Part shown: one piece after another, positions 1-64,000 of the stretch
Position numbering within the stretch: the stretch's first letter is position 1
Layout: each line of letters opens with the position of its first letter
Source: Pontibacter sp. G13
Lineage (GTDB): Bacteria > Bacteroidota > Bacteroidia > J057
Assembly (NCBI RefSeq): GCF_031851795.1
Contig: NZ_CP134696.1
Coordinates: forward strand, 3,616,501-3,680,500
Direction: 5' to 3'
DNA length: 64,000 nt
Translations under genes and position numbers: made by a program
Notes under the pieces: generated by a model
Told to the model about the DNA's origin: nothing
The model's input: the letters and a program-made list of their open reading frames with translations, nothing else
Databases searched by the model: none

Positions 1-397
1 GACAAGTGCTGCCATGGCCATGGAGGAGCTCGATTTGCTCGGCAAAATTCCCGTGATCGGCATCGCCAAACGATTGGAAGAGATCTATCGAGTGGGCGAT
101 CCCATCCCCCTTCACATTGATAAAAAGAATGCTGGCCTTCACCTAATCCAGCAAATTCGAAATGAGGCGCACCGGTTTGCGATTACATTTCATCGAAACA
201 AGCGCAGCAATGCCGCCAATCAACGTTCAAAGCTGACCTCAATCAAAGGAATTGGTGAAGCGGCAGAGCAGGACATTATTCGCAAATTCAAGTCAATCAA
301 AAAGCTCAAGGCAGCAAGTCACGAAGAACGAGTCGCCAAAATCGGCGCCCACAAAGCCAAAATTATTCAGGCAGCAATCGAGTCTGGAGAGCTATAA
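1..397 (+). CDS. uvrC: UvrABC system protein C, C-terminal part (5' end outside window)
   Basis: The frame is open to the left edge, so only about the last 130 residues are present. The fragment carries the end of the RNase H-like 5' endonuclease domain (motif IRNEAHRFAITFHR and KRS) followed by the tandem helix-hairpin-helix region (LTSIKGIGEAAEQDII ... IGAHKAKII). In nucleotide excision repair UvrC makes both incisions around a lesion presented by UvrA/UvrB; the C-terminal HhH pair binds the DNA. The methionines near the left edge are internal, not starts. The order of motifs and the typical end shortly after the second HhH indicate an intact 3' end. Confidence 0.92.
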   Translation, partial: TSAAMAMEELDLLGKIPVIGIAKRLEEIYRVGDPIPLHIDKKNAGLHLIQQIRNEAHRFAITFHRNKRSNAANQRSKLTSIKGIGEAAEQDIIRKFKSIKKLKAASHEERVAKIGAHKAKIIQAAIESGEL

Positions 398-450
398 TTT
401 CCTATATTTCGAATAACTCTTGACTTCGTTTTTATCCACTTTGACTCTGA

Positions 451-960
451 ATGGCCGTGCCTAGCAATTCCCTTTCTCATCCCGCTTTTGAGGCATTTTT
501 CGATGGTCTTTATGGCAAAAATGCCCATATCTCTCCGATGAACGCTTTGGATGGATTGACCACCGATACCGTTAGTTTTTCCGCTTCCAATGCTCCATAC
601 ACCATTTGGGAGATCATCGGACATATCATTTTTTGGCAGGATTGGTTTGAGCATCTGCTGAAAACTGGCGAAAGGAGACCAGTTCCACATGCTGAGGATG
701 GATGGCCTTATGAAGGTGGGCCCAAAACCCAAGAATCTCTCGAAGCGGCCTGCACCCGGCTCATCAAATATACCCAAGATATGGAGGTTCAGCTTTTGAG
801 TCCCGACATGGACCTGACTCAACCAAAGGGAGATTATGCCACAGGGTTCCATGTCGTTCAAGCCGCAGCCAATCACATGAGTTATCACCTAGGACAAATC
901 ATGCTTTTGAGAAGGATGGAAGGCAACTATCCACCGCCTTCAGGAGGAGAGACTTGGTAG
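451..960 (+). CDS. DinB-like four-helix-bundle protein
   Basis: A 169-residue soluble protein of the DinB/YfiT-like metalloprotein superfamily. Three spaced histidines are in the usual metal-binding places: H58 in the segment EIIGHIIFWQDW, and H142 and H146 in NHMSYHLGQ. Members of this fold include thiol-dependent transferases (bacillithiol, mycothiol) and many proteins of unknown activity, so substrate and reaction cannot be assigned. It lies 53 bp after uvrC on the same strand and could be co-transcribed; it converges with the MFS gene with a gap of only 16 bp. No signal peptide or membrane segment is seen. Confidence 0.8.
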   Translation: MAVPSNSLSHPAFEAFFDGLYGKNAHISPMNALDGLTTDTVSFSASNAPYTIWEIIGHIIFWQDWFEHLLKTGERRPVPHAEDGWPYEGGPKTQESLEAACTRLIKYTQDMEVQLLSPDMDLTQPKGDYATGFHVVQAAANHMSYHLGQIMLLRRMEGNYPPPSGGETW

Positions 961-976
961 GTTGGCGATAAAGTTT

Positions 977-2251
977 TTACGGACGAGACTGAGCAACCAC
1001 GGATTTTTGGTTGATTCGCAGCAGTGCTACCCATGCGATGACCATTACGCCTGCCAAGATTGCGAGTGCATAGGTGATATGATCGCCATTTCCATCATCC
1101 GCAAAAAATGGCAAGGCCATCAGGCTCAGGAAAGACACCCGCATGAGTACATTGACTACGGTGAAGAAAGAATTCACGCGACCGATGACTTCATTGGGCA
1201 CGACTTTAACCAAATAGGTAATCCGGAGAATTCGCGTACCGGCATTGGCAATTCCCAAAAGAATCGCTCCCCCGAGCATGACAGTCACACTTTTGGTCAG
1301 GGCATAGGTACTGTAGACCAATCCTGCCAAAATCACCAATCCCATAATCTGCCGAACGGTCCTATTTCCCCCGAAGAGACGGTACATTCCCATCAGTCCA
1401 GCAATAATAGCCCCAATCGCATAAAGGCCTTTGAAAGAGGAAAGCACCCACGCATCCGCATGGAGATAGTCATTGACATAGACAGGGCCAACCACCTGAA
1501 TGATCACCAACAAGGAAAAGAAGACCACATAAGAGGCAATCCCAAACGCCATCAATTCCTTTCGTTCCCAAAGATAGGAGAATCCATATTTGACTCGATT
1601 CCAAATGGGGCCAGCATCTACTGCTTTGCGCGAATCTCTTTGGTAGGGAATGGCGCTGATGAGGCAAAATCCCAATACGTATGTGCTCCCATCTAGCAGA
1701 AAAATCTCATCCAACCTCCAGGGATCAAAAGCCCATGCTTCAGGCCACCAGGCAATTCCCACTGAACCATCCAGTAGAATTCCTCCAATCATCATCCCAA
1801 CGAATGACGTGAATTGGCCTTGAATTTCGATTGCGCTATTCACCCGTCCGTACAGTGCCGGTTCGAAGAGTTCCTGAACAAATGCATATAAATTGGGATA
1901 ATGGACGTTGTAAGTAAATATCGTCGCACAGAACACCAAGGCTATCAGTGGAAATGGAACTTGCTGCCAAGTGTATCCCAGGTAGGCAGCACCCAACAGG
2001 ATCACCGCATCTGTCAGGGTCAAAGCTTGAAAGATTCGTTTACGGCTATAGCGATCCACCAATGTTCCTGCATAGATGCCCCAGAACAATGCTAAGAAGG
2101 TGACTGTTGCAACCATGGTGGCATTTAACGCCTTGCCTCCGGGTTGATTCACCAGATACCAAGGGATCGCCAGCATTGTAATTCCTTGGGCGAATCCCGA
2201 AATGGTGTTCGCGGCAAACAACAAAATCAGTGTCTTGGTGTGTTTCCCCAT
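977..2251 (-). CDS. MFS transporter (MFS_3-like, enterobactin exporter-like type)
   Basis: A 424-residue integral inner-membrane protein with about 12 hydrophobic segments. The classic MFS motif A between helices 2 and 3 is visible as GTLVDRYSRKRIF near residue 62. The long charged loop in the middle (about residues 195-220) separates the two six-helix halves. This subgroup is usually annotated as drug or siderophore exporter; the substrate cannot be read from sequence. The start is an ATG at 2251 followed directly by the first helix (LILLFAANTISGFAQ). It is monocistronic and is divergent from the DegQ-like gene. Confidence 0.85.
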   Translation of the reverse strand: MGKHTKTLILLFAANTISGFAQGITMLAIPWYLVNQPGGKALNATMVATVTFLALFWGIYAGTLVDRYSRKRIFQALTLTDAVILLGAAYLGYTWQQVPFPLIALVFCATIFTYNVHYPNLYAFVQELFEPALYGRVNSAIEIQGQFTSFVGMMIGGILLDGSVGIAWWPEAWAFDPWRLDEIFLLDGSTYVLGFCLISAIPYQRDSRKAVDAGPIWNRVKYGFSYLWERKELMAFGIASYVVFFSLLVIIQVVGPVYVNDYLHADAWVLSSFKGLYAIGAIIAGLMGMYRLFGGNRTVRQIMGLVILAGLVYSTYALTKSVTVMLGGAILLGIANAGTRILRITYLVKVVPNEVIGRVNSFFTVVNVLMRVSFLSLMALPFFADDGNGDHITYALAILAGVMVIAWVALLRINQKSVVAQSRP

Positions 2252-2436
2252 ACCGTCTTATCGTTCAGATTTCGAACCAATCTTGAAGGGCACCGATTTG
2301 CCAACAACCAATCGAACAGTATACGTTCCTCGAAAGTTAGTTTGCTGACTGTGATTATTCGACGGGCCCAAATGCTACCATTCACCGATTCCGCGAGCTA
2401 GAATAAGCTTCCAAATTAGGTAATCGGTGTTAAAGT

Positions 2437-2466
2437 TTTGTTATCGGGTTGGTCATATTTAACCCC
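2437..2466 (+). promoter_or_regulatory. Promoter-like element upstream of the DegQ-like gene
   Basis: TTTG at 2437-2440 is followed after 16 bases by ATTTAACCCC at 2457-2466. The same arrangement (TTTG-N16-ATTTAAACCC) is seen upstream of the superoxide dismutase gene at 40753-40782. TTG-N19-TA spacing fits the primary Bacteroidota sigma, but the usual TTTG end of the -7 box is replaced by CCC. This is a pattern observation, not a demonstrated promoter. Confidence 0.3.
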
Positions 2467-2520
2467 GTAATTGCGCCCCCGTAAATCCGAGGATCGGATC
2501 TTTCCATTCAAATATTTGAC

Positions 2521-4014
2521 ATGAAAAGCTTTTTGATTTCGGCTATAGTCTCCTCGCTTGTATGTGTCGGCATAATCGGTGCCTACCATACGTTGGTTTT
2601 GGTTCCGGCACAGTCAGAACCTTACGAGGAAACCATTTATGCCAATTCCGCCCCTCGGCTAGAAACCATGGAACAAGCGCCACCTGCTGATACTCGGGCA
2701 ACTCACAGGATGGCAAGCCAGGCCTCTGCTCCTGCCAATTTTCATCAAGCTGCGGAACTCGCCATGCCGGCGGTTGTACACATCACCTCCGTCAAAAACA
2801 TCTCTCAGCTTCAGGGCTCCTATTATGAACTTTTTGGGCTGAGACCTAAGCGCAAAAATGCGAGACAAGCTGTTTCGACAGGTTCAGGGGTCATCGTCTC
2901 AAGCGATGGATTTATCGTCACCAACAATCACGTCATCAAAGACGCTGACGAGTTGGAGGTAACCTTGAACGACAATCGAAAATTTCGCGCAACGGTCATT
3001 GGAACTGATCCTTCGACCGATTTAGGGGTAATCAGAATTGAAGGAGAAGACTTGCCTACCATTGCCATGGCGAACTCGGACGAAGTGCTGGTAGGAGATT
3101 GGGTGCTCGCGGTTGGGAATCCTTTTAACCTTTCCTCAACAGCGACTGCGGGGATAGTCAGTGCCATTGGCCGAGATCTCCACATCATCGAGGATCAACA
3201 ACCCATCGAATCCTTCATCCAGACCGATGCAGCAGTAAACCCAGGCAACTCTGGTGGTGCATTGGTCAATATCCAAGGAGAACTTATTGGCGTGAATACC
3301 GCTATCGCTTCGCCTACAGGCACATTTGCTGGTTACGCATTCGCAGTGCCCACCAATCTGGTGGCAAAGGTTATCCGAGATTTGAGAGAATTCGGAACGG
3401 TTCAACGAGGCTATATCGGTATTATCAAAGCGGTCAATCTCAATGGAGAGATCGCTCGTCAGAATCAATTGCCGATTACGGAGGGGGTACTCATTTCCGA
3501 TGTTGCTCCTGCAGGCGGAGCAGCCAAAGCAGGAATCAAACCGGGGGCTGTGATTACAGCCATTGAAGGAGTGCCGGTCAAGAACGATGCAAAATTGCTG
3601 GAGCTCGTATCCAGAAATCGTCCGGGAGATACGATAGATGTAGCTGTGTTTTTGGACGGTGGTTACAAAACCTTTCCGGTTCAACTCACGGATAGTAAGG
3701 GAAATACCCAATTGAATGCTTCTCCTAGAGATGAGCGCCTCAATAAACTGGGAGTTCAGTTCCTTCCGCTAAGCCAACGAGAACTCAGTAGGTGGGGAGT
3801 GGATAATGGCGTGAAGATAGCCAAACTCTATGCTGGAGTTTTGAGGTCTCAAACCAACATTCAGACTGGTTTTGTGATTCTGGAGGTAAATGGAAAACCT
3901 GTAGGAGATATTGAATCACTTACTCAGACCTTAAATAATCAAACAGGATCGGTAGAACTCACTGGCTTTTATCCAGGCTACCGGAGAATATATTCCTATC
4001 GCGTAAAGCTCTAG
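2521..4014 (+). CDS. degQ: Do-family serine endopeptidase (DegQ/HtrA-like) with two PDZ domains
   Basis: A 497-residue periplasmic protease and chaperone. An N-terminal membrane/signal segment (LISAIVSSLVCVGIIGAY) is followed by a trypsin-like domain with the full triad: H137 in TNNHVIKDADEL, D167 in DPSTDLGVI and S244 in NPGNSGGAL. PDZ1 spans roughly residues 300-385 and a more divergent PDZ2 roughly 395-495. HtrA proteases degrade misfolded envelope proteins and are commonly stress induced. The gene stands alone, is divergent from the MFS gene, and is followed by a terminator. Whether it is DegP, DegQ or DegS-like in function cannot be decided; two PDZ domains argue against DegS. Confidence 0.93.
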   Translation: MKSFLISAIVSSLVCVGIIGAYHTLVLVPAQSEPYEETIYANSAPRLETMEQAPPADTRATHRMASQASAPANFHQAAELAMPAVVHITSVKNISQLQGSYYELFGLRPKRKNARQAVSTGSGVIVSSDGFIVTNNHVIKDADELEVTLNDNRKFRATVIGTDPSTDLGVIRIEGEDLPTIAMANSDEVLVGDWVLAVGNPFNLSSTATAGIVSAIGRDLHIIEDQQPIESFIQTDAAVNPGNSGGALVNIQGELIGVNTAIASPTGTFAGYAFAVPTNLVAKVIRDLREFGTVQRGYIGIIKAVNLNGEIARQNQLPITEGVLISDVAPAGGAAKAGIKPGAVITAIEGVPVKNDAKLLELVSRNRPGDTIDVAVFLDGGYKTFPVQLTDSKGNTQLNASPRDERLNKLGVQFLPLSQRELSRWGVDNGVKIAKLYAGVLRSQTNIQTGFVILEVNGKPVGDIESLTQTLNNQTGSVELTGFYPGYRRIYSYRVKL

Positions 4015-4046
4015 GAAAAAGGCTCATTAGCTTTTAGTGTGTAAAG

Positions 4047-4078
4047 GATCCGCTTCTGAATGGGAGTGGATTTTTTTT
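4047..4078 (+). terminator. Rho-independent terminator after the DegQ-like gene
   Basis: ATCCGCTTC (4048-4056) pairs with GGAGTGGAT (4063-4071) with two G-U pairs, followed by a run of eight T. It lies 33 bp after the stop codon. Confidence 0.75.
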
Positions 4079-4191
4079 GTTGAATCCTCTGAGCTATCGA
4101 ACAGTTTGGCAAGGAATATTCAGGTAAAAGACGCAGGCCAAAGGTTGCCGTGAGCTTAAATTCTCTTCTAGGATCTTGGAATAAAAGATAA

Positions 4192-4221
4192 AGGGCTGCT
4201 CCAAATGAATGGAGCAGCCCT
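4192..4221 (-). terminator. Terminator of the T9SS cargo gene
   Basis: AGGGCTGCTCC (4192-4202) and GGAGCAGCCCT (4211-4221) form a perfect 11-bp stem with an 8-nt loop, 30 bp beyond the stop codon of the minus-strand gene. The T-rich tail is only moderate (TTATCTTTT on the minus strand). Confidence 0.7.
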
Positions 4222-4250
4222 ATTCGGAAGAATCAATTAGATCCTATTCC

Positions 4251-6953
4251 TTATTTGATGATCAATCGCTTGTGTCCAACTCCTTGAGAAGTGGAAACGC
4301 GCAAGGTGTAAACCCCAGCAGCAACATCACCCAATTCGATAGACTTGTTGAAAGACATTCCTGCACCCAAGCTAGCACGGTAAACAGTTTTCCCGTCCAA
4401 GCTCAAGACATCAACCATCACCTGCTCCATAGAAGCAGTGGTCAATTCCAACGCAAAGGTTCCGTTGGATGGGTTTGGAGCAATAGTCAATTCGTTGATT
4501 CCAGCAGAAGCCAAATCATCGATAGATACGTTGGAAAGAACCTCCGCTGTAGCGGTAGTGGAACATCCATTGTAGTCAGTGATGGTAACCTCGTAGACTC
4601 CGGCAGTCAGACCAGTAGCCATAGCTGTAGTTTGGACAGGGGTAGTGTTCCATTCGTAGGTAAATGGGTGTGTACCTCCGAATCCTTCAGCCATGATAGA
4701 ACCATTGGTTGTACCATTGTCGAACGTTACAACTGAAGCAGAACCAGTAACAGCAGCTGGGTTGTTTACAATCGCTACATCAGTAGCAGTACATCCGTTT
4801 GCGTCAGTTACGGTCACTTGATAAGATCCTGCTGCCAAATTGCTAAGGCTTTCCAAAGCGCCTCCTCCGGTCCAAGCATATGAATATGGTGCTTCTCCAC
4901 CACCAACGAATGCAGTTACTGCACCATCAGCCTGATCATTACAGGAAACATCCTGAGCGTCGACAAACAGATTTGGGCCCGCCTTGTCTTCAATTTCGAT
5001 AGGCATCTGGAAGGTACATCCGCTGTTGTCAGAAATGGTTACGGTGTAAACGCCCGCTGCCTTGTTGGACAAGTTAGCTTGGTTATCACCAGTGTTCCAT
5101 GCATAAGTGTAAGGAGCACTTCCACCATTCACATTCAAGGAAATAGAACCCGTTTGCTGACCACAAGAAGCTTCAGCAACGGTAACATCCCCTTTGATCA
5201 CGGTACCATTGTTACAGAAGTACATACCGTGGGACTTGGTGGCCATCAAGACATCTTGAGTGACATCGTCTTGGATGAATACGACAACACGCATGGTAGA
5301 ACCATTGAAGATCGCATCTACAGCACGGCTTCCGGAAACCGTAGTGGTAGTACCAGCAGTCATATTGAGGTTGGTACCTGCCGCATTTGGGATGGTGTAA
5401 CGCATGATGTCATAGAAATCTTTTTCACCATTTGTTCCCGTAGCAGAAGGGTAGTGCAACTCATCTTGAACAATCGCTACACGAACTTTCAACTGGTTGC
5501 CAGAGAAAGTCTGAAGTGGAGTAACATCTACAGAAACGTCGATGTTGCTTCCGTTCAAGTTTTCTGTGATATCAATATCGAAGAATCCAGGAATTGCATT
5601 CTCGTCGTTGATTCTCGCTTGAGTAACTACGCTAGGCGCTCCTTCGATGTCTCCACCCAAGAATGCAGTAGGAACACCGCTTACTCCATAGTAAGAACGG
5701 CGAGCAGTGTTGTCTGCAGAGTTGAACCAGTGGCGAGGGTCATCATTGGCTCCTGGCCATGTTACTACCCATTTGATACCGGCAGTATTGGTAGGATTCT
5801 GAGCTAGCAATGCTTTCAACGCTGGGTTTTGGGCGGCACAAGGTCCACAGTTATGCTGAGTAAATCCTTCAACGATGGCAAGGTTTTTATTGCTTTCGCC
5901 GATTACGTCGATGGAAGCAGTTACCATGTTGTTCAATGGAGTTGCATCAGAAACACCATTCGGATTTTCTACCCACAAAGCGATGGAATAAGTTCCTGGA
6001 GCAGAAGGGGTCCATGGAAGTTCATGGGCAAGTCCAGAAAGTGAACCGTTGTAGTAGCTAAAGTGGCTAGGTCCAACAGGCGCTCCTCCATTGATGGAGT
6101 AGTACAAGTCAAAAGACTTCAGCTCAGCGCCTACATTGATGAAGTTACCTTTGATCTGGAGAGGTGCTTGGCTCATTTCGATGCTTCCTGGAATATCCAA
6201 GCTAACTGCTTCCATGTCTCCAACAGGAGGTTCTCCTTGGGAGAATCGGTAGAATACGTTGTCTGCAGCAGTTGGGTCGTTTCCGGCCAAGTTGTTGAGG
6301 TTAGGAGACCCATCAACTTGGAGGGCGTTAGAACCGTCAATCTGTACCCCAAGGGTAAGACCTCCCACACAAGTGGAGATTACAGAGCCGCGCTGATCAA
6401 CCAAGTAGATGTTGTCGGTTCCTTCTTCCAAGACGATACTCCAGTAGAAGTTACAGAATCCCAAAGAGTTGCCTTCGGACTCGTACTGGTTGAAATGCAC
6501 CCACAACTGGCGGTTGGGAGCGGTACCGAACATCTTGGAATAGATCTTTTCGGATGTGCCCTTGGCAAACATACCCCATACCATGACAGACTTGTCAGGG
6601 ATGTGAGCGGAAGGCAGGGCTTCATTGGCGTAAACAGGTACTACTGGCGCACCGATGTCGAAGGTAAGCACTCCAGAAGTGGAGACTTTAAAAGCAAATT
6701 GTTGCTCACCATTAAACTCAAAATCGAATCCGGTTGGTAATACCTGAGTAGCGGACCATTCGGGGCTGAAGGGAGCGTTTCCTTCGTGGATTGCTGTCCA
6801 ACCCGTGGCAGGGCCAATGGTTACATCCTCCTTGTCGGTGTTGAGATCACCTGGGTTTTTCCCGTAGTTTTCGTAAGTGACATAATGGTACTGGCCCATT
6901 ACGTTCATCGACCATCCTAGCAGGACAGCCGCACAGAGGAGAAAATGCTTCAT
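4251..6953 (-). CDS. Secreted T9SS cargo: Omp28/thioredoxin-like segment, SprB repeats, type A sorting domain
   Basis: A 900-residue exported protein. It begins with a signal peptide (MKHFLLCAAVLLGWSMNVMGQ). The N-terminal third has no motif I recognise with confidence. Around residues 355-560 is an Omp28-like region with a CGPC motif near residue 368, where thioredoxin-fold proteins have their redox-active pair. Three SprB-type repeats follow (about 580-810), each with the pattern YxYxW ... LxxGxYxVTxxDxxGC. The last 80 residues are a Por secretion-tail domain (IAPNPSNGTF ... GVYTLRVST ... KRLIIK), the signal for secretion by the type IX system and attachment to the surface. The natural partners in this window are SprA and PorZ. 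A role in adhesion or thiol chemistry at the surface is inference. Confidence 0.88.
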   Translation of the reverse strand: MKHFLLCAAVLLGWSMNVMGQYHYVTYENYGKNPGDLNTDKEDVTIGPATGWTAIHEGNAPFSPEWSATQVLPTGFDFEFNGEQQFAFKVSTSGVLTFDIGAPVVPVYANEALPSAHIPDKSVMVWGMFAKGTSEKIYSKMFGTAPNRQLWVHFNQYESEGNSLGFCNFYWSIVLEEGTDNIYLVDQRGSVISTCVGGLTLGVQIDGSNALQVDGSPNLNNLAGNDPTAADNVFYRFSQGEPPVGDMEAVSLDIPGSIEMSQAPLQIKGNFINVGAELKSFDLYYSINGGAPVGPSHFSYYNGSLSGLAHELPWTPSAPGTYSIALWVENPNGVSDATPLNNMVTASIDVIGESNKNLAIVEGFTQHNCGPCAAQNPALKALLAQNPTNTAGIKWVVTWPGANDDPRHWFNSADNTARRSYYGVSGVPTAFLGGDIEGAPSVVTQARINDENAIPGFFDIDITENLNGSNIDVSVDVTPLQTFSGNQLKVRVAIVQDELHYPSATGTNGEKDFYDIMRYTIPNAAGTNLNMTAGTTTTVSGSRAVDAIFNGSTMRVVVFIQDDVTQDVLMATKSHGMYFCNNGTVIKGDVTVAEASCGQQTGSISLNVNGGSAPYTYAWNTGDNQANLSNKAAGVYTVTISDNSGCTFQMPIEIEDKAGPNLFVDAQDVSCNDQADGAVTAFVGGGEAPYSYAWTGGGALESLSNLAAGSYQVTVTDANGCTATDVAIVNNPAAVTGSASVVTFDNGTTNGSIMAEGFGGTHPFTYEWNTTPVQTTAMATGLTAGVYEVTITDYNGCSTTATAEVLSNVSIDDLASAGINELTIAPNPSNGTFALELTTASMEQVMVDVLSLDGKTVYRASLGAGMSFNKSIELGDVAAGVYTLRVSTSQGVGHKRLIIK

Positions 6954-7164
6954 ATATACGTCAGGTTATAGGTATGGATAAACGCAGTTAAGATTCCATT
7001 CCTTCGTATATAGCCAAGGCCACATCGGAAAGGATTTTCCCAATTTAAGGAATGAATGGGAATTCTCCTTTTCCCAATGCTACAAATATGGCATCATCTA
7101 ACCTTCCGTATCGCCGAACAGAAGCCTATTCACCCTCAGGTGCAATTTCCACAAGGAAAAATAT

Positions 7165-8271
7165 CTAGATTTGACGGAGCCAATTGCCTAATCTCTGGGA
7201 GAGATCTAGCTTTTCATCAATGGCGCTCATCCCAGCAAATTCTTCCACTTCTTCCAGAGCTTCTGTAAGCTCGAAGTTCTTCTGCAGGATATTCAGGGCA
7301 ATTTTACGTTCATGAAGGCGCTCAGCAAGAAACTCTTGCTCGGTTTGCCCAGGGGTAGCTACCAAAATATTCTTCTTGGTGCCTATCGCGAGATAATCCA
7401 TCAAAGACGTATATCCGGATCGAGAAATAACGATCTCAGCTGTACCAAGCAGGCGGTGCATGTCAGGGGTCTTCAGGTGTGGAATGAGCAATACTCCCCC
7501 TTCTTGCTTGACATGCTTGAGCTTAGGCTGCCCCAAAACCATCCAAATATCAACACCCGCAGAGAGCGCTTGTTGCTTGATCTTCTCAACCAATTGACTC
7601 CTTTGAGGCTCAGGACCTGAGATCACCGCAACGATGTTGGGTGTTTTTCCTTTCAACTCAGGAGTCTCAAAGTCAGCAGGCATTTCTTTACCGAAGAATC
7701 GAGAAAGAAGGCCAAGGTAGGATACTTTTGAAGGCACCCAGTTGCCGTGGGCCATACTTTCGGACAAAGCGACCTTCTGCGAATCGGGAACCCATACTTC
7801 ATCGAAATGGCGCAGTGTGTACATGTGCGCTCTTCGAACGATCGGATCACCCCATGCAAGACGTTTTGGAGCCTTGGCGGCTAGCTGATGGCAAATGACC
7901 ACTGAAGGTACACGGGTGGACCGAACACCATATCGATTATCTGAAATGATTCCAGTGATATTGTATTTGGTGATCCACTCATCCACCAATGCCTTTTCCT
8001 CCTTGATCGTGCGAAGGATGGATGGTACTTGCTTCATCAAAGCGGGAACCAAATGCCGGCCTTTGGCATATCGAATTTGGTAGGAGGGGAGTTCTAATGT
8101 CGGGATGTCGGGAAATTGCCCCTGAAGAATTTTCAAGCCATTTCCAGCCCCTGCGATTAGGGGTTCAGCTCCATTTTCCTGAAGCGCCTCAATAATCGGA
8201 ATGCATCTCGTTGCATGTCCCAAGCCCCAATCTAGAGGAGCTACCAGAATTCTTTGAGATCCCTTTGCCAT
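7165..8271 (-). CDS. MurG-like glycosyltransferase family protein
   Basis: A protein of 368 residues in the GT-B fold. The N-terminal segment RILVAPLDWGLGHATRCIPI has the Gly/His pattern of acceptor-binding domains, and the C-terminal half (EIVISRSGYTSLMDYLAIG ... VATPGQTEQEFLA) matches the nucleotide-sugar binding region of glycosyltransferase family 28. I place the start at the ATG at 8271; the frame extends 29 codons upstream to 8358, but that stretch reads as a poor hydrophobic extension and the conserved fold begins just after MAKGSQ. Donor and acceptor are unknown; it is likely cytoplasmic or peripheral. It is followed on the same strand by the T9SS cargo gene after 211 bp with no clear terminator. 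Confidence 0.82.
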   Translation of the reverse strand: MAKGSQRILVAPLDWGLGHATRCIPIIEALQENGAEPLIAGAGNGLKILQGQFPDIPTLELPSYQIRYAKGRHLVPALMKQVPSILRTIKEEKALVDEWITKYNITGIISDNRYGVRSTRVPSVVICHQLAAKAPKRLAWGDPIVRRAHMYTLRHFDEVWVPDSQKVALSESMAHGNWVPSKVSYLGLLSRFFGKEMPADFETPELKGKTPNIVAVISGPEPQRSQLVEKIKQQALSAGVDIWMVLGQPKLKHVKQEGGVLLIPHLKTPDMHRLLGTAEIVISRSGYTSLMDYLAIGTKKNILVATPGQTEQEFLAERLHERKIALNILQKNFELTEALEEVEEFAGMSAIDEKLDLSQRLGNWLRQI

Positions 8272-8435
8272 AAGTGCTGAGATTAAACCGAGGCAAAAAA
8301 CAAAACCCGAGATAAGCTTTATCCTAACGCTAGATAAAGAAATGATTAAGGAATCCATGAAAGCTAATCACTTGTCACAGATTCCTTTTCATCATCAAGA
8401 TACAAAAAATTGCACTTTCCTTAAAATAACATTAT

Positions 8436-8702
8436 TCAATCCTCCGCATCATACTGAATACGGTATCGAGCTATTGAATGTGCTTTATTGATCATCTGAT
8501 ACTTAGAAGGAGCTGATCCAATGGGAACTGTCTCATGAAGGTCAGCACCGTATCCAGGCTGGAGGACGACTTGCTGGGTAGAAGGGTTCCAATAGGCTCT
8601 GAATTTCTGAGATCCAGTACCTCTGATAACTGCAGTCGGTCGAATCATATCGTTTGGGGTTAAAGGGTTATGAATGAATTCGATTCCTGCCAATTGATCC
8701 AA
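8436..8702 (-). CDS. Small hypothetical protein
   Basis: An unrecognised open frame of up to 88 residues. The longest version begins with TTG at 8702; an ATG at 8648 gives 71 residues beginning MIRPTAVIRGTG. The product is rich in polar and aromatic residues, has no signal peptide or membrane segment, and reads like folded protein rather than a random frame. It is on the same strand as, and 164 bp upstream of, the glycosyltransferase, and is bounded upstream by a strong terminator at 8764-8794. Coding status is uncertain. Confidence 0.45.
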   Translation of the reverse strand: MDQLAGIEFIHNPLTPNDMIRPTAVIRGTGSQKFRAYWNPSTQQVVLQPGYGADLHETVPIGSAPSKYQMINKAHSIARYRIQYDAED

Positions 8703-8763
8703 AATTGGATTTCGCGAGTAATAGCAGGATTAACAACTTATGGAAATCCGGCAAAAAGTGCAT

Positions 8764-8794
8764 AAAAAAAGCCGCCAAATAGGCGGCTTTTTAT
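8764..8794 (-). terminator. Rho-independent terminator (bidirectional) after the SPFH gene
   Basis: AAAAAAAGCCGCC and GGCGGCTTTTT form a GC-rich stem around the loop AAATA. It has T-runs in both directions and lies 18 bp beyond the stop of the SPFH gene. Confidence 0.85.
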
Positions 8795-8811
8795 TCTAAA
8801 AATTCAGCTAA

Positions 8812-9831
8812 CTAGAGCTTGGCGAGAAGTTCTTTCTTCTTGGCAGCGAATTCTTCCTCCGTCAGGATTCCTGACTCCTTCAATTCCCCGAGCTCCTTGA
8901 GCATTTTCATGATATCTTCTTTGGATTCCTGCTGAGGAGCCTGACCTCCTTGGCCCCCCTGTTGGGAGTTCTGGTTCATCATGTTCATCATCATATTCCC
9001 CATGGCAAAACCAGTCCCCATGTCCATTCCAGCATTTCCTCCACTCGGGTTCTCTGCGGATTTCTGTACTGCATTGGCAGCCTGAAATTGCATGAAGCGC
9101 TGCATGTCTCCGACCATGTTCATCTGAGTGTTCTTGCGGAGGTACTCCTGCAATTCTGGCGGAAGTGTAATAGACTGGATTGAAAAGTCCGTCAATTCCA
9201 GACCAAAGGAAGCGAAGTACTCGGAAATCCGCGGCATCAGAGCTTGAACAAACTCAGTTTTATTGGCCTGCATCTGGACGAAAGAGAAATCTGTAGCGGC
9301 CATTTCAGCTACGATCTCAGTGAATCGGTCCACCAGCTTGCCTTTCAAGGTACCCTCTACATCAGAAAGTGTGACTTTAGGATCTGTACCTGCAAACTCC
9401 TTGAAGAAGGTTGCATAGTCTTTTATTCTAAAGTTGTAGGAACCGAAAGCACGGAATTCAACTTGTCCAAATTTGCTGTCAGGGATTGTGACAGGGCTTG
9501 GTGTTCCCCATTTGTTGTCGGTAAACTGACGGGTATTGAAGTAATACACATCCACCTTGAAAGGGGACTCGAAGCCGTACTTCCAAGATTTGATGGTTGT
9601 CAGCAATGGCATGTTGCGAGTGGTCAACTCATATCGACCGGGCTCGAATACATCTGCCATTTTACCTTCATTGATCAAGATGGCAACCTGAGACTCCCTT
9701 ACGGTCAGCTGGGCGCCCATCTTAATTTCTTTATCCTGATCGGGGAATTTCCAGACGAGCAAATCGCGTGAGTAATCTACCCATTCGATGACGTCAATAA
9801 ATTGCCCTTTAATGAAGTCAAATAATCCCAT
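8812..9831 (-). CDS. SPFH/band-7 domain protein with C-terminal SHOCT domain
   Basis: A 339-residue protein of the YdjI-type SPFH (stomatin/prohibitin/flotillin/HflK) family. The SPFH domain covers about residues 20-235. A Met/Asn/Gln/Gly-rich linker follows (about 240-300), then a short C-terminal SHOCT helix-turn region (LGELKESGILTEEEFAAKKKELL). Such proteins form membrane-associated oligomeric scaffolds; there is no N-terminal transmembrane helix here, so membrane contact would be peripheral. The ATG is at 9831. It lies 50 bp downstream of the DUF2480 gene in the same direction, probably one transcript ending at the terminator at 8764-8794. Confidence 0.85.
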   Translation of the reverse strand: MGLFDFIKGQFIDVIEWVDYSRDLLVWKFPDQDKEIKMGAQLTVRESQVAILINEGKMADVFEPGRYELTTRNMPLLTTIKSWKYGFESPFKVDVYYFNTRQFTDNKWGTPSPVTIPDSKFGQVEFRAFGSYNFRIKDYATFFKEFAGTDPKVTLSDVEGTLKGKLVDRFTEIVAEMAATDFSFVQMQANKTEFVQALMPRISEYFASFGLELTDFSIQSITLPPELQEYLRKNTQMNMVGDMQRFMQFQAANAVQKSAENPSGGNAGMDMGTGFAMGNMMMNMMNQNSQQGGQGGQAPQQESKEDIMKMLKELGELKESGILTEEEFAAKKKELLAKL

Positions 9832-9881
9832 GATGAATCTAATTGGTTAGGTTTTGTTGGAGGTTCTACTGATCTGGAGCG

Positions 9882-10385
9882 TTATGTACGTTTATAGATT
9901 GGCACAGTCGAGCAAGGCTCACCGTAGCTCAATTTCTTGACAAGTGGCATCAGTCGCCGAGTCGCTTCAACATAGACCGCAGCAGGAATATCAATGTCTG
10001 AACATCCTTTGATCACCACGGGTCGATCGGCATACTGCTCAAAATCAATTTGATCCAGTTGCTTGAAATATAAGGAAATTTCTAGGTCTTCAAGCGAGCC
10101 AAAGACGACACTTTCAGCATGCGGTTGGAGTTTTACTTCCAAAAGCATATATGCCCATACTTGAATGATTGTGTCCACGCTACAGGTAATGGCAACATGC
10201 TTGCCTGCATACTGAGTCCAATCATGCTCTTTGACCCAGGCTCTAAAATCACGTTCGCGCAAGATCAAGCCTCTAAACAGCTGATCCTTGATATCCAATA
10301 ATACTCGCTCACCCGGAGTGTGATAATCTTCCAACTTGAAGGTAATCAGAGGGCTATTAGCAATTCTATTTACGACTTCGCTCAT
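9882..10385 (-). CDS. DUF2480 family protein
   Basis: A 167-residue cytoplasmic protein matching the Bacteroidota-specific DUF2480 family along its whole length. Characteristic segments are VNRIANSPLITFKLEDY at the N terminus, IKDQLFRGLILRERDFRAWVKEHDW, and the terminal GEPCSTVPIYKR. The function of the family is not known to me. No signal peptide or membrane helix is present. It precedes the SPFH gene and probably shares its transcript; the small gap is the only evidence for a shared role. Confidence 0.88.
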   Translation of the reverse strand: MSEVVNRIANSPLITFKLEDYHTPGERVLLDIKDQLFRGLILRERDFRAWVKEHDWTQYAGKHVAITCSVDTIIQVWAYMLLEVKLQPHAESVVFGSLEDLEISLYFKQLDQIDFEQYADRPVVIKGCSDIDIPAAVYVEATRRLMPLVKKLSYGEPCSTVPIYKRT

Positions 10386-10578
10386 AACTTTGCTTTCTGA
10401 GGGGACGGAAAGTTTGGATGGGAGTATGCCTAGAAATGGATTCTGGGCACTCAGATTTCCAACAATAAATTAACAATCTAACGGGAAGAAAACAGGCAGG
10501 TTTTTTCAGATTCTGCCCTTCAACACAGCTTTCACCAAAAAACCTCGGAATGGAGGTGCCGCACCAAAATTGAGCTGC

Positions 10579-10610
10579 AAAAAATGAAGGTCGGCCATTC
10601 AGCCAACCTT
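10579..10610 (-). terminator. Terminator after hflX
   Basis: On the minus strand AAGGTTGGC and GCCGACCTT form a 9-bp stem (one G-U pair) with a 6-nt loop, followed by CATTTTTT. It lies 29 bp past the hflX stop. Confidence 0.7.
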
Positions 10611-10638
10611 GGATTTCCTTTCTAAGTTTCAGCGGTCA

Positions 10639-11835
10639 TTATTCCGTGGCATCATCAGTCATCTGATAGTACTGATATTGCTGAAGGAATGGATGTGGTG
10701 ATCCGTGAGATTTTTCTTGATATACCTCTACAAGCAGATCTGTCAGTATCTGTCTGAAATCATCTAGATTTTCCTTATTCCGTGCGGAAATACAAACTGC
10801 AGGCTGATGGTCTTTTGTCATCCAGCTGTTCTCCACATGCGCTCGACTATCCTCATCCAACAAATCGATTTTGTTGAAAACGGTCAATACTCGCTGTGAG
10901 GTAATTTCCAGTTCCTTCAGCGTCTCATTCACATTGCGGATCTGATCCTCGAAGTTAGGATGGGAGGAATCTACCACATGAATCAAGATATCGGACTCTT
11001 GAGTCTCTGCAAGTGTAGACTTAAAGGATTCGATCAGGTGGTGTGGGAGTTTTCGGATAAAACCAACCGTATCCGAAAGCAGAAAAGGAATTCCGGAAAG
11101 ACTGACTTTTCTAACGGTGGTATCAAGAGTGGCAAATAGCTTGTTCTCTGCGAGGACATTGGCCTTGGTGATCACATTCATGATCGTGGATTTCCCCACG
11201 TTGGTATATCCCACAAGCGCTACTCGTGCAAAATTTGAGCGATTCTTCCTGCGAGTTTCCTCTTGTCGATCGATTTTGACCAATTGCTTGCGGAGATGAC
11301 TGATCCGCTCACGGATGATACGGCGGTCAGTTTCAATCTCTTTCTCACCTGCACCTTTAAGACCAATCCCCCCTTTTTGACGAGAAAGGTGAGTCCACAT
11401 GCCTGTAAGGCGAGGGAGCAGATACTGGTATTGCGCGAGGTCCACCTGTGTTCGAGCCTGTGCTGTCTGTGCACGCTCGCTAAAAATATGCAGAATCAGA
11501 GAAGACCTATCCAAGACCTTCACTTCCAATTCCTTATCTAGATTTCGTATTTGAGAAGGAGACAGGTCGTCATCCACGATGACCATATTGGCATTGGCCT
11601 CTTCCAAGGCTTGCTTGACCTCTTCAATTTTTCCAGAGCCTATATAGGTAGAGTTGATTGGCTTGTCTAATTTCTGAATAAAGCTTCTTACGGCCTTAGC
11701 ACCAGCTGTTTCAGTCAGGAAAGCCAATTCATCCAAATACTCTTTGGATTGTTCGAAAGTCATCCCTCTAGAGCAAACACCTATAAGAATAGCGCGCTCC
11801 TCCTCATTTCCGCTGATCTTCGTCCTTTCAATCAT
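10639..11835 (-). CDS. hflX: Ribosome-associated GTPase HflX
   Basis: A 398-residue GTPase. After the HflX N-terminal domain with its basic glycine-rich segment (residues about 140-185, containing GIGLKGAGEKEIETDRR) comes the G domain: P-loop GYTNVGKS near residue 210, DTVGF (G3) and NKIDLL (G4). HflX binds the large ribosomal subunit and splits stalled 70S ribosomes under stress. The ATG at 11835 (MIERTKISGNEEERA) is preferred over an in-frame ATG 18 codons upstream, because homologues begin with this kind of segment. Flanked by terminators on both sides, it appears monocistronic. Confidence 0.93.
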   Translation of the reverse strand: MIERTKISGNEEERAILIGVCSRGMTFEQSKEYLDELAFLTETAGAKAVRSFIQKLDKPINSTYIGSGKIEEVKQALEEANANMVIVDDDLSPSQIRNLDKELEVKVLDRSSLILHIFSERAQTAQARTQVDLAQYQYLLPRLTGMWTHLSRQKGGIGLKGAGEKEIETDRRIIRERISHLRKQLVKIDRQEETRRKNRSNFARVALVGYTNVGKSTIMNVITKANVLAENKLFATLDTTVRKVSLSGIPFLLSDTVGFIRKLPHHLIESFKSTLAETQESDILIHVVDSSHPNFEDQIRNVNETLKELEITSQRVLTVFNKIDLLDEDSRAHVENSWMTKDHQPAVCISARNKENLDDFRQILTDLLVEVYQEKSHGSPHPFLQQYQYYQMTDDATE

Positions 11836-11982
11836 GTATGTTCGATTCCATAGTCTGAGTCCGGACCTAGGTTTGCGATGGGTTGGCACCGGACAAATGA
11901 TAGAGGTAATGTACGGATAAACGGCCGAAAGTTGGGTAAACCACTAGAATAAGATCTGATTCACCAAAAAGTGCCCAAATGA

Positions 11983-12016
11983 AAAGCCGCTGATAGCAAG
12001 ATCTATCAGCGGCTTT
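11983..12016 (-). terminator. Rho-independent terminator of the DUF6089 gene
   Basis: AAAGCCGCTGATAG (11983-11996) and CTATCAGCGGCTTT (12003-12016) form a perfect 14-bp stem with a 6-nt loop, 18 bp after the stop codon. The T-run on the minus strand continues as TTTTC. Confidence 0.88.
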
Positions 12017-12034
12017 ATCAAAAACTGGAGGATA

Positions 12035-12856
12035 TTACTTTCTGGCAAATCGGCTCAAGTAATATACAAGAGACACATTGGTGACAAAGTAACCATCATT
12101 GGCCTCAGGATTTCCTCGTTTGTCGCCAGGTCCAAAATAATCGGTTGGGCTTCTGCGAGAAAGTTGCACTGCCGTTGGGCCGCTTACCTCTTCCAATAGT
12201 TTGAAGTCAGGATACACAGTAGAAACATCATCTAGATAATCGGTGAAGGTCATCCGGTATCCAAATTCAATATTAACTCCAGCATATTTCGCCAAACGAA
12301 TGTTCAATCCAACCCCGAGCGGAATGTTCATTTGGAACCGAGAATATGGGCCTGGAGAGGCATTTGTGATATACTGTCCTTCTGTGCCCAAAGGCTGAAG
12401 GGCATACCACTCGCCACCTAGCTTTGCTTTTGGATTGAATCCATAAACGCTAATTCCAACGAAGAGATAAGGAGAAAAATGAGGAGTCAAGTATGCACCG
12501 CTTCCAAAATGCTTGTCACGGATAAATTCATACTTTACTACCGTACTGAACTCATAGATGGGAGATTTGAAGTGCAGATTTCGGAACTCTCTCCCCTCGT
12601 CGATCGCCTGGTCGTCAGTTGCTCCAATCTCCCCAAATGTAAAGGAAGACTTGAAACTCATAGTAGGGATGAGATAGTACTGGTAGTACGCGGTGAAAGA
12701 AGGCCTCAACAATGAGTTGTTGAACCGATCCGTAAGATCACCATAGTAATAAATCGTACCAACCCCACCGCCGAAAGCGTGAGATCTTTGAGCTTGTCCC
12801 TGCAGGAAAGCTGATACGACTAAGGCCAACAGTAAACCAAGTTTTTTGATGTTCAT
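12035..12856 (-). CDS. Outer-membrane beta-barrel protein, DUF6089-like
   Basis: A 273-residue protein with a signal peptide ending in QGQAQ, followed by alternating amphipathic strands typical of an eight-to-ten-stranded outer-membrane barrel. The opening GGGVGTIYYYGDLTDRFN and the later PYLFVGISVYGFNPKA fit the DUF6089 family that is common in Bacteroidota. The C terminus ends in the aromatic strand VSLVYYLSRFARK. The function is unknown; members are usually structural outer-membrane proteins. It is monocistronic with its own terminator and a long divergent upstream region. Confidence 0.82.
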   Translation of the reverse strand: MNIKKLGLLLALVVSAFLQGQAQRSHAFGGGVGTIYYYGDLTDRFNNSLLRPSFTAYYQYYLIPTMSFKSSFTFGEIGATDDQAIDEGREFRNLHFKSPIYEFSTVVKYEFIRDKHFGSGAYLTPHFSPYLFVGISVYGFNPKAKLGGEWYALQPLGTEGQYITNASPGPYSRFQMNIPLGVGLNIRLAKYAGVNIEFGYRMTFTDYLDDVSTVYPDFKLLEEVSGPTAVQLSRRSPTDYFGPGDKRGNPEANDGYFVTNVSLVYYLSRFARK

Positions 12857-13201
12857 GATTCAGACACAGTCTAGGATTTCTGGATGACAACCAAACAGTT
12901 TCGAAATACGGAAAAAATACGCTATGCCTTGGGACACCTTTTTAGTCTGGCACAAAAATACTTTACAGTGAAAACGAAACTATAAAATCGCCCAAATTCC
13001 TGTTTATCAGGTAACTTCATACCTTTAAAACAAAATACATGCCCGCTCGTTAGGAACTTTGTCTCGCAAAAAGTACGAAATATTGGGAATTCTAACATCC
13101 ATCGTCGCAGAAATTAATCTCAAAAAAGGGCAAGATTTGAGGCCCAAGACCTACCCATTTTTTTTCTAAATTGTAAAAATCATCATTCAACCCTCCCATT
13201 C
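12857..13201. other. AT-rich divergent intergenic region
   Basis: 345 bp between divergent genes, clearly richer in A/T than the neighbouring genes and with several poly-A and poly-T tracts. It must hold promoters for both sides. I see no exact TAnnTTTG box with a matching TTG, no gene and no RNA structure. Confidence 0.6.
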
Positions 13202-14167
13202 ATGTCCAATCACCGTTGGTACTATTCCTTTTGGATCGCTCTTGTGCTGTCCTGTACGCAGTCTTCATGTCAAGAACAGGCACACTCACACGCTGAGACC
13301 ATCCCGACATTCGAACTCAACTCTTCGCCTATGGCAAACGCTCAATTGGACACTATTCCTTACAACCTGACTGCGCCAATTGCCAAGATTAATTTGCCAA
13401 AGGTGCTGGAGGAAGTATCAGCGATAAACCATGTTGAGGGACCAATATTCGCAATGGTGCAAGATGAAGACGGAATCATATTCCTGTATGATTCTGAAAA
13501 GGAAGAAATCGTAGAGAAAATACCTTTCGCCAAGCCGGGAGATTATGAAGGATTGGCCACTCATGAGGACAAGTTGTATGTACTTCGAAGCGACGGAAGG
13601 ATTTTTGAACTTACTGATTGGCGAGGAGGAACACCTGAGGTCGTGCAATTCAAACCCAATATCCCTGAAGACCTTGACTACGAAGGACTATGTTGGGATC
13701 CCGGAACCCAAAGCTTGCTCATCGCAGGAAAGGAACCCTTGGGAAAGGGAGCGGCTAAATCCCTTCGTGCCGTTTTCAGCTATTCGCCAGCATCCAAAAA
13801 AACATCTCCCTTCCTTTCTCTTGATTTGGAGCACATTGAGGCATCGATTCAAAATCCTCAGTTTGACGACGTTGATTCCAAATGGGCCAAGAAGTTCGAT
13901 TCTGAAAGTGCTGGCAGCTTCAAACCCTCAGCCATCTACATCCATCCGATCAGTCAAAAAATCTATATGATCTCCGCTACGGGGCATTTATTATTGGCAC
14001 TTGATCGCAATGGTCAGATTCTCGCAATCGAAAGACTCAAAAAATCATGGCTCAAACAGCCCGAGGGAATTTGCTTTACTCCAGACGGGAATCTATGGAT
14101 CACTAGTGAAGGCAAGGATCTACCGGCAGTATTGATGGGATTTTCTTATGAGCAGGAAAATCATTGA
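13202..14167 (+). CDS. SdiA-regulated/YjiK-like beta-propeller lipoprotein
   Basis: A 321-residue exported protein. The N terminus has a lipoprotein signal (hydrophobic stretch then VLSC, with the lipidated Cys at about residue 18). The mature part shows propeller-blade repeats such as GDYEGLATHEDKLYVLRSDGRIFEL, DLDYEGLCWDPGTQSLLIAGKE and QPEGICFTPDGNLWITSEG, as in the SdiA-regulated family related to phytase-like propellers. Its substrate or ligand is unknown. The gene's last 20 bases overlap the start of the next gene, so the two are translationally linked. Confidence 0.78.
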   Translation: MSNHRWYYSFWIALVLSCTQSSCQEQAHSHAETIPTFELNSSPMANAQLDTIPYNLTAPIAKINLPKVLEEVSAINHVEGPIFAMVQDEDGIIFLYDSEKEEIVEKIPFAKPGDYEGLATHEDKLYVLRSDGRIFELTDWRGGTPEVVQFKPNIPEDLDYEGLCWDPGTQSLLIAGKEPLGKGAAKSLRAVFSYSPASKKTSPFLSLDLEHIEASIQNPQFDDVDSKWAKKFDSESAGSFKPSAIYIHPISQKIYMISATGHLLLALDRNGQILAIERLKKSWLKQPEGICFTPDGNLWITSEGKDLPAVLMGFSYEQENH

Positions 14168-15026
14168 ACTCACTAAATGGTGCTTGCTGGGATGGTGTTT
14201 ATTCGGGTCTCAGATAGCCTTGGCCCAGATCGATGAAATTACCTTGACGGACGGTCATTCGTTTCGAGGAATCATTGCAGAGGAGGTCAACCAGTCCCAT
14301 GTCTCCCTACAGCTTGAAGATTATACCCTCCGCCAATTCAGCTTTGAATTCATCAAAGAAATCAAGAGAGGGATCAAACAAGCTGACTATTGGGTAGCTG
14401 TTCGGGCGTTCGAAGATACCGACTATCAAGGCCAATTGAAGCAATATCAGTTTGGTAGGCAAATCACTATGCTTGATTCGCAGGGAGAATTAGTCAAAAT
14501 CCCGTACGAGGACATTGTTTCAATAAGACCTATCCCCAAACCTTCAGACTCAGGAATTGGGATCCCAGCCAAGCCTTCAAAAAGGCCTAGAGGTAAGGGC
14601 TGGTATTTTGTGGAAACCGGTTTTGAATTGCCAGCACCGGCAGTAGAAGATGGAGATGTCCACCTGTTCCTGAATCAGATCCTCGCCTATCGTCCGACAC
14701 CTGAAGTCTCCTTTGGAGTGGGTCTAGAACTTCAGACTCGTGGACTGGCATCTGAAACCCCTGGACCAAGATCTGGCTTTATTGATTTTCGAGTCAGTAA
14801 AATGGGAGAATCTCTTGGCCCTTGGGCCTCGACGAATTTTGGATATGAATTGCGGAGTAAAGCATTTTACGCCAAGTTGGGGTTGGGATTTAAAGTAAAG
14901 CTCACCGATTCATGGCATTTGGGGCTAGGATATGGGGTCAAATACTTCAATCCGCGATCATTCTTTAATCGACCAGAAGGCCCCGACCGGAACATCAGGC
15001 ATCAATTGGTGATTGTGATTGACTAA
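14148..15026 (+). CDS. Hypothetical secreted/outer-membrane protein
   Basis: An unrecognised 292-residue protein. A signal peptide ends at ALAQ near residue 27. The first 120 mature residues form a small beta-rich module (ITLTDGHSFRGIIAEEVNQSHV ... FEFIKEIKRG ... DIVSIRPI) resembling the 'response to DG.. expression' pattern of many exported Bacteroidota proteins. After a Pro/Lys/Gly-rich linker (PAKPSKRPRGKG) the C-terminal half looks like outer-membrane beta strands (ETGFELPAPAV, VSFGVGLELQTRG, AKLGLGFKVKL, LGLGYGVKYFNP). It overlaps the upstream gene by 20 bp and is followed at once by the next ATG. Confidence 0.72.
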   Translation: MSRKIIELTKWCLLGWCLFGSQIALAQIDEITLTDGHSFRGIIAEEVNQSHVSLQLEDYTLRQFSFEFIKEIKRGIKQADYWVAVRAFEDTDYQGQLKQYQFGRQITMLDSQGELVKIPYEDIVSIRPIPKPSDSGIGIPAKPSKRPRGKGWYFVETGFELPAPAVEDGDVHLFLNQILAYRPTPEVSFGVGLELQTRGLASETPGPRSGFIDFRVSKMGESLGPWASTNFGYELRSKAFYAKLGLGFKVKLTDSWHLGLGYGVKYFNPRSFFNRPEGPDRNIRHQLVIVID

Positions 15027-15644
15027 ATGCATCAGCGCCTAAATGACATATTGATCCAAATCTGGCAGGAAGAAATAAGCCACGAGTTCCAAACTGGAGC
15101 CATTCCCAATTACTCGGCCCTACAAGCTCACTGGTTTCATCTATTGAAATTGGCTCTTCCAGCCCGAACCCAGATTTGGCTGGATATGGTTATGGAATTT
15201 CCCGAGATCAAGCAGCCCGACCCAAGGGACATGCCCCGCTATTTCTTCAAGCGAAAATGGAATGGCCATAGCCTTGATTTGGTGATTGCTCAGGACCATG
15301 AGATTCTATGCATTATGGAGATGACTTTCTCTCCGACACGTTTTCCTCATTTTGATCAATCGGTGGCCCTGCTATCAGAAATTCAGCAGATTGATCTACA
15401 AGCACTCAAACTCACCCATGATCAGAGTGCGAATTTTTCAACTTTGTCCGAACCCTTTTGGATCACTGACCACACCCTTTTCTGCCTCTGCACCATCGCC
15501 AAGTACCAAAGCCTCGCCCTAGATCCGCATGCTATTTTGGGGAAAATAGATGCTCAGGCTGCCTATCATCCTTTTTTGCATTTGGCGGGGTCCATCAGGA
15601 AAGATTCTCAGAGATTTTCCCACTTCGAATTCTCCAAGGACTGA
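15027..15644 (+). CDS. Hypothetical cytoplasmic protein
   Basis: An unrecognised 205-residue protein with no signal peptide or membrane helix. The ATG directly follows the TAA of the preceding gene, with no spacer, so translation is probably coupled. It is rich in Leu, Gln and His; the central segment YFFKRKWNGHSLDLVIAQDHEILCIMEMTF is beta-like with an acidic residue at the end. I considered a nuclease-like core but see no complete motif. It is the last gene of a three-gene cluster whose other products are exported. Confidence 0.68.
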   Translation: MHQRLNDILIQIWQEEISHEFQTGAIPNYSALQAHWFHLLKLALPARTQIWLDMVMEFPEIKQPDPRDMPRYFFKRKWNGHSLDLVIAQDHEILCIMEMTFSPTRFPHFDQSVALLSEIQQIDLQALKLTHDQSANFSTLSEPFWITDHTLFCLCTIAKYQSLALDPHAILGKIDAQAAYHPFLHLAGSIRKDSQRFSHFEFSKD

Positions 15645-16017
15645 AAGATTTGGGGCATAATCCCCGATGAGCTACCAGAGACCTTTACCAAATTCACCCT
15701 ATCCCCCAATCACCAATCGAGAGGCTCACGACACGGATAGCGGCATCTTTGTAACCGTTTGAATCCCATACCTTCCGATCTATCGTTATTATTCGTTACT
15801 TCATTATAGGTGGAAAGACAAAATGGATCACAACCCCAGCTGAGTCTCTACTTCGGTCCTAAGTCACAAAATGGGTCAATTGGCTCGCCAGAGGCGCATT
15901 TTGACTATTCATTCGGCCAGAAACGATGAGCTAAACCTTGTATTGATTTCGTCTCACCTGCATTCCTTCCAAGGCTCTTGCGATACACATTTGCACCAAT
16001 GAGCACTATTTAGCGCC
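15645..16017. other. Intergenic region without recognised features
   Basis: 373 bp between two plus-strand genes. A short inverted repeat GGGG-cataat-CCCC lies just after the upstream stop (about 15653-15666), too weak and without a T-run to call a terminator. No gene, repeat or clear promoter box is seen. Confidence 0.55.
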
Positions 16018-17685
16018 ATGAAGCGTCTCGATCTCCTCGTATTATCAGTCCTTTTACTACAGGCTTTTTGGCATGTAGGGCTTTCTCAGGCCCCCACCTC
16101 AACTCCACATGCCTATCGAGTAGAGGCACTTAATCGGTACGTCGCATTTGCCAATGAATCCACTCACCTTCTTTGGAGCCTTAGACCCAAGCTAGAAGCA
16201 ATCAATCTTGAAGCCATCGAGTTTCTGAATGGTTCTCGGGAAACGTTGACTTTCAATGCGCAAGACGTTCATCACGATTTCCATTTGGTTGGGGATGTGA
16301 ATAGTGTTTGCCTTAAGCTGCAACCTTCCGATCGATTTGTGCCACTCAAGAGCTGGTATGAGATGACTCCCAAAGAATCGGATTTCATCCCCCCGAAAGA
16401 ACTCGCCTTTATCAATCAGCAAAGAGATGAGCTTATGTTCATTCTCATCTCTATCCTGAGTGTGTCAGATTCATTGGAAGCCTACTCGGCTACCGGGAAA
16501 TATAGACAAGATGTTGACCTCGACCAGCTTTATGGGTATCTCAATCAAATGAGCCTTCTCTACGAAGACTTTCATGCGACGTATCAGCGATTGGGGTTTG
16601 GCCTGAATCAGGTTTCACAATCCTTCGAACCGGGACTCGAAGATCTAAACCATCTGGTTGAATCCTGCAAAAACCTGATCCTCGTGACCAGATCCGGACA
16701 GGCAGGCGAATTGCCGGAAGCTATAGAAATGGTGGAAGGATCAATCATACGTAGCCAAACCAACCGAAATCAGCAGCTTGCGAAAATCGAGAAATTGGGA
16801 CTTTACTACGACCGGGGGACTACCATTTACCAAAAGCTTTTGCGATATGCTCAGATGATCATTGCCCAGTCTCAGGCAACCATTGAGGCAACTGATGGAT
16901 ATCCGGAGCATTATATCAACTTCAATCAGAGATTGTTTGGGCTGTTTTCCCATGTCAAGTTCGGGATGGCTGGATACTACAATCAGTTCATCGAATTCGC
17001 CAATCAGCCTATCAGGTTGAAACTTGAAATCACGCCTAGTTTTTTTGTGTTACCCAAGCCCACCCCGGAGCCTGAATTATTCACTGTGTCGCCCCAACCT
17101 GTTGGTGCAGTAGAAGAGATTCCCGCCAATCTTTCTGCGAGAAAACCCAGCGCGAATAGACACCTCGTTCTTTTGGTCGATGTATCCTATTCCATGCGGA
17201 AACCAGAAAAACTGGAGTTGCTCAAAAAGGAACTTCCCTGGATCTTGGATCGTCTGGGGCAAAACGATCGAGTTTCTGTAGTCACCTATTCAGGAAGTGC
17301 TCGAAGCGTCGTGGAGAATTTCCCAGCGGACCGTCCCGAGATGATCGTTTCCTCTATCCAGCGCATCAAATCTAGCGGGTCCACCCAAGCCAATAAAGGG
17401 CTGCGAGATGCATTTCAAATCGCCAAACAGTACTTCCTAACTGAAGGCAACAACCGAATCATCTGGATTTCAGATGGTGGATTTCCTATTGAACGCTCCA
17501 TGACACGAATCATCAACAAGCGTTCAAATCCAGAACTTCCATTATCCATCATGCTTTTAGGCAAAAATCCAGCACCTAGAACGGAAGCATCTTTGAGGAA
17601 TTTAGCCCAAACGGGGCATGGCCAATTCCACGTCATCCAGAAACAGAATATTCGGACCATTCTGCTTTCAGAAATGACTCGCTAA
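16018..17685 (+). CDS. Secreted von Willebrand factor A domain protein
   Basis: A 555-residue exported protein. A signal peptide (LDLLVLSVLLLQAFWHVGLSQA) leads into about 350 residues of mostly helical sequence without a recognised family. The C-terminal vWA domain (about residues 380-555) has the metal-ion-dependent adhesion site: DVSYS near residue 387 (DxSxS), the SGSTQ threonine near 452 and SDGG near 484. Such domains bind proteins through a divalent cation. It stands alone between a long intergenic region and the sprA terminator. The partner is unknown, and the helical N-terminal part may define a family of its own. Confidence 0.8.
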   Translation: MKRLDLLVLSVLLLQAFWHVGLSQAPTSTPHAYRVEALNRYVAFANESTHLLWSLRPKLEAINLEAIEFLNGSRETLTFNAQDVHHDFHLVGDVNSVCLKLQPSDRFVPLKSWYEMTPKESDFIPPKELAFINQQRDELMFILISILSVSDSLEAYSATGKYRQDVDLDQLYGYLNQMSLLYEDFHATYQRLGFGLNQVSQSFEPGLEDLNHLVESCKNLILVTRSGQAGELPEAIEMVEGSIIRSQTNRNQQLAKIEKLGLYYDRGTTIYQKLLRYAQMIIAQSQATIEATDGYPEHYINFNQRLFGLFSHVKFGMAGYYNQFIEFANQPIRLKLEITPSFFVLPKPTPEPELFTVSPQPVGAVEEIPANLSARKPSANRHLVLLVDVSYSMRKPEKLELLKKELPWILDRLGQNDRVSVVTYSGSARSVVENFPADRPEMIVSSIQRIKSSGSTQANKGLRDAFQIAKQYFLTEGNNRIIWISDGGFPIERSMTRIINKRSNPELPLSIMLLGKNPAPRTEASLRNLAQTGHGQFHVIQKQNIRTILLSEMTR

Positions 17686-17815
17686 TCCATCCTGCCATGC
17701 TAATGTTCCCCTATGGAAATAGTCCCACGGATTCCTAGACAATCTCACTTCTAGGGAATAGAGATACTTTATTCGCAGAAACGGGCAGTTCGCAGCCAGT
17801 CGAAATACCAGCCAC

Positions 17816-17850
17816 AAAAAAAGCGGAGTAGGTTGATTAGACCTCTCCGC
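17816..17850 (-). terminator. Rho-independent terminator after sprA
   Basis: On the minus strand GCGGAG-AGGT pairs with ACCT-a-CTCCGC (10 bp with one bulge, 7-nt loop), followed by TTTTTTT. It lies about 20 bp past the sprA stop. Confidence 0.85.
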
Positions 17851-17871
17851 CTCCAGTATATACTTGATCAA

Positions 17872-20800
17872 TTAATTGCTCAGGGCAAACCTCAATTGGA
17901 AACCACCACTGGTAAAGGCTGTGCGATAGGCGTTGCCTGTAACTGGATCGTTGAAGTTGTATTCGAAGAACACCCGAACATTCAAGCGCTTGTTTACAAC
18001 ATAATCCACTGTGGGATTCAAAATGAGGTTAAATGACCCTCTCGTGGGCTGGGAAGCCAGTCGTGGCTCACCCACAATTTGAGGGAGGACATGGTTCACT
18101 TCCCGTGTCTCTCGGAGCGTCGCTCGCAACGAGAAGTTCATGCTGTTTCGCAAATATAGTTCTCTTCCGAACAATCGTAGATTCCAATTCAATTTATCTT
18201 TACGATAGCCCACCATAAGTAGGACATCGGTATTTCTCAATTCTACCAATTGGAGACTCCCCACATTCATGGTCAGCTGCCTTCCTTTCTTGAAGTCAAT
18301 TTGGGTGGTCACCCCATTCTTCCAATTCATGTTGAAGCCAATCAGCGGTGCAAATTGCTCGGACATCTGAACGGCCTGAATGTTGTCCTCTGAGAAATAA
18401 TCTACAATGACCGTTCCCGTGGTGGAATCTATCCCCACGATCTTAGGCTCATCTGCAAATCCATCCCCATTGTCATCAAGGAAATTCAAGTTGTTGTTGA
18501 ACGTTCCAACAGAATATGTCGCCCGATAAGCATGCTTGAGTGTCATGGATGAAAGCCATTTCTTCAAGCTTGGGATTCCCGTGAGGAGGTTGTAGTTCAC
18601 ACTCCAGTTGGGCAATGGAATATCTGGGAAGCTGGTCAGTTTGATCTTGTTCGGATTGTAGACACCGTATGAAGCCAACATTGAGGTGATCAAAACATCC
18701 TGATTGGACCCTAGATATCCATTGACGTATCCGCCTTGCACAATGGGATTGCCCACGGTATTTGGATTCTCTTCGGAATACCTTCGAGAAATATCTTGTC
18801 GAATCCGATCGAATTCATTGTATGATTCTGAGTTCTCAGCCTTTCCAAACTCCCAAGCTGTACCGATCAGCATGGTAGACATGGTGAAGTTGCCACTCCT
18901 CAATGGGTCGAAACTCCGATAGTTCATTTCTTGAGGATCCCATCGGAAAAACTCAGAATCATTGGTGGAGATGCTTCGGTTTACATTCAGCTCTACTCGG
19001 AATCCTCGGAACAATTCTACGGATGTTCGCCCTGTCAATTGTTCGCTAGAATTCTGCAAGAATAGATTGGAGAGCGCAGAGTCTCTCGAAATCCAGCCAT
19101 ATTGAGCTGCCGTGGGCCTGATATCTCGTTGTCCCCCAAAAATGAATTGCCAAGTCGGAGCAATCACAGAACTAATCTCTCCGGTAGCGGGATCGACATA
19201 TTCCCAGTCAAAACCAAAGTTATTGGTTCGAGGGAGATACCCGGGCAACGTAGTACTATTGTTCCCCGTGTAGCTCAGATCTGCACTCTTGACACTTAGA
19301 CCAATTCGGACGACTTCCCTTCCTACATTCTTGAGGAATTTGACAAATGGAGAAGGCTGCTTGGTCGTATCTGCCTCTTCCTCGGTCGGCTGAGGTTGCT
19401 GAGGATTAGGTCTTCGGGGATTCCTACTGGCATTTTCAGCGGCCCTCCGCTCACGCTCACGCTTTTGCTGTGCATCCAGCACATCTCTCAGTGGCTTGAA
19501 TTTCCGATACAGCCCATTCAAATCCAGTCGAGCACTCGCTTGGATATTTTGATTGTTCCGAGCCGATCCTCCAAACGAAGGATTGATCTCCGGAGCCTGC
19601 TGCCAATTGAAGGAGGCAGAATATCCGACATTACCGCTGATCCAGTTCAATGGTTTGATCTGGGAAAAGGGAAGCTGGTAGGCGAGATTGATATTTTGGA
19701 CGAAATCAATATTTCGGCCCATATTGATCAAATTCTCGAACCCTCGCGAGGTATCTCGTCCCACATGGAACAGATTCTCAATCAAGCTTCCCACGGAATC
19801 TCTTTCCTCCTGCGTAGCATCAGACCAATAACCCTTCACCTCATCCACACGGGAAATATTCGTAGCAGAATAATTCAACTGGAGGTTTTGGGTAAATGCC
19901 CAAGTCAAATTGTATGATCTGGTTATCAGGAAGTTTTTAGTAAACAATGGATCAAGATCTCCCCCAAATTCTGTGGTAGGTCTAATCCGTCGATCCTCGA
20001 ACAGTCGATTACCATTAACCGTCATCGAGAAAGATGTAGGTAATGGATTAAATGACCATTGAGACAGGAAGGAGCTTTTCTTGACCCAGGAGAATGGCTT
20101 GACCGACAACTGAGGGAAAGTATACCGATAATTCATTCCACCCTGATGCTGGGTATTGAGGAGTTGCTCAATGGTAGCACTTCGAGCGTAGGATTCACTA
20201 TAGGCATAATTCACCGAGAAGTTTGAAATATCCCAAGGATAAGACACTTGCTGGTTCCTACCTCCCTCTCGACCCCCTCCGGCCCTCGGACCGGGCGCGA
20301 CTTTGATCTTTCGCCAGTCGTTGAAATTGATACTTCGGGTTCGCCGGTAATCCTGAATTTCCCTGAGCCGCTCTTTGGCATCTTCTGGATCTAGCGACTC
20401 CACGAGCCTATCTGCCGAGACGTCCCCTTCCTGAGGATCAAAGAGGGGATTCCGAATTTGCTCACCAAAAGTAGCATACATCGGAAGCTGAAGTCCCCAT
20501 TTCTTTGGGAAGAATTTGTCGAGATTCAAGCTAGCAGAAATATTGTAGCGGATCATTTCCTCCAAGCTTCGGGTACTCAAACGTTGTTCAAGCGGACCAA
20601 AACCTGTGGATTTATAGGCTACGTTCGCATCTATGCTACCCAAGTCTGCCAGTTTGAGTCGTGCGCTGGCATTTCCTGCCCAACCTGCCGAAGCATTGAA
20701 GTTGGTCATTCGCAACTCATTCACCCAAACCTCTAGGCAAACCGGATCTACCTCACCACCTGTAGGGTTTCTGACCCCGATCACGATGTTCCGGACATCG

Positions 20801-23800
20801 CTCAGCTGTGGCGTACCCTTCACATAGATCTGGTGACCTTCCGGCAAATCATCATCTCGGTAGGCGTGCCGATAAATCAACCCTGTCCCCGAGTTGTTTC
20901 GATCCTCTTTGGCCAATGCCAATTTGACCAACTCAAAGTCGAACTCATTCGAAGCAAGCCAGATATTTTCTGCAGTCTGATCATTGGGCGTGGAAGGCGT
21001 CAACGGCAATTCGTACTCGTAGTAGTTTTCATCGTTGTCCATCCCCAATCGGATGAAAGCAGTGGCGTCCCCGGTATTCACAAAATTGGGAGGAACAACT
21101 CCGTCGTCTGTAGGCTCAGCATGAACCCACATTTTGAGGCGGTCATATTGCCGCAAATCACTCGATACTTTTTTGAAAATACCTCGGGCATCCCCATCCT
21201 TGAGATTACAAGTCTTGATCTGGAGGGAGCGTTCATTTTGAAGGAAACTTCCCTGAATGCTACCATTCTGGATCAATCGCTCTACCCCAGGAGGAAGAAT
21301 GTAGTTGAATGGTTCTTTGGCTGAGTTTTCCTCGATACTCACGCTTCCGAGTTCAAAACTCGTGAAGGGAGGTTCTTGAGGATCGGTTACAATACTTTCA
21401 TCAGACAAGTCGCCTGCATATTTCCGCCATTGAGTAGCGACCAACTGGAACTCCGCAAGTCTCAAAATAGCAGAGTCTTGCCAGCCATTCATATACATCC
21501 GCATGTATCCGATGGCCTTGAAGTTGTTAATCCCTCCAACGGAACGCCCAGCATTCAAGGGGACCCGGAACTGAATCCAAGTAGCCGTCTGGCGAACGTT
21601 TGCATTCCCAGTAGGAATGTCTTCGGTAGTGATCTTATCGACGATGAAATTGGTTCCGGGCTCGAGTGAATCAGGATGTAGTTTCATCCGATATTCCCAA
21701 TATTGCTCGGCAAAATCTACAGAACCGTTTCCGTTCAAATCCTCATTGTCTGGAATCGTAGTGGATTGAAGGGTGAACTCCTGACCACCTGCGGATGGTG
21801 GAGAATTTCGCTCCATCCCATTGTATAAGGCGTACCGCTCCAAAATCCCTGCTTCCTCGGTTTGATATCGAGGATCGCGATAAGAATAGAAATCATCCGA
21901 GCTTGGATCTTCCTCCGCAAAAGCCATGGCATCTGGCGCAAGGAAGGTCCGAAGGCTATCGAGATAGGCCGCAAAGAAGGTTCGCTCACCTTCATTATCC
22001 AATCCATCAAGACCTACATCCTGGGCGATTCGATCATCGGCATCCGCGAGGAAGAAGTCGTTCGGGTTATTTCCCTGTGGAACCCGTCCCCAATCAGTTT
22101 CGGTAGTATTGTCTTCATCGTCTACACCGGGCAACCCACTTTCTCGACTCAAGGTCTCATCAGGAAGCACATCTTCCCCAACCAATCCCAAGTTGATATA
22201 GAATTCCCCACCTTCATGATCAGGTTCGTCCATGAATGGGTCCATCATCCAGAATTCAAGGAATTCGACATTCGTAGCCTCAAAGTCATTGTTGACGTCG
22301 ATTTCACGTTGGACCCCAGCCCAGTTTTCCTCAGGATCTACAAAATTCCCCTGTGGATTGAGCTTAGTAGGAGAAGTCTGGTAGTTGTGGAGTCCCCGTT
22401 CGTTGGGAATATAATGAAGGTCAAATGTGTTGATCAGGGTGTTACCAAATGCACGGTTGGCAGTAGGGAAAATCTCGTTGACCTGAATTTGACGAGTGTA
22501 GTTGTTGGACTTGTCATCATCCGGAATCGGCAAATCTCCCCTGAGGTAAAAGGTTTGGTCAATTTGGTACCATGATAGTTTTGCCCGAGTGTAATTGTCT
22601 CTCAGTGGATTCAGATAGGCCGTTCGCGGGTCAAATAGCCGTGGGTTTCCTTCAGGGAAGGAAGCCATTTTCCATCGGGCAATCCCTGTGATGGTTGTAG
22701 GCTGAGCAGCAGCTTCAAAATCATCCAAGTAGACAATCCCCCGATCTTCCTCGGTTTTATTGACACTTGGAGTTCCAGGCAAGAATTGAGCAAATTCACC
22801 CGCCAAGGAGATGGATGAAGGAGAAGTTGTACTGACCAGCGGGATCTTGTCTATCAAGCGAGTCATGAAATCAGACTCCGATTGATAGGTACCGTCCAGA
22901 CCCCACAAGGTGTTGTTGAGCGGCTCATCCCCCAGAATCGTTTTGATGTTGAAGGGCTGCTCTTTGAGATTCATGACAGTCGCTCCCAAGGCAATCTTAT
23001 CCGATGGGCTATATTCTGCCCTCGCACCCAAGAGAATTTTGGTCTGAGTGTTGACGAGGGAGGCACTTTCATAATTTACCTGAATATCCTGCCCAGAGGT
23101 CAAGATCGCCTGATTGATAATCGTCACCTTTCCCCCGAAATAATCCACCTGATAATCCTGACCTTCCGTCAATGTTCGACCTCCTGCTGTTACGGTCACA
23201 CTTCCTTCCTGTAGGTTGAATGTGTTCAGCGGGATTTCAGAACTGGATGACGATCGATAGGTACCTTGCAGGCTATAGCTATTCAGCTCGGGGAAGTTGT
23301 TGGTTGCGCCCGGCTGGGTATCGTCATAGAGTGGCTGGAAAACGTATTTGGTGGTGAGGTTGGGGTCATTATCTAGCTGTTCCGCCAAGAATTCCCCAAA
23401 GGGTTCTAGGACCGGGAATATCACCAAGCCCTTATCCGACCTCACAGTAAGGCCTTCCAAATAGTCAAAATAGTTGTCTGGCCCCGGACTTGTATTGTTT
23501 GTCAAACGGTCTAACCCCAATACCTGAATCAAAGGAATGTTGTCAACTGGGCCGTCTGGCAGGAAGTTGATTTTACCCGCTGAGGTTCTCGAATCGAATT
23601 TGACATCCAAATAGAATCCATCCCCTTGCAATCCATATCCGATGTTGTAGATGTTTTTCATCATCAAGTCCCACGCCGGATATGGACTAACGCGAAGCAC
23701 GTTGGGCTTCAGCATTTTGAGGAAAAGGACATTGGAGTTCAAGCCATCTGCCGGAACATCATCGCTGAATTCCCCTACCTGAAGATTCTGCCCATTCAAA

Positions 23801-25254
23801 GAATAGTTAAACGCCACAAACAGCACTTGATCTGAACGAACAGGGCTATTCAAGGAAATATATCCAAGCTGGGTATTGACCGTGTATTCTTCAGGACGAA
23901 GGCGTCTCATGTTACCGATCACCTGAAAGTCCTCGGTATTGGTTGCACCAATCCCAAATCCTTCAACGGCACTCTTGGCTGAGTTCTGCTGACGTGCAGC
24001 AGGATCATTCAGCAAAAGTGAATATAGATTGTTGGCATTATTCGATGGCAACAAAGTATCGCCACTCCGAATCAGGTTGTCATTGTAAACCACACCTTCC
24101 CCGCCGGCGAATGGGGTGTCGTTCTCCCCCAAATCCACCAATCCCAAGGCATTACGGTTGTTTTGGGTAACTCCCTGCTGTTCAACCCAAACCTCTACTC
24201 GGTTGATCCGGAGATTGGATCGAATGATCGGCAGGTCAGACATGGCATCCTCGTAGCGAGACCGGAAATAGTGGCTCAAGAAGTAATGTCGGTATTGGTC
24301 GTATTCGGCTGCACCTTTTTCGAAGGGAGTTTCAATCGCACCGCCGCCGCCTACATTCACACTTTCCACACGCCCACGCTCCATAGACGCCAAAGCAGTC
24401 ACATAGACAGGCCCAAATCGAAGGCGAGTCTTGATCCCATCGAGGTTTTGTCGGCCTTGAATCAGGGAGTTGCCCACCTGCATGGAAACCTGACCTACCT
24501 CGATATTCTGAAGAATGTCATCCTCAGTACCGCTGTGCTCGAGTTTCAACTGATTCTCAAATGCGAAATTGGCTTGGTTGTCAAAGTTTGCATTGATCTT
24601 GAGCGCTTCCCCAATCTGGCCAATTACCCCCAATTGGATCTGCTGATCAAAGTTGAAGGTAGTGATACTCCGTTGACGCTCCGGAAGGCTTGGATTGTCG
24701 GTAAAGTTGTGATCAAGTGAAAACTTCAGGGTGGCGAATCCTGTAGGTCGGATAGAAACGGTACCGCCCCGGAAGATATCTGAGAGGTCTTCCAGATCGA
24801 TATTCAATTCGAGGCCTTTTTCGGCAATCTCGTTATTGGCGAGGGACTTTTCCCGGAAATAGTCTTCCCGATCCCTATCCAGCCGATAGGAAATATAATC
24901 TTCGTATCCAATGTAGGAAGGACGACGTATATCGAGCGCTCCTGCACGTTCGAAGATATTGAATCCCATGCTGTCAGTATCCAGCTCAAAAGAAGTCTGG
25001 AAATTGCCAGGCGCAGGGAGTTGCAGTGGGGTTACATACTCCTGCTGGGTAGCGTCACCTACCCGGTCGTTGGGATTCTTCTTGACTTTGGAGGTGTCTC
25101 CATCCGTCTCTAGCGACGTGCTGTCTGGATCTGAGGACCAAGTAACCAGATTCCCGATTTTTACATCTGAGGGATCTTGGGAAGGAATCTCATTTTCAGG
25201 CGCGAAAAAAGCCGCTATTGCGGAGAACAGCAATGCAAAACTGAACTTCGACAA
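17872..25254 (-). CDS. sprA: Cell-surface protein SprA, type IX secretion translocon
   Basis: A 2,460-residue outer-membrane protein, close to the usual SprA/Sov length. SprA forms the giant beta-barrel pore of the type IX secretion system through which CTD-bearing proteins cross the outer membrane. Family landmarks are the repeated N-terminal regions with FNFDQQIQLGVIGQIGEALKINANFDNQA, the LRINRVEVWVEQ and GQDYQVDYFGGKVTI segments, and a C-terminal barrel ending FNDPVTGNAYRTAFTSGGFQLRFALSN. The signal peptide (KFSFALLFSAIAAFFAPE) is present. No in-frame ATG precedes it; the likely start is TTG at 25254 (CTG at 25263 is the alternative, with an in-frame stop four codons further up). It lies downstream of ruvA, a neighbourhood common in Bacteroidota. 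Confidence 0.95.
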   Translation of the reverse strand: MSKFSFALLFSAIAAFFAPENEIPSQDPSDVKIGNLVTWSSDPDSTSLETDGDTSKVKKNPNDRVGDATQQEYVTPLQLPAPGNFQTSFELDTDSMGFNIFERAGALDIRRPSYIGYEDYISYRLDRDREDYFREKSLANNEIAEKGLELNIDLEDLSDIFRGGTVSIRPTGFATLKFSLDHNFTDNPSLPERQRSITTFNFDQQIQLGVIGQIGEALKINANFDNQANFAFENQLKLEHSGTEDDILQNIEVGQVSMQVGNSLIQGRQNLDGIKTRLRFGPVYVTALASMERGRVESVNVGGGGAIETPFEKGAAEYDQYRHYFLSHYFRSRYEDAMSDLPIIRSNLRINRVEVWVEQQGVTQNNRNALGLVDLGENDTPFAGGEGVVYNDNLIRSGDTLLPSNNANNLYSLLLNDPAARQQNSAKSAVEGFGIGATNTEDFQVIGNMRRLRPEEYTVNTQLGYISLNSPVRSDQVLFVAFNYSLNGQNLQVGEFSDDVPADGLNSNVLFLKMLKPNVLRVSPYPAWDLMMKNIYNIGYGLQGDGFYLDVKFDSRTSAGKINFLPDGPVDNIPLIQVLGLDRLTNNTSPGPDNYFDYLEGLTVRSDKGLVIFPVLEPFGEFLAEQLDNDPNLTTKYVFQPLYDDTQPGATNNFPELNSYSLQGTYRSSSSSEIPLNTFNLQEGSVTVTAGGRTLTEGQDYQVDYFGGKVTIINQAILTSGQDIQVNYESASLVNTQTKILLGARAEYSPSDKIALGATVMNLKEQPFNIKTILGDEPLNNTLWGLDGTYQSESDFMTRLIDKIPLVSTTSPSSISLAGEFAQFLPGTPSVNKTEEDRGIVYLDDFEAAAQPTTITGIARWKMASFPEGNPRLFDPRTAYLNPLRDNYTRAKLSWYQIDQTFYLRGDLPIPDDDKSNNYTRQIQVNEIFPTANRAFGNTLINTFDLHYIPNERGLHNYQTSPTKLNPQGNFVDPEENWAGVQREIDVNNDFEATNVEFLEFWMMDPFMDEPDHEGGEFYINLGLVGEDVLPDETLSRESGLPGVDDEDNTTETDWGRVPQGNNPNDFFLADADDRIAQDVGLDGLDNEGERTFFAAYLDSLRTFLAPDAMAFAEEDPSSDDFYSYRDPRYQTEEAGILERYALYNGMERNSPPSAGGQEFTLQSTTIPDNEDLNGNGSVDFAEQYWEYRMKLHPDSLEPGTNFIVDKITTEDIPTGNANVRQTATWIQFRVPLNAGRSVGGINNFKAIGYMRMYMNGWQDSAILRLAEFQLVATQWRKYAGDLSDESIVTDPQEPPFTSFELGSVSIEENSAKEPFNYILPPGVERLIQNGSIQGSFLQNERSLQIKTCNLKDGDARGIFKKVSSDLRQYDRLKMWVHAEPTDDGVVPPNFVNTGDATAFIRLGMDNDENYYEYELPLTPSTPNDQTAENIWLASNEFDFELVKLALAKEDRNNSGTGLIYRHAYRDDDLPEGHQIYVKGTPQLSDVRNIVIGVRNPTGGEVDPVCLEVWVNELRMTNFNASAGWAGNASARLKLADLGSIDANVAYKSTGFGPLEQRLSTRSLEEMIRYNISASLNLDKFFPKKWGLQLPMYATFGEQIRNPLFDPQEGDVSADRLVESLDPEDAKERLREIQDYRRTRSINFNDWRKIKVAPGPRAGGGREGGRNQQVSYPWDISNFSVNYAYSESYARSATIEQLLNTQHQGGMNYRYTFPQLSVKPFSWVKKSSFLSQWSFNPLPTSFSMTVNGNRLFEDRRIRPTTEFGGDLDPLFTKNFLITRSYNLTWAFTQNLQLNYSATNISRVDEVKGYWSDATQEERDSVGSLIENLFHVGRDTSRGFENLINMGRNIDFVQNINLAYQLPFSQIKPLNWISGNVGYSASFNWQQAPEINPSFGGSARNNQNIQASARLDLNGLYRKFKPLRDVLDAQQKRERERRAAENASRNPRRPNPQQPQPTEEEADTTKQPSPFVKFLKNVGREVVRIGLSVKSADLSYTGNNSTTLPGYLPRTNNFGFDWEYVDPATGEISSVIAPTWQFIFGGQRDIRPTAAQYGWISRDSALSNLFLQNSSEQLTGRTSVELFRGFRVELNVNRSISTNDSEFFRWDPQEMNYRSFDPLRSGNFTMSTMLIGTAWEFGKAENSESYNEFDRIRQDISRRYSEENPNTVGNPIVQGGYVNGYLGSNQDVLITSMLASYGVYNPNKIKLTSFPDIPLPNWSVNYNLLTGIPSLKKWLSSMTLKHAYRATYSVGTFNNNLNFLDDNGDGFADEPKIVGIDSTTGTVIVDYFSEDNIQAVQMSEQFAPLIGFNMNWKNGVTTQIDFKKGRQLTMNVGSLQLVELRNTDVLLMVGYRKDKLNWNLRLFGRELYLRNSMNFSLRATLRETREVNHVLPQIVGEPRLASQPTRGSFNLILNPTVDYVVNKRLNVRVFFEYNFNDPVTGNAYRTAFTSGGFQLRFALSN

Positions 25255-25438
25255 GGCAAACAGATTAAAAGGTTACGTCAACGTAGGCTGTTGAAAATAG
25301 CTCAGCGTAGAAGTTCAATCATAGGCCGGAGGCGGATTGGTGGGATGAGTGATTCTGGGAAAATGGGAGTAGTATGGTGCAAAAGTATTGCAACTCGCTA
25401 CAAACATAGAAAATATCTGGTAGATACAAAGGGTAATT

Positions 25439-25451
25439 ACGGTGCCACCGT
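25439..25451. repeat. 13-bp palindrome between ruvA and sprA
   Basis: ACGGTG-c-CACCGT is a perfect odd palindrome 185 bp upstream of the sprA start. It could be an operator half-site pair or chance; no second copy was noticed nearby. Confidence 0.25.
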
Positions 25452-25506
25452 GTCACGACAATCCAGATATTTCCAATGATAAATTACCTGAACACTCGCA
25501 AGGGTA

Positions 25507-26097
25507 TTATCCGTTTTTCAATGCCAGCTTAATGATTTCCTCCACCTTGAGGTCAGCACCCTTAGATTTTAGGATTTGGTCAATGCGCTTGCTCATCACA
25601 GTTTTGTTGAGTCCCAATTGCACCAATGCGGCCAATGCTTCAGCCTTCAATTGCGACTGCGACCCACCGGCAGTGGTTGCACTTGATCCTCCTTCGGGCA
25701 ATTTGATCTTGTCCTTCAACTCTAGAATGATCCTTCCCGCAGTTTTGGCACCGATTCCCTTTACTCGCTTGAGAGCTTGAGTATCCTCCTCACTGATAGC
25801 GGTATACAAATCTGCCGAAGAAATGCTAGATAGAATCATGAGGGCAGTATTTCCCCCAACTCCAGAGATAGAAATCAATTGCTCGAAGAGGCTCAGCTCC
25901 TGTTGATCAGCAAATCCAAACAACGTATGAGCATCTTCACGCACTTGAAAATGGGTGTGGAGAAATATCTCCTGCTTTCCCTGAAGGGCAGAATAGGTAT
26001 TGAGAGAAATCCTCACGAGATATCCCAATCCTCCACATTCCACGCATACATGTGAAGGCTCCAGTGCGGTCACTTTTCCCCGAATACTTACGATCAC
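25507..26097 (-). CDS. ruvA: Holliday junction branch migration protein RuvA
   Basis: A 196-residue DNA-binding protein that recognises four-way junctions and loads the RuvB motor. The N-terminal OB fold (IRGKVTALEPSHVCVECGGLGY) is followed by two helix-hairpin-helix motifs (LISISGVGGNTALMIL and LKRVKGIGAKTAGRIILELKDK) and a short C-terminal RuvB-binding domain (KAEALAALVQLGL ...). Length matches the family. The start is GTG at 26097; no ATG is available in frame, and the next residues IVSIRGKV align with the usual RuvA opening. RuvB is not in the window. Confidence 0.95.
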   Translation of the reverse strand: MIVSIRGKVTALEPSHVCVECGGLGYLVRISLNTYSALQGKQEIFLHTHFQVREDAHTLFGFADQQELSLFEQLISISGVGGNTALMILSSISSADLYTAISEEDTQALKRVKGIGAKTAGRIILELKDKIKLPEGGSSATTAGGSQSQLKAEALAALVQLGLNKTVMSKRIDQILKSKGADLKVEEIIKLALKNG

Positions 26098-26119
26098 GAC
26101 GAGCTGGTTTGAAATGAAA

Positions 26120-26161
26120 GAATGGTAACCAAGTCGGATATCCGAATCTTGATTACCATTC
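26120..26161 (-). terminator. Long hairpin terminator after the outer-membrane barrel gene
   Basis: An imperfect inverted repeat centred on CGGATATCCG: the outer 14 bp (GAATGGTAA[C/T]CAAG) pair with one wobble, then a 2-nt bulge and a TCGG-atat-CCGA tip. On the minus strand it is followed by TTTCATTTC. It separates the barrel gene from ruvA. Confidence 0.6.
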
Positions 26162-26196
26162 CGAAAGATAAGGGTTATTCAGGAAGTGGGCTAGTA

Positions 26197-26967
26197 TTAG
26201 TCTCCGAAAGAATACAAAACTCCCACTCGCAAACCGATATTGATCGCGTTGGTCACTGCATTTCTGGAAGGACCTCCGACAGTATCCCAGTATTCAATTT
26301 CGTCTACAGATCCATTTTGATAGATGAAAAATGTCTCATCCTTGTCTTCTGAATCGGTCAGTCCCATCTCTCCGCGCAAAGCAAAGATCAAAGAAACCTT
26401 TTCCTGCTCACCCAAAACGATCTGGTACCCAAGATCTACGACAGCGCTGTAATAGATAGGCGCGTAGGTTTCTTTGGTAGTAGGGAAGCTTTTGAAGCTT
26501 TCAGGTACAGCAATGTCCAAGCTTGGATCATCATTGTAAGTTTCGGCACCTGTGAGGAAGTTGGCTGAAACACCTGCATAGATCATGAAGGAGTATTTGG
26601 TTCCTTGATAATTGAAGGAGTTGAATCCAATCATCAAAGGAAGCTTGAAATAATTCAAGCGAGTGGTCACCATGGTACGCTCCTCGATGGTGCGCTTAAA
26701 TGAATAGCGACCCCCTTCTTGGGAGAAAATCGTGTTCAGGCGAACACCGATATATTCGTTGAAGTTGTACCCAACTTCCAATCCGCCCGCCATTCCCACA
26801 TAGGGCTCCATGGTGTACAGATCTTCATCCAAGCTGGCATCGTCCATGTTGTACATGGCCGAAATTTGAGGGATACCAAAAGCTCCCAGTTTCAAACCTC
26901 TTTGGGCTTGACTTGGCAATGCAATCACCATGAGGACTGCGACGAAGGGCAAGTATAGGTTTTTCAT
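26197..26967 (-). CDS. Outer-membrane beta-barrel protein
   Basis: A 256-residue protein with a clear signal peptide (NLYLPFVAVLMVIALPSQAQ) followed by amphipathic beta strands such as PYVGMAGGLEVGYNFNEYIGVRLNTIFSQEGG, GTKYSFMIYAGVSANFLTG and the C-terminal AINIGLRVGVLYSFGD. It resembles the small OMP_b-brl/PorT-like barrels common in this phylum, but family membership is not firm and the function is unknown. I choose the ATG at 26967. The frame is open to 27036, but a promoter matching TTG-N20-TATTTTTG ends just upstream at 26987, which would leave the longer version outside the transcript. Confidence 0.82.
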   Translation of the reverse strand: MKNLYLPFVAVLMVIALPSQAQRGLKLGAFGIPQISAMYNMDDASLDEDLYTMEPYVGMAGGLEVGYNFNEYIGVRLNTIFSQEGGRYSFKRTIEERTMVTTRLNYFKLPLMIGFNSFNYQGTKYSFMIYAGVSANFLTGAETYNDDPSLDIAVPESFKSFPTTKETYAPIYYSAVVDLGYQIVLGEQEKVSLIFALRGEMGLTDSEDKDETFFIYQNGSVDEIEYWDTVGGPSRNAVTNAINIGLRVGVLYSFGD

Positions 26968-26986
26968 CGACAACAGATTAGGTAAC

Positions 26987-27017
26987 CAAAAATAGAACAT
27001 TATTCCCATCGAACCAA
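26987..27017 (-). promoter_or_regulatory. Bacteroidota-type promoter of the barrel gene
   Basis: On the minus strand TTG (27015-27017), a 20-base spacer and TATTTTTG (26987-26994) match the TTG/TAnnTTTG consensus exactly. The implied leader to the ATG at 26967 is short, roughly 15 nt. Confidence 0.6.
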
Positions 27018-27154
27018 GTAGTCCCCAGTTTCGCATAATTCAAATTTTGGCTTACCACATAGATCGAAATTCGCGATTCCCCAGAATGAAATTTACATCC
27101 TCTTTCAGTCTGGGACGTACAAGTGAAACCCTCGCGCACAGGATGTCCATGATT

Positions 27155-27185
27155 TTGACGGCTATAATCGGTATATTATAGTTAG
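27155..27185 (+). promoter_or_regulatory. Candidate promoter with an overlapping palindrome, upstream of tsaC
   Basis: TTG (27155-27157), 19 bases, then TATAGTTAG (27177-27185). The -33 and spacing fit; the -7 box is partial. The inverted repeat CTATAAT-cggtat-ATTATAG lies between the boxes and overlaps the -7 region, a suitable place for a repressor. The rest of the region 26968-27268 holds no gene. Confidence 0.35.
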
Positions 27186-27268
27186 CGGTTGGGTAAATCC
27201 CCCGCACCATGACTCCTCCTGCAGGCTCGCTCATGGATCATTGCACACATCTGACTGTATTCACGAAC

Positions 27269-27901
27269 ATGATCTTAAAAATTCATCCAGACAACCCCCA
27301 AGGCAGACACATTGACCGCGTGGTTGAGTGTTTGAGAGATGGAGGGGTAATCATCTATCCAACCGATACCGTCTATGGATTGGGTTGTGATATCAACAAC
27401 AAGAAAGCTGTTGAACGAATATGCAGGATCAAAGGGATTGACCCCAAGAAGTCTCACCTTTCGTGTGTATGCGAAGATCTGGCCATCATTGGCACATACG
27501 CCAATCATGTGACCACTCCGATGTACAAACTGATGAAGGCTGCGCTTCCGGGCCCATACACCTTCATCCTTGAGGCCAGCAAAATGATTCCGAAGCACTT
27601 CCAACACAAGAAGACCTTCGGAATTCGGGTAGCGGATCATTCCATCCCAAAAATTCTCTGCGAACAATTGGGCAATCCCATTGCATCCATTAGTTTGCCT
27701 ATGGACGAAAACCAACCAGAATTCTCCAACGATCCCGAACTGATTTATCAACGATACATGAAGGAAGTTGATATCGTGGTAGACTGTGGAGTTGGGGGCA
27801 TTGCGGCCTCCACAGTGATTGACCTCAGCAATGGAGAGCAGGATATCGAAGTCATCCGTGAAGGAAAAGGGAGCTTGGAAGAAATTGGATTGGTGTTCTA
27901 G
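27269..27901 (+). CDS. tsaC: L-threonylcarbamoyladenylate synthase (TsaC/YrdC type)
   Basis: A 210-residue cytoplasmic enzyme making threonylcarbamoyl-AMP from threonine, bicarbonate and ATP for the t6A modification of ANN-decoding tRNAs. Family motifs are GGVIIYPTDTVYGLGCD near the N terminus, RICRIKGIDPKKSHLS, PGPYTFILEAS and the FGIRVADHSIP segment. The length is that of the single-domain TsaC/YrdC form; the Sua5 C-terminal extension is absent. The ATG at 27269 is preferred; the frame runs 20 codons further up, but that part has no family character. The fructosamine kinase-like gene follows after 21 bp. Confidence 0.9.
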   Translation: MILKIHPDNPQGRHIDRVVECLRDGGVIIYPTDTVYGLGCDINNKKAVERICRIKGIDPKKSHLSCVCEDLAIIGTYANHVTTPMYKLMKAALPGPYTFILEASKMIPKHFQHKKTFGIRVADHSIPKILCEQLGNPIASISLPMDENQPEFSNDPELIYQRYMKEVDIVVDCGVGGIAASTVIDLSNGEQDIEVIREGKGSLEEIGLVF

Positions 27902-27922
27902 CACGCAATCAATCTCTGATAC

Positions 27923-28786
27923 ATGATTCCTCAAGATCTGGAGGCCGAGTTGCGCAAGCAGTTCGGCCTCTCTCTTTTCGGCGCACAGCCAGTGGGAGGC
28001 GGCTGTATTCATCAGGCATTTCGGTTAGAGACTTCCGAAGGACCTCGATTCTTCAAATTCAACCGATTAGTTGAACTCCCCAATTTGAATTCCGAGCTTC
28101 TGGGACTCACATCTTTATCCCAAACCCAAACGCTTCGTACGCCTCGACCTTTTGGTATCATCCAAACCGGGCAGCATGTAGGGTTATTGATGGAGTTTCT
28201 AGAAGCGTCCTCTCCACAAGGGCCTTATTGGGAGTCGTTCGGACATCAATTGGCTCAATTTCATTCGATCCCTCAGACTCTTTTTGGATGGGAATCGGAC
28301 AACTTCATAGGGCGCCTGCCTCAACACAATCCCCAGATGAGCAGCTGGATAGATTTTTTCGTCCAAGCTCGTATCTCGCCGCTGTTGAAGGATGCTGTTC
28401 GACATAGCCAGCTCAACTCAAAGGATTGGGATCAATGGGAAAAGCTCATGCCTTCATTACCTGATATTTTTCCAGATGAACCCCCAGCAATGATTCATGG
28501 AGATCTTTGGGGAGGAAATATTTTGGCCGTCGATGGAGGGAATAGCCCCGCATGGATCGATCCCTCGGTGCATTGCTCGCACCGAGAAATGGAGCTTGCG
28601 TTCATGACACTATTCGATAGGATTCCCGATTCATTCTACAGGGCCTACGAAGAAGTATACCCTTTATCTCCAAATTGGCTTGAACGATGGGATTTATATA
28701 ACTTGTATCCACTCTTGGTGCATGTCAGATTGTTCGGAGGCAATTACGCCTCATCCTTCCGTCAGCACCTACGACGCTATCTTTAG
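27923..28786 (+). CDS. Fructosamine kinase family protein
   Basis: A 287-residue protein of the fructosamine-3-kinase/aminoglycoside phosphotransferase-like fold. The N lobe has PVGGGCIHQAFRL and the ATP-binding lysine region RFFKFN; the catalytic loop is HGDLWGGN (about residues 191-198) and the metal-binding motif is DPSVHCSHREMELA. Bacterial members phosphorylate ketosamines (often ribulosamine or erythrulosamine adducts on proteins), destabilising glycation products. It lies 21 bp after tsaC and 24 bp before a lipoprotein gene, so the three are likely one transcript ending at 29560-29599. Substrate specificity is not readable. Confidence 0.9.
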   Translation: MIPQDLEAELRKQFGLSLFGAQPVGGGCIHQAFRLETSEGPRFFKFNRLVELPNLNSELLGLTSLSQTQTLRTPRPFGIIQTGQHVGLLMEFLEASSPQGPYWESFGHQLAQFHSIPQTLFGWESDNFIGRLPQHNPQMSSWIDFFVQARISPLLKDAVRHSQLNSKDWDQWEKLMPSLPDIFPDEPPAMIHGDLWGGNILAVDGGNSPAWIDPSVHCSHREMELAFMTLFDRIPDSFYRAYEEVYPLSPNWLERWDLYNLYPLLVHVRLFGGNYASSFRQHLRRYL

Positions 28787-28810
28787 TTTCGATTCTTCAA
28801 CCCTATCTTC

Positions 28811-29539
28811 ATGAGATTTTCGATTAGTATGCTGGCGGCTGCATTGCTATTGACCTTTGGCTGTAATAAGCAGGCCAGAGAGCAACAGTCCTCTCAGGCA
28901 CTCTCAGAATCAACTTCTTCCACCGAGTCAGTCGATCGTGCCAATAGCGCACAAATTCAAGAACGGATGGAAAACGGACTCATCGGAGGCGAAGATGATT
29001 TTCCGTTTGTATATCAGGCAGATGGCGGGGTGAACTGGTTTGAAGCCTATACACTTCGGTTTAGCCTGACTACTGCAGAACCTTGGACACCGCTTGTCAA
29101 TCGCCAAGTTCCGTGGGTAAATCACGAGCTGTACAACGAGAACAATGGGAACTTCGCCACCTACGTACGATCCGAAACCCGACTGAGCATGGAGTTTCCA
29201 TATATCCAAGTTCAGTACATCAACAAAGCACTTCCAAGCTGTGGAACCGTGGATTCTGTCTACATGTGGCTAGACGGCATGTTCCTGCAAGACCCCTTGG
29301 CTACGGGAGATGAAAAAACGAGAAAGCTGGATACCCAGAGCGGAAAGCCCGCCCTCATCAAGCACTACAAAGTCCCTCAGAAAGGGAGTGGTGGCAAGCA
29401 ATTCAAATATCTTGCTTATGCCTACATCGATGTCAATGAAGACTACATTGTAGGATTGGCCTTGACTACTCAGGACGAGTATTATTGGCAGAATAGCAAG
29501 ACCTTCTTCGATAATTTGGTCTACAGCTTCAACCAATAA
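28811..29539 (+). CDS. Hypothetical lipoprotein
   Basis: An unrecognised 242-residue protein with a lipoprotein signal: MRFSISMLAAALLLTFGC, Cys at residue 18. A Ser/Gln/Glu-rich linker (about 22-55) precedes a compact domain of mixed beta character containing two further cysteines only sparsely placed. No membrane helix beyond the signal. It is the last gene of the tsaC transcript and is followed by a strong terminator. Confidence 0.78.
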   Translation: MRFSISMLAAALLLTFGCNKQAREQQSSQALSESTSSTESVDRANSAQIQERMENGLIGGEDDFPFVYQADGGVNWFEAYTLRFSLTTAEPWTPLVNRQVPWVNHELYNENNGNFATYVRSETRLSMEFPYIQVQYINKALPSCGTVDSVYMWLDGMFLQDPLATGDEKTRKLDTQSGKPALIKHYKVPQKGSGGKQFKYLAYAYIDVNEDYIVGLALTTQDEYYWQNSKTFFDNLVYSFNQ

Positions 29540-29559
29540 GGATTCTTACAAAAGATTTT

Positions 29560-29599
29560 CAGGCCCAATTCTGTATCCAGAATTGGGCCTGATTTTTTT
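29560..29599 (+). terminator. Rho-independent terminator of the tsaC operon
   Basis: CAGGCCCAATTCTG (29560-29573) and CAGAATTGGGCCTG (29578-29591) form a perfect 14-bp stem with loop TATC, followed by ATTTTTTTT. Confidence 0.92.
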
Positions 29600-29621
29600 T
29601 TCATTACCTAAAGCGAGAAAT

Positions 29622-29655
29622 AGAAAAGGCTGCCTCCCAGAGAGAAGCAGCCTGT
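29622..29655 (-). terminator. Terminator after nuoF
   Basis: On the minus strand AGGCTGC and GCAGCCT pair around a 13-nt loop that itself can fold, followed by TTTTCTA. It lies about 20 bp after the nuoF stop, back to back with the previous terminator. Confidence 0.6.
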
Positions 29656-29674
29656 TAATATGTCTGAATCAACC

Positions 29675-30964
29675 TTAGGCGATTGAGTAAACGCCTTTCT
29701 TGTTGATCTTCGCTTCGAATTCGTCTCGGAATCGAGTGATGGTATTTCGCACGGGCCAAGCGGCTGCATCCGCCAAAGCACATACTGTGCGTCCTTCCAT
29801 AGTGTCACACAATTCCAGCAAGGTATCAAGGTCGCGCATATTGGCTTCCCCTTGATCGATTCTCGTTAGCATCTTGGTGAACCAGCCAGTTCCTTCACGG
29901 CATGGTGTACACTGTCCACATGACTCGTGATCATAGAATTTGGCTGTCCGGAGGAGGAATTTGACCAAGTCGGTATCCTCATCCAATACACACATTCCAG
30001 CTGTTCCAACGAACGTACCCACAGTCCGCAGAGAATCTGCATCCATGGTCAGGCCTTCCAGCATATCAGCACGAAGGATTGGCACGGAAGATCCACCCGG
30101 CACGACCGCCTTCAGTTTTTTGCCTCCACGAATACCTCCGGCAACCTCGTAGATCAAATCAGTCAATTTCATCCCTGAAGGGAATTCATATAGACCGGGA
30201 CGATTTACGTGACCAGAGATACCGTACAACATCGGGCCAGGGTGAGTAGGTGCTCCGAGCGAGCTATACCATTCTGCACCATTGCGGATCACGTAAGGTA
30301 CGTGCCCCAAGGTTTCGACATTGTTGATGGTAGTTGGCTTGCCCCACAGTCCCACTTGAGCAGGGAAAGGTGGCTTGGAACGAGGGTATGGACGTTTCCC
30401 TTCGAGGGATTCCATGAGGGAAGTTTCCTCCCCACAGATATATGCCCCAGCTCCTCGGTGAACGAACACATCGATGGAAGTGTCGGTTCCCATGATGTTC
30501 TTTCCAGCGTAGCCTTTTGCATAGGCATCATCCACTGCTTTCTGCATCATGTTGATCCAATCACCATATTCGCCGCGAATGTAGATGTATGCTGCGTCCA
30601 TTTCCATGGCGTAGCATGCGATCAATGCACCCTCGATGATGGTGTGGGGATTATATTCGAACAATCTCCGGTCCTTGATGGTACCTGGCTCTGACTCATC
30701 GCCATTACAAGCGAGGTAACGAGGAAGTCCTTCTTGCTTGGGAGGCATAAAAGACCACTTCAATCCCGCATTAAAGCCCGCGCCACCACGGCCACGAATA
30801 TTGGCTTTCTTCACTTCATTGACGACATCTTTGGGACCCATGTCCGTAGAAGTCAACACTTTGCGAAGTGCTTGATATCCTTGTCCCTTCTCCTCGTACA
30901 CGTCGATTTGGTGGAAATTCGGGATATCGGGCAATAGGTTCTTCTTATAGCTTCTCCAGTCCAT
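29675..30964 (-). CDS. nuoF: NADH-quinone oxidoreductase subunit F (NuoF)
   Basis: A 429-residue peripheral subunit of respiratory complex I that binds NADH, FMN and the N3 [4Fe-4S] cluster. The FMN/NADH region shows NIRGRGGAGFNAGLKWSFMP near residue 55; the cluster ligands are in SCGQCTPCREGTGW near residue 346 with a fourth Cys in GRTVCALADAAAWP near 393. Length is normal. The gene is alone: no nuoE or nuoG flanks it, it has its own terminator and a consensus promoter (31003-31031). The remaining complex I genes must lie elsewhere. A role in another NADH-dependent complex is possible but less likely. Confidence 0.93.
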   Translation of the reverse strand: MDWRSYKKNLLPDIPNFHQIDVYEEKGQGYQALRKVLTSTDMGPKDVVNEVKKANIRGRGGAGFNAGLKWSFMPPKQEGLPRYLACNGDESEPGTIKDRRLFEYNPHTIIEGALIACYAMEMDAAYIYIRGEYGDWINMMQKAVDDAYAKGYAGKNIMGTDTSIDVFVHRGAGAYICGEETSLMESLEGKRPYPRSKPPFPAQVGLWGKPTTINNVETLGHVPYVIRNGAEWYSSLGAPTHPGPMLYGISGHVNRPGLYEFPSGMKLTDLIYEVAGGIRGGKKLKAVVPGGSSVPILRADMLEGLTMDADSLRTVGTFVGTAGMCVLDEDTDLVKFLLRTAKFYDHESCGQCTPCREGTGWFTKMLTRIDQGEANMRDLDTLLELCDTMEGRTVCALADAAAWPVRNTITRFRDEFEAKINKKGVYSIA

Positions 30965-31002
30965 ACAAGTGGAGTATTCGTTCTGTTATTGATAATCCAG
31001 CA

Positions 31003-31031
31003 CAAATTACGGATTTTTTACAACACTTCAA
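31003..31031 (-). promoter_or_regulatory. Bacteroidota-type promoter of nuoF
   Basis: On the minus strand TTG (31029-31031), exactly 19 bases, then TAATTTG (31003-31009), one base shorter than the TAnnTTTG consensus. It would give a leader of about 30 nt before the ATG at 30964. Confidence 0.5.
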
Positions 31032-31126
31032 CCGTGAGCAAACCTAACTTTCAGCTGATATTGAAAGTTTTGAATGGGTCTCATTTAGAAAAACCAAAAT
31101 CTGAGACTGCTTCAATTGAAAAGCTG

Positions 31127-31711
31127 CTAAGCTTCCCAGACAAACTTCATGTACTTTTCATGAACCTGCTTCCATTTCTTCACGGTAAGCCTCACCCTAA
31201 CCTCATCATCTATCGCGAGAATGAGATAGGTCACGTCTGAAATAAAGCTGCCGGTATCTCGCAATAATTTGATGACCATCCTGTCATTCAACCTTCTCAA
31301 CAATTGCTCCCCAGCGGCGACCTTGGCTGTGAGCATTTCCATTAGCGCTTCATTCAGTAGGCGAATTTCTGAGTGAGTCAAACGATTGCTATTCAGGACC
31401 AACGCATTCAGGTCTAGGTCTGACTCGGTAATCGTACTCATGACAATTCCAGTTTCACCCTGATACTGATACCCCAGCATATTGCAGGCGTACCCGCTAG
31501 TTTCCAATGCCTCGAAGTGGAGCTTTTTGACCTTCAAGACACTTGTTTCTCCCTCCTGAAGGGTGAATACCTCCGTGAACAAGAACTTCTGCCCGTGACC
31601 TACCATTCTTCGCTGGAAGTTTGTCCACCTATCAGATTCCTGAGCCTTGAGATAGCATCCCGAGAAGAGGAACAAGGTCATCAATACTAATTGCCTCATA
31701 CTGGTTTTCAT
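31127..31711 (-). CDS. Hypothetical secreted protein
   Basis: An unrecognised 194-residue exported protein. The signal peptide LVLMTLFLFSGCYLKAQ contains a Cys that could be a lipobox (FSGC), but the sequence continues to a typical AQ cleavage end, so either a lipoprotein or a periplasmic protein is possible. The mature part is helical and Leu/Glu/Arg-rich with the alternating C-terminal segment DEVRVRLTVKKWKQVHEKYMKFVWEA. ATG at 31711 is chosen; 31699 is an alternative. It lies between the nuoF promoter and the tricorn-like gene's terminator. Confidence 0.7.
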   Translation of the reverse strand: MKTSMRQLVLMTLFLFSGCYLKAQESDRWTNFQRRMVGHGQKFLFTEVFTLQEGETSVLKVKKLHFEALETSGYACNMLGYQYQGETGIVMSTITESDLDLNALVLNSNRLTHSEIRLLNEALMEMLTAKVAAGEQLLRRLNDRMVIKLLRDTGSFISDVTYLILAIDDEVRVRLTVKKWKQVHEKYMKFVWEA

Positions 31712-31756
31712 AAAGTTGCAGTGCAAAATTGATTCAAAAAATAAAATATTTCTGCA

Positions 31757-31787
31757 AAAAGCCGCACCTCTAAGAGATGCGGCTTTT
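31757..31787 (-). terminator. Terminator after the tricorn-like protease gene
   Basis: AAAAGCCGCA (31757-31766) and TGCGGCTTTT (31778-31787) form a perfect 10-bp stem with an 11-nt loop, bidirectional in appearance, 26 bp beyond the stop. Confidence 0.85.
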
Positions 31788-31812
31788 CGATCTATTCTGA
31801 CAAAATCAGTTT

Positions 31813-34800
31813 CTACTCTTGATTTCGGGCCATTTGAGCCTCTTCAATCATGACTTCAACAGCCTTCTCCAATTGCTGGTCTCGGCCTTCCATCACCAAG
31901 TCCGCTTCATTTCGGACCTTCACATCAGGCTCCAATTGCTGGTTCTCTAGATACTGGCCATCCAGACCCTTGACCCCAACCTGTGGGATCCCAAATACCA
32001 AAGAGGGATCGACTTGGCGCTCCCACCAAACAGCAGTAGTCGTACCCGGCACTGGCATCCCTACCAGCTTACCAATTCCCAGCGTCTTGTAGACATACGG
32101 GAAGAAGTGTGCATCAGAATAGTTTCCTTCGCCCACCAAAACCGCAGAAGGATTGCTCCACTTATTTTGAGGCTCGGAACCAATCTTCTGTCCTCTTGGC
32201 TCAATGGTCACGTAAGTTTTCCCGCTGAGGAAGGTAGCCAGATCGTCGTGCAACCAACCGCCACCATTGTAGCGTGTGTCTACTACCAAGGCCTCCTTGT
32301 CTGCATAGCGGCCCAACACTTCACTGTACACTTCGCGGAAAGAAGCGTCATTCATGCCACGGACGTGTACATAGCCAACTGTGCCATTTGAGAGACGATC
32401 CACTTCGGCGCGACGAGTTTTCACCCAACGTTGATACAGCAATTCACTTTCCTGCCCCATAGAAATCGCTTTCACGATGATCTCCCAAGTTTTGCCGGAG
32501 GAAGGATCTTGCATGCCCAGTAGGAGACGGTCCCCGGCTTTATGATTCAGCATCGCATAGTAGTTGGCGTCGGCGTCGATGGTTTCTCCATCAATGGACA
32601 TGATGATATGTCCCGCTTCCACTTCACCATCGGCCTTGAGCAATGGACTCTTATCCATGATTTCGTCGATCAAAATACCATCTCCGGTATGACCCGCGTC
32701 AGGGAAGAATCCCAAGGCAGCGGTTTGATCACCTTTCGAATCTCTGTGATAATAGCGGCAGCCTGTGTGCGATCCATTCAATTCACCCAGCAACTCACTC
32801 ATCATCTCCGAGAAATCATACTTGTTATTGATATGAGGGAGGAATGCCTGATAGGTACCCTTGAGATCTGCCCAAGCTACACCGTGCAATTCGGGGTCAT
32901 AGAATTTCTCTGAAACCTGGCGCCACATGTGCTCAAACATATAGGCGCGTTCTTCAGGAGAATTGAGATCCATTTCTGCCTTGAAGGAGATGCCTTTCTT
33001 TTTTCCGTCTTTGGTGGAAATCTTCATCATGCTGCCACCATTGATGACAAATAGATTTTCCCCTTTTTTGTCGATCAACATCCCTCCTCCGCGCTTGGAC
33101 ATCTTGGTCAAGATCTTGGTTTCCCGCTTCCGGAAATCATGTACCCAAAGGTCATGTCCTTTCTCAAAGCTGCTGAGGTAGTAGATTTTAGATCCATCGG
33201 GAGATACGACAGCGTCCGCCAAGCTGGAAGAATGAATCGTCAATCTCGCCACGCGATCCTCGATTCCTTCCATTTCAAACTTCATGGAGTCTGCCAGCTT
33301 AATCTCTACAGCCCATGGGTTTGGCGTTTCGGTAGCTTCCTCAGGTTCGGCCTTTTTGCCTTTCTTCTTTTTCTTGGGAGCTTCAGCAGTTTCTTCAGTA
33401 GAATCTTCCTTTTTCTTCTTCTTGCCTTCTACCTCCTTCATCAAAGCATATTCTTCCTTGGAAAGGCGGAATTTGTCCCAAGCATCTTGTGTGAAGAACA
33501 TACCGAAAGCATCGGACTGAGAGCCCCAGCTTCCGTGGGAACGCATCCCTCTCCGATCGGAGAACCACAGCATCATTTTTCCATCCATCATCCACTTAGG
33601 GCTATAATCCCCATATCCGCTTTCAGTCAGATTGATGATCGGCTCCGTACCGCTCGCGTTGACAAGGCCGACTTCATCCACCCATCGACCTTTTTCCAAG
33701 TAGGTCACCAAGAACCAATTGCCGTCAGGAGACCATTCATACCACTGGTCGCCATCAGAGTAGGAGTAATTTTTTTCTCCGGCCAGAACTGTGCGGATCT
33801 CATTCGATTCCAGATTAAGGACCCGTAGGGTAGTGCGGTTCTCCAAAAAGGCCACTTCCTTGCCGTTTGGAGCATAGGCAGGCTGGAAAGTCTCCTCGCC
33901 ATTGTCGACAAGCACCTTTTCCTCCAAGATGGTGGAAGCATAGAAGTAGGGGTCATCTTCACGCGCCATAGACGTTTCGTACACATTCCAGCTTCCTTCC
34001 CGCTCAGAAGCGTACAGCAATTTGCGGCCGTCGGGGCTAAATGAGACAGAGCGTTCTTGCTCTGGAGTCTCAGTGATTCGTTTGGTCATGCCTCCTTCTA
34101 CAGAAGTGACAAATACCTCCCCACGGATGATGAACGCTACTTCCTTTCCATTGGGGGAAACGGCCATTTCATTGGCACCGCTTGTCTGAACCTGAAGATT
34201 GACTTCGTTGTACTTATCGTCAATGGAAATGGAAATCGCTACCTTTTGTGGATTTTCTCCTTCTTTCATGGAAAAGATCTCCCCAGCATAGGCAAAGCAA
34301 AGTGTACCATCAGTGGCCATCGAAAGGAACCGAACAGGATGCTTATCCAGCGTTGTAATCTGGGTAGGATTGCTGCCATCTACATCCATTTTCCACACAT
34401 TGAAAGTACCTGATCGCTCAGACAGGAAATAGATAGACTGCTCATCAGCGCTCCAAACAGGCTCGCGATCTTCTCCGGCGAAATCGGTGAGTTGGGTATG
34501 GGCCCCAGTCTGGACATCGTACATCCAGAGGTCCCGAGTAACGGCGGATGTATGGTGCTTTCTCCAATAATCCTCATATCCTTTGTGATCTTGGTAGATC
34601 AACATGGTACCAGATGCATTGGGAATAGCGCGGTCCAGATTCACAGGCAGAATCATTTCAGGCCTTCCTCCGGTCTCAGCCACTTCATGAAGCTGTTTGA
34701 ATCCTCGGCTTGGAAATACTGCGGAAGAGGCAGGGTGCAATCTCCCGGAAGTGAACCACACTTTTCCATCTGGACGATAAGCCGTTGGATAATCACCGTA

Positions 34801-35127
34801 GCTGTAATGTGTCAATCGAGTAGGCTTCCCACCGGTCGCAGCCATCTGGTAGACGTCCATATTTCCGTGGCGGTCAGAGGCAAAAGCGATATGCTGACCG
34901 TCTGGAGCCCATACCGGCATGTAGTCATGCGCTTGATGGAGGGTAAGGGGTATGGCATTTCCGCCAGTGGCTGGCACTCGGAAAAGATCGCCTTTGTAGG
35001 AAAACACGATGGTGGAACCATCAGGAGAAATGGCGGGGTACCGCATCCAGCTGGGGGCATCTTGGGCAAATGCAGGCATAAGCATGCCCATGCACACCAA
35101 CCAGATCGTAAATCTGGCAAATTTCAT
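31813..35127 (-). CDS. Tricorn-like S41 family peptidase with TolB-type propellers
   Basis: A 1,104-residue exported protein. The signal peptide is RFTIWLVCMGMLMPAFAQ. Residues about 25-560 carry WD40/PD40-like blades (AISPDGSTIVFSYKGDLFRVPATGG, PVWAPDGQHIAFASDRHGNMDVYQ and others). A lysine/glutamate-rich insert follows at about 562-603, then more propeller, a PDZ-like segment and the C-terminal S41 protease. In the protease, SHTGCRYYHRD holds the histidine expected of tricorn enzymes and GEGNYSDAHFFPY holds the nucleophilic Ser-Asp pair. Tricorn-type enzymes degrade peptides; this one would act in the periplasm or outside. The ATG at 35127 is chosen over a frame open to 35193 because the signal peptide begins there. 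Confidence 0.9.
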   Translation of the reverse strand: MKFARFTIWLVCMGMLMPAFAQDAPSWMRYPAISPDGSTIVFSYKGDLFRVPATGGNAIPLTLHQAHDYMPVWAPDGQHIAFASDRHGNMDVYQMAATGGKPTRLTHYSYGDYPTAYRPDGKVWFTSGRLHPASSAVFPSRGFKQLHEVAETGGRPEMILPVNLDRAIPNASGTMLIYQDHKGYEDYWRKHHTSAVTRDLWMYDVQTGAHTQLTDFAGEDREPVWSADEQSIYFLSERSGTFNVWKMDVDGSNPTQITTLDKHPVRFLSMATDGTLCFAYAGEIFSMKEGENPQKVAISISIDDKYNEVNLQVQTSGANEMAVSPNGKEVAFIIRGEVFVTSVEGGMTKRITETPEQERSVSFSPDGRKLLYASEREGSWNVYETSMAREDDPYFYASTILEEKVLVDNGEETFQPAYAPNGKEVAFLENRTTLRVLNLESNEIRTVLAGEKNYSYSDGDQWYEWSPDGNWFLVTYLEKGRWVDEVGLVNASGTEPIINLTESGYGDYSPKWMMDGKMMLWFSDRRGMRSHGSWGSQSDAFGMFFTQDAWDKFRLSKEEYALMKEVEGKKKKKEDSTEETAEAPKKKKKGKKAEPEEATETPNPWAVEIKLADSMKFEMEGIEDRVARLTIHSSSLADAVVSPDGSKIYYLSSFEKGHDLWVHDFRKRETKILTKMSKRGGGMLIDKKGENLFVINGGSMMKISTKDGKKKGISFKAEMDLNSPEERAYMFEHMWRQVSEKFYDPELHGVAWADLKGTYQAFLPHINNKYDFSEMMSELLGELNGSHTGCRYYHRDSKGDQTAALGFFPDAGHTGDGILIDEIMDKSPLLKADGEVEAGHIIMSIDGETIDADANYYAMLNHKAGDRLLLGMQDPSSGKTWEIIVKAISMGQESELLYQRWVKTRRAEVDRLSNGTVGYVHVRGMNDASFREVYSEVLGRYADKEALVVDTRYNGGGWLHDDLATFLSGKTYVTIEPRGQKIGSEPQNKWSNPSAVLVGEGNYSDAHFFPYVYKTLGIGKLVGMPVPGTTTAVWWERQVDPSLVFGIPQVGVKGLDGQYLENQQLEPDVKVRNEADLVMEGRDQQLEKAVEVMIEEAQMARNQE

Positions 35128-35312
35128 AAGATCGTTGTCTCGTTTGGGTGTTGGTAAACAGGGGAATATCAAGGAATTCGAAGCGATAATCAAGTTTCTA
35201 ACATTGGAAGTTCCATTAAATTGACTGAAATGGCACAGTGAAACTTGCGGAATAGATCACTTACATTGTTAGTTCGACCAAATGACACAATAGACGAGAC
35301 AGGGTGGAGACC

Positions 35313-35330
35313 ATTTTTTTGCAAAAAAAT
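35313..35330. repeat. 18-bp A/T palindrome in the divergent promoter region
   Basis: ATTTTTTTGCAAAAAAAT is a perfect palindrome between the tricorn-like gene and anmK. It may be a bent-DNA or regulator site. Nothing else, apart from promoters that must exist, is seen in 35128-35411. Confidence 0.3.
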
Positions 35331-35411
35331 TAGCCAAATCATTCCTTCAGGCACGAGTATGTTGAACCGAATCTAATTATTCTCCAACTTGCCGATTCAG
35401 AACAAGCGTTT

Positions 35412-36512
35412 ATGAAGCGATACACCGGAATTGGCACTATGTCGGGAACCTCCATGGATGGACTCGATCTTGTTGCCTGCACCTTCGAGATTGATGGTGA
35501 TCAATACTCTTTCTCTGTAGACCATGCCCAGACCGTTCCATTTGATGAAAAATGGCACGCCCGGCTTTATCATCTTAGGGATCAAAGTGCAGAGGTGTAC
35601 GCAAAGACAAATGTTTATTTTGGGCATTGGCTTGGGGAAACCATTCAATCTTTCATCCGAGAGTTTGACATTTCTCCAGACTTCGCAGCCATTCACGGCC
35701 AGACGATTTTCCATCAGCCCAACCTGAATTTCACCTCTCAAATCGGGGATGGAGAAACAGTCGCTTCCTATCTACCTTGTCCACTCGTGAGTAATTTTCG
35801 AAACAAGGACATTGCCCTTGGCGGTCAGGGAGCCCCATTGATTTCCCTTGGAGAGAAGTACCTGTTCCCAGACTATCCGCTATTCCTCAATCTCGGAGGA
35901 TTCAGCAATGTCACCTTCGGATCAATTGCCTTTGATCTGACTCCTGTGAATATTGTACTGAATTACCTCTGGAGTCAGCGTGAGCAGGTCACTGAAGTTC
36001 AATTTGATGAGGATGGAGACTTTGCACGAAAGGGGTCATTCATCGAACCCTTGTTTGATGCTCTGAATGAATTGCCTTATTATCATCAGGCGCCTCCCAA
36101 ATCTCTGGGCTGGGAGTGGGTTCAGGAAGAAGTGCTTCCGCTCCTCAATCATTACCCTGCTAATTTGGAGGACCGAATGCACACCTTCACGCATCACGTC
36201 GTCTTCCAGATTGCGAGAGGGCTTGAGCAGATTCAGGCGGAAGGCCATTCCATGCTCGTAACAGGCGGAGGCGGACACAATGGGTTTTTGATGGAATTGC
36301 TCCAAAACTCTCTCCAACCCCTGCAAATCACCATTTCCCAAGATGCGCCCAAGCAGTGGGTGGATTTTAAGGAAGCGATCGTGTTCGCATTTTTGGGATT
36401 GAGAACGCTTGAAGGAAAAACCACAACGATCCAAGGCGTAACCGGAGCTAGTCAAGCTTCTGTAACTGGGAGCATTCATTTGCCTCCCAATGGCGGATAC
36501 TCCTTGTTGTAA
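35412..36512 (+). CDS. anmK: Anhydro-N-acetylmuramic acid kinase
   Basis: A 366-residue cytoplasmic enzyme that hydrolyses and phosphorylates 1,6-anhydro-MurNAc to MurNAc-6-phosphate during peptidoglycan recycling. The phosphate-binding loop GTMSGTSMDGLDL is at residues about 7-19, with AIHGQTIFHQPN, FLNLGGFSNVT and the second nucleotide motif MLVTGGGGHNGFLMELL near residue 280. Length matches the family. Other recycling genes (murQ, nagZ) are not visible here. A DUF547 lipoprotein gene follows after 69 bp. Confidence 0.95.
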   Translation: MKRYTGIGTMSGTSMDGLDLVACTFEIDGDQYSFSVDHAQTVPFDEKWHARLYHLRDQSAEVYAKTNVYFGHWLGETIQSFIREFDISPDFAAIHGQTIFHQPNLNFTSQIGDGETVASYLPCPLVSNFRNKDIALGGQGAPLISLGEKYLFPDYPLFLNLGGFSNVTFGSIAFDLTPVNIVLNYLWSQREQVTEVQFDEDGDFARKGSFIEPLFDALNELPYYHQAPPKSLGWEWVQEEVLPLLNHYPANLEDRMHTFTHHVVFQIARGLEQIQAEGHSMLVTGGGGHNGFLMELLQNSLQPLQITISQDAPKQWVDFKEAIVFAFLGLRTLEGKTTTIQGVTGASQASVTGSIHLPPNGGYSLL

Positions 36513-36550
36513 TTCCCTCAAAAAATAGCTGGCTGTTAGCAAGGCGACAT

Positions 36551-36570
36551 CCATCTTTCTCGAAAGATGG
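36551..36570. other. Hairpin just upstream of the DUF547 start codon
   Basis: CCATCTTT (36551-36558) and AAAGATGG (36563-36570) form a perfect 8-bp stem with loop CTCG, ending 11 nt before the ATG at 36582. There is no T-run, so it is not a standard terminator; its position could occlude ribosome entry. Confidence 0.35.
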
Positions 36571-36581
36571 TTGATTGAGGT

Positions 36582-37385
36582 ATGATTAGGAAAATCATAA
36601 CCATTACCTCAATAATTGGGCTTGGAGTACTCATTTTTGGATGTGGCGTGTACAAACGAGCCTTAGGCGCTGATAATTCCTTCGAAATGCCTTGGGGAGT
36701 CCTCCCTCATTCACCCGTAGATCACGGTCCTTGGTCGGCACAGCTAGGCAAATACATTCAATCAGACGGATCGGTGGATTATCAAGCGTGGCAAGAAAAC
36801 CGCGACACGCTTGATCTTTACGTCGAGTCTCTGCTTGCAAATCCTCCTGCGCCCGAAACTCCAGAGGACGTACAATTGGCCCATTGGATAAATGCCTACA
36901 ATGCATTGACCATTCAGTTAATCCTGAACAACTACCCACTCAAGAGTATCAAAGACCTAGACAAAATCCCGTATGTATCCACGGTTTGGCACAATAAGCT
37001 TTATGAAATCAATGGTTTACCTATCAGTCTCAACAACATAGAGCACCAGATTTTGCGCCAACAATTCGATGAGCCCAGAATTCACTTTGCGATCAATTGC
37101 GCTTCCGTTTCCTGCCCGGTTTTGAGACCCGAAGCCTATTTCCCTGAATCCCTAGACCAACAGCTGGAAGAGCAGGCCCACGCTTTTTTTGCCTCTTCCC
37201 AACGAAATATCATCACCCAAGATGAGATTCAGATCTCCAAAATATTCCTCTGGTTTCAGGAAGATTTCACGCGACATGGAGAATTGTGGGAATTCATCAA
37301 CACATACAGCGAAGTAGAATTGGGTTCTGATACCAAAATCTCCTACCTCAATTATGATTGGAACTTGAATGATTCCAAACCATGA
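36582..37385 (+). CDS. DUF547 domain lipoprotein
   Basis: A 267-residue protein with a lipoprotein signal (ITSIIGLGVLIFGC, Cys near residue 22). The DUF547 domain is recognisable by AHWINAYNALTIQLILNNYPLKSIKDL, the INFIxxxxx-like LNNIEHQILRQQFDEPRIHFAINCASVSCPVLRPEAY and the terminal ISYLNYDWNLN. The Cys/His pattern in HFAINCASVSCP recalls a papain-like fold, but no activity is established for the family to my knowledge. It follows anmK and precedes the FAD oxidoreductase by 130 bp. Confidence 0.85.
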   Translation: MIRKIITITSIIGLGVLIFGCGVYKRALGADNSFEMPWGVLPHSPVDHGPWSAQLGKYIQSDGSVDYQAWQENRDTLDLYVESLLANPPAPETPEDVQLAHWINAYNALTIQLILNNYPLKSIKDLDKIPYVSTVWHNKLYEINGLPISLNNIEHQILRQQFDEPRIHFAINCASVSCPVLRPEAYFPESLDQQLEEQAHAFFASSQRNIITQDEIQISKIFLWFQEDFTRHGELWEFINTYSEVELGSDTKISYLNYDWNLNDSKP

Positions 37386-37515
37386 AGCCAACTTTTCAGC
37401 GAAATTGATTCTGCATCCCTTCGGAAAATCTGGTAAATTCTTCTTATACGGATACCACAGCCTATGATGCCCTTGCACAATAGGTTCATTTCCCCAAACT
37501 CGACCGCACCTTCTT

Positions 37516-38862
37516 ATGCACATTGTCATCATTGGAAACGGCATTGCTGGAATCACCACCGCAAGACATGTCCGCAAACTCAGCGATCACGACATCACAG
37601 TGATCTCGGCTGAATCTGAATACTTCTGGTCTCGCCCAGCCCTCATGTATGTCTACATGGGACACATGAAGTTTGAGCATACCCAGCCCTACGAGTCTTT
37701 TTTCTGGACCAAAAACCGAATCAACCTCAAGCAAGGGTATGTCCAATCCATTGATGCTAACGCTCATCAGCTTCAATTGGCAGGAGGAGAAACGATCTCC
37801 TATGACAAACTGGTGTTGGCGACGGGCTCCCTTCCCAACAAATTCGGTTGGCCTGGCCAAGATCTTGACGGCGTGCAGGGAATGGTTTCCAAGCAAGACC
37901 TTGATAGCATGGAAGCGCGGACGCCTGACATCAAACATGCGGTGGTTGTCGGTGGCGGGCTCATCGGGATTGAAATGGCCGAGATGTTTCATTCAAGGCA
38001 TATTCCAGTGACATTTTTGGTGCGGGAAAAAAGCTTCTGGCGCGGCGTAATGCCTCCCGAAGAATCAGAACTCATCAATCAAGAAATTTATGCGCACCCA
38101 GATATTGACCTTCGACTTGGGACAGAACTGAAGGAAATTCTGCCTGATTCATCAGGCAAGGTTCGTGCTGTAGTCACCTCAACCGATGAGGAAATCCCCT
38201 GTGAATTCGTGGGCTTGACCGCTGGTGTGCATGCCAACACAGCTTTGGCGGATGCAGCCGGCATTGAAACAGGAAGAGGTTTTCTGGTAGATGAATTGCT
38301 GCAAACCAATGTGGCTGACATTTATGCTATCGGGGATTGTGCGGAGCTCCGGAATCCAGCCCCAGGGAGAAGAGGGATCGAAGCTGTCTGGTACACAGGG
38401 AAGCACATGGGACCGATCTTGGCACAAACCCTCTGCGGCACACCTACCAAATACATTCAGCCGACTTGGTTCAATAGTGCCAAGTTTTTGGAGCTGGAAT
38501 ATCAGGTTTATGGCTCTGTGGGAAATGGAGTAAAAGATGGAGAAACCCACCTCTATTGGCAGCATCCACATCAGCGCAAATCCATTCGAATTGTCTACGA
38601 TACAGAATCTAGAAGCGTGTTGGGATTCAATCTCATGGGAATTCGATATCGACAATCTGTCTGTCAAGCTTGGATAGAGTCTGCGACGCACATCGAAGAA
38701 GTCCTTCAGAATCTAGGAGCGGCCAACTTTGACCCTGAATTCTTCAAGCAATATGAAGCGGATGTCGTCGCACAATACAACGCTCAACATCCCGGGCAGA
38801 ATCTCACCCTCAAGCGGAAACGTGGCTGGAAACAAGCCTTGGCCATTTTAGCTGGAAAGTAA
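37516..38862 (+). CDS. NAD(P)/FAD-dependent oxidoreductase
   Basis: A 448-residue flavoprotein of the pyridine nucleotide-disulfide reductase class I/II fold. The FAD dinucleotide fold is GNGIAGITTARH (residues about 6-17), the NAD(P) fold is VVVGGGLIGIEMAE (about 142-155), with the linking LATGSLP and the second FAD motif DIYAIGDCAEL near residue 270. No CxxxxC redox disulfide is seen, so it is closer to ferredoxin/nitrite reductase or NADH-oxidase type reductases than to thioredoxin-type enzymes. It is 22 bp upstream of the membrane iron-sulfur protein, which suggests it passes electrons to or from that protein. Substrate unknown. Confidence 0.87.
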   Translation: MHIVIIGNGIAGITTARHVRKLSDHDITVISAESEYFWSRPALMYVYMGHMKFEHTQPYESFFWTKNRINLKQGYVQSIDANAHQLQLAGGETISYDKLVLATGSLPNKFGWPGQDLDGVQGMVSKQDLDSMEARTPDIKHAVVVGGGLIGIEMAEMFHSRHIPVTFLVREKSFWRGVMPPEESELINQEIYAHPDIDLRLGTELKEILPDSSGKVRAVVTSTDEEIPCEFVGLTAGVHANTALADAAGIETGRGFLVDELLQTNVADIYAIGDCAELRNPAPGRRGIEAVWYTGKHMGPILAQTLCGTPTKYIQPTWFNSAKFLELEYQVYGSVGNGVKDGETHLYWQHPHQRKSIRIVYDTESRSVLGFNLMGIRYRQSVCQAWIESATHIEEVLQNLGAANFDPEFFKQYEADVVAQYNAQHPGQNLTLKRKRGWKQALAILAGK

Positions 38863-38884
38863 CCATCCACTCAACTTCAAAGAC

Positions 38885-40654
38885 ATGAATCTCACCAAAT
38901 ATACCGGCCTCACGATCTTTTGCGTGGCGCTTGCTGCGTTCATCGGACTCCTTTTCCTTACTCGGCATGAACTGGAGGAAGTCCAAATCCAGCACATCAC
39001 AGACGAACTCAAACCTCAGCATCAGCCCTATCTTCAGGCAGAACTAGAGAAGCTAGCTGGCCAAGATTTGGGAGGAAAGTTCTCTTTTGTGCCCAAGGTC
39101 ATGCAGGCCATCCATCAGGCCAATGCAGCCATTACCACTGAATTTCAAATCAGCGAGGAGCAAGTTGCCCAGTTCGTGCAGACTGCCCAAACCGCCTCTG
39201 ATGCTGGTTTTGCGATGACAGAAACGTCACGCGCCTCTGCGCTGGAAAAGCTCCCTGAATCCATGCGTCAAACGATTTCAGATTACACGGGCTGGCTAGT
39301 AGGGAAAGAATTCGGATCACAGGACGAATATCAGACCCAAGCTGCCCAAGGCGTGAAAAATGCCGTGGATGGATTCATCAATGGGAAATTGATTGCGGGG
39401 GAGAAAAAAGACTATGCTTATAAAATCCTCAAAGGAAGCTCAAAGGGGCTGTTCTGGGAACATCAATATCTATTTTTCTGGTTGATCATTGTAGGCGGAA
39501 GTTTGGGGGCGCTCATGTGGATTGTCCCTGCATTTTTCGACGGCATCCCGGGAATTAAGCACAATGGAATTTACCACAACTCAGCAACCTCAAGAGGAGC
39601 TATTGGCATTGCGACTGGCGTGTTTCTCATCAGCTTTTATATCCTGCTATATTTCTTCCACTACCTCATTCCGGAGTGGATCAGCCTCGTAGACCCGGTT
39701 TCTATGTGGCTTCGTGGTGAGCCTGCGTCGCAATGGTTCATGTATGGTTTCCTCTACACGATAGCAATCACCGTGATGGGGATCAGGATGTTCACGAAAT
39801 ATCGCCATAGCAACTACCATCTCCTTCGTACAGCTTCGGTGATGTTTTTCCAGATTTGCTTTGCCTTTTTGATTCCACAGGTACTGTACCAATTGAATTT
39901 ACCGGAAGATGATCTCAAGAATATCTGGCCTTTGGATTATGACCTTTTCTTCGAATGGAACATCGATGCGCATATTCAGGCTGGCAGTATCGGGATTTTC
40001 ATGTTGGTGTGGGGCATTATCTTGACCGTAGTGGGAGTTCCCCTCCTGACCTATTTCTTTGGAAAGCGTTGGTACTGCTCGTGGGTGTGTGGTTGTGGAG
40101 GATTGGCCGAGACTTTGGGAGACCCCTACCGCCAGTTGTCGGACAAATCCCTGAAAGCGTGGAAGGTTGAGCGTTGGCTGATTCACAGCGTCTTGGTATT
40201 CGCAGTGATCATGACAGGCTTGGTCCTTTATACCTATTTCTCGAAGGAATCCACCGTATTGGGACTCAATAGCTACACCGTCCGGAGCTGGTATGGATTT
40301 GGGATTAGTTCCATCTTCGCAGGCGTGGTCGGTACAGGATTCTATCCATTGATGGGAAGTCGAGTCTGGTGCCGTTTTGGGTGCCCGTTGGCTGCTTATC
40401 TGGGAATTGTACAGCGGTTCAAATCCAGGTTTAGAATCACGACGAATGGAGGGCAATGTATATCCTGCGGGAATTGCTCTACCTACTGCGAAATGGGAAT
40501 TGATGTCCGTGCCTATGCACAGCGTGGTCAAAATATCGTGAGAGCATCTTGCGTAGGATGCGGCGTATGTGCTGCAGTATGTCCACGAGGAGTTTTGGCG
40601 CTCGAAAATGGACCCAATACTGACGAATCTCGTATGAGCGATCATTCCTACTAG
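38885..40654 (+). CDS. NosR/NapH-like membrane protein with two [4Fe-4S] ferredoxin motifs
   Basis: A 589-residue membrane protein. One N-terminal helix is followed by a soluble region of about 170 residues (30-200) with no recognised domain. Then come at least six helices. Cys motifs typical of NapH/NosR are RWYCSWVCGCGGL after helix five and RVWCRFGCPLAAYLG near residue 500. The C-terminal domain has two ferredoxin motifs, CISCGNCSTYC starting at C525 and CVGCGVCAAVCP starting at C556. Relatives move electrons across or along the membrane from quinol to periplasmic reductases. The sequence does not say which reductase is served, and none is encoded nearby. Partnership with the upstream flavoprotein is inferred from the 22-bp spacing. 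Confidence 0.86.
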   Translation: MNLTKYTGLTIFCVALAAFIGLLFLTRHELEEVQIQHITDELKPQHQPYLQAELEKLAGQDLGGKFSFVPKVMQAIHQANAAITTEFQISEEQVAQFVQTAQTASDAGFAMTETSRASALEKLPESMRQTISDYTGWLVGKEFGSQDEYQTQAAQGVKNAVDGFINGKLIAGEKKDYAYKILKGSSKGLFWEHQYLFFWLIIVGGSLGALMWIVPAFFDGIPGIKHNGIYHNSATSRGAIGIATGVFLISFYILLYFFHYLIPEWISLVDPVSMWLRGEPASQWFMYGFLYTIAITVMGIRMFTKYRHSNYHLLRTASVMFFQICFAFLIPQVLYQLNLPEDDLKNIWPLDYDLFFEWNIDAHIQAGSIGIFMLVWGIILTVVGVPLLTYFFGKRWYCSWVCGCGGLAETLGDPYRQLSDKSLKAWKVERWLIHSVLVFAVIMTGLVLYTYFSKESTVLGLNSYTVRSWYGFGISSIFAGVVGTGFYPLMGSRVWCRFGCPLAAYLGIVQRFKSRFRITTNGGQCISCGNCSTYCEMGIDVRAYAQRGQNIVRASCVGCGVCAAVCPRGVLALENGPNTDESRMSDHSY

Positions 40655-40752
40655 CGCTTATGTTCGAAAGGTTGCCTTTCATGTAAGCTTGGAATGAAAA
40701 TGGCAAAAAGCGATCTGGTTCAGATTGATCACGATGCCAAAAAAGGTGTAAC

Positions 40753-40782
40753 TTTGACCGACTTAAAATTTTATTTAAACCC
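40753..40782 (+). promoter_or_regulatory. Promoter-like element upstream of the superoxide dismutase gene
   Basis: TTTG (40753-40756), 16 bases, then ATTTAAACCC (40773-40782). Same layout as the element at 2437-2466 in front of the DegQ-like gene. It ends 17 bp before the ATG. Confidence 0.35.
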
Positions 40783-40799
40783 TCATAATCGTTCGTATC

Positions 40800-41402
40800 A
40801 TGGCTTTTCAACTTCCGGATCTCCCATACGCATTTGATGCGCTTGAACCCAATATCGACGCCCGCACCATGGAAATCCACCATGACAAGCATCATGCTGG
40901 ATACACCAACAAATTGAATGCGGCTATCGAGGGCACTGACCTTGCCGACAAATCCATCGAAGATATCCTCGCCAACATTTCTAGCGCTTCTACTGGCGTT
41001 CGCAACAATGGTGGTGGTTTCTACAACCACTCCTTGTTCTGGACTGTCATGAGCCCTAACGGTGGTGGTGAGCCTACAGGTGCTGTTGCTGATGCAATCA
41101 ACGCTGCCTTTGGTTCTTTCGAAGGATTCAAAGACGCTTTCGCCAAAGCTGCTGCTACCCGTTTCGGTTCTGGCTGGGCTTGGTTGATCAAGAAAGCTGA
41201 CGGTTCCGTTGCTGTTACCTCTACTCCTAATCAGGACAACCCTCTGATGGATGTAGTAGAAGAGCAAGGAACGCCAATCTTGGGGCTTGACGTATGGGAG
41301 CACGCCTACTACCTCAACTACCAAAACCGTCGCCCAGACTATATCACTGCATTCTTCAACGTGATCAACTGGGACAAGGTAACTGAGCTGTACAACGGCT
41401 AA
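40800..41402 (+). CDS. sodA: Superoxide dismutase (Fe/Mn family)
   Basis: A 200-residue cytoplasmic enzyme dismutating superoxide to oxygen and peroxide. Metal ligands are visible: His in [14 protein letters not shown], His in FYNHSLFW, and the Asp/His pair in [16 protein letters not shown]. The [11 protein letters not shown] plus NGGGEPTG surroundings are of the Mn-type, but Mn, Fe or cambialistic use cannot be fixed by eye. Codon use looks biased toward preferred codons, as expected for high expression. It follows the FAD/iron-sulfur pair by 145 bp and has its own terminator. Confidence 0.95.
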
Positions 41403-41421
41403 TCCGAATGTTCTACATATT

Positions 41422-41462
41422 GAAGGGGGTTTTCTCATCATCGAGGAAAGCCCCTTCTTTCG
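41422..41462 (+). terminator. Terminator after the superoxide dismutase gene
   Basis: GAAGGGG (41422-41428) and CCCCTTC (41451-41457) with inner TTTTC/GAAAG pairing, followed by TTTCGTTT. Confidence 0.7.
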
Positions 41463-41480
41463 TTTAGGGGGTATAGAAAA

Positions 41481-41526
41481 GAAACCGGGAGGTTGTTCGA
41501 TGGAACAACCTCCCGGTTTCTTTTTT
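41481..41526. terminator. Strong bidirectional terminator between sod and lspA
   Basis: GAAACCGGGAGGTTGTTC (41481-41498) and GAACAACCTCCCGGTTTC (41503-41520) form a perfect 18-bp stem with loop GATG and a run of six T on the plus strand; on the minus strand it is followed by TTTTCTATAC. It ends the lspA transcript 21 bp past its stop. Confidence 0.92.
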
Positions 41527-41541
41527 GACGTTTAAAGCCGA

Positions 41542-42171
41542 TCAAGTAGAACTATGTTGAAGGGCAATTTGGTCGGCGTATTCCATAGCAAGCTTGCGCT
41601 CGTGTCGTCGCATGAATACTCCTTGAAATATGAGCACGATGATCAAACCGAATGTGATCGCGACGTCTGCCAGATTGAATACGGGAGTGAGGTAATAGGC
41701 TCCACCAAAATCGAGGAAAATCATATCCACCACTCTTCCGTGTAGAAATCCCCCAGCGTATTGATTGATAGACTGAAAAAACATCCCGTAGAACATCCGG
41801 TCAATAATATTGCCCAAAGCACCACCAAAAATGAGCGCAATAAACCACGGCAATCGAGATCGGTGGTCGGAAAATCGATACAATACCAAGCCCAATAGGA
41901 TCACCGCGATCAAGGAAAATAGGGAAAGGATTGTCTTGCTGGTGTGAGGCGTCATGTATATGCCAATCTCCTCTAGTAGCTGGAATAGCTCTAGACCAAA
42001 AGCAAAACCATTGTTTTCGGTGAAGTAGAATTTCACATGATTTCCAAAGATTTGCACTTCTTCATAGAGGTCCATCCTGAGTTTGACCATGATCTTGAGA
42101 CCCTGATCCACTAAGGCAACTGCACATGCAAACAGGAAATAGAGCTGAGCCTTCCCTAAAAATCGGAGCAT
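41542..42171 (-). CDS. lspA: Signal peptidase II (lipoprotein signal peptidase), copy 2
   Basis: A 209-residue inner-membrane aspartyl protease that cleaves prolipoprotein signal peptides after lipidation. Both catalytic aspartates are in place: GGALGNIIDRMFYG and FNLADVAITFG. The NNGFAFG motif and the four hydrophobic helices are also present. It is longer than the E. coli enzyme (164 residues) because of an extended loop before the second helix and another in the third periplasmic segment (FFQSINQYAGGFLHGRVVDM). It lies 48 bp downstream of another complete lspA in the same direction, and the two are clearly related along their length. Confidence 0.93.
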   Translation of the reverse strand: MLRFLGKAQLYFLFACAVALVDQGLKIMVKLRMDLYEEVQIFGNHVKFYFTENNGFAFGLELFQLLEEIGIYMTPHTSKTILSLFSLIAVILLGLVLYRFSDHRSRLPWFIALIFGGALGNIIDRMFYGMFFQSINQYAGGFLHGRVVDMIFLDFGGAYYLTPVFNLADVAITFGLIIVLIFQGVFMRRHERKLAMEYADQIALQHSST

Positions 42172-42219
42172 AAGTGGGCAAAGAGTTGAGGAGCTTATAT
42201 GGCTATCCCAATGAGGAAC

Positions 42220-42936
42220 TTAGCGTTCGCTACCGGAATTCGAATCGGTCTCAGAGCTAGGGGATTCAGTTGGCGGCTCGATCGGAGACGGCTGAATCGT
42301 GGGTTTGGGATCGGAAGTGGAGGAAGTGATTTTTTCGTCATGTTTCTTGAAAAACCTTCCTTGAAACAGCAAAATGACCACAATTCCAATGGTAATGGCC
42401 GCATCGGCAATATTGAAGATGGGCCAAAGCGCCATGGGTTTGCCTCCGAGTAAGGGTACCCAATGCGGAACAAATCCTTTCCACAGGTCAAAGTAGAACA
42501 TGTCTACCACACGACCGTGGAGCAGACCTCCTTCGTAGGCATTGATCGACTCGAACCAGATCCCATAAAAGGTTCGATCAATGATATTGCCAAGTGCCCC
42601 ACCCAAAATCAATGCGATAAATAGGGGAAGCGCTGATTTGTGGTTGGCCATACGATAGAGAACTACCGCAATGGCACAAACTGCCAAGATGGAAAAGATT
42701 GAAAGAATCATTTTCCCTGTCCATTCGGACATCTCGCCCCCCACTAAAGAGAAGAGATTGGCGATAGTAACCCCGAAGGCAGCTCCGGGGTTTTCTATGA
42801 AATGGATCTTGAAGAAATCACCCAGCAGCCGTATTTCCTGATGCAGGTCCATGTTGAGTTTCACCACCAGTTTTGATGATTGATCCAGCAACACGACCCC
42901 TAACGCAATCAAAAAATACTTCCGCTTCGAATTCAT
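42220..42936 (-). CDS. lspA: Signal peptidase II, copy 1
   Basis: A 238-residue paralogue of the following gene. Catalytic motifs GGALGNIIDRTFYG and FNIADAAITIG and the NPGAAFG motif are intact. It differs by a C-terminal tail of about 35 residues rich in Pro, Ser and Thr (PKPTIQPSPIEPPTESPSS) that would lie in the cytoplasm or be disordered. Its ATG overlaps the stop of the dksA-like gene in an ATGA arrangement (42933-42936), so translation is coupled. With many lipoproteins in this window the substrate pool is large; why two enzymes are kept is unknown. Confidence 0.93.
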   Translation of the reverse strand: MNSKRKYFLIALGVVLLDQSSKLVVKLNMDLHQEIRLLGDFFKIHFIENPGAAFGVTIANLFSLVGGEMSEWTGKMILSIFSILAVCAIAVVLYRMANHKSALPLFIALILGGALGNIIDRTFYGIWFESINAYEGGLLHGRVVDMFYFDLWKGFVPHWVPLLGGKPMALWPIFNIADAAITIGIVVILLFQGRFFKKHDEKITSSTSDPKPTIQPSPIEPPTESPSSETDSNSGSER

Positions 42937-43331
42937 CGATTGGGTTTCTGTCCGTTTTTATTCTGCTTCAGCTTGGCCTGAACAGTTGTCGTAGCATGGG
43001 GAACCACACGAAGACGCTCGGCAGGAATCAATTCGCCAGTCACCCGGCAAATGCCATAAGAGCCGTTTTCAATCCGAATCAAGGCCTTTTCAAGCTTATC
43101 GATAAATTTAGCTTGTCTAGCCATCAGTATCTCCACCTGTTCTTTCTCTCGGCTTTCATTGCCAAACTCGGTGAAATTGATACTATCGGCTGAACTACTG
43201 CTGAATTCCTTCAAGCTATTGGCCAATCGTTTGTGCTCATTCCGGGCGTCGTCCAACTTGGTGTTGATAATGCCACGAAACTCTTCAAGTTCCGCCTTTG
43301 AATAGAACTTCTTGTCAGAATGATTTCCCAT
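42933..43331 (-). CDS. TraR/DksA family transcriptional regulator, zinc-less form
   Basis: A 132-residue DksA-like protein. A helical coiled-coil region (residues about 10-85) is followed by YGICRVTGELIPAERLRVVPHATTTVQ, which corresponds to the DksA C4 zinc-finger segment but keeps only one cysteine, so zinc cannot be bound in the usual way. This variant is common in Bacteroidota. DksA proteins enter the RNA polymerase secondary channel and adjust rRNA and stress promoters with ppGpp. The gene sits 31 bp after ileS and overlaps lspA by 4 bp, forming an ileS-dksA-lspA-lspA transcript. Confidence 0.88.
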   Translation of the reverse strand: MGNHSDKKFYSKAELEEFRGIINTKLDDARNEHKRLANSLKEFSSSSADSINFTEFGNESREKEQVEILMARQAKFIDKLEKALIRIENGSYGICRVTGELIPAERLRVVPHATTTVQAKLKQNKNGQKPNR

Positions 43332-43362
43332 ACATACTCCCGTTTATCCGGATTGGATTTAC

Positions 43363-46300
43363 CTAAATCCGGGTAAGCTGAATCATTCCCTTCACGCCAT
43401 CAATATCAAACTCATCTCCAGCCGACAACCCTCCGCCATTCACGACTTCGAGTTTTTCGGCCAATGTTTCAGCAGAAATGTAATCTTTGAAATTTGAAAT
43501 AGCCGCTACCCATGCATCATCATGGGAGATTTGCACCTCGATCTTGTCCGTCACATCAAATCCCTTTCCTTTTCTGAGGTTTTGGATCCGATTCACAAAC
43601 TCCCGCGCGATGCCTTCTTGGCGCAATTCGTCCGTCAGGGTTACGTCCAAAGCTACGGTGTAATCACCATCGCTAGCTACAGACCACCCTGGGATATCCT
43701 CACTCTTGATTTCCACGTCGGACAATTCAAGCTGGAATTCCCGATCGGACAATTGCAGAGTAACAACTCCTTGGGTTTCAAGATTCCGAATATCGGCTTG
43801 GTCAAATTTTGCCAAAGCCGGTCCGATTTCTTTCATCATCGGCCCCACTTTTGGTCCAAGCGTCCTGAAATTCGGCTTTACTTTCTTAACCAGAATGGAG
43901 TTGTCTTCTGTAATATATTCAATTTTCTTGAGATTGACTTCATGAGCCACGAGGTCCTTCACTCTGTCGAGGGCTTCCCTTTTCTTAGGATCAAGCAAAG
44001 CTACCATCGCTTTCTCAAGCGGCTGACGCACCTTCAACTTTTCCTTTCGGCGGATACTCAAGATCAAGGAAGTGATCTTCTGAGCCATTTCCATCCGAGC
44101 CTCAGCATTTAGGTCGATAAGTGAATCGTCCACTTTCGGGAAGCGGGCAAGGTGTACACTTTCCGCTCCAGAACCCTGCATCAAGTCGCGATAGAGGCGA
44201 TCAGCATAGAATGGAGCAAATGGGCTCATCAAAATGGCCACTGTTTCCAGACATTCGAAGAGGGTCTGGAAAGCTGCTTTATCTCCGTCCCAGAATCGAC
44301 GTCTCGCCAAACGCACATACCAGTTGGAGAGCAATTCATTCACGAATTGGTCAATGGCACGCACCGCACGAGTCGGCTCATAATCATCCATGTATTGCTC
44401 AACTTCCTTGATCAAGGAGCTCCGAACGGAAGTGATCCATTGATCCAACTCCTGACGCTCCGAAACCGGAACGCTTGAGTCTGCCTTGAATCCCGCAAGA
44501 TTCGCATACAGAGCAAAGAAGTTGTAGGTATTGTGCAAGGTGCCGAAGAACTTTCGCTGAACTTCCTTTACACCGTTGATATCAAACTTGAGGTTCTCCC
44601 AAGGCATGGAGTTTCCGATGATGTACCAACGAGTAGCATCAGCACCGTACTTGGCGATCGTATCGAATGGATCGATCACATTGCCATAGCGCTTGGACAT
44701 TTTGCGACCATCCTTGTCTTGCAACAAGCCAGTCGAGATGACATTCTTAAATGCGACACTGTCCTCCAGCATCACGGCAATCGCATGAAGCGTAAAGAAC
44801 CAACCACGCGTCTGGTCAACTCCTTCTGAGATGAAATCAGCAGGGAAAGACTCTCGGAAGGTCTCTTGATTCTCAAATGGATAATGCCATTGTGCAAACG
44901 GCATCGAACCAGAATCAAACCAAACGTCGATCAAGTCCGATTCACGGGTCATCAATTGCCCTGACTCACTCACCAATTTGATGCGATCCACATAAGGCTT
45001 ATGCAAATCCAAATTCTCAACGAGATCGTCAACTTCGGACTGAGACATGTAACCAGCAGCAACAGATTTGGACATCGCTTGCTTCAACTCCTCGACAGAG
45101 CCGATACATACTCTTTCTTTGCCATCTTCGCTAGACCAAACTGGCAATGGGATGCCCCAGAAACGAGAACGGGACAGGTTCCAATCCACTAGATTCTCCA
45201 GCCAATTACCGAAACGTCCAGTACCGGTAGAAGCAGGCTTCCAGTTGATGGTATTGTTGTGCTCGATCAATTTATCCTTGACAGAGGTGGTCCGGACAAA
45301 CCAAGAATCAAGCGGATAATACAAGACCGGACGGTCAGTACGCCAACAGTGCGGGTAGGTGTGAAGATATTTCTCCACCTTGAAAGCCTTGTTCTCGGTT
45401 TTCAATTTGATGGCAATATCTACATCTACCGAGCGCTCTTCTTCTTGACCGTAATCCTTGACATATCGGTCAGCGAAATCTGTGACTTCAGCTACAAACT
45501 TACCCTGCTTGTTGACGAGCGGTACCTTGTTGCCATCTGCATCGGTCACCATCAAAGGCGGGATATCATTCTGATTGGCTACGATAAAGTCATCTCCACC
45601 GAAAGTCGGGGCAATGTGGACGATACCTGTACCATCTTCTGTAGAGACGAAATCTCCATGAATGACTCGGAAAGCTGGTTTTTCAGGGGTGACATACGGC
45701 ATCAATTGCTCGTATTCCATTCCCACCAAGTCTGCACCTTTGACTTCCTCCAACACCTCAAAAGGGATGTGCTTGTCACCCGGCTCGTAGTTTTCCAACT
45801 TCCGGTCAGCATCTTCCAGATTGAAGTATTTACCCATCAGGTCCTTGGCCAAATACACAGTGATCGGCTCGTAGGTATATGGGTTAAAGGTTTTGACTTT
45901 GCAATAGGTGATCTGCTTACCCACAGCTAGTGCTGTATTGGAAGGCAAAGTCCATGGAGTCGTGGTCCATGCGATGAAGTACTCTCCGGGTTTGTCCTTG
46001 ATCTGGAATTGAGCGACAACCGTTGTGTCCTTGATTTCCCGATAAGTTCCGGGCATGTTGAGCTCGTGAGAACTCAACCCTGTACCCGCGGCAGGAGAGT
46101 AAGGCTGGATCGTGAAGCCTTTGTATAGCAAATCCTTGTCCCAGAGTCTCTGTAGGAGATTCCAGACGGATTCGATGTAGTTGTTGTCAAATGTGATGTA
46201 GGGATTGTCAAGATCGACCCAATATCCCATCTTGCGCGTCAGGTCATCCCACAAGTCCTTGAACATGAGGACATCCTTTCGGCAAGCAGCATTGTACTCC

Positions 46301-46647
46301 TCGATGGTAATCTTGGTGCCAATATCCTCCTTCTTAATCCCGAGTCTCTTCTCGACTTGTAGTTCGACAGGAAGGCCGTGGGTATCCCAACCGCCTTTTC
46401 GTTTTACCTGAAAACCTTGGAGCGTTTTGTAGCGGCACACCAAATCTTTGATGGTCCGTGCAATCACATGGTGAATCCCTGGTTTTCCATTGGCGGAAGG
46501 AGGACCTTCGTAGAAGGTGAATGTTGGATTTCCTTCACGCTCAGAGACACTCTTTTCAAAAGTCTGCCCGTCCTCCCAAAACTTGAGGACTTGCTTGTCT
46601 ACTTCTGGGAGCGAGAGCTGTTTGTACTCGGGATAAGTATTGGACAT
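43363..46647 (-). CDS. ileS: Isoleucine-tRNA ligase (type 2-like)
   Basis: A 1,094-residue class Ia aminoacyl-tRNA synthetase that charges tRNA-Ile. The HIGH-type motif is PPSANGKPGIHHVIAR near residue 55, and the KMSKS motif is GRKMSKRYGN near 650. The editing (CP1) domain lies between them and the anticodon-binding domain after. The C terminus has no cysteine-rich zinc finger, and the length is near that of eukaryote-like type 2 enzymes, which are often less sensitive to mupirocin; that property is inference from type. It is the first gene of the ileS-dksA-lspA-lspA operon. Confidence 0.96.
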   Translation of the reverse strand: MSNTYPEYKQLSLPEVDKQVLKFWEDGQTFEKSVSEREGNPTFTFYEGPPSANGKPGIHHVIARTIKDLVCRYKTLQGFQVKRKGGWDTHGLPVELQVEKRLGIKKEDIGTKITIEEYNAACRKDVLMFKDLWDDLTRKMGYWVDLDNPYITFDNNYIESVWNLLQRLWDKDLLYKGFTIQPYSPAAGTGLSSHELNMPGTYREIKDTTVVAQFQIKDKPGEYFIAWTTTPWTLPSNTALAVGKQITYCKVKTFNPYTYEPITVYLAKDLMGKYFNLEDADRKLENYEPGDKHIPFEVLEEVKGADLVGMEYEQLMPYVTPEKPAFRVIHGDFVSTEDGTGIVHIAPTFGGDDFIVANQNDIPPLMVTDADGNKVPLVNKQGKFVAEVTDFADRYVKDYGQEEERSVDVDIAIKLKTENKAFKVEKYLHTYPHCWRTDRPVLYYPLDSWFVRTTSVKDKLIEHNNTINWKPASTGTGRFGNWLENLVDWNLSRSRFWGIPLPVWSSEDGKERVCIGSVEELKQAMSKSVAAGYMSQSEVDDLVENLDLHKPYVDRIKLVSESGQLMTRESDLIDVWFDSGSMPFAQWHYPFENQETFRESFPADFISEGVDQTRGWFFTLHAIAVMLEDSVAFKNVISTGLLQDKDGRKMSKRYGNVIDPFDTIAKYGADATRWYIIGNSMPWENLKFDINGVKEVQRKFFGTLHNTYNFFALYANLAGFKADSSVPVSERQELDQWITSVRSSLIKEVEQYMDDYEPTRAVRAIDQFVNELLSNWYVRLARRRFWDGDKAAFQTLFECLETVAILMSPFAPFYADRLYRDLMQGSGAESVHLARFPKVDDSLIDLNAEARMEMAQKITSLILSIRRKEKLKVRQPLEKAMVALLDPKKREALDRVKDLVAHEVNLKKIEYITEDNSILVKKVKPNFRTLGPKVGPMMKEIGPALAKFDQADIRNLETQGVVTLQLSDREFQLELSDVEIKSEDIPGWSVASDGDYTVALDVTLTDELRQEGIAREFVNRIQNLRKGKGFDVTDKIEVQISHDDAWVAAISNFKDYISAETLAEKLEVVNGGGLSAGDEFDIDGVKGMIQLTRI

Positions 46648-46781
46648 CTTATTGAGTTCCTATCTTCTTTCCGATTGGGCAGTCGCGTATTGGCAGATGC
46701 GCCGCCCAACCCAATGACTTGGACAGACTTTGCCCAAGTAAAATCGAGTGCGAATATACGAAATGCTTTCCGCTTTTTGAG

Positions 46782-46818
46782 GCCTTTGAATCGACCAATT
46801 CTCAAGGTCTTCAAAGGC
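46782..46818. other. Hairpin in the ileS/lipoprotein divergent region
   Basis: GCCTTTGAA (46782-46790) pairs with TTCAAAGGC (46810-46818), extended inside by GACC/GGTC after a 2-nt bulge. It has no T-run on either side. It lies about 135 bp upstream of ileS and 125 bp upstream of the lipoprotein gene; it may be a regulatory RNA structure or an operator. Confidence 0.4.
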
Positions 46819-46943
46819 GTCACCCAATTACGGTAAGGATTCACTTTCGGTTTTACCATGTTCATTCCCAAGCGTCATGAACACATCGCTTTCCATTTGA
46901 CTGTCATCGTAGAATCCTGCATTTTCAAGAAAAATCACATCCT

Positions 46944-47420
46944 ATGAATCGACTTCCCTTTTGGATAGGTTTGGTCCTTGTGCTTTCCTTCGTACAAGGA
47001 TGCGCAACCTCCAGCATGCTTCGCGGCCACAAATCAGTCATGCAAAATCTGGCTTACGGAGATCTATCTGCTCAAGAAAAATTCGATGGACTCGCCGAAG
47101 AACTGGTCAATGTACTGGATGAGGCTTTTGCCATGTCTGGACCCGTGAAATCCTATAAGTACGTCAACAAGTTTTCCTACCAAAACGAGCAAGAAATCAA
47201 TAAGCTCACAGCAGAGCTTCAGGGGTGGATCGATGACATGTCCGCTGCTGATCGGGTCAAACTCATCGCCAGATCGGCCAGCAAACCCTACTCTAGAAAG
47301 CTCATGATCCAAGTTCCCAAAATCCAGAAAGCAGTGGCGGAGAACAACTACAAGCTCGGGCCCATCGAGAAGGCATTCTTGCTGTACAAGCTCAAACGCC
47401 TCAAGAGCGGCAGAGTATAA
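46944..47420 (+). CDS. Hypothetical lipoprotein
   Basis: An unrecognised 158-residue protein with a clear lipoprotein signal (PFWIGLVLVLSFVQGC, Cys near residue 20). The mature part is almost wholly helical and rich in Lys, Glu and Ala, ending KAFLLYKLKRLKSGRV. No known domain is seen. It is divergent from ileS and converges with the PBP1A gene, sharing a terminator. Confidence 0.78.
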   Translation: MNRLPFWIGLVLVLSFVQGCATSSMLRGHKSVMQNLAYGDLSAQEKFDGLAEELVNVLDEAFAMSGPVKSYKYVNKFSYQNEQEINKLTAELQGWIDDMSAADRVKLIARSASKPYSRKLMIQVPKIQKAVAENNYKLGPIEKAFLLYKLKRLKSGRV

Positions 47421-47440
47421 GTGCTCCTTCCAACAACAGA

Positions 47441-47476
47441 AAAAGGCCCTCTGGATATACCAAGGGGCCTTTTTTG
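47441..47476. terminator. Bidirectional terminator between the lipoprotein and PBP1A genes
   Basis: AAAAGGCCC (47441-47449) pairs with GGGCCTTTT (from 47466) with an inner CTGG/CCA pairing, followed by TTTTTT on the plus strand; the A-run before it gives a T-run on the minus strand. Confidence 0.85.
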
Positions 47477-47492
47477 CAAGCAATCCGAAGGA

Positions 47493-49913
47493 TTAGCCTC
47501 CAAATATCTGTTGCCATTTAGACTTCTTCTTTTTCTTCTTCTTGCGGGTTTTTCTGCGCTGTTCTCGCTCTTCCTGACGGCGTTGACGATCCAGTTCCCG
47601 CTGAATTCTTCGCTCCTCCTGCTGAATACGCAATTCTTCCAGCCAGTCTTCGAATGAATTCTCCCGAGGCAAATCGAGCACATAATTTTCGCAGTCCATG
47701 GAATTCAAGGCTGATGCCCCTATCCGATGGAAGGATGAATTACGATATTTTGCATAGCTACGATTCTTGTAGAGATTTCCAATCCAAAGCGCAAAAATAG
47801 GCAAGGCAGTATTGGCTCCTTGTCCGAGACCAATGCTCCGGAATCGCACCTTTCGCTCTTCACCGCCTACCCATGCACCCGCAACTAATCGTGGCGTTAC
47901 TCCCATAAACCATCCATCTGATTGATTTTGGGTGGTCCCCGTTTTTCCGGCAATCTGGCCCGAAATATGGTATTTGGCCCGAATTCGACGGGCAGTTCCA
48001 CTATCCACGACGGATTGCATCATATGCACCATCATATCTGCCGTCATCTCATCCATGACCTCATGCCGCTTGGTCGTTTTGCTGAAATCCACGATCACAT
48101 TGCCGCGAGCATCCTCCACGCGAAGGACCAAGATCGGTTCGGCCCATTGCCCTCTACCCGGAAAAGCCGTGTAAGCTTGGACCATTTCTCTCAGGGAAAG
48201 TTCAGTAGTCCCCAAGACAATGGAGGGCTCTTCTGGCAGATCTTTTTCAAAGCCAAAATTCTGGGCAAATTGAACTGCGCGTTCCACTCCAACCGTATCA
48301 ATGACCTTTGCAGAAACCGTATTGACAGAATTGGTCAATCCTCCCTTCATGGAGTAATAGCCCTGATAATTTCCCCCAGAATTTCCGGGAGACCAATCAT
48401 CGTATTCTTCATATACCTCCTTGCGGTTAGCGATAAAGTCGCAAGGATTCAGCACTTCATATTCGAGCGCGGAGGCATAAATGAAGGGCTTGAAAGTGGA
48501 CCCCACCTGACGCTTCGAATTGACGTGGTCGTATTTGAAAATCTTGTGATTGATTCCCCCGACCCATGCTTTGACATAGCCAGTGATCGGGTCCATCGCA
48601 AAAAAGCCCGCATGCAGGAAGGATGCATAATGAATCAAAGAATCAAAAGGCGTCATGTTCCGATCCACTTCACCTTCCCACGTCCAGACTTTCATGTCCA
48701 CGGGGGTACTGAATGCCTCTTGAATTTCACTGTCGGATCGGCCAGCATTTTTCATGCGTCGATAGCGACTGGATTGCTTCATCGCCCGAACGATGCCATT
48801 ATCGGAGGTCTTCCAGAGTTCACGATTGGCCCAATGCTTGTCAAATTCCTTTTGGAGGGCTTTCATGTGCGTTTTCACTGAAAGCTCTGCATAGGACTGC
48901 ATACGTGTGTCGAGCGTGGTATAAATCTTCAGACCGTCGGTGTAGATATTGTAGGTCGTACCGTCGGATTTCGGGTTTTCTTGAAAATAATCTTTCAGGA
49001 AATCCGCCACTTCCTTTCGGTAGTAAGGCGCACGTCCATCATATTTACTGGCAGCCGTATAGACCAAATTCAGCGGTTTGGACTTCAATTCTTCGGCATC
49101 CTCCTTCTTCAAATAACCATTTTTGGCCATCAGATCCAGTACGACATTCCGGCGTCCCATGGCGCGTTCCGGATACAATCGAGGAGAATAGTAAGTATTC
49201 GCTTTGAGCATTCCCACCAAAACCGCAGCCTCATCGATGGTCAAGTCCTTGACTTCTTTGCTGAAATAGCGCTCAGCGGCGACATCTACCCCAAATACTT
49301 TCTCTCCGAAGGAAACGGTATTGAGGTACAAATTCAGCAACTCATCTTTGGAATAAACTCGCTCTAATCGTTTAGCAACAGTGATTTCCTTGATTTTGGC
49401 CACAGGCATGGTTAAAACAGAAAATCGCTCACGTGGGTATAGGTTTTTGGCCAATTGCTGGGTAATGGTACTCCCGCCACCAGCGGATTCATCTCCTAAC
49501 AAAATCGTCTTGAAGAAGACCCGAGCCATACTTCGATTATCGACCCCTTTGTGCTCATAAAATCGGGCATCCTCGGTTGCAACCAGCGCTTCCTGCAAAT
49601 ATTCAGGAATCTCATCCAATGGAACCTCATTTCGGTTTTCCCGATAGAACTTACCCATCAAGACACCGGTAGAAGTATAAACCTCTGATGCATTATGATT
49701 CCGGATATTGGCCAACTCCTGCTCAGTAGGGATCGGTCCAAAGGCTCCCCAACGAACGGAGGCATAGAGCAGAATTACCGAAAACAACCCCAAGGCAATT
49801 CCCCAAAGGGAGACCTTTAAGGCGCGCACTCCATTTTTTCGAGTCATGAGTTTCTTCCACAACTCCGAAAAGCGACCGGGTTCAAGGTTGGGAACATTAG
49901 GCTTGAATTCCAT
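47493..49913 (-). CDS. Class A penicillin-binding protein (PBP1A-like)
   Basis: An 806-residue bifunctional peptidoglycan synthase. After a cytoplasmic segment and one membrane helix (about residues 33-55) comes the GT51 transglycosylase with the catalytic EDARFYEHKGVD near residue 112 and GGSTITQQLAKNLYP. The transpeptidase has the active-site motif GSTFKPF near residue 471, SVN in TNSVNTVSAK near 530, and KTGTTQ near 656. The C terminus ends in an Arg/Glu-rich coiled helix and a run of seven lysines (KKKKKKKS). No PASTA or other accessory domain is seen. It is 200 bp downstream of recO on the same strand. Confidence 0.93.
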   Translation of the reverse strand: MEFKPNVPNLEPGRFSELWKKLMTRKNGVRALKVSLWGIALGLFSVILLYASVRWGAFGPIPTEQELANIRNHNASEVYTSTGVLMGKFYRENRNEVPLDEIPEYLQEALVATEDARFYEHKGVDNRSMARVFFKTILLGDESAGGGSTITQQLAKNLYPRERFSVLTMPVAKIKEITVAKRLERVYSKDELLNLYLNTVSFGEKVFGVDVAAERYFSKEVKDLTIDEAAVLVGMLKANTYYSPRLYPERAMGRRNVVLDLMAKNGYLKKEDAEELKSKPLNLVYTAASKYDGRAPYYRKEVADFLKDYFQENPKSDGTTYNIYTDGLKIYTTLDTRMQSYAELSVKTHMKALQKEFDKHWANRELWKTSDNGIVRAMKQSSRYRRMKNAGRSDSEIQEAFSTPVDMKVWTWEGEVDRNMTPFDSLIHYASFLHAGFFAMDPITGYVKAWVGGINHKIFKYDHVNSKRQVGSTFKPFIYASALEYEVLNPCDFIANRKEVYEEYDDWSPGNSGGNYQGYYSMKGGLTNSVNTVSAKVIDTVGVERAVQFAQNFGFEKDLPEEPSIVLGTTELSLREMVQAYTAFPGRGQWAEPILVLRVEDARGNVIVDFSKTTKRHEVMDEMTADMMVHMMQSVVDSGTARRIRAKYHISGQIAGKTGTTQNQSDGWFMGVTPRLVAGAWVGGEERKVRFRSIGLGQGANTALPIFALWIGNLYKNRSYAKYRNSSFHRIGASALNSMDCENYVLDLPRENSFEDWLEELRIQQEERRIQRELDRQRRQEEREQRRKTRKKKKKKKSKWQQIFGG

Positions 49914-50113
49914 GCGTTGCTTGCTTGATTTATCGTTGGTGGGTCAATTCAGCACCACGCATCAACGTCTGCACGATCCATTATCGTGTAGGTAGACGCG
50001 AAATGTAATGTTGGAAAAAGAGCAAGTCGAAAAAAGGCAGGTTGCAAGTAGAGATGTGAAGATAGGACAATGCCTACACAATCTCACAGGTCTGAGTCGA
50101 ATTTGATAGCGAA

Positions 50114-50848
50114 TCATCCATCCTGAAACAGCTCTGCAAATACCTTCATGGTCTGAGGATATTTGAATCCAGCCAGATGATATTGGTAATAATCAAAGAT
50201 TAACCGGATCAATTGGCGCTTGAGCAATCCCGGAAAAGTCAACTGCTGACAAGAATTGGGGTCAGGAAGCTCCGAGAGGTCCGTGTACATGAAACGGCGA
50301 AAAAGGGCGGCTACTGAATCTTCTTCAATTCCTTGCCAAAGGGTCCCTCCCTGAATGTCAAATCTCACCTTTCGGCTTCCTTCAGTCCGGTCATTGGGAT
50401 AAAAGCCCAAATATCGAGTATGCTGGATCAGGTAATACAGAAATATCTGAATAAGCCGCTGGTCCCTGCGATCCAGTGCCAGAATCACCTCCCTGAATCC
50501 CTCATAGAGTGGCAGATTGGGTCCCTCTTCCTGCACGGTATCCCCAAAAATTTCCACCAGTGTCAATCCAAGTGACATTTTGACGGGATGCGTCTGCACT
50601 TCGAAGAGCATCTCCGCCATTTGGGTTTCGGTAATTTTATGTAAGCCTCGGTTGGGACGTTCTCGATAGACAATCTGCACAATGGACAATGGCTGAAAAA
50701 AGCTATGGGTCTTGCGGCTTTTAGCTGTGCGAAATCCGGACAACAAAAAACTCTGCAACCCATATTCACGGGTGAATAGGGTCGTAATCAGATTTTGATC
50801 CTGATGCTTGATGGTCTTGAGTACAATCCCCTCCGTCTTGTGAATCAC
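50114..50848 (-). CDS. recO: DNA repair protein RecO
   Basis: A 244-residue protein that anneals single strands and helps load RecA at gaps (RecFOR pathway). The N-terminal OB fold is recognisable (KTEGIVLKTIKHQDQNLITTLFTREYGL, then FQPLSIVQIVYRER). The zinc-finger cysteines found in some RecO proteins are absent; only one Cys is present in the second half. The start is GTG at 50848 and overlaps the stop of the upstream gene (GTGA), so translation is coupled. Its position in a porZ-linked transcript is a conserved feature of Bacteroidota as far as I recall. Confidence 0.92.
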   Translation of the reverse strand: MIHKTEGIVLKTIKHQDQNLITTLFTREYGLQSFLLSGFRTAKSRKTHSFFQPLSIVQIVYRERPNRGLHKITETQMAEMLFEVQTHPVKMSLGLTLVEIFGDTVQEEGPNLPLYEGFREVILALDRRDQRLIQIFLYYLIQHTRYLGFYPNDRTEGSRKVRFDIQGGTLWQGIEEDSVAALFRRFMYTDLSELPDPNSCQQLTFPGLLKRQLIRLIFDYYQYHLAGFKYPQTMKVFAELFQDG

Positions 50849-51408
50849 ATCGCGTAGTTTACCGGTGAGGCCAAAGTCGCAGGACAGAATTCTAGTGCCA
50901 ATTCCAGTGAATGTTTCTCTTCTTCGAAAGCGGGCAAAAGCCTATCCACATCCGACTGAGATTGGATGATCTCCTTCTTCTGTGCCAATGGCGACATGGG
51001 ATTATCTGTAAATACGATCACCTCATCCGGAGCAAATTGGACCCTGGCCGCATGTACCATCGCGAAGGGATCGGCCAATTGAGGCGCATTTTCTCCTGCA
51101 ATCACTGGACCCAAAATCAACATCTGAATATGGGTGAGTTGTTGATCGATGCGCTCGGCGTGAAATTTCAGGCCGTCGGGGGTCATTTTGCAGAAATCTC
51201 GCTGATCGGCAGAAAATGCATTGTTGTACACCATGCATTCACTCAGCAACGAAGAAAGCCGCTTGGTGACAAATCTGGTGTCTCGGACAGTCCCACCAAA
51301 AGTGTCATGCAACAAAAGGACCTTGTCCTCAAATTTGAAATTGTGGACAAGGTCTTTGACAAATAATTGATCCCGAAGATTTACCTCGGAAAGAAATAGG
51401 AGTTTCAC
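50845..51408 (-). CDS. Hypothetical protein between porZ and recO
   Basis: An unrecognised 187-residue cytoplasmic protein with a GTG start at 51408. It opens with a beta-alpha-beta pattern (KLLFLSEVNLRD ... DKVLLLHDTFGG), continues with a hydrophobic strand IQMLILGPVIAGENAPQ and a second one DEVIVFTDNPMSPLAQ, which suggests an alpha/beta fold somewhat like amino-acid kinases, but no nucleotide-binding motif is complete. It lies 22 bp after porZ and overlaps recO by 4 bp, so it is translated with them. Confidence 0.75.
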   Translation of the reverse strand: MKLLFLSEVNLRDQLFVKDLVHNFKFEDKVLLLHDTFGGTVRDTRFVTKRLSSLLSECMVYNNAFSADQRDFCKMTPDGLKFHAERIDQQLTHIQMLILGPVIAGENAPQLADPFAMVHAARVQFAPDEVIVFTDNPMSPLAQKKEIIQSQSDVDRLLPAFEEEKHSLELALEFCPATLASPVNYAM

Positions 51409-51430
51409 TTAGCTATCGAGTTTTGAACTA

Positions 51431-53731
51431 TTAACGATCGATCACAACGAATTTTCCCAAACAGGGGTTTTCGCCATTCTCATCCGCCATCAGCACAAGA
51501 TACACACCAGATGCCACTTTTTGCCCATCAAGGTCACGGCCATTCCACACGGTGGTTCCTCCTTCAGCTTGAATTTCCCTCACGAGTCGACCAGATGCAG
51601 TAGTGATTCGCACCATTGAACCCGCAGCCGAACCTTGGATGACCACATCATTTTCGGAATCGGTGAAGTACGGATTTGGATACACCAGCACCTCGTCGCA
51701 CACAGCCGAGCCAGTAGTTGCATCTCCTTGATAGCTCACGACCCCTTTGGAGGTGGCAAAGAAAACTTCCCCAGTCGCACCGTTGATTTCAATATCGACA
51801 ACCGTTTCGTCTGGCAGGGGGCTGTTCTGGGTAGTGAAATGCTTGATGACATCGTCGCCAGTCGGAGAGACCAAATACGCGCCTTCATCCGTCCCCAGCC
51901 ATTTGCGGTTTCCACCATCTACTGCTATCGAGAAAATGGAAGCATTCTTGAGGAGTTCTCTTTGTTCGTAGACCGGAGGTGCTGCATCTACAATCCGACC
52001 TTGGGAGATTGAGCCCAAATCATAGTAGACGCCTACTCCTTGGCCCGTACCGACCCAGATGAATCCATCGAGATCTTTGGCAAAGCAGAATACATCATTG
52101 GTCTCCAACCCGCCATTATTCAAGCCACTCCGCAATCGCACCAAACGGCCATCATCCAAAATATCGGGAGTTCCGTTGTCGGTGTATACCATCAATCCAT
52201 TCTCATGCTCGATCATCCACTTGTTGCCAAAGTCGTCCACCAACAAATCCACGACCCGGATACCCGGTGAGATCACAGCATCTGGTACATAGACCCATTC
52301 TCCATCAGGAGTAATGGCCGAAAGTGAATGATTGGACACAGCTACAGTCAGCCAGATATTTCCTTGACGGTCAAAATCAATCCCCGATACGCGGCTAATC
52401 CCAAAGGATTCTGGATCGCAAACACTCACTACAGGCATCCCTGAATTGGAACAGTTGTAATAGGATTCCAATGCTCCATCGGACATGATGCCCATTCCTT
52501 CAGAGAAAGATCCCACATAGGTTTTGCCATCTGTAGGGTTGTAAATGGCCCGGACAAAAGAGGTGGTGAAATCCTCCGGCATTCGATCATTTCCCGCATT
52601 CAGGTTTTCCCAAATTCCTTTTTCGAAATTCTGGTAGTACAATCCCCCTCCTGTCGGAACGGGAGCATACAATTGATCATATCCTCTCGGAGCGATGTAG
52701 ATATCCTTGTCGCTTACCGCAAGGCGGATAGCGTCATTGTTTTGTGGACCATTGGGTATGAGCGAGGTATTCTCCCAATCCTTGAACTGGATGATCCCTC
52801 GGAAGATCGTGGAATAGTAGAATTCAGCATCTCCTGCTACCCAGATGTGTTCGACATTGGCTTGGAGAGACAGACGGTACAGGATGTTTTGGCGATTGAG
52901 GATCGCCAAATTAATGCCTTGACTTACCGCTACCGCATCTGGCATCACGCTCAGATTGGTCCAAAAGTCTCCCTCAATCTTGGGTTCTGGAATCCATTCT
53001 TCGCCTTGGTATTTGTAAAGTCCCTGATCGGTCAAGAGGTACAACGCATTGGCATTTCCGCCGATTTCCATGACATCGAGTTCCGCAGGGAGGCTATCCG
53101 CTTCGATGGCATCGGACCAATTACTGGGATCTTTGAGGTTGGGCGTATTGAGCGGCACACTGTACATTCCTGCGGATTCCACCAAGAGCCAAAGACGGTT
53201 CTGATAGGTGGTTACATCCGTAATCGGCAGACGGCTCGGGTTATTTCCAATCTGGATCACATCAGTAATCGGAAGCCCGCTTTCCATATCATACACCACC
53301 AATCCGAAATCAGTCGCTACATAGAGCGTGTCTCCGGAAGAGGCGAAGGCATTGATGGATTTATTGAGGTAGACAGTGTTCTGGAAGATCTGGGTATAAG
53401 TGCCAATGTTGTCCAGCGAGGTAAAGTGGTCGATCCGTCCATCTGAATACCCGATGAATATCCGTCCAGTGATCCGGTCATGATAAATGGTATTCGCTCC
53501 AACACCGCTCAATCCATCGACAGTCGAATAGGTGTATTGCTCACCATTGATCCGGTCATAGGTAACCAGACCTCCTGTCGTCAAGGTATAAATCCAACCG
53601 TTCTTCTCGGTGGACTCAATAGCGCGGTTGTGGGAAAAATGGGACCTCCATTCGCCCAAGACAAGATTCTGAGCCTGAATGGAAAAGGAAAAGCTTGCCA
53701 GCAGCAACAAGAGGACGATCGTATGTCGCAT
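51431..53731 (-). CDS. porZ: PorZ-like beta-propeller T9SS protein
   Basis: A 766-residue secreted protein. The signal peptide (TIVLLLLLASFSFSIQAQ) is followed by two beta-propeller domains with two-component-regulator type blades (GWIYTLTTGGLVTYDRINGEQYTY, FIWVGTGQGVGVYYDLGS, KWLGTDEGAYLVSPTGDD). A C-terminal T9SS-like domain (VLVYPNPYFTDSENDVVIQGSA ... GRLVREIQAEGG ... GVYLVLMADENG) ends FVVIDR. PorZ works with PorU at the cell surface in processing and anchoring T9SS cargo. The ATG at 53731 is used; the longer frame to 53758 would overlap the predicted -7 box. It heads the porZ-unknown-recO transcript. Confidence 0.88.
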   Translation of the reverse strand: MRHTIVLLLLLASFSFSIQAQNLVLGEWRSHFSHNRAIESTEKNGWIYTLTTGGLVTYDRINGEQYTYSTVDGLSGVGANTIYHDRITGRIFIGYSDGRIDHFTSLDNIGTYTQIFQNTVYLNKSINAFASSGDTLYVATDFGLVVYDMESGLPITDVIQIGNNPSRLPITDVTTYQNRLWLLVESAGMYSVPLNTPNLKDPSNWSDAIEADSLPAELDVMEIGGNANALYLLTDQGLYKYQGEEWIPEPKIEGDFWTNLSVMPDAVAVSQGINLAILNRQNILYRLSLQANVEHIWVAGDAEFYYSTIFRGIIQFKDWENTSLIPNGPQNNDAIRLAVSDKDIYIAPRGYDQLYAPVPTGGGLYYQNFEKGIWENLNAGNDRMPEDFTTSFVRAIYNPTDGKTYVGSFSEGMGIMSDGALESYYNCSNSGMPVVSVCDPESFGISRVSGIDFDRQGNIWLTVAVSNHSLSAITPDGEWVYVPDAVISPGIRVVDLLVDDFGNKWMIEHENGLMVYTDNGTPDILDDGRLVRLRSGLNNGGLETNDVFCFAKDLDGFIWVGTGQGVGVYYDLGSISQGRIVDAAPPVYEQRELLKNASIFSIAVDGGNRKWLGTDEGAYLVSPTGDDVIKHFTTQNSPLPDETVVDIEINGATGEVFFATSKGVVSYQGDATTGSAVCDEVLVYPNPYFTDSENDVVIQGSAAGSMVRITTASGRLVREIQAEGGTTVWNGRDLDGQKVASGVYLVLMADENGENPCLGKFVVIDR

Positions 53732-53755
53732 AATGTTCAAGGGATAGTACTGACA

Positions 53756-53763
53756 CAAACATA
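53756..53763 (-). promoter_or_regulatory. -7 box of the porZ promoter
   Basis: On the minus strand TATGTTTG matches TAnnTTTG exactly, 25 bp upstream of the ATG at 53731. No TTG is found at the expected -33 spacing, so the assignment is partial. Confidence 0.4.
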
Positions 53764-53939
53764 CACAATGGCGAGCAGGGATGACAGTCGGAAAATTTGG
53801 GATGAATCATCAGGTACACTCAGAGGCTCGATTATTGTAGTAAATTGCAGGATAATCATATCATCGCCTGCTAGTCAACTTTCCGCAATGAGAACCATAT
53901 TGTTGTACAATGTTCCATTGCCCTAACATACGCAACTGT

Positions 53940-55133
53940 ATGAATTACAACGAAGAATCCCTTTTCCTGCACAAACGCCTCGGTGGCAAGATCTCGATCA
54001 TGCCCAAGCTCAATGTGCAGAACAAAGACGACCTTTCTGTGATGTATTCCCCCGGCGTAGCTGAACCTTGCAAGGAAATCGCCAAACATCCTGAAACCGT
54101 CTGGGACTACACCATCAAGCGCAACACGGTCGCCATCGTCTCAGATGGATCTGCAGTCCTTGGACTCGGAAATCTAGGTGCTCATGCATCCATCCCTGTG
54201 ATGGAAGGAAAGGCACTCCTGTTCAAGAAATTCGCAGATATCGATGCCTTCCCCATCTGTCTCGACACCCAAGACACCGAAGAGATCATCGAAACTGTCC
54301 GCAGAATCGCTCCAGTTTTTGGCGGGATCAATCTGGAAGATATCTCGGCACCAAGAAGCTTCGAAATCGAAGAAAGACTTCAAGACCTCGGAATCCCTGT
54401 TTTTCACGACGACCAACATGGCACCGCCATCGTAGTGTTGGCAGCCCTGATCAATGCTTGTAAGCTCACTGGCAAGCGATTGTTTGATCTGCGCGTAGTC
54501 ATCAACGGCGCTGGAGCTGCTGGAATCGCCATCGCTCGTCTCCTTAGATGTGCGGGCTTTGATGCTTCCTCCTGTATCTCCGTCAAGGAAGTCGTCATCT
54601 GCGACAGCAAGGGAATCATCCACAAGGACCGGGAAAACCTCAATCCTGCCAAACAGGAAATTCTGGCCTATTCCAATCCCCGCAACATCAAAGGCAGCTT
54701 GAAAGATGCCTTGGTAGATGCAGATGTATTCATCGGTGTGAGTGTCGGAGGTATCCTAAATCAGGAAGACATCAAAACTATGGCACCTGATCCGATCATC
54801 TTCCCATTGGCCAATCCTGACCCAGAGATCATGCCTGAGGATGCCTACGCAGGGGGAGCCGCTGTCGTAGGAACCGGAAGAAGCGACCTGCCCAACCAAG
54901 TCAATAATGTACTCGGATTCCCCGGTATTTTCCGCGGAGCATTGGATGCAAGAGCAACCAAGATCACCGCAGACATGAAATTGGCCGCTGCACACGCCAT
55001 TGCCGAATGTGTCAGCAATCCTACCCGAGAAGAGATCATTCCTTCTACCCTCAATCAAGGCGTAGCATTTGCCGTTGCTCAGGCTGTCAAGAAAGCTGCC
55101 ATGAGAGAAAAGGAATATGCTGCCATCAAATAA
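53940..55133 (+). CDS. NAD(P)-dependent malic enzyme
   Basis: A 397-residue enzyme that decarboxylates malate oxidatively to pyruvate. The malic N-terminal domain shows [18 protein letters not shown] and the metal/substrate region [17 protein letters not shown] with [14 protein letters not shown]; the NAD-binding domain has [15 protein letters not shown] near residue 190. Only the malic part is present; the phosphotransacetylase-like C-terminal half found in the long (about 760-residue) bacterial form is absent. ATG at 53940 is chosen over one 10 codons upstream because [13 protein letters not shown] fits the family opening. Cofactor preference is not decided. Confidence 0.92.
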
Positions 55134-55163
55134 GAATTTTCATCGCCTCTGAAAATGTATTTC

Positions 55164-55200
55164 TGGACCGTCTTCCCCTTGGAGGCGGTCCAATTTTTTT
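55164..55200 (+). terminator. Terminator after the malic enzyme gene
   Basis: TGGACCG (55164-55170) and CGGTCCA (55186-55192) pair with further partial pairing inside, followed by ATTTTTTT. Confidence 0.8.
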
Positions 55201-55215
55201 GCGCATGGTGGATTT

Positions 55216-55381
55216 GGGCGTGCCCCCGCGGTTTGTCTTGAAGTTCTCCTCTCGGCAGTTAGGTCGCGGGGTCGGTCCCTTCCGTACTCGCAAAGCTCGG
55301 TCTCAGATCTGGGGCCGAAAGATCGGCGGCCCCAGATCTGAGACGCTGCCTGACGGCAGCCACTTCAGGCACCTCACGCCC
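55216..55381. repeat. 166-bp nested inverted-repeat element (REP/MITE-like)
   Basis: The segment is bounded by GGGCGTG (55216-55222) and its reverse complement CACGCCC (55375-55381). Inside is a perfect 17-bp inverted repeat, GTCTCAGATCTGGGGCC (55300-55316) with its complement at 55328-55344, and directly after it a GCTGCC-tgac-GGCAGC hairpin (55345-55360). It is G+C-richer than its surroundings and lies exactly between the terminators of two convergent genes. No protein-coding frame is plausible. This is the form of a REP-like or miniature mobile repeat; other genomic copies are needed to prove it. Confidence 0.6.
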
Positions 55382-55436
55382 CGCATGCCAGCCGCACACC
55401 TACCGCGAGTCCTCTCCCTGAACTTCCAAAAGCAAA

Positions 55437-55466
55437 AAGCGAGACCGCGCAATCGCAGCCTCGCTT
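55437..55466 (-). terminator. Probable terminator after the DUF255 gene
   Basis: On the minus strand AAGCGAG and CTCGCTT pair around a 16-nt loop, followed by TTTTGC. It lies 24 bp past the stop. Confidence 0.5.
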
Positions 55467-55489
55467 ATTCTGGGATCGAGGATGATCCT

Positions 55490-57589
55490 TTATTTCATCT
55501 GTTCTCTGGCAGCAGCAACATCCTGAACGGGGAGCTTGCAGACTTTTTGCTGACACACATAAATGGTCGTCGTACCGGGCACCAACTTCCGCTCCAACAA
55601 CGGCAATTTGCCTTCTGAAGCCCCTCCCATCAGCAATACATTCGGCGCAAACGCTTGATCCCATTCCGCAGCAAACTCAGCCCAATTGTCTCCGAGAATC
55701 GCAACCTCAAAGGGGGAATATGTCAATTTCAACATGAGTTGTGCCCATTGTGCATAATATGCCCCATTTTCCCTGCTACTGGCTGCTACGGCCTGAGCCA
55801 TTTGCGCAGCTCGATCCAGATATTCCTCCTTTTCGAGGTAGGTTCCCAAATCAAATAAGCTGGTAGCCAAAAGAGAATTGGAGCTTGGGATCACATTATC
55901 GGGGATTTCGCGCGGCCTCGTGATGAGGGGATCATCCGTGTCGGAAGTCAAGAAAAAGAAAGGGGAAGCGTCATCGCTGAAATGCGTGATGGCATACTGC
56001 ATCAATTCGTCAGCCTCCATCAGCCATTTTTCATCAAAGGTCGCCTGATACAGCGCGATGTATGCTTGGGTAACTGCCCCATAATCATCCGCAAAAGCTG
56101 GGATGACGGCCTTGCCATCTTTGTAGTTTCGGAGAAGCCCACCGTCCGATGTCCGCATATTTTCCTCGATAAAGGCTGCATTCTTTAATGCGGTTTCCAG
56201 ATAAGCGGGGTTCCTGAAAACGCGGTATGCGTCCACATAGCCTTTGAGCATAAGTCCGTTCCAACCCGCCAAAATTTTATCATCCAGACCGGGCTTGACT
56301 CTTTTTTCGCGCTTCTCAAATAGGACTTTACGATTCTGATCCAATTGGAGGCTGAACTCCTCCGGCTCCATATCGAATTTCTTCGCGACTTCAGCAAGAT
56401 TCTGCCGATAGTAGAGAATGTTGGTTTCCTCCCAATTCCCTTTCGGCTGGATCTCATAGAAATCCTTGAATGCCTTGGCTTGCATGCCCAAGGTTTTCAT
56501 GATTTCCTTCTCGGTCCACGTGTAGAACTTTCCTTCCTCGCCCTCGCTATCTGCGTCATAGGAAGCATAGAAACCGCCTGTTTCGTCCGTCCATTCCCGA
56601 TTCACAAAAGCAAGCGTTTCCTCCACAATCCGCTTATACAACGGCTTTTTCGTCAGTTGATAAGCATGCGCATACAGGGAGACCAATTGTCCGTTGTCGT
56701 AGAGCATCTTTTCGAAGTGGGGCACTTTCCACTCTGCATCGGTAGAGTATCTCGCAAATCCGCCTCCCAACTGGTCATATATTCCTCCAGCGGCCATTTC
56801 ATCCAATGAGGTAGTCACCAAATTGAGAGATTGCTGATCACCAGTTTGGGCATGATATTGAAGCAGAAATTCATGAATAGAAGGCATGGGGAATTTGGGG
56901 GCCTTATTCAACCCACCCAACTGGGGGTCCATTCGGCTGACGATCCCTCCGGCAATTCCATCCAATTGTTCAGGCTCCCAAGTCGAGGAAGAAGCAACAG
57001 GCGGAAGGACATCTGCTTGCTTGATACCAGCAGTCAGTTGTTCGGCAAATTGACTCAACTGGTCGGGCTGGGTCTGCTTGAGATTGACGAAATGCTCCAG
57101 CACCTCCACCCATTTGTCCTTGGGAAAATAAGTGCCCGCAAACAGGGGCCTACCATCTGGCAAAGCAATCGCATTGAGTGGCCAGCCACCACGACCCGAA
57201 ATCAGATATGCAGCATTCATGTAAATCTGATCCACATCGGGACGCTCCTCCCGATCGACCTTGATGGACACGAAATGCTCATTCATGAGTTTGGCGACAG
57301 CAGTATCCTCAAAGGATTCGTGCTCCATTACATGGCACCAATGACATGCGGCATATCCCACAGAAACGATCAACAACTTGTCGGTAGATTCCGCGAGCTC
57401 CAGCGCTTCTTTTCCCCAGGGATACCAATCGACGGGGTTGTGGGCATGCTGAAGCAAATAGGGGCTATTGGTATGGATCAATGCATTGGTGTATGCATGG
57501 GATTCGGTTTTCTGCTGGGATTGACAGGCAGAGAACCATCCTAGAATAGCGAGGAGCCCAAGCCCTCGAACAAATGAGCAAGATTTCAT
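55490..57589 (-). CDS. DUF255/SPATA20-like thioredoxin-domain lipoprotein
   Basis: A 699-residue protein. A lipoprotein signal ([17 protein letters not shown], Cys near residue 22) leads into the DUF255 thioredoxin-like domain: [18 protein letters not shown], the CxxC of [29 protein letters not shown] and [15 protein letters not shown]. An (alpha/alpha)-barrel glycosidase-like domain makes up the rest. YyaL/SPATA20 family members are usually cytoplasmic; a lipidated form here would place it in the envelope. The ATG at 57589 is chosen because the signal starts there. It follows the DUF4159 gene by 23 bp, a likely operon. The reaction is unknown. Confidence 0.88.
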
Positions 57590-57612
57590 GTAAGGTTCGG
57601 TATTGAAAAAGA

Positions 57613-58311
57613 TCAATGGTTCAGTGCCCAAAGCAAAATATTGGCACCCATCTGCAAAGCCATTTCACGGACTTCCACCGGATCATTGTGGACAGTGGTG
57701 TCCTCCCATCCATCGCCAAGATCCGTCTCATAGGTGTAGAAGCAGACGATTCTACCTTCCCAAATCAACGCCAGCCCTTGAGGCGGCTTCCCATCGTGTT
57801 CGTGAATTTTGGGCAGTCCCTTTTCAAAGAGAAAATGCTCTCGGTAAATCCCATGATTGAAGGGAAGCTCCACCCATTCCAATTCAGGAAAGACCTTTTT
57901 CATCTCTCTCCGGATGTATTTGTCCAAGCCATAGTTGTCATCCACATGGAGAAAACCGCCTGATATCAGGTACATTCTCAGATTTTTTGCCTCGGCATCA
58001 GAAAAATTCACATTTCCATGACCGGTCATATAGACAAATGGATATTGGAAAATTTGCGAGCCACCGGGTTCCACGAGATCCTCGGTTTCGGCCAGATTGG
58101 CCATCGTCTCTTCATTGACAAACTTGATCAAGTTGGGGACTGAGGATGGATTTGCGTACCAATCACCTCCGCCCTCGTATTTCAGTTTCCCAATTTTGAT
58201 TTGGGTACCACCGGACTGAGCAGACAGGTCAGCATAGGCGATCAGCAATCCACACAGCATCAACATGATGGGTCGATACAACCGCCGAAAAAGGTTTGAA
58301 AGTCTCGTCAT
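57613..58311 (-). CDS. DUF4159 domain secreted protein
   Basis: A 232-residue protein with a signal peptide ending DLSAQ near residue 32. The DUF4159 domain shows [28 protein letters not shown], then [37 protein letters not shown], and near the end [13 protein letters not shown]. The layout resembles a glutamine-amidotransferase-like fold without an obvious catalytic cysteine. The function is unknown. It is the first gene of a two-gene transcript with the DUF255 lipoprotein. Confidence 0.87.
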
Positions 58312-58470
58312 GGTTCTGAAAAATTACTTGGAGGATGGGCGAAAAAAATTGCATTTTCAGGAACAAGCCTGTGGGGTAAATTAAACGCCGAGAAAGAGGT
58401 TTTGCCTTCTGGCTATAGCGCCCATCTGGCTGGTAATTCTCAAATTCTCGATTAACTCTGCGAAAACCAA

Positions 58471-59133
58471 ATGATTCATTCTTCCACGTTCGAATTCCTG
58501 AGCAATCTAGCCTCAAACAACCACAAAGAATGGTTTGACGAGAATCGCAGTGATTATGAAGCGGCCAAGGAAAACATGCTGGAAGTAGTGGATCAATTGC
58601 TGGATGGACTCTCAGAGCATCACCCCGAAATGGCCAGCATCCGCCCCAAGGACTGCCTTTTCCGGATTAATCGAGACATTCGGTTCTCCAAAAACAAGGC
58701 TCCCTACAAAGTCAACATGGGCGCCTACATGAATCCTGGCGGCAAGAAATCGCCATTGCCTGGCTATTACCTCCATATTCAGCCCGGAGATTGTTTTGTG
58801 GGAGGCGGCATTTATAAGCCTGCTGCCGAGCACCTCAAACTGATTCGGAGTCATATCGAGCAATATCCCGACGAGCTTCGAGCAATCATGAAATCAGAAG
58901 ATTTTGTCTCGACGTTTGGAGAAATTCGGGGTGAGGAGCTCAAATCTGCCCCAAAGGGCTATCCGAAGGATCATCCGGACATTGACCTGCTCCGAAAAAA
59001 AGGATTCACTGGGATCAAGTCTTTCGCAGATACCTCCACCCAAGATCCGCAATTCGTCCAACAAGCGCTGAATGACTATCAAGCACTTTACCGACTCAAT
59101 GATTATTTAGCAGAAGCACTTCAAACCGCTTAA
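58471..59133 (+). CDS. DUF2461 family protein
   Basis: A 220-residue cytoplasmic protein matching DUF2461 (TIGR02453) throughout: FEFLSNLASNNHKEWFDENRSDYEAAKE at the start, IRPKDCLFRINRDIRFSKNKAPYKVNMGAYM in the middle, GYYLHIQPGDCFVGGGIYKP, and LKSAPKGYPKDHPDIDLLRKKGF. The function is not known. It is divergent from the DUF4159 gene and is followed by a secreted protein gene after 4 bp. Confidence 0.9.
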   Translation: MIHSSTFEFLSNLASNNHKEWFDENRSDYEAAKENMLEVVDQLLDGLSEHHPEMASIRPKDCLFRINRDIRFSKNKAPYKVNMGAYMNPGGKKSPLPGYYLHIQPGDCFVGGGIYKPAAEHLKLIRSHIEQYPDELRAIMKSEDFVSTFGEIRGEELKSAPKGYPKDHPDIDLLRKKGFTGIKSFADTSTQDPQFVQQALNDYQALYRLNDYLAEALQTA

Positions 59134-59137
59134 TTCC

Positions 59138-59833
59138 ATGAAAACTATCCCATCCCTCTTCATCACCGCCATATTGCTGGTTTGTGCTACCTTTTCGGGA
59201 AAGGCGCAAGACCTCATTGTACAGCTGGACGATACTGAAATCATCGCTTCGATCGTGTCGATGGATCATCGCAAAATCGAATACCATGAATATGGGGACA
59301 CATTGGGCAATCCGTCCAAGATTTCCCTGAACGATGTCTACATGGTCATCTTTGAGGATGGTATGGAGCAGTACTTTCATCTAGATCCTACCCAAACCAT
59401 TCAATATGTAAATCCTCTTCCAAGCGGCGGAAGTTGGCCCTCATCTAATCCCCAATATTCCAATTCTCAAACTCGGGTATCTATGACCCCCAACCTTGAG
59501 ACGGACCAGTTTACCTACATGGACGGTCAGCAAGATGCCGCCACCTACTACACCGGGAAAAAAGCCTTTTGGGCGACCTTCGGAACCAGCGTGATCCCCG
59601 GTTATGGTTTTATTACTGGAGCGGTAACGGGCGGAATTGTAGCAGCCGTGCCTCCTCAGCCAGCTGCAGGTCAGGTAGGCAATCTCAATGCCTATCACTA
59701 TAACCTAGAGTATCAGGCGGGATATAATCGGGAAGCCAAAAGGATTAAATCCAGAAAAGCCCTCAAGGGATATGGGGTAGGTATTCTGACCCAGACCTTG
59801 CTGTTTTTGCTATTGGTCGCCGCTGCCAATTAG
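59138..59833 (+). CDS. Hypothetical secreted/membrane protein
   Basis: An unrecognised 231-residue protein. A signal peptide ends KAQ near residue 23. The first 60 mature residues have the exported beta module DLIVQLDDTEIIASIVSMDHRKIEYHEYG ... ISLNDVYMVIFEDGMEQYF, similar in plan to the N terminus of the protein at 14148. The C-terminal half has a glycine-rich hydrophobic segment (TSVIPGYGFITGAVTGGIVAAV) and a terminal membrane helix (GVGILTQTLLFLLLVAAAN). Its 3' end overlaps the convergent GNAT gene by 24 bp. Confidence 0.75.
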   Translation: MKTIPSLFITAILLVCATFSGKAQDLIVQLDDTEIIASIVSMDHRKIEYHEYGDTLGNPSKISLNDVYMVIFEDGMEQYFHLDPTQTIQYVNPLPSGGSWPSSNPQYSNSQTRVSMTPNLETDQFTYMDGQQDAATYYTGKKAFWATFGTSVIPGYGFITGAVTGGIVAAVPPQPAAGQVGNLNAYHYNLEYQAGYNREAKRIKSRKALKGYGVGILTQTLLFLLLVAAAN

Positions 59834-60670
59834 GTCAAGCTTCATCTCATACTGACTCAGGAACCTACTCATTCCCATCGCTTCGAAGAAAAGATTGATA
59901 GGTAGGTGGGAATCATCTACGTTGATAATCACCAATGAAACCGCGCACCTACGCTGCATTTCTGCTAGAAGTGCAGTTCCCATTCCTCGTCTCCGGTATT
60001 GGGGGTCCACCGAAATATTCACAATTCTTCCACTGGCTGGAATCCAAACGGCCAGGGCCACCCAGTCGCCTTGAAATTTCATCCCCAACCATTCATAATC
60101 ACCAAATGTACGGAAGATAGCACGTGGACTTGCTCCCCAAGCTGGCTGGCAATCCGCCCATTGGACAAGTGCTTGGAGGGAAGGATTAGGCCATTGGGCA
60201 AATGCATATTCCCCGTTTTGTGGAGAAGTATTGGAGACATTTCCTCGGTAGCAATGCAAAGTTCGTTGAATACGAAAGCCGATAGATTTATACACGTGCA
60301 ATGCAACGTCATTACCTATGATCACCTCCAGCAGACACTGTTCAATGCCTTGTTTCAACAATCGAGGTAATAGGTTTTCAAACATTTTCCGAGTTCCAGA
60401 ATTGCCCCTAGCTTGCGGTACAATTCCAGTAGCGGCATCATAAGCCGTCCATTTTCCATTCCATTCATCGATACCCATCAGGGTCAATCCCACCAGTTTG
60501 TTTTCCTCAAACATGCCCACGCTAAGGCCTTTATTGACCCCATCTCGAATCATCCTTTGCCGAAATTCTGACGGACTTTGTTTAATGGAAATCATATAGT
60601 CCTCAAACGCAGCGTTCACGCACTGGTGAATTTGCAGAAAAGAAAACGTAGCGAGAGATTTAAATTTCAT
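59810..60670 (-). CDS. Double GNAT-domain N-acetyltransferase
   Basis: A 286-residue protein with two GNAT folds. The first (about residues 1-150) has a degenerate acetyl-CoA loop (VPQARGNSGTRKMFENLLPRLL) and LHVYKSIGFRIQRTLHCY. The second (about 165-280) has the canonical loop VDPQYRRRGMGTALLAEMQRR and LFFEAMGMSRFLSQYEMKL. In such tandem proteins one copy usually carries the activity. The acceptor is unknown. It converges with the secreted gene at 59138, sharing 24 bp. Confidence 0.87.
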   Translation of the reverse strand: MKFKSLATFSFLQIHQCVNAAFEDYMISIKQSPSEFRQRMIRDGVNKGLSVGMFEENKLVGLTLMGIDEWNGKWTAYDAATGIVPQARGNSGTRKMFENLLPRLLKQGIEQCLLEVIIGNDVALHVYKSIGFRIQRTLHCYRGNVSNTSPQNGEYAFAQWPNPSLQALVQWADCQPAWGASPRAIFRTFGDYEWLGMKFQGDWVALAVWIPASGRIVNISVDPQYRRRGMGTALLAEMQRRCAVSLVIINVDDSHLPINLFFEAMGMSRFLSQYEMKLDLIGSGDQ

Positions 60671-60813
60671 GTAACTTGATCTTTCATATAGAATTAAGGC
60701 GATCTTCCCAATCCTTAAGCTCTATCATAGCTAGTTTATTTTTTGATTTAAAGCTAGCAAAACGCCCACAACTATTTGCCATATACTTATTTCGCAACAA
60801 CTGACATTTTCAA

Positions 60814-62073
60814 ATGATCAGAAGAGATTTCATGCGGCGTTTTTTAGTTTCCGCAGTTGGAGGAATTGCCATCCCATTCTCCACTACAGCTAGGCCAGTT
60901 CCCAAACGAATGGTCTCTGTTCACGGACCAAACTGGGAGCGGGTCAGGTCTGAGTACGCACTTTCGGACTCTATCCTTAATTTTCACAATGCTGGGCTCA
61001 ATCCTACTCCCAGACGCATTTCCAAGCGACTAAGTGAGCTCACCGCTCAGGCAAATGAAGTTCCTGCCTTAAGCCAATTCCGCCAGATGCCACGAATGGT
61101 CGTCGAAGTAAGAGAGAAAATGGCCAGTTTTTTAGGATGCAAGCCTACCGAATTATCTTTCCAAGTCAACACGACTCAGGCATTGGAAACGATCTTGTTA
61201 GGGATGGATTTACCCGAGCACGCAGAGATCCTCACTTCAGATCAAGATTACCCCTCCATCCTCAATACACTTGACCTACTTCAGCGCCGGAAAAACATCA
61301 AGGTTGTCAAGGTTTCCTTACCCACACCAACAAGTGATGACGAAGCACTGATAGAATCCTTTCGAGCAGCCATAACGCCGCAAACCCGAGTACTTCTCTT
61401 CAGTCACATCATCAATATCAACGGGCAAATTCTCCCAGCCAAGAAATTATGTGATTTAGCCAAGGAGCATGGAATCCTTTCGGTTGTGGATGGTGCCCAT
61501 GCAGTTGGACAACTTCCTGTCAACCTTTCTCAAATTGGTTGCGATTGCTATGCGACGAGTTTTCACAAATGGGTGGGAGCTCCTGTAGGCAATGGGGGCA
61601 TGTACATACGGGAAGATTTGATTCCTGATATTTGGCCAAATTGGGGAGCACCAGTGGGGCAAGAGCATTCAATCGAAAAATTTGAGCACAGTGGTACGCA
61701 CCCACTCCCTATTCGGATTGCCTTAGAGGATGCGCTTGATTTCCATCTTGGGATTGGCACAGAAAATAAACGTTCAAGGCTGTTGGAGCTTAACAAATGG
61801 TGGATAGATGAGGTCAAAAAGTTGCCAAAGGTGTACTTCAATAGCCCATTGGAAGAAAGCCATCGTTCCTCAATAATCAATGTGGGAATCACGGGTTGGT
61901 CTCCCGACAAACTATCTACCTACCTACGAAAGGAATGGAAAGTATTCACAAGCATCTCCATGCACCCACAAGCGAAAGGAATAAGAGTTTCCCCCAATGT
62001 CTATACATCTAGACAGGATGTGGAAACGCTCATTTTGGGCATTAAGCAAGCGCACCAATCAGCTCCTGAATAA
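60814..62073 (+). CDS. Class V aminotransferase-fold PLP enzyme with Tat-like signal
   Basis: A 419-residue PLP enzyme related to isopenicillin-N epimerases and cysteine desulfurase-like proteins. The N terminus MIRRDFMRRFLVSAVGGIAIPFSTTA has paired arginines before a hydrophobic stretch, as in Tat signals, which would place a folded enzyme in the periplasm. The catalytic core has ELSFQVNTTQALETILLG, the PLP-binding Asp in SVVDGAHAVGQLPV, and the Schiff-base lysine in TSFHKWVGAPVGNGGMYI. A C-terminal small domain follows. The substrate is unknown. It converges with the TPR gene with only 1 bp between stops. Confidence 0.86.
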   Translation: MIRRDFMRRFLVSAVGGIAIPFSTTARPVPKRMVSVHGPNWERVRSEYALSDSILNFHNAGLNPTPRRISKRLSELTAQANEVPALSQFRQMPRMVVEVREKMASFLGCKPTELSFQVNTTQALETILLGMDLPEHAEILTSDQDYPSILNTLDLLQRRKNIKVVKVSLPTPTSDDEALIESFRAAITPQTRVLLFSHIININGQILPAKKLCDLAKEHGILSVVDGAHAVGQLPVNLSQIGCDCYATSFHKWVGAPVGNGGMYIREDLIPDIWPNWGAPVGQEHSIEKFEHSGTHPLPIRIALEDALDFHLGIGTENKRSRLLELNKWWIDEVKKLPKVYFNSPLEESHRSSIINVGITGWSPDKLSTYLRKEWKVFTSISMHPQAKGIRVSPNVYTSRQDVETLILGIKQAHQSAPE

Positions 62074-62074
62074 G

Positions 62075-63931
62075 CTATTGGTTCAACACACTTTGTATTT
62101 CGTCATAAAATGTGTCTTCAATTTCTTGTTTCTCCTGAGGATCCGTATTCAATTCAATTGCCTTCAAGGCTCCATACCCAGCATCTTCTTTCATTCCCCA
62201 AGCCTTGGAGACCAACGCATAATAAAACCATAGTTCCGAATCTTGCGTGTTCAGCTCTACCGCTTGCCCAATCAGCGCATTGGCGATATCCCATTCTTTT
62301 CGGGCAACTAAGATTTCCATCAACTCCTTAATTGCCCCAAATGCCAATGGATCAGCTTCTCTGGTTTGGGTCCAATTCAAAATGGCTTGGGAAGTGTCCC
62401 CTTTCGCCAAAGCTGCCTGGGCTACGATAAATTTCTTTTCAGTACTTTCTGGGATCTCTTGAATAAGAGAATCGAAGGACGCTGACTTTCCTTGAGCAAG
62501 GAAACTCTGAGCCAATTCCAGCTTTAGATTCACATCGTCAGGGAAACGCTCCAAGCCATATTGCGCATTAGAAGTCGCCATAGGATCACCATATCGGTTG
62601 TAAATCCGAGACATTTCCACATAAGGGGATGCAGTAGAGGAATCCAAGGCAATCACTTCTCGGAACGCCTCAAGTGCATGCGAGAATTGCCCGAGGCTGT
62701 CCGCATAGATTCCGACTCGCATCCGATCATCCAAGGTCAATTTGGCGGGATCGTATTCCATCATCGCGAAAACAGGCTCGTGATATGCCAGTAGGAGCAT
62801 GGATAATTCCTTTGAGCATTCTTCAAAAAGCGATTCCTGCTCGCCTCGCAGCATGGTCAACCTTACGGAAGCTGTGTCAAGCTTTCTTTGATCGAGTAGC
62901 ATCCAAGCAGCATAAAGGCTGCCATAGGGATCTCCCCCTTCTGCCTGCTGCTCAAAATAATACTGCGCCATTTCGGGCACTCCTCGCTTTGCATATAGAA
63001 GTCCCAAGAGATTTCCGGCTTCCCTTTTTGCCTCATCAGAAGTCGAAATCAAATAATCGATTCGACTCTTTGCTAACAGGAGAGAGTCTTGTTGAAACTG
63101 CCGATAAGCATCCAATAACATGACGGACAGGGTAGGCTGCACCTTCAAAAGCTCCTGAGTTTCCAGCGCATTAAATTGACCTGTCTTGATCTTGTACAAT
63201 TCCTCATTATACTTTTCAGGACCTTCCATTGGACCTTCCCAAACTCCCTGAGGCTCGGGCAACTCCCAATCGTACGCAAGTTGGGCAAATCGGCGATAGG
63301 TCTCCAAACTCCGAGAATTGGGCGCAGATTCCAGTCCAAGCTTCAGAAATTCTTGAGCTTCATCTAGCTTTCCGTTTTCAAGGTAAACTCTAGATAGATT
63401 TACATACCCACCCGTCAACTTGTCATCCAGTAACAAAGCCTGTCTGTAATTTTCTACCGCATGATCGGGTTCACCATACAAGGCGTACCAAGTTCCAAGC
63501 GAAGCCATGAGTTCGCTAGAATGGGGATTTTTTTGAATCGAGCGTTCTAAGTATCGCTTCGAGGCTTCCTGATTTTTCGTTGCCTCAATCAAATTAGCGG
63601 CATTGATAGCAGCTGGAGGAAAGGAAAAGACAGAATCCGCGAATTGGTACTCCCGAATGGCCTGTTTGCCACGATCATCATTGGTCAATGAGTAAGTGGC
63701 CAAATGATAATTTGCCTTTGGACTAAAGGGAGAAAAAAGCTTAGCGTTTGAATATTGACTGATGGCAAGCTCTCTATTTCCAGCATATTCGGCAGCATCC
63801 GCTTGGTTGCAATAGTAGGTATGCTGGAGCAGGTAAATCGTTTTCCAACCATCCAGTCCTTCTGCAAATACCCATGCACAAAGCCCAACGAGCCACACAA
63901 TCATGAAACTCACTTTTCGGCCGTACCCCAT
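62075..63931 (-). CDS. Tetratricopeptide-repeat exported protein
   Basis: A 618-residue protein made largely of TPR units, for example ASLGTWYALYGEPDHAVENYRQALLL, GGYVNLSRVYLENGKLDEAQEFLKLGLE and SPYVEMSRIYNRYGDPMATSNA. The N terminus (VSFMIVWLVGLCAWVFAEG) is a signal peptide or anchor. I choose the ATG at 63931; the frame continues open to the right window edge without another ATG (TTG at 63964 is available), so a longer version cannot be excluded. TPR proteins of this kind act as scaffolds; the partner is unknown. No peptidase or kinase domain is fused. Confidence 0.82.
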   Translation of the reverse strand: MGYGRKVSFMIVWLVGLCAWVFAEGLDGWKTIYLLQHTYYCNQADAAEYAGNRELAISQYSNAKLFSPFSPKANYHLATYSLTNDDRGKQAIREYQFADSVFSFPPAAINAANLIEATKNQEASKRYLERSIQKNPHSSELMASLGTWYALYGEPDHAVENYRQALLLDDKLTGGYVNLSRVYLENGKLDEAQEFLKLGLESAPNSRSLETYRRFAQLAYDWELPEPQGVWEGPMEGPEKYNEELYKIKTGQFNALETQELLKVQPTLSVMLLDAYRQFQQDSLLLAKSRIDYLISTSDEAKREAGNLLGLLYAKRGVPEMAQYYFEQQAEGGDPYGSLYAAWMLLDQRKLDTASVRLTMLRGEQESLFEECSKELSMLLLAYHEPVFAMMEYDPAKLTLDDRMRVGIYADSLGQFSHALEAFREVIALDSSTASPYVEMSRIYNRYGDPMATSNAQYGLERFPDDVNLKLELAQSFLAQGKSASFDSLIQEIPESTEKKFIVAQAALAKGDTSQAILNWTQTREADPLAFGAIKELMEILVARKEWDIANALIGQAVELNTQDSELWFYYALVSKAWGMKEDAGYGALKAIELNTDPQEKQEIEDTFYDEIQSVLNQ

Positions 63932-64000
63932 GATATAATAGAGATTGATCCGATTCTTGAGCAAAGGCCAATGGTTGGAGATGATGAAGAAAATGTGAGC

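Follow-up and report, generated by a model that had tools for sequence, protein, structure and literature searches.

REPs with a GTAG or CGTC tag are hairpins of 20-40 bp in which the tag stays unpaired (PMC3733652), and the available parts of two descriptions report CGTC REPs without a dedicated transposase and count the Bacteroidetes among REP hosts (PMC3733652, PMC6006769). The IS982-derived MITE of Cardinium is, in the accessible portion of its description, a non-coding element with 169 copies that are mostly intergenic (PMC9769881). Here, we analysed a window of 64,000 nt from the genome of Pontibacter sp. G13, in which an earlier note, made from the letters alone, had read a 166-bp nested inverted-repeat element as a member of a dispersed REP or MITE family moved by a transposase encoded elsewhere. 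The element is a three-way-junction frame (P1/P2/P3) carrying two hairpin arms, and this arrangement is conserved with strong covariation in 101 copies.

A covarying fold between two convergent genes

The element is located between two convergent genes (53910-55133 on the plus and 55490-57631 on the minus strand) and is flanked by two terminator-like sites, as the earlier note had it; judging from the latter, it would lie outside either transcript. The best NCBIfam match of the plus-strand gene was malic enzyme, under the cut-off of that model, and the minus-strand gene gave a weak match only. A gene lies 89 nt away, a search with the E. coli pattern found no sigma-70-type site near this copy in its Bacteroidota host, and a plasmid search returned no match.

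In an alignment of 28 copies, the conserved unit begins at ~55210 (GATTTGGGCG) and ends at ~55397 (CCGCAC), and the covariance model R1 matched the window copy at 55208-55400 with 196.5 bits; the real unit of ~190 nt extends past the 166 bp described before on both sides (Table 1). The outer arms GGGCGTG (55216-55222) and CACGCCC (55375-55381) are present as claimed, and they are a covarying closing helix rather than fixed terminal repeats, with GCGTG/CACGC, GCGTA/TACGC and GCGAT/ATCGC among the forms found across the copies. The inner inverted repeat is indeed perfect, but measures 18 bp (55300-55317 and 55327-55344) instead of 17, and the adjoining hairpin exists with five pairs in the aligned copies rather than six.

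Table 1 Coordinates of the element, its helices and the flanking hairpins within the window
Feature	Position	Strand	Remarks
Whole conserved element	55210..55397	-	conservation limits from alignment of 28 copies; strand from wobble tolerance
Closing helix P1	55217..55380		55217-55222 pairs with 55375-55380; covaries
Arm P2	55224..55271		55224-55230 pairs with 55265-55271; loop 55231-55264 variable
Helix P3	55274..55373		55274-55280 with 55367-55373, one mismatch
P3 second stack	55284-55286 with 55361-55363		third pair unformed in window copy; internal loop TCC/TTC
Arm P4	55300..55344		perfect 18-bp inverted repeat, loop 9 nt
Hairpin P5	55346..55359		five pairs; 85% of cells paired, weakest helix
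Flanking terminator-like hairpin	55164..55192	+	neighbour, not part of the element; behind malic enzyme-like gene
Flanking terminator-like hairpin	55437..55466	-	neighbour, not part of the element; behind convergent gene

A 173-nt stretch of the window copy folded with an energy of -88.1 kcal/mol on the plus and -90 kcal/mol on the minus strand (z = -5.0 and -5.5, respectively), which 0 of 200 shuffles per strand equalled. The fold of the 28 aligned copies has eight helices with 48 pairs in total; of 1341 cells, 96.3% were paired, and 26 of the 48 pairs were altered on both sides. Slid controls reached 35-42% pairing and none of 500 shuffles attained any one of five measures. P values overstate significance, the aligned rows being related. 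One pair in P2, for instance, was GC in 15, CG in 8 and AT in 5 of the 28 sequences, and the first pair of P3 was GC in 16, AT in 7 and TA in 5; P3 covaries in the superfamily described below, too, and the loop of P2 is unconserved. By eye, the P4 arms of the genome fell into perfect hairpins, hairpins with a long variable loop and short hairpins. By eye, the P2 loop might also derive from neighbouring DNA, and two copies ~10 kb apart (L005 and L010) have an identical extra insert in the P2 loop that resembles sequence beside L007.

The mismatches that the helices tolerate differ between the strands. For 46 pairs in 101 distinct copies from the own genome (4634 cells, 12 gaps), we counted 4458 Watson-Crick, 74 A-C, 5 G-T and 97 other cells when reading the plus strand, and since an A-C on this strand equals a G-U or G-T on the minus strand, it is a single strand that folds, either as single-stranded DNA or as RNA, namely the minus strand in the window. 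A double-stranded cruciform is unlikely because wobble in these 101 copies is strand-asymmetric. In Flavobacterium, 40 copies had 13 A-C versus 3 G-T; the 13 copies of G009 had neither, and the superfamily alignment, a set chosen by a plus-strand pattern, had 12 G-T versus 7 A-C and hence no asymmetry. The minus strand had the better RNA energy in 73 of the 101 copies from the own genome and in 79 of the 103 from the superfamily, against 55 of 101 for adjoining control DNA.

With E allowed up to 1, Rfam 15 gave five matches for positions 54900-55700 of the window, all far under the gathering scores; in 14 related loci the only match to reach its gathering score was an RNase P gene, which overlaps with the edge region of L064. 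Group II introns have the ends GUGYG...AY, and the minus strand of the element starts with GTGCGG and ends with AAAT, but no intron model of Rfam matched 54900-55700 up to E=1. No published description of the element was found in the literature searched, which had most subscription papers and preprints outside its coverage. In the window as a whole, perfect inverted repeats of ≥11 bp filled 27 rows, each nested row of a hairpin being counted separately; five first-order Markov sequences as long as the window had at most two each, the longest of 12 bp. Elsewhere in the window, a 22-bp perfect inverted repeat with a 4-nt loop and a T run at its end (41477-41524) is probably an ordinary terminator.

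Copies in the genome and a superfamily beyond it

BLASTN against the own genome (7.67 Mb, three contigs) yielded at least 40 copies, window copy included, as the best 40 of 295 candidates; five further rows were partial or self-palindrome matches. The other 39 copies shared only 74-83% identity with the window copy, which gives no sign of recent movement. With R1, built on 28 of 30 fetched copies (L005 and L010 were excluded for their long insert), at least 150 copies were obtained, the best 150 of 1952 candidates, all with E <1e-19; contig C3 contributed two. A sample of 180 kb, taken as nine 20-kb stretches at regular spacing, held nine elements by R1, a tenth row being the reverse reading of one palindrome, and this density extrapolates to ~375 copies for the genome (95% Poisson range ~170-715), so that the element is probably one of several hundred. 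The dispersed multicopy family that the earlier note had foreseen is thus confirmed by BLASTN and model copies and by the relatives in other genomes, and a single copy without relatives is excluded.

None of the 101 own copies lay inside a called gene (simple gene caller), and those with both neighbours called (n=80) stood between convergent genes in 37, tandem genes in 36 and divergent genes in seven cases, the tandem ones without bias in their orientation to the genes (17 versus 19). Under a cruder ORF rule, 55 of 60 Flavobacterium copies had both neighbours, 13 convergent, 31 tandem and 11 divergent; these being mostly tandem, gene ends are not preferred everywhere. Along the own chromosome, 35 plus and 33 minus copies were listed for 0-4.0 Mb, as against 41 and 32 for 4.5-7.5 Mb; three and four lay in between, where the GC skew switches sign. 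For these 148 of the copies listed, there was no orientation bias between replichores.

R1 matched in 4 of 59 relatives. The frame of the superfamily is GGGCGTG-P2-GTCGGNC...P4...CTCACGC with covarying P1, P2 and P3, and the window element belongs to it by covariation, R1 match and superfamily alignment. As a DNA pattern, the frame occurred in at least 119 stretches of named genomes, of which, among the 119 listed, 107 came from Bacteroidota (six named classes), five from Fibrobacterota, three from Spirochaetota, one from Gemmatimonadota and three from genomes without a phylum; some of the non-Bacteroidota stretches are from MAGs, with the phylum taken from the binning as given. Seven viral contigs also matched the pattern, and on L219, L220 and L222-L224 the frame elements are near-alike and finish with CCCTCACGTG, which may mean that a copy became fixed in a single group of phages.

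The superfamily model R2 was run on 18 of the pattern-positive genomes, scoring the best 150 candidates in each. It detected 35 and 45 copies in two Flavobacterium, 25 in Pedobacter, 26, 22 and 24 in three Fibrobacterota, 25 in a Spirochaetales MAG, 50 in a Saprospiraceae MAG, 6-17 in four genomes of the Chryseobacterium group and Riemerella and 1-4 in the remaining six, both Algoriphagus included; the own genome had 12 matches, again among the best 150 candidates. In 296 genomes spread over the phylum, at least 49 had an R2 match (E ≤1e-4, strict filters, 14 scored candidates each), a lower bound, since the own genome itself was missed under these filters. Element sizes ranged roughly from 75 to 250 bp, and a superfamily with the same core fold and exchanged hairpin arms occurs in many Bacteroidota.

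Exchanged arms, palindrome arrays and the ileS leader

The hairpin arms are modules that are replaced at orthologous sites while the frame stays. L111 and L312, which share a site, retain the frame and differ in P4, and L113 and L311, at another shared site, differ in both P2 and P4; among the 595 pairs formed by 35 Flavobacterium copies, ten were alike in P4, one in P2 and none in both. Four relatives have kept the element at the L149 site. The L427 site lies upstream of a gene with the start MKFFIDTANL that we take to be transaldolase-like, and its left flank was matched in 24 relatives. Among the 16 examined, the site held a model match of unchanged orientation but differing arms in 11, a decayed element recognised by eye in one (L441) and no element in four. 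Element-free counterparts, which may reflect either gain or loss, were found for L169 (L316 and L332), L431 (L440) and L113 (L315, where part of the flank is absent, too). A target duplication was unrecognisable at these three loci, with flanks too diverged to exclude one.

In the own genome, palindromic repeats lie mainly beside one end of the element. Of 101 copies, 44 had such repeats over at least 20% of the 300 nt adjoining the 3' end, and two had them at the 5' end (35 and one, respectively, at a 50% threshold); the counts can include a neighbouring element. The flanks of 40 Flavobacterium copies had repeats once at the 3' and never at the 5' end, and palindrome arrays were absent. Thirteen tail-to-tail intervals were available, from loci mostly picked for arrays: six were gene-free, 0.7-2.5 kb long and consisted to 87-100% of repeats, compared with a repeat share of 1.1% in the spaced 180 kb, two (53 and 126 bp) held no repeats and five longer ones held genes. 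All five neighbouring pairs <1.5 kb apart among the copies listed were tail-to-tail, as were six of eight such intervals at the loci mostly picked for arrays (one head-to-head, one tandem). By eye, the arrays contain repeats resembling those around the Y1 gene at L098. The 3' flanks of L252 and L059 hold tandem composite-palindrome arrays with periods of 176 and 171 bp and ~eight copies, which run past the first fetched stretch, and the arrays at L016 and L281 are mixed.

Three clusters of recurrent neighbour genes were listed for the 119 genome and seven viral loci, two of them representing the ileS locus (one as an antisense frame) and the third an ABC-type ATPase. Eight loci, all from Algoriphagus, cluster by the adjacent protein, which in L119 is ileS (TIGR00392). 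In seven Algoriphagus loci the element is in sense between ileS and a conserved TATCTTTG box, presumably a Bacteroidota promoter, and the loci align across box, frame and gene while the arms vary. Box and element are present in L202, where the gene stretch is missing; L140 from the same isolate was left out because the element is cut there. Promoter-like boxes were in excess downstream of superfamily copies, which, judging from the flanks, is largely owing to the Algoriphagus ileS copies.

Possible modes of spread and comparison with known systems

We consider the element best explained, with a probability of roughly 0.45, as a non-autonomous, structure-selected interspersed repeat that spreads in trans via its strand-specific fold. 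Copies would spread through the folded minus strand, as ssDNA or in the form of RNA; a putative enzyme would recognise the frame and ignore the arms, and recombination or conversion may swap arms between copies. Speaking against this reading, neither the Y1 loci nor the recurrent neighbour genes yielded a mobiliser, no target duplication was recognised, the 39 other BLASTN copies share only 74-83% identity with the window copy, the pattern-selected superfamily alignment lacks wobble asymmetry and the 3' arrays are absent in Flavobacterium. In the own genome, other palindromes might gather at the 3' end as at a landing edge, by which pairs of elements could cap palindrome arrays, and single copies could persist for a local role, such as in the ileS leader of Algoriphagus. 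Going further, one may imagine a widespread, SINE-like bacterial element whose structured RNA, made up of a recognition frame and freely varying arms, would give rise to DNA copies in trans; the copies would exchange their arms, and some would have been tamed as leader RNAs, but we regard this as a long shot.

Several points also fit a structured RNA with a function for the host, its minus strand transcribed and its frame bound by a protein as an mRNA leader or 3' element, so that the copies would be regulatory and not selfish: the strand-specific wobble of the 101 own copies, the sense position between box and ileS in the seven Algoriphagus loci despite varied arms, and the element kept in the same orientation at the L427 site in 11 of 16 relatives, which is compatible with such selection. 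We judge this possible, if on the unlikely side, given the lack of a preferred orientation relative to genes for the own copies (17 versus 19 among tandem neighbours; 37 of 80 convergent), the absence of an E. coli-pattern sigma-70-type site near the window copy and the very many copies next to differing genes. The palindromes at 3' ends (44 versus two of 101 copies) and the gene-free intervals with 87-100% repeats (6 of 13, versus 1.1% in the spaced 180 kb) could instead mean that the element serves as a boundary or landing pad in the DNA, with its folded 3' end as a recombination site where palindromes insert, like an array-founding attachment site. This is improbable: the effect was unseen in Flavobacterium, 57 of 101 copies stay below the 20% mark, a gene follows the window copy at a distance of 89 nt, and the intervals come mostly from array-selected loci and include the two short empty and five gene-containing ones.

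Mobilisation of a REP/BIME-type element by a RAYT (Y1 transposase), as the earlier note had proposed, would agree with an intergenic, palindromic and high-copy element and with the many close tail-to-tail pairs, yet the mechanism went unsupported and now appears very improbable. R1 and R2, with matches taken up to E 0.05, hit 0 of 30 Y1 transposase loci (94 kb in 12 genomes; 30 of 41 Y1 matches), and none of the 30 had a cognate Y1 transposase flanked by element copies. The two Y1 matches of the own genome (L098, G000:C1 near 1435526, and L099, near 5488564) lie by eye amid their own distinct palindromic repeats, and 6 of 18 element-bearing genomes, some of them MAGs, have no Y1 match. Single-strand insertion of the IS200/IS605 type is expected to leave an orientation bias between replichores; this bias is absent, and lagging-strand (HUH) insertion was rejected. 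Instead of a 20-40 nt hairpin with an unpaired GTAG or CGTC tag, the element is ~190 nt long and multibranched and has the ends GATTTGGGCG and CCGCAC; a CGTC-like motif stood beside 0 of 89 superfamily copies on either side, the search pattern being poorly chosen. At three loci, no mobile gene was recognised by eye between head-to-head copies. Least probable is a classic MITE from a DDE insertion sequence, which would be likewise short, non-coding and dispersed; here the ends covary with the fold, unlike fixed inverted repeats, arms are replaced wholesale, and no target duplication was recognised at three loci with diverged flanks.

The superfamily combines a conserved fold with tens of copies or more in several Bacteroidota genera and had no Rfam match where tested. 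The element makes testable how non-coding DNA spreads if recognition is confined to a junction frame, as well as the swapping of hairpin arms and the pile-up of palindromes at one end, and it may have donated a leader RNA to ileS. No known family was found to include the element. With the structured RNAs of Rfam the element shares a covarying structure and strand-specific wobble, but it has no match at gathering score. As far as the accessible parts of the descriptions go, REP/RAYT systems are likewise high-copy intergenic palindromes with dimers and Bacteroidetes hosts (PMC3733652, PMC6006769), whereas the element presented here has a three-way junction, exchangeable arms and no linked Y1 gene. 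The Cardinium MITE, in the part of its description available to us, is equally non-coding, high in copy number and mostly intergenic (PMC9769881); in contrast to it, the present element dispenses with fixed terminal repeats and has an internal fold that is conserved through covariation.
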